Assembly: GCA_001919995.1 (NCBI GenBank)
Contig: MNIY01000035.1
Location: 1-9,717, forward strand
Origin: Ktedonobacter sp. 13_1_20CM_4_53_11
GTDB lineage: Bacteria; Chloroflexota; Ktedonobacteria; Ktedonobacterales; Ktedonobacteraceae
Length of the DNA: 9,717 nt
Reading direction: 5' to 3'
Positions 1 to 9,717 of the stretch are shown piece by piece (within the stretch, counting starts at the first letter, position 1; the number at the start of each line of letters is the position of its first letter). A program made the translations under genes and the position numbers. The notes under the pieces were generated by a model that was not told where the DNA came from, made no database searches, and saw only the letters and a list, made by a program, of their open reading frames with translations.

Positions 1-81
1 TGGCCAGAGCAAAGCGATAAAGGGGACGAGTAAGAAGAGCAAGAGCCAGGAACGTCTTCCTCTTTCACGACGAGTAATCAT
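1..81 (-). CDS. DUF3311-like small membrane protein, N-terminal part only
   Basis: The gene runs off the left edge of the window; only 27 codons are visible. They give a positively charged start (MITRRERGRR) followed at once by a hydrophobic helix rich in Leu and Phe that ends in ALLWP. This Arg-rich start plus LLLFLLVPFIALLWP pattern is what I recall for DUF3311 proteins, two-helix membrane proteins of about 70 aa that often precede a sodium:solute symporter gene. The start codon is well supported by a GGAGG Shine-Dalgarno at 87-91, five bases upstream. The gene is divergent from the LysR regulator at 448, so it, and a transporter gene that may lie outside the window, is a plausible regulatory target. 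The reading frame is fairly sure; the family is tentative because half of the protein is missing. Confidence 0.6.
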   Translation of the reverse strand, partial: MITRRERGRRSWLLLFLLVPFIALLWP

Positions 82-96
82 GACTTCCTCCTTTCG

Positions 97-117
97 GCTC
101 TTGTAATCTACAAGAGC
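97..117. promoter_or_regulatory. Perfect 9-bp dyad upstream of the DUF3311-like gene
   Basis: The arms GCTCTTGTA (97-105) and TACAAGAGC (109-117) are perfect inverted repeats separated by ATC. The dyad sits directly upstream of the Shine-Dalgarno of the minus-strand gene. Its inner 13 bp (101-113) fit the T-N11-A pattern of LysR-type binding sites. It could be an operator for the divergent LysR protein, or a stem-loop in the leader of the minus-strand transcript. The symmetry is directly visible; the role is inferred. Confidence 0.5.
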
Positions 118-275
118 AACACTAGCGCAATGTCAGGTGTGGCCAGGGAAAAGATTGCCAGTCCTCTGATCAACGACAACAAGATAGGTAGACGCGGGTT
201 ATCTGGCCTTCAAATGAAGACCTTGATGCTTGTATTCCATCAAAGATGAGATTAAGTAGCTCATAACGTTGAGCT

Positions 276-293
276 TACAAGCCACTTCTTGTA
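276..293. promoter_or_regulatory. Second CTTGTA/TACAAG dyad, adjoining a TATAAT palindrome
   Basis: TACAAG (276-281) and CTTGTA (288-293) form a perfect 6-bp inverted repeat with a 6-bp spacer. They use the same half site as the dyad at 97-117, in the opposite arrangement. Two bases on, TATAAT (296-301) and ATTATA (306-311) form another perfect palindrome that would supply a -10 hexamer on either strand. The shared half site suggests one regulator, most simply the LysR protein encoded at 448, controlling both promoters of this divergent region. This is inference. Confidence 0.35.
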
Positions 294-392
294 CATATAA
301 TACTGATTATAAGAGAGCATGTCAATTTTATATGGCTGCTCGCCTGGCTGGTAATTCTCTTACTTTTCTGCTATTATTCCGATATATGATTC

Positions 393-421
393 TTGTCGTA
401 TCCATAATAAAAAATAATAAT
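393..421 (+). promoter_or_regulatory. Candidate promoter of the LysR gene
   Basis: TTGTCG (393-398) and AATAAT (416-421) are separated by 17 bp. They match the sigma-70 consensus at 3 of 6 and 5 of 6 positions. Transcription would start near 428, leaving a leader of about 20 nt that contains the Shine-Dalgarno at 436-440. The region is very AT-rich, so chance matches are likely. Confidence 0.3.
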
Positions 422-447
422 ATATCGTTACTGCTGAGGATACTGTT

Positions 448-1365
448 ATGAACCTGCAATATTTACGCGTCTTTTTGACAGTGGCTGAGCACGAACATAT
501 CACTCGCGCGTCGGAAGAACTCATTCTCAGTCAGCCTGCGGTGACAAAAACCATTCAGCACCTGGAACAAGAGGTCGGGCTTGAGCTTATTGAAAGACAT
601 GGAAGGCGTATAGCTCTGACTCACGCGGGCCATGTTTTACACAATTATGCTCGCCGCGTATTCGCAGTTGAACGCGAGATGGAAGAGGCGCTTTCAGCTC
701 TGCGAGATGTGGACGCAGGTGAGGTCACCGTTGCAGCCAGTACCACAACAGGCGTCTATTTATTGCCGCCCATTGTAGCCCGTTATCACGCACGTTATCC
801 CAAGGTAACCTTGAATATAACCATCCTCAACTCTCACGAGATAGTAGAAGAGACTTTGAATTGGAACCTGGACTTTGGTTTAGTCGAGGGTGATGCTTCC
901 GCCCTTCCTCAGGGACTCCGGGTGGAAGTATTTGCTCATGATGAACTTGTGCTGGTAGTATCTCCGAAGCATCGTTGGAGGGGTCTTCCTGCCATACTGC
1001 CAACCGACCTTCGAGACGGGCAGTTATTGATGCGCGAGCAAGGCAGCGGTATTCGTGAGGTCATCGAGCACGCATTATTACTCCATGATGTACAGATGCG
1101 TCCACTTCTCACGGTGCCGGATAATGAGGCGATCAAACAGATGGTGATGAGCGGGGTGGGCGCGGCAATCGTCTCGGCACTTGCCGTCCAGCGTGAGTTG
1201 ACCTCTGGTGACCTTGTACATGTTCCTATAGCCGGGTTAGACTTGCGTCCTGAACTTAGCCTTGTCAAGCGGACAGACAAACAATTGTCCCGTGCTGCCC
1301 AGGCATTCTGTGCCCTTTTACACTCAGGCACCGAGAGTGAAGAGAGGGTTTATGATCCGGAGTAA
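448..1365 (+). CDS. LysR-type transcriptional regulator
   Basis: This 305-aa cytoplasmic DNA-binding protein has the usual length of the family. Residues 1-60 are a typical LysR winged helix-turn-helix: MNLQYLRVFLTVAE start, then ITRASEELILSQPAVTKTIQHLE, a Glu-rich linker and RRIALTHAG. Residues 61-90 form the linker helix. Residues 91-293 form the two-lobed periplasmic-binding-like effector domain, opening with GEVTVAAS and containing the conserved MVMSGVGAAIVS segment near 230-241. The start is supported by GAGGA at 436-440, seven bases upstream. The gene stands alone and is divergent from the DUF3311-like gene, the usual LysR layout for controlling a neighbour, and dyads with T-N11-A character lie between them. 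The effector molecule cannot be told from sequence. The effector domain resembles the CysB/CbbR type in general form only. Confidence 0.93.
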   Translation: MNLQYLRVFLTVAEHEHITRASEELILSQPAVTKTIQHLEQEVGLELIERHGRRIALTHAGHVLHNYARRVFAVEREMEEALSALRDVDAGEVTVAASTTTGVYLLPPIVARYHARYPKVTLNITILNSHEIVEETLNWNLDFGLVEGDASALPQGLRVEVFAHDELVLVVSPKHRWRGLPAILPTDLRDGQLLMREQGSGIREVIEHALLLHDVQMRPLLTVPDNEAIKQMVMSGVGAAIVSALAVQRELTSGDLVHVPIAGLDLRPELSLVKRTDKQLSRAAQAFCALLHSGTESEERVYDPE

Positions 1366-1552
1366 ATAAAACACTTCCTTTTTTGGCTTTCAACACGTAT
1401 ATACATTAAGGGCATAAATCATTGCCTGCTAGCGTTTAAGAAAGTAGTTGATAGTTTTGTCCGAACTTCTATTGAATAGCCCTAATCTATCATCAGTGTA
1501 AGTTTCTTGCTCCTATCGTGCCAATTATGCACTAGAAAGTTTGGCGAATGTT

Positions 1553-2563
1553 ATGTCACAGCAAGTCAAACGTTTCCGTCTCTCATTGAAGCACATCGTT
1601 TTCGGTGGTCTGGGAGGAAGTGTAGGAATAATGGGCATTATATTCGCGGGTGCGCTCTATGTTGTAGAAACGGTCAGGCGTCCGAAAAAACGTGGCAACT
1701 TCGACGATTATACCTTTAGCCCTTACGAACTAGATCTGCCTGCTGAAGCCGTGTCAATTCCTCCGCTTCACGGCGACTATCAGGTGAGCGGTTGGTTTAT
1801 CCCTCATCCACAGGCCACTACCACCATCCTGGTGTGCCCCGGGTATCGCACTCCTAAATCTGATCTTCTCGGTATGAGCGCTCATTTGTGGAGAGCTGGT
1901 CATAATGTTTTAACTTTTGATTTTTATGGGCACGGAGCGGCCATTGGTACGCCCATAACACTCGGCTATACTGAGATGAACGATTTTTTTGGCGCGGTAG
2001 ATTACGCAAAGCAACGCGCCCCCCAGACGCGTTTGGGAGTCATAGCCTATTCTATGGGAGCGTCAATAGCCATCATGTGTTCTACGCGAAATACTGACAT
2101 CGAAGCTTTGATCTTAGATAGTCCGTTTGCTACCCATTGGGGCGTCATTGATTACAATGTTCGACGCGTCTTTCATCTGCCCGCGGCACCTTTCGTTTGG
2201 ACGGCTGACTATCTGATGTGGTGGCGTGCTCGCTATCGCTTCCACCAGGTTGCACCACTACATGATATTGCCAAAATCTCCCCACGTCCCATCCTGCTCA
2301 TTCAGGGTGGCAAAGACTCTATTATTGATCCTCAAGATGGAACTTTGCTCTATAATGCCGCGGGAGAACCAAAGGAACTCTGGTTTGTACCTGAAGCTGA
2401 TCATTGTGGCGCCTACTTTGTTGATCGTGTTGCCTATACAAAGAAGGCCCTCAGTTTCTTTGAGCAATACCTGATGAAACCACGTTTACAACTGGTCGAC
2501 CCGACTGATGACGGGCAACAGGCAACCGACGACCCTGATCAGAACCTATCCGAGGCCAGTTAG
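1553..2563 (+). CDS. Membrane-anchored alpha/beta hydrolase
   Basis: This is a serine hydrolase of the alpha/beta fold, probably held on the cytoplasmic membrane by one N-terminal helix. Counting from an in-frame TTG at 1541 (340 aa), residues 20-44 are hydrophobic and are followed by RRPKKR. The core has the oxyanion-side CPGYRTPKSD (99-108), FDFYGHG (126-132), a nucleophile elbow AYSMG with Ser171, the acid Asp259 in QGGKD, and the base His288 in EADHCG. The catalytic triad is therefore complete. The last 25 residues are polar, acidic and probably disordered. The layout fits the BAAT/esterase-like or 'DUF1749/dienelactone-like' hydrolases, but the substrate cannot be named. No clear Shine-Dalgarno precedes either start. 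I prefer ATG 1553 (336 aa) over TTG 1541, with little to separate them. It is convergent with the RNase Z-like gene. Confidence 0.88.
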   Translation: MSQQVKRFRLSLKHIVFGGLGGSVGIMGIIFAGALYVVETVRRPKKRGNFDDYTFSPYELDLPAEAVSIPPLHGDYQVSGWFIPHPQATTTILVCPGYRTPKSDLLGMSAHLWRAGHNVLTFDFYGHGAAIGTPITLGYTEMNDFFGAVDYAKQRAPQTRLGVIAYSMGASIAIMCSTRNTDIEALILDSPFATHWGVIDYNVRRVFHLPAAPFVWTADYLMWWRARYRFHQVAPLHDIAKISPRPILLIQGGKDSIIDPQDGTLLYNAAGEPKELWFVPEADHCGAYFVDRVAYTKKALSFFEQYLMKPRLQLVDPTDDGQQATDDPDQNLSEAS

Positions 2564-2586
2564 CAACCGCTGTACCTTAGTTTGGG

Positions 2587-2628
2587 AGAGAGGGCAAGTA
2601 ATAGCATCAGTTATTGCTTGCCCTCTCT
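2587..2628. terminator. Bidirectional hairpin between convergent genes
   Basis: AGAGAGGGCAAG (2587-2598) pairs perfectly with CTTGCCCTCTCT (2617-2628). The stem continues through one T-G position and four A-T pairs, to a 17-bp stem with an 8-nt loop (2604-2611). It lies 23 bp past the hydrolase stop and 45 bp past the stop of the convergent gene, where a shared terminator is expected. Neither side has a strong T run, so termination efficiency is uncertain. Confidence 0.65.
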
Positions 2629-2673
2629 TCATTGCTTCAGATGGTTGTTTAAGTTTGTTCGGTGCGCAGGACA

Positions 2674-3579
2674 TCAGGTATAATCCATAGTCACGATCAT
2701 TCCGTCCCTGGCGGCCCTGGTATTGGCAAAAACGCGCCGGGCCGCTCTCTCAACTTGCGATGTATCGACAATTTTTGGACTGAAGTGTGTCAAAATCAAT
2801 GCGTGTGCTCCTGCCTCCTGGGCGATGCTAGCGGATTCTTCGGCGAGCATATGGGAATTGGCGCGCGCCAGTGGCAGGTCTCCAGGATCATCGTACATAC
2901 TTTCGCAAATCATCAGGTCAACATCGTGCGCTAACTCACTGAGAGCTTTTATGGGGCGTGTGTCGGTGATGAAAGCCAGAGAAATTCCGCGTCGTGGAGG
3001 GCCAAGCACCTGTTCAGGTCTAATCACCTGTCCATTGTATTCTATCGCTTCACCATTTTGTAATCTGGACCAGAGTTGTACGGGCAGTCCGAGCGCCCGG
3101 GCCTGTTCCACTTGAAAGGCTGGTTTGCGTCCCAGTTCAACCCGGTAAGCCAGGCAGGGAACTCCATGAGAGGCTGCGATGCAAGAACCCTGCAATCCTC
3201 CAGGCAGTGCAAAATGTTCGCCACTCTTGAGTTCATGAATCTGTACCTGGAAGGGCAACTCTGGGACGATGCGGCGCAATCCCTCGACAACATAAGCGGT
3301 TCCAGGAGGGCCAAATATATGGAGCGGTTCGGTACGGCCAGCATGTGCGACCATGAAGAGTATACCGGGTAATCCTGCCACGTGGTCTGCGTGCATGTGT
3401 GTAAAGCAGATAGCTCCGAGCTGGCGAAAACCCCATCCCAGCGATTTCCAGGGAATCTGTGTTCCCTCGCCACAATCAAAAAGAGTCAAGGTAGATCCAT
3501 TACGCAGCAGTGCGCATGAAAGCCAGCGACCAGGTAAAGGCATCATGCCACAGGTGCCGAGCATACAAATATCGAGCAT
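2674..3579 (-). CDS. rnz: Ribonuclease Z-like metallo-beta-lactamase fold protein
   Basis: This 301-aa cytoplasmic protein belongs to the RNase Z group, which processes tRNA precursor 3' ends or, in side branches, hydrolyses phosphodiesters. From ATG 3579, the metal ligands stand where RNase Z has them: His61, His63, Asp65 and His66 in THMHADH, His138 in ASHGVP, Asp206 in TDTRP and His265 in THFSP. LGPPRRG (192-198) and the final THFSP block are also RNase Z hallmarks, and the length is normal for the family. One oddity is the GP-rich exosite arm, usually close to GVPPGPLYGKLKxGE, which here reads GLPVQLWSRLQNGE (164-177): the PPGP is lost and one residue is missing. An in-frame TTG at 3606 would add nine residues. 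I chose ATG because the family starts with MLDI or similar, although the AGGA at 3592-3595 is a rather distant 12 bases away. Confidence 0.9.
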   Translation of the reverse strand: MLDICMLGTCGMMPLPGRWLSCALLRNGSTLTLFDCGEGTQIPWKSLGWGFRQLGAICFTHMHADHVAGLPGILFMVAHAGRTEPLHIFGPPGTAYVVEGLRRIVPELPFQVQIHELKSGEHFALPGGLQGSCIAASHGVPCLAYRVELGRKPAFQVEQARALGLPVQLWSRLQNGEAIEYNGQVIRPEQVLGPPRRGISLAFITDTRPIKALSELAHDVDLMICESMYDDPGDLPLARANSHMLAEESASIAQEAGAHALILTHFSPKIVDTSQVERAARRVFANTRAARDGMIVTMDYT

Positions 3580-3765
3580 AAATGTGTTGTATCCTTTTGT
3601 TTGCAAATTAGAAATTGTTTTGATAGGCCCAGGCCATTACATTCTATTAACCTAAAAATAGTACAAGCTACTACCCGTGACCTGGCTGCTCTCTTTGGCA
3701 TCTGCTCCAATTAATGTAATTAAACGTATGCAAGCACAGTTTCACTACATCTTTCGTTGTTGCTG

Positions 3766-3798
3766 CTTCATCCGTAGGAGCCTGAAGGCGTTTGCCTT
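3766..3798 (-). ncRNA. Folded sequence past tnpB, candidate part of an omega RNA
   Basis: Within 40 bp of the tnpB stop lie two mutually exclusive stem-loops. One pairs 3766-3773 with 3777-3787, with a 3-nt loop and a 3-nt bulge, giving 8 pairs. The other pairs AAGGC (3785-3789) with GCCTT (3794-3798) across GTTT. TnpB proteins use an RNA derived from the 3' end of tnpB and the element's right end, and alternative folds are common there. On the plus strand the second hairpin followed by TTTT could instead be a weak terminator that shields the element. The pairing is visible; the RNA role is inference. Confidence 0.3.
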
Positions 3799-3805
3799 TT
3801 TGGTC

Positions 3806-4993
3806 TTACCCCGCGTCCACAGCCAAGTTTGCGTCCTCGTCTGAGCCAATACCGTTGACGGCTTGATCAACCAGCCCGATCAAGCGCAGGGCTTCGTACA
3901 AGATGTTCAAGGCCGCGTTGTGGTCACGATCCTGCGAGAATCCATAGGAGGCACACGTGGGGTTCTGGCAAATGAAGATGCGGTCAGAGAGCCCCATCGT
4001 TTCCCATTTCCACCCACAACCATGGCAGGTCTTACTCGATGGAAAGAAACGCCCCACCAGGATGACCTGCCCACCGCGCTGCTGCACCTTGCTCGTCAAG
4101 AGGGTCAAAAGCTTGCCCAGAGCAGCATCAGAGAACGAGCGGGATAAGCGCCTGTTCTTGAGCAGTCCTTTGATGTTGAGGTCTTCAATGCCAATGATCC
4201 CATAGCAGGTGGCCAGTCGTGTCGTCAACTTGTAGAGCACATCATCTCTCATGCAGGTGATCTGATAGTGCAGTCGAGCGACCTGGCGGCGGGCTTTCTC
4301 ACGGTTCTTTGATCCTTTGACTCGCCGATGGAGGCGTTTGTTGGCCTGACGCAGCTTGCCCAGCGCCGTTTTGAGGAAGGCTTGGTTCTCGTATTCCTCT
4401 CCGGTACTCAAGGTTGCCAGTCGGTTGAGGCCGACATCGATGCCTACGGCGTGAGGACGTGGGTGCGCTGGATCAGGTTGCGTCTCTGGAAGTTCGACGG
4501 TTATGCTTGCAAACCACCAATCGGCGGTTTTGGTGATCCGTACGCCTGTCACCTTCCCCTTGAAGCGAAGGGTCTCCGCCATATTCACCCATCCAAGTTT
4601 GGGGACCCACATACGATGATCACCCAGCTCGAATTGATCATTGGCAAGATAGAACGAGGCGCGAGAGCGTTTTTTGCTTTTGAACTTGGGCCGACCTTTC
4701 TTTTTCCCGTTCTTCAGTCCTTCAAAGAAGGCAGTAAACGCCTTTCCCAGATCGAGAAAAGGCTGGTCTGAGGCGTTTTTCGTCACCTCCCAGGTCCAGG
4801 GGAATTGGTCCCTCCTGATCGCATTGAACTGCTTCTTGAGTTTCAATGCCGTCGGTTTCTCGCCTGCTTCATACTGTCGATTCCACTCCGCAAGTGCCCA
4901 GTTCCACACGAAGCGGGCGGTTCCTGCGGCTCTGGCAAAGTAGTTGGCTTGCTCAGGAGTAGGATTCAGTCGGATCTTGTGCGCTTTGATCAT
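3806..4993 (-). CDS. tnpB: TnpB, RNA-guided endonuclease of an IS607-family element
   Basis: TnpB is the ancestor-like relative of Cas12: it cuts DNA matching a guide in the omega RNA and helps the transposon persist. From ATG 4993 the protein has 395 aa, normal for the family. It opens with the typical AHKIRLNPTPEQ and the WNWALAEWNRQYE helix (near 30-42). A RuvC nuclease follows with Asp186 (GIDVGLNR), Glu270 (GIEDLNIKGL) and Asp357 in DRDHNAALNI. A zinc ribbon sits between the last two (Cys323, Cys326, Cys342, Cys347, starting SSKTCHGCG). All catalytic residues are present. The frame stays open upstream to 5167, but ATG 4993 overlaps the tnpA stop in ATGA, which points to translational coupling and is the right start. 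The tail after 375 is acidic. I am confident of family and integrity; activity is inferred. Confidence 0.95.
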   Translation of the reverse strand: MIKAHKIRLNPTPEQANYFARAAGTARFVWNWALAEWNRQYEAGEKPTALKLKKQFNAIRRDQFPWTWEVTKNASDQPFLDLGKAFTAFFEGLKNGKKKGRPKFKSKKRSRASFYLANDQFELGDHRMWVPKLGWVNMAETLRFKGKVTGVRITKTADWWFASITVELPETQPDPAHPRPHAVGIDVGLNRLATLSTGEEYENQAFLKTALGKLRQANKRLHRRVKGSKNREKARRQVARLHYQITCMRDDVLYKLTTRLATCYGIIGIEDLNIKGLLKNRRLSRSFSDAALGKLLTLLTSKVQQRGGQVILVGRFFPSSKTCHGCGWKWETMGLSDRIFICQNPTCASYGFSQDRDHNAALNILYEALRLIGLVDQAVNGIGSDEDANLAVDAG

Positions 4994-5604
4994 CGCTTCC
5001 CATCCTTTCGCAAAGCAGCCGCTCGAATGGCGTTTTTGTGGGAACGCAGGCCAGGAAGTCGAGCAGAAAAAAGCGTGACAATGGCAATCAAATCCCTCAC
5101 CAGTTCTTCTTCTGGTGAGAATGATTCGCCATTCATGACCGTAATAGCGGTTCCATGACGTTCGCAAAAGCGCTCAAACCAGTCGTAGCCGAAGCGGACA
5201 AAGCGGTCCTGGGAGGCGATGATCAGGCGACGAACCTGACCCAGTTCGATTTGCTCAACGACCTCATTGAATCCTTTTCGTTTGTAGTTCAGCGCAGAAC
5301 CGATATCTTCCATCCACTGATCCACTTTGATGTGATGGTCGAGGCAGTAGGCGCGAAGCGCTTCTTTCTGGGTAGCGAGGTCTTTCTTTTGCGAAGGGGA
5401 GGACACGCGAGCATACGCAATCACTTTGCCTTGCTCGGAGGAGATCAACCCACGATACTGCAAATATTGCTCATGTGTGTAGTAGCGCCGATTCGTGGGA
5501 CTGCGGAAGGCATGCAGGATGCCCTGGCGATCCCATTTCTGCAAGGTGTTGACTGACTTTCCAATCAGCTTCCCGAACTGTTTTGGCGAATATGTATGCT
5601 CCAT
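4990..5604 (-). CDS. tnpA: IS607-family serine recombinase TnpA
   Basis: This 204-aa protein is the transposase of the element. It cuts and rejoins DNA through a serine nucleophile. Residues 1-50 form a MerR-like helix-turn-helix (SPKQFGKLIGKSVNTLQKWDRQGIL, then RSPTNRRYYTHEQ). Residues 61-180 form the resolvase domain with YARVSSPSQK, in which Ser68 is the expected nucleophile and Arg66 a partner, followed by the conserved QDRFVRFGYDWFERFCERHG and the FSARLPGLRSHKN end. This DNA-binding-first order is characteristic of IS607, unlike classical resolvases. The length is normal for the family. The C-terminal AALRKDGKR overlaps the tnpB start by four bases. No Shine-Dalgarno lies at a useful distance, and the promoter at 5611-5639 places the predicted transcript start at the ATG. 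Confidence 0.95.
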   Translation of the reverse strand: MEHTYSPKQFGKLIGKSVNTLQKWDRQGILHAFRSPTNRRYYTHEQYLQYRGLISSEQGKVIAYARVSSPSQKKDLATQKEALRAYCLDHHIKVDQWMEDIGSALNYKRKGFNEVVEQIELGQVRRLIIASQDRFVRFGYDWFERFCERHGTAITVMNGESFSPEEELVRDLIAIVTLFSARLPGLRSHKNAIRAAALRKDGKR

Positions 5605-5610
5605 ACATAC

Positions 5611-5639
5611 ATTTTAACCTATCCTCATCTTCTTTTCAA
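5611..5639 (-). promoter_or_regulatory. Promoter of tnpA, predicted leaderless
   Basis: On the minus strand, TTGAAA (5639-5634) and TAAAAT (5616-5611) are separated by exactly 17 bp. Each hexamer matches the sigma-70 consensus at 5 of 6 positions. Six bases separate the -10 from the ATG, so transcription should begin at or within a base of the start codon. Confidence 0.6.
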
Positions 5640-5708
5640 TACTGTTGAAAACTCTCTCTTCCAGAACCCCCAAAACAAAACCGATATCCCATAAGGTAAC
5701 TCGGAGTG

Positions 5709-5737
5709 TTGACAGTAGCAAGGGCAGTTACTAGAAT
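5709..5737 (+). promoter_or_regulatory. Promoter of the glycosyltransferase gene, predicted leaderless
   Basis: A perfect TTGACA (5709-5714), a 17-bp spacer and TAGAAT (5732-5737, 5 of 6 matches) form a near-consensus sigma-70 promoter. Seven bases separate the -10 from ATG 5745, so the transcript would start at the start codon. This also argues against the upstream in-frame GTG at 5706, which would lie upstream of the predicted transcript start. Confidence 0.6.
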
Positions 5738-5744
5738 AGCACAC

Positions 5745-7016
5745 ATGGCCGAAGAAATAGAAGCACAATCTCAGACCATACACGACAGCTCTGGCAATAC
5801 CATCGCTGAGCAGTTAGAAGAGACAGAAAAACAATCGCGCAAGATAGACAGAAAAAAAAGAAGCGCATGGCAAGAAGCCGCGTGGATTTTTGTGCTCAGC
5901 CGCCTGGTTATCGTCCTTCTTAGCTACATAGGTACCGGTATGTTTCCCCGCAGCGGAGAAACATCGGCACACAATTGTGCCCTTGATATCAATTCTTGTT
6001 TACTCGCCTGGTATCATTGGGATGCAATATCCTACGTCAATATCGCCTATCATGGTTACAGGCTCGCCCGAGATACTGTTTTCTTCCCGCTCTGGCCTTT
6101 GCTTGAGCACGGCGTTGGAGTTGCATTTGGCCCGTCTTCCACTTCCTATTATTTTGCAGGTCTCCTTCTTTCAAATATATGCTTCTACTTCGTGCTTGTC
6201 CTCTTCTACTACTTGCTCAACGATGATTTTGGGCCACAGGTAGCCAAAAATGCATTGTTCTACCTTACATTCTACCCGTATGCCATGTTCTTTTTTGCTG
6301 GCTATACAGAATCGCTTTTCGTGCTGCTCTGTCTAACCGTTTTCTTGTTTTTACGACGTGGGAAACCATTAGATTGGTGGTTGGCAGGTTTTTTTGGCTT
6401 TCTTGCGGCACTTACACGTGCAACAGGCGTCATTCTGGTCATCCCATTTCTAGTCGTGTTTATTCAACGATTCTGGATACGCGGTGAATATGATCGGCAG
6501 AGCTGGCGGCAAAAATTGAATGCATTTGTTCCCATTGTCCTTATCCCTATCGGCGTCCTGGTGTACATGATCTACCTCGGCTATACCCAGGGGAATCCGC
6601 TCTCCTTCAGTACCCAGGAGGCATCGAGCTGGAGCCGTCACTTATCACTCCCATGGCATGGTTTGATCTCTACGCTCCAGGTGTTCTTTACTCCCTCATC
6701 ACTCCAGGCGTACAACTTTCGGGATATCGCCTTTACACTTATTCCTCTTGTTGCCCTCGCAATAGGCTGGAAGCATCTCCCATTGCATTATAGTCTCTTT
6801 GCTGTGGCAATGGTGATTTTTTCACTCAGCTATCCGTTCATTCCATTAGAGCCACTATCGGCAGCACCGCGCTATATGATGTCTATTTTCCCAATATTTG
6901 TCATATTTGCTGTTTGGGGCAAACACCCATGCTTTGACCGGGTCTTTGTTGCCTTTTCCCTGTCTGTTTTCGCAGTAAACACTATCCTCTTCATCAGCCA
7001 TTATTGGGTAGCCTGA
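5745..7016 (+). CDS. PIG-V/Gpi18-like membrane mannosyltransferase
   Basis: This polytopic membrane glycosyltransferase of the GT-C type is expected to transfer a sugar, probably mannose, from a lipid-linked donor on the outer face of the cytoplasmic membrane. The 423-aa protein from ATG 5745 begins with a charged, Gln/Glu/Lys-rich cytoplasmic segment (1-40). About ten hydrophobic helices follow from residue 44. Family signatures are WYHWDAISYVNIAYHGY (89-105), where Asp93 after Trp92 is the likely catalytic acid, FFPLWPLL (113-120), FYPYAMFFFAGYTESLF (176-192), TRATG (224-228) and PRYMMSIFP (375-383). These fit COG5542/PIG-V proteins. The frame continues up to a GTG at 5706 (436 aa), but the promoter at 5709-5737 favours ATG 5745. 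The gene is monocistronic. The acceptor is unknown; glycosylated proteins or lipids are possible. Confidence 0.85.
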   Translation: MAEEIEAQSQTIHDSSGNTIAEQLEETEKQSRKIDRKKRSAWQEAAWIFVLSRLVIVLLSYIGTGMFPRSGETSAHNCALDINSCLLAWYHWDAISYVNIAYHGYRLARDTVFFPLWPLLEHGVGVAFGPSSTSYYFAGLLLSNICFYFVLVLFYYLLNDDFGPQVAKNALFYLTFYPYAMFFFAGYTESLFVLLCLTVFLFLRRGKPLDWWLAGFFGFLAALTRATGVILVIPFLVVFIQRFWIRGEYDRQSWRQKLNAFVPIVLIPIGVLVYMIYLGYTQGNPLSFSTQEASSWSRHLSLPWHGLISTLQVFFTPSSLQAYNFRDIAFTLIPLVALAIGWKHLPLHYSLFAVAMVIFSLSYPFIPLEPLSAAPRYMMSIFPIFVIFAVWGKHPCFDRVFVAFSLSVFAVNTILFISHYWVA

Positions 7017-7138
7017 AACAGTTCCCTCAATAATTGTATATTTCACGACCCATCCGCACTCACATCCAGACAATAGAGCGTTCTTCCAGAATAGGTTTGG
7101 CGAAGTTTTGTGTAAAAAAACATATTGTTCGTCATTGC

Positions 7139-7193
7139 CTGAAGACTCCCCCGTCTAAAGAACCCCCCGTTCTTTAGACGGGGGAGTCTTCAG
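7139..7193. repeat. Perfect hairpin with 25-bp arms
   Basis: The arms 7139-7163 and 7169-7193 are perfect reverse complements, separated by five C residues. The central part reads CCCCCGTCTAAAGAAC and its complement. It lies 122 bp past the glycosyltransferase stop. No T run follows on either strand, so it is not a classical terminator. The GTCTnnAGACGGGGGAG character resembles the end palindromes of IS200/IS605-type elements with orphan tnpB genes, and a possible TnpB tail remnant abuts it. It could also be a stand-alone palindromic element. Confidence 0.85.
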
Positions 7194-7361
7194 CGCTACC
7201 AACCTGCCCTGCATGCGCAGGAAGGCTGGCTCTGGTGTGGGTTCGCCCAGACTTTGAGGCCGACGGGCTCCGGCACGGGGCACACCTATGCTCCGGCAAA
7301 GAAATTCGATAGCCGATCTGGAGAAAACAATCGTTTCGCAAAAGGGGGGCCAGGACGCCGA
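7157..7361 (-). pseudogene. Possible decayed 3' end of a second tnpB-type element
   Basis: A minus-strand frame open from about 7361 into the hairpin has a start-less reading rich in Pro, Arg and Gly: it includes CRSIGVPRAGARRPQSLGEP and ends with ALKTPPSKERGVL inside the left palindrome. C-terminal tails of orphan TnpB proteins in IS200/IS605-type elements often have such a low-complexity stretch ending in a LKxExP-like motif and run into the end hairpin. No RuvC or zinc-finger sequence remains. Together with the 7139-7193 palindrome this may be a solo right end. The call rests on resemblance and is weak. Apart from this and the hairpin, I see nothing else in 7017-7382. Confidence 0.28.
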
Positions 7362-7382
7362 CTAACGCGTCATCTGCTCCAT

Positions 7383-7595
7383 TTATGTTTGCATGCCCAT
7401 ATCCTTTGTAGACTCATACTGGGAACCCCGTTTGGCCGGCAAGATTGCACCGATGAGCCAGAGGAAGGGAATGAAGATCCCGATGATCCCCAGCAAAACG
7501 TATCCTTTGCGGAAAGTGAGTATACACACAGTGAAAAGAAAGAAAAAGTAGATGCTGAAAAGGAGGGATGCAAGAACCCAATCAAGTACTGTCAT
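7383..7595 (-). CDS. Two-helix small membrane protein
   Basis: This 70-aa protein has two transmembrane helices: about residues 4-27 (LDWVLASLLFSIYFFFLFTV) and 33-52 (LLGIIGIFIPFLWLIGAILP). They are joined by a short FRKGY turn and followed by a polar tail beginning PAKRGSQYES. The pattern 'KGxxxxGIIGxFxPxLWLIGAxLPAxxGS' is one I recall from small hypothetical membrane proteins of Actinobacteria and Chloroflexota, with no assigned function. The start is strongly supported: AGGAG at 7605-7609 lies nine bases upstream. An overlapping frame starting at 7585 is a shadow. A promoter module shared with the divergent radical SAM gene lies upstream (7686-7738), so the protein is probably expressed under the same conditions as that enzyme. 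Confidence 0.78.
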   Translation of the reverse strand: MTVLDWVLASLLFSIYFFFLFTVCILTFRKGYVLLGIIGIFIPFLWLIGAILPAKRGSQYESTKDMGMQT

Positions 7596-7627
7596 GTGAT
7601 CAAACTCCTAACTTCTGTTGAATGTTC

Positions 7628-7650
7628 GACCTGCCCGGTCGGAGCAGGTC
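7628..7650 (-). promoter_or_regulatory. Leader stem-loop of the small membrane protein gene
   Basis: GACCTGC (7628-7634) and GCAGGTC (7644-7650) form a perfect 7-bp stem, extended by two inner CC/GG pairs with one bulged base. It lies between the proposed -10 (7698-7703) and the Shine-Dalgarno (7605-7609) of the minus-strand gene, so it would be in the mRNA leader. Its role, such as stability, attenuation or a protein site, is unknown. Confidence 0.4.
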
Positions 7651-7685
7651 ATGTAGTAATGGAAACACCAGCTATATGTCTCTAC

Positions 7686-7738
7686 ACCTCTGCTTTGAGT
7701 ATAGTGCCCTTGAGACAAAAACACATCTTCAGAACACA
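7686..7738 (-). promoter_or_regulatory. Shared promoter module, copy 1 (small membrane protein gene)
   Basis: Read on the minus strand, TTCTGAAGATG (7734-7724) is followed 31 nt after its first base by TATACT (7703-7698), a good -10 hexamer. The 53 bp from 7738 to 7686 align without gaps to 7847-7899 on the plus strand, with 38 identities by my count. The first 21 bp have 20 identities, so the two copies form an inverted pair. It would drive the gene at 7595 with a leader of about 95 nt. Confidence 0.6.
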
Positions 7739-7789
7739 CTATTTTTGTATACCGCAAGAAAGGTGAGAAATATGACATAGACGGTCGCA

Positions 7790-7805
7790 TAGTGTGTTTA
7801 CACTA
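7790..7805. promoter_or_regulatory. TAGTGT/ACACTA dyad midway between the divergent modules
   Basis: TAGTGT (7790-7795) and ACACTA (7800-7805) form a perfect 6-bp inverted repeat with a 4-bp spacer. It lies within about 5 bp of the midpoint between the two inverted promoter modules. A central dyad between divergent promoters is a plausible regulator site, but 6-bp dyads are also frequent by chance. Confidence 0.25.
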
Positions 7806-7846
7806 GTTGTCGGGTATGAAGAAGGTGACGTACATGCGGAAAATGA

Positions 7847-7899
7847 TGTGTTCTGAGGATGTGTTTTCGCTCCAAAGCACGTACACTTGAGACAGAGGT
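7847..7899 (+). promoter_or_regulatory. Shared promoter module, copy 2 (radical SAM gene)
   Basis: TTCTGAGGATG (7851-7861) is followed exactly 31 nt from its first base by TACACT (7882-7887). The same spacing occurs at 7686-7738 (minus) and 9590-9626 (plus). TACACT is a reasonable -10. The conserved block covers the -35 position and sequence upstream of it, where no TTGACA-like hexamer is seen, which suggests an activator site or an alternative sigma factor. Transcription would start near 7894, about 55 nt before ATG 7949. Confidence 0.6.
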
Positions 7900-7948
7900 C
7901 CTGTGTTTTCTGTTCGTAGCAGAGGAAGGGAGCCAGAGAGCGAACTAT

Positions 7949-9316
7949 ATGCAACCATCGAAGATCATACCCCTGATACCAGCAAACGCCACACCGGCAA
8001 CCATACCGGGCTCACCTGCCGCATGGCCCAGGAATGCCCCCACCTCTTTTCATGTGTTGGGCAAGCCTTCCGGGGCGACCTGCAACCTTGATTGCACGTA
8101 TTGCTTTTTCCTGTCGAAGGAGAAGCTCTATCCCGACAGCCGCTTTCGCATGACAGATGACCTGCTCGAAGCCTACATCCACCAGATGATCGAATCGCAG
8201 CGCGGACCTGAAGTGACCATTGCCTGGCAGGGTGGTGAACCGACCCTGATGGGGCTCGACTTTTACAAGCGTTCAATAGAGTATGAAAAGAAATACGCAC
8301 GTCCCGGCACCACGATTCAGCATACGATGCAGACAAACGGCATCCTGTTGAACGATGCCTGGTGCGAGTTTTTCCGCGAACACGATTTTTTGATCGGGTT
8401 GAGTCTGGATGGTCCACAGGAGATGCACGATACCTACCGCGTGGATAAAGGCGGCGCACCGACCTTCCACAAGGTAATGCGTGCTGCACGGCTGTTGCAG
8501 CAGCACCGGGTGGAGTTCAACGTTTTGACGACGGTCAACGCCGCCAACGCCGATCACCCGCTCGAGGTGTATCGCTTTTTACGCGACGAGGTCGGCACCC
8601 AGTTCATGCAGTTCATCCCCATTGTTGAACGCATCAACGAGAACGGGGAGATAGGCTTTCAGGATGGCAATCAGGTCAGCGAGCGTTCCGTGACGGCAGA
8701 GCAGTGGGGCACCTTTCTCATCGCCATTTTTAATGAATGGATTCGGCGCGATGTGGGCACGGTGTTCGTGCAGATGTTCGACGCGGCCCTGGCTTCCTGG
8801 GTGGGTGTTCCGCCCGCGCTGTGTATCTTTTCTGAGACCTGCGGCAATGCGCTGGCGCTAGAGCACAACGGAGACCTCTACTCATGCGATCACTTTGTGG
8901 AACCGAAGTATCTGCTCGGCAACATTAAACAGAAGCATATGATAGAACTGGTGGCCTCTGACCGGCAGCGGCAGTTTGGCCTGCACAAGCGTGATAGCCT
9001 GCCAAAGTACTGCCGTGAGTGCGAGGTGCGTTTCGCCTGCCACGGCGAGTGTCCCAAGAACCGCTTCATCGAGACGCCCGATGGGGAGCCCGGACTGAAT
9101 TACCTGTGTGCGGGCTACAAGGCCTTCTTCAAACATATCGATCGGCCGATGCGGCTGATGACCGAGCTCTTGCGCCGCGACCGTGCCCCGGCAGAGGTGA
9201 TGCTGATCCTGGCAGCTGAAGAGGCGCAGGTGCAAAAAGCGTTCGCCAGGGCCGGGCGAAACGATCCGTGCCCATGTGGCAGTGGACGCAAATTCAAGCA
9301 CTGCCATGGGAGGTAA
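7949..9316 (+). CDS. anSME-like radical SAM/SPASM protein with C-terminal SEC-C motif
   Basis: This is a radical SAM enzyme of the anaerobic sulfatase-maturating type. Studied members oxidise a Cys or Ser in a sulfatase to formylglycine, without oxygen, in the cytoplasm. From ATG 7949 it has 455 aa. The SAM cluster motif is CNLDCTYC (Cys45, 49, 52), followed by WQGGEPTL (93-100) and LSLDGP (151-156). The SPASM cysteines Cys292, 298, 313, 355, 358, 364, 368 and 387 are spaced almost as in the Clostridium perfringens enzyme, with Asp314 directly after Cys313 as the expected catalytic base. A SEC-C zinc motif ends the protein (RNDPCPCGSGRKFKHC; Cys441, 443, 452). The frame is open up to ATG 7859, but that codon precedes the proposed transcript start. 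GAGAG at 7936-7940, eight bases away, supports 7949. No sulfatase is visible here, so the substrate is unknown. Confidence 0.9.
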   Translation: MQPSKIIPLIPANATPATIPGSPAAWPRNAPTSFHVLGKPSGATCNLDCTYCFFLSKEKLYPDSRFRMTDDLLEAYIHQMIESQRGPEVTIAWQGGEPTLMGLDFYKRSIEYEKKYARPGTTIQHTMQTNGILLNDAWCEFFREHDFLIGLSLDGPQEMHDTYRVDKGGAPTFHKVMRAARLLQQHRVEFNVLTTVNAANADHPLEVYRFLRDEVGTQFMQFIPIVERINENGEIGFQDGNQVSERSVTAEQWGTFLIAIFNEWIRRDVGTVFVQMFDAALASWVGVPPALCIFSETCGNALALEHNGDLYSCDHFVEPKYLLGNIKQKHMIELVASDRQRQFGLHKRDSLPKYCRECEVRFACHGECPKNRFIETPDGEPGLNYLCAGYKAFFKHIDRPMRLMTELLRRDRAPAEVMLILAAEEAQVQKAFARAGRNDPCPCGSGRKFKHCHGR

Positions 9317-9589
9317 GGAGCAGCAGCGTTCGCCATCTCGTTTCGGCGTCCTAAGGATACCTCGTCCACGAAATCTGGAGCCTGACATGCATGCTATTGT
9401 TGCCCCGTAAGTCTATGACCGGAACCCTTCCAGTTGACATTCTGCGTGGATGGTTTCTGCGTGGCTGAAAAAGCGTGGAGAACTAGCTTGTTCCGATTAC
9501 ACTGCTATCCGTATGTAGTGCAAATACGCTATATCACCTCGAACAGGGCATGTTTCAGCCTGTGTCCCGAGAGGCCCAAAAATAGCGGG
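9317..9589. other. Non-coding stretch with a short direct repeat
   Basis: I see no convincing gene, tRNA or terminator in this stretch after the radical SAM gene. The only local structure is a direct repeat of TTCTGCGTGG(A/C)TG at 9440-9452 and 9455-9467, with a period of 15 bp, which begins one base after a TTGACA (9434-9439) that lacks a -10 partner. Very short open frames such as that at 9388 stop within a few codons. Confidence 0.4.
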
Positions 9590-9626
9590 TTCTGAGGATG
9601 CGCGATCACTATTGGATGAGTACACT
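9590..9626 (+). promoter_or_regulatory. Shared promoter module, copy 3 (gene at the right edge)
   Basis: TTCTGAGGATG (9590-9600) is followed exactly 31 nt from its first base by TACACT (9621-9626). The base before TACACT is also G, as in copy 2 (GTACACT), and ACAG follows in both copies within the first bases of the presumed transcript (7892 and 9631). The intervening sequence is not conserved, so the match is confined to the two boxes and their spacing. It would drive the gene at 9707 with a leader of about 75 nt. Confidence 0.55.
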
Positions 9627-9641
9627 AATGACAGTGATGGC

Positions 9642-9680
9642 GTGTATTTCTCACCCGAACGCGGCTTCTGAGAAATGCAC
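9642..9680 (+). promoter_or_regulatory. Leader stem-loop of the gene at the right edge
   Basis: GTGTATTTCTCA (9642-9653) pairs with TGAGAAATGCAC (9669-9680): 12 pairs including one G-U, around a 15-nt loop that can form a small inner CCG/CGG stem. It ends 12 bases before the AGGAGG Shine-Dalgarno, inside the leader predicted from the promoter module at 9590. It could control translation or RNA stability. No T run follows, so it is not a standard terminator. Confidence 0.5.
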
Positions 9681-9706
9681 CTGTATAAGATTAGGAGGTA
9701 TTGATC

Positions 9707-9717
9707 ATGGCTTGTCT
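9707..9717 (+). CDS. Start of an unknown gene cut by the window edge
   Basis: Only the first codons (Met-Ala-Cys-Leu, the last incomplete but unambiguous) are inside the window. The start is supported by a full AGGAGG at 9693-9698 eight bases upstream, and by an apparent promoter and leader hairpin before it. The product cannot be named. Sharing a promoter module with the anSME-like gene makes a functional partner possible. Confidence 0.65.

Follow-up and report, generated by a model that had tools for sequence, protein, structure and literature searches.

A long promoter element shared by clustered genes in Ktedonobacteraceae and a MalT-type protein as its candidate activator

Results and discussion

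Three copies of the element at one end of the window

The window—the whole 9,717-nt stretch of DNA analysed here—contains exactly three matches to the pattern TTCTGARGATG-N20-TAYACT, against a mean of 0.00 in 200 dinucleotide shuffles. They lie where an earlier note on this DNA had placed them (7734-7698 on the minus strand, 7851-7887 and 9590-9626 on the plus strand), with an identical 31-nt offset between the two boxes in all copies, and each precedes a different gene in that gene's direction. The sites and the genes behind them are:

7693..7748, minus strand: site 1; upstream block AAAAATAGTGTG at 7746-7735, TTCTGAAGATG at 7734-7724, -10 TATACT at 7703-7698
7383..7595, minus strand: gene for a 70-aa hydrophobic protein behind site 1; ATG at 7595, 102 nt past the -10
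7837..7892, plus strand: site 2, divergent from site 1; TTCTGAGGATG at 7851-7861, -10 TACACT at 7882-7887
7949..9316, plus strand: gene behind site 2 for an anSME-like radical SAM/SPASM enzyme with a C-terminal SEC-C motif (TIGR03942; Radical_SAM, SPASM, SEC-C)
9576..9631, plus strand: site 3; TTCTGAGGATG at 9590-9600, -10 TACACT at 9621-9626, spacer diverged
9707..9717, plus strand: start of the gene for a 98-aa hydrophobic protein behind site 3, truncated where the window ends, with AGGAGG at 9693-9698

The anSME-like identity proposed in the earlier note for the radical SAM enzyme was confirmed by a TIGR03942 score of 513.7 bits (cut-off 349.45). We preferred its start at 7949, 61 nt past the -10 of site 2, over the one at 7859 because the latter falls within the motif. 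The gene start behind site 3 lies 80 nt past the -10, and its complete frame runs from position 4391 of contig C17 in the nearest genome (G001), three long blocks of which are 98.3-99.1% identical to the window. No match was found for the 70-aa protein in Pfam or NCBIfam, nor for the 98-aa protein in Pfam; to judge from their amino acid sequences, both are probably membrane proteins.

Compared on their G001 copies (the 37-nt sequences are those of the window), the three sites agree at 24-25 of the 30 positions of an extended core, and their flanks at 22-23 of 80 positions, which is near chance. Spacer identity amounts to 11/20 between sites 1 and 2 and falls to 4/20 and 6/20 against site 3—the divergence of the third copy that had been pointed out before. 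The model described below scores sites 1, 2 and 3, all members of its training set, at 53.9, 50.7 and 43.7 bits, respectively, and in the rest of the window no further match is better than E 2.6. All three sites fall within its last 2.1 kb, where the window shows the edge of a site cluster.

The window has some further features. A ribonuclease Z gene outside the cluster occupies positions 2677-3579 on the minus strand (NCBIfam NF000801, 328 bits; cut-off 252). The segment at 3704-5652 (~1949 bp), absent at the same place in G001, carries genes for a serine recombinase (Resolvase and MerR HTH, 4993-5604, minus strand) and a TnpB-type protein (3809-5167, minus strand), a pair that we take to be IS607-like. 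Another 119 bp (7018-7136) do not align to G001; after them, at 7141-7200, GAAGACTCCCCCGTCTAAAGAAC and its complement form a long inverted repeat that may be a terminator or the end of an insertion sequence.

Architecture and position of the full element

The aligned sites revealed more than the two boxes first described: a conserved block, AAAAATAGYGYG, stands immediately 5′ of TTCTGARGATG, and the full-length element reads AAAAATAGYGYGTTCTGARGATGTRTTTTCG-N12-TAyACT. A scan of the kind that the earlier note had called for, run on G001, returned seven exact matches and none for the reversed control, and TTCTGARGATG alone gave 15 matches against 3. The three sites of the window belong to a much larger, clustered set. 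We numbered the element by setting TAyACT as -12 to -7, with the start site estimated from this -10. On this scale, the information profile of 42 sites (23 from G001, 4 from G002 and 15 from G012) peaks at -54 to -33 (AAAATAGYGYGTTCTGARGATG), followed by a T-rich stretch at -30 to -25 and then by T-12, A-11 and T-7, and the conserved block measures ~30 bp and is centred near -40. Sigma-A promoters keep T-12, A-11 and T-7 in the -10, and class II activator promoters combine a -10 of this type with a box that covers and replaces the -35. Both the profile of 42 sites and the alignment of 33 display that layout, with a box at a fixed distance overlapping the -35 and a sigma-A-like -10. We claim no internal symmetry for the box: the direct repeat YGYRTTYT, offset by 13 nt, has p 0.06 (p 0.26 when matching is scored within sites) and the dyad p 0.23, none of them significant.

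Among the 42 sites, mean pairwise identity reaches 0.74-0.75 in the core bins and drops to 0.25-0.28 beyond ~-63 to +6. The sites avoid long reading frames: none lies inside an ORF of at least 250 aa (55% of the DNA), two lie inside ORFs of at least 180 aa (64%) and three inside ORFs of at least 120 aa (73%). An ORF of at least 60 aa with a ribosome site follows within 260 nt for 31 of the 42 sites, compared with 31% of 2000 random positions, so the element is commoner upstream of genes than chance would have it; the median distance from site to start is 90 nt. The other 11 sites are without such an ORF, some of them at contig edges or decayed. Seven between-genome comparisons covering six genes—those for the radical SAM enzyme, a 136-aa protein, a kinase, an 81-aa protein, the ECF sigma factor (against two G012 copies) and an AI-2E permease, the last pair being only 38% identical and perhaps not orthologous—found 20-27 of 30 core positions kept, against 15-28 of 80 in the flanks. 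We are highly confident that the element is a real promoter element. With flanks at background identity, sites before genes and a core that is kept, the view that it is functional and not the product of duplication is strongly supported. One copy, at L177 637-681, has a good upstream box and no -10 (ACGTCA), and is apparently a decayed or rearranged site.

Distribution among genomes and clustering

A first, sequence-only model took in 12 of 14 motif-like sites, omitting L127 and L134; G012 contributed one of the 12. Across 41 relatives at E 0.5, it found 24 matches in G001, 6 in G002 and 14 in G012; a further 15 genomes gave weak matches, which were counted as noise (E 0.004 for the best, in G016, and 0.036 or worse for the rest). 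The 14 matches in G012 lay near the ends of two contigs and, with a single training site from that genome, represent a partly independent discovery. A second model, built on 33 of the 42 sites, found 26 sites in G001, 6 in G002 and 16 in G012 (48 matches), a G012 count that may miss weak sites because the models were trained mostly on G001. At E 0.01 it found no site elsewhere in the family (the remaining 26 of 29 genomes), and none elsewhere in the class (the remaining 44 of 47 genomes) when filters were tightened and E was set to 1e-4.

Within the three genomes, the sites are tightly grouped. In G012 (~40 contigs), the initial 15 kb of contig C6 and the initial 11 kb of C29 hold all 16, and both contigs break in near-identical ECF sigma factor genes; the 26 in G001 (~460 contigs; 3.2 Mb, 76% complete) occupy nine contigs of 78 kb in all; and four of the six in G002 (87% complete, fragmented) share a single 8.6-kb contig. 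This clustering rules out a dispersed regulon. The small regulon not obvious from gene order that had been proposed gives way to some 26 sites in G001 that are physically clustered. G001 and G002 belong to one genus, as does G003 (84% complete), which has neither the motif nor a member of the regulator clade discussed below.

Outside these three genomes, the exact pattern occurs once among the remaining 38 of the 41 relatives, on contig C55 of G016 (17.9 bits, E 0.00014 in a small search set). We treated this match as chance, with some doubt, rather than as evidence of a fourth motif genome: its upstream block is poor and the LAL protein of G016 falls outside the clade. Scanning genome contigs with spacers of 18-22 nt returned at least 118 stretches, mostly from unrelated phyla, which we read as background. 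Orthologues of the glycogen-debranching-like gene (64-72% identical) in seven motif-free genomes had no site in the loci examined (best 5.4 bits), which makes a weak control, as no site was found upstream of the G001 copy (C3:2401) on its contig either.

A MalT-type regulator as the candidate activator

Three kinds of DNA-binding regulator occur with the sites: a MalT-type LAL protein of the LuxR group, an ECF sigma factor and a response regulator. The first is encoded in G001 as follows:

C23:1361-4477: MalT-type LAL LuxR regulator with MalT-like TPR and GerE domains

Its ATPase part aligns to the solved MalT chain 8bob_C, and against the NCBIfam MalT model the protein scores 388.9, under the cut-off of 537. 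LAL regulators are numerous in the genomes of this group, and the proteins from motif genomes stand apart: scores were 2300 bits in G001, 1143 in G002 and 1020 and 1009 for two G012 copies, and the best LAL in the other 44 of 47 genomes reached 466 bits, with at most 17 candidates scored per genome. In a tree of 22 LAL proteins from 21 genomes (two loci from G012 and the single best locus from each of the 20 others), these four split off with 100/100 support, and G001, G002 and G012 were the only genomes of the 21 in the clade. A LAL fragment in G016 (C6, cut by the contig end), whose ATPase part gives 46.1% against 46.5% for the G012 island copy, falls outside it. Among the matches listed for the regulator, 3 of 120 relatives were named as coming from a Ktedonobacteraceae bacterium, which is our basis for the family assignment; homologues 61-95% identical to the LAL protein occur on metagenome contigs.

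The LAL gene is encoded together with the sites. In G012 a copy lies between them, inside the cluster, where a site at C6:5012-5058 is followed by a lipoprotein-like gene and then by the LAL gene; in G001 it lies on a small contig with a site at C23:5491-5541 (29 bits, not a training site) ~1 kb upstream. Other ORFs stand between site and LAL gene in both genomes. No site was detected on the G002 LAL contig, where the frame is cut by the contig end and lacks ~140 N-terminal residues, its HTH being out of view. The two G012 copies are 70-79% identical to the G001 protein in the HTH and 50-54% over the whole length, which is weak evidence for a conserved target because other LAL proteins also keep the HTH better than the whole (40-51% versus 31-41%). 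Co-occurrence of the motif with the LAL clade across 47 genomes is likewise no proof of a link, since the cluster may be inherited as a block; it is confounded by such inheritance and by G001 and G002 being one genus.

On balance, we favour, at a probability of roughly 0.53, a class II activator-dependent promoter that co-regulates the clustered genes, with the MalT-type LAL protein as the most likely activator; that this protein reads the box is, on the sequence evidence, about as probable. Two options had been offered at the outset, an activator site or an unusual sigma factor. The activator is favoured and the sigma option less so, because the -10 is sigma-A-like, the block of ~30 bp lies near -40, the LAL clade co-occurs with the motif and no close ECF relative was found in G002. 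The activator, probably a dimer, would bind the 23-30 bp box AAAAATAGYGYGTTCTGARGATGTRTTTTCG, which would span ~-55 to -25 and stand in for a consensus -35; TAyACT would then serve as a sigma-A-like -10, with transcription presumably starting ~7 nt after it. As one box precedes about two dozen genes or operons that cluster in a few related genomes, these would be switched on together, and the site some way upstream of the LAL gene in G001 and G012 suggests positive autoregulation.

Alternative readings of the element

The main rival to the LAL activator is the ECF sigma factor encoded in the cluster itself (210 aa, C211:9546-10178 of G001), of which the element would be the promoter, with an unusually long -35 block and an autoregulated sigma gene. 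A site does precede the ECF gene, which has regions 2 and 4, in G001 and in the two G012 copies, and GATGTR lies at ~-36, 18 nt from the -10. This gap is near the ECF spacing, and autoregulation is typical of such factors. We nonetheless consider this reading unlikely: the conserved block of 30 bp is much longer than the footprint of sigma region 4, TAyACT with T-12, A-11 and T-7 is sigma-A-like and not of the ECF type, and G002 has strong sites and yielded no close ECF relative, in a genome that is fragmented and 87% complete. The short -35 element and ECF-type -10 that mark an ECF regulon are not what the sites display. Paralogous ECF factors were also considered as owners of the motif and rejected; viewed by eye, the upstream regions at 19 loci (L217-L235) mostly carry another conserved stretch, around CTTAGAG..CAGCAGAGCTTAT, unrelated to the motif, with L232 lacking it. 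The sigma gene behind a site is at L179 9546-10178, and the two near-identical G012 copies stand at contig ends (L182 1-185; L183 1-185; the ends of L269 and L270), where the assembly broke.

Rather improbable, too, is that the box is bound by another GerE/LuxR-type or unrecognised DNA-binding protein, such as the response regulator at C139:9002-9643 of G001, the kinase-NB-ARC-LuxR protein of G012 or a protein encoded on missing contigs. The response regulator gene has an upstream site, with an 81-aa ORF in between, and the G001 assembly is only 76% complete. However, all 47 genomes have homologues of the response regulator, and the full kinase-LuxR architecture was confined to G012 among 11 loci compared. 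Genomes free of the motif hold the closest relatives of the response regulator (68% in G006), and for this reason we rejected it as owner of the motif.

We regard it as very improbable that the copies are ends of mobile repeats or remnants of segmental duplications rather than promoters. A few do share longer flanks—two pairs have an upstream identity of 0.59-0.61, and an AI-2E pair lies on C14 and C139—and insertion-sequence genes are present in the window, but over the 42 sites identity drops to background outside the element instead of extending to common ends, and the sites stand before unrelated genes and avoid long ORFs. That the three boxes are alike by chance is hardly credible. Only the short length of each box speaks for it, whereas shuffles predict none and, of the 29 family genomes, just these three yielded model matches at E 0.01, 48 in all.

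Comparison with known systems

For the activator-dependent promoter that we favour, the closest published case found is MRLGR of Actinoplanes SE50/110. There, deletion and overexpression were used to test a MalT-type protein that activates one region of 51 genes through a box which overlaps the -35 of 17 promoters and whose 3′ end lies 34.4 nt from the start (PMC7567727). Seen against this account, both systems have a MalT-type LuxR regulator encoded inside a clustered, rearranged region and one box overlapping the -35 of many promoters; the box would end at -33 in our case, compared with ~34 nt from the start in Actinoplanes, and GGATG is common to both boxes. In contrast to the Actinoplanes palindrome TCATCC-N5-GGATGA, the present box is longer and asymmetric (AAAAATAGYGYGTTCTGARGATG), with an A-rich upstream block and without the TCATCC half. 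Actinoplanes probably belongs to a different phylum, the role of its regulator is experimental whereas that of the LAL protein is predicted from sequence, and its annotated genes (mostly amino acid metabolism in the parts available) have no clear overlap with ours when compared by name. E. coli MalT, which controls maltose genes, shares the architecture of the LAL protein (ATPase, MalT-like TPR and GerE HTH), and its boxes are given in the same source as GGGGA(T/G)GAGG repeats (PMC7567727). The consensus has GARGATG only, with neither GGGGAKGAGG repeats nor TCATCC-N5-GGATGA; by analogy, the layout may work like the Actinoplanes system, while the element falls outside the MalT-box family.

Two broader classes invite comparison. 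LuxR/NarL-type class II activators, for which the lux box is centred near -42.5, also combine a GerE HTH with a box of ~20-30 bp overlapping the -35 and a sigma-70 type -10; unlike theirs, our box has no significant dyad. Autoregulated ECF regulons resemble the present set in having an ECF gene behind its own site and a fixed box spacing, and differ in that here the block is too long, the -10 is not ECF-like and no close ECF relative was found in G002.

A search of the open-access literature on promoters and regulons of Ktedonobacteria or Chloroflexi returned no title or abstract opening concerned with a Ktedonobacteria regulon or promoter motif, and no LAL target in this group is described as far as such titles and openings show. 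For an uncultured group rich in LAL regulators, the element provides a sequence handle on genes regulated together and, with the LAL protein, names a testable regulator-box pair. It would also place a second large region, probably from a phylum other than that of Actinoplanes, under a single MalT-like protein.

Genes behind the sites and their likely role

The genes behind or near the sites encode AI-2E permeases, a PLD-type cardiolipin-synthase-like protein, BrkB, DUF1269 and LURP-one-related proteins, a P450 with a ferredoxin-reductase-like protein, an NDH-2-like oxidoreductase, a GMC oxidoreductase, SCP2 with a glycogen-debranching-like enzyme, a GH63/MGH1-like enzyme, an ion channel, a DUF2252 protein and a DUF6325 protein that scored just below the family cut-off. 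Regulatory genes with sites include those for the ECF sigma factor and a Ser/Thr kinase, and small hydrophobic proteins complete the set. The radical SAM enzyme has a homologue in G002 (84-85% identical) that also carries an upstream site. Taken together, the products suggest an envelope, carbohydrate and redox stress programme.

A more tentative extension, against which we would put the odds, is that the island forms one circuit. The LAL activator, the ECF sigma factor and the Ser/Thr kinase, each with an upstream box, would act through a new, long and asymmetric LAL box to drive about two dozen operons of the cluster; the box would be kept or re-evolved before genes reshuffled between genera, and the island might therefore evolve as a regulatory unit and not as operons.

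A truncated frame accompanies one of the sites. At L180 (~4106-4192), a 44-aa ORF stands directly behind the site, is 90% identical over 29 aa to the SCP2 N-terminus and ends early, ahead of the NDH-2-like gene.
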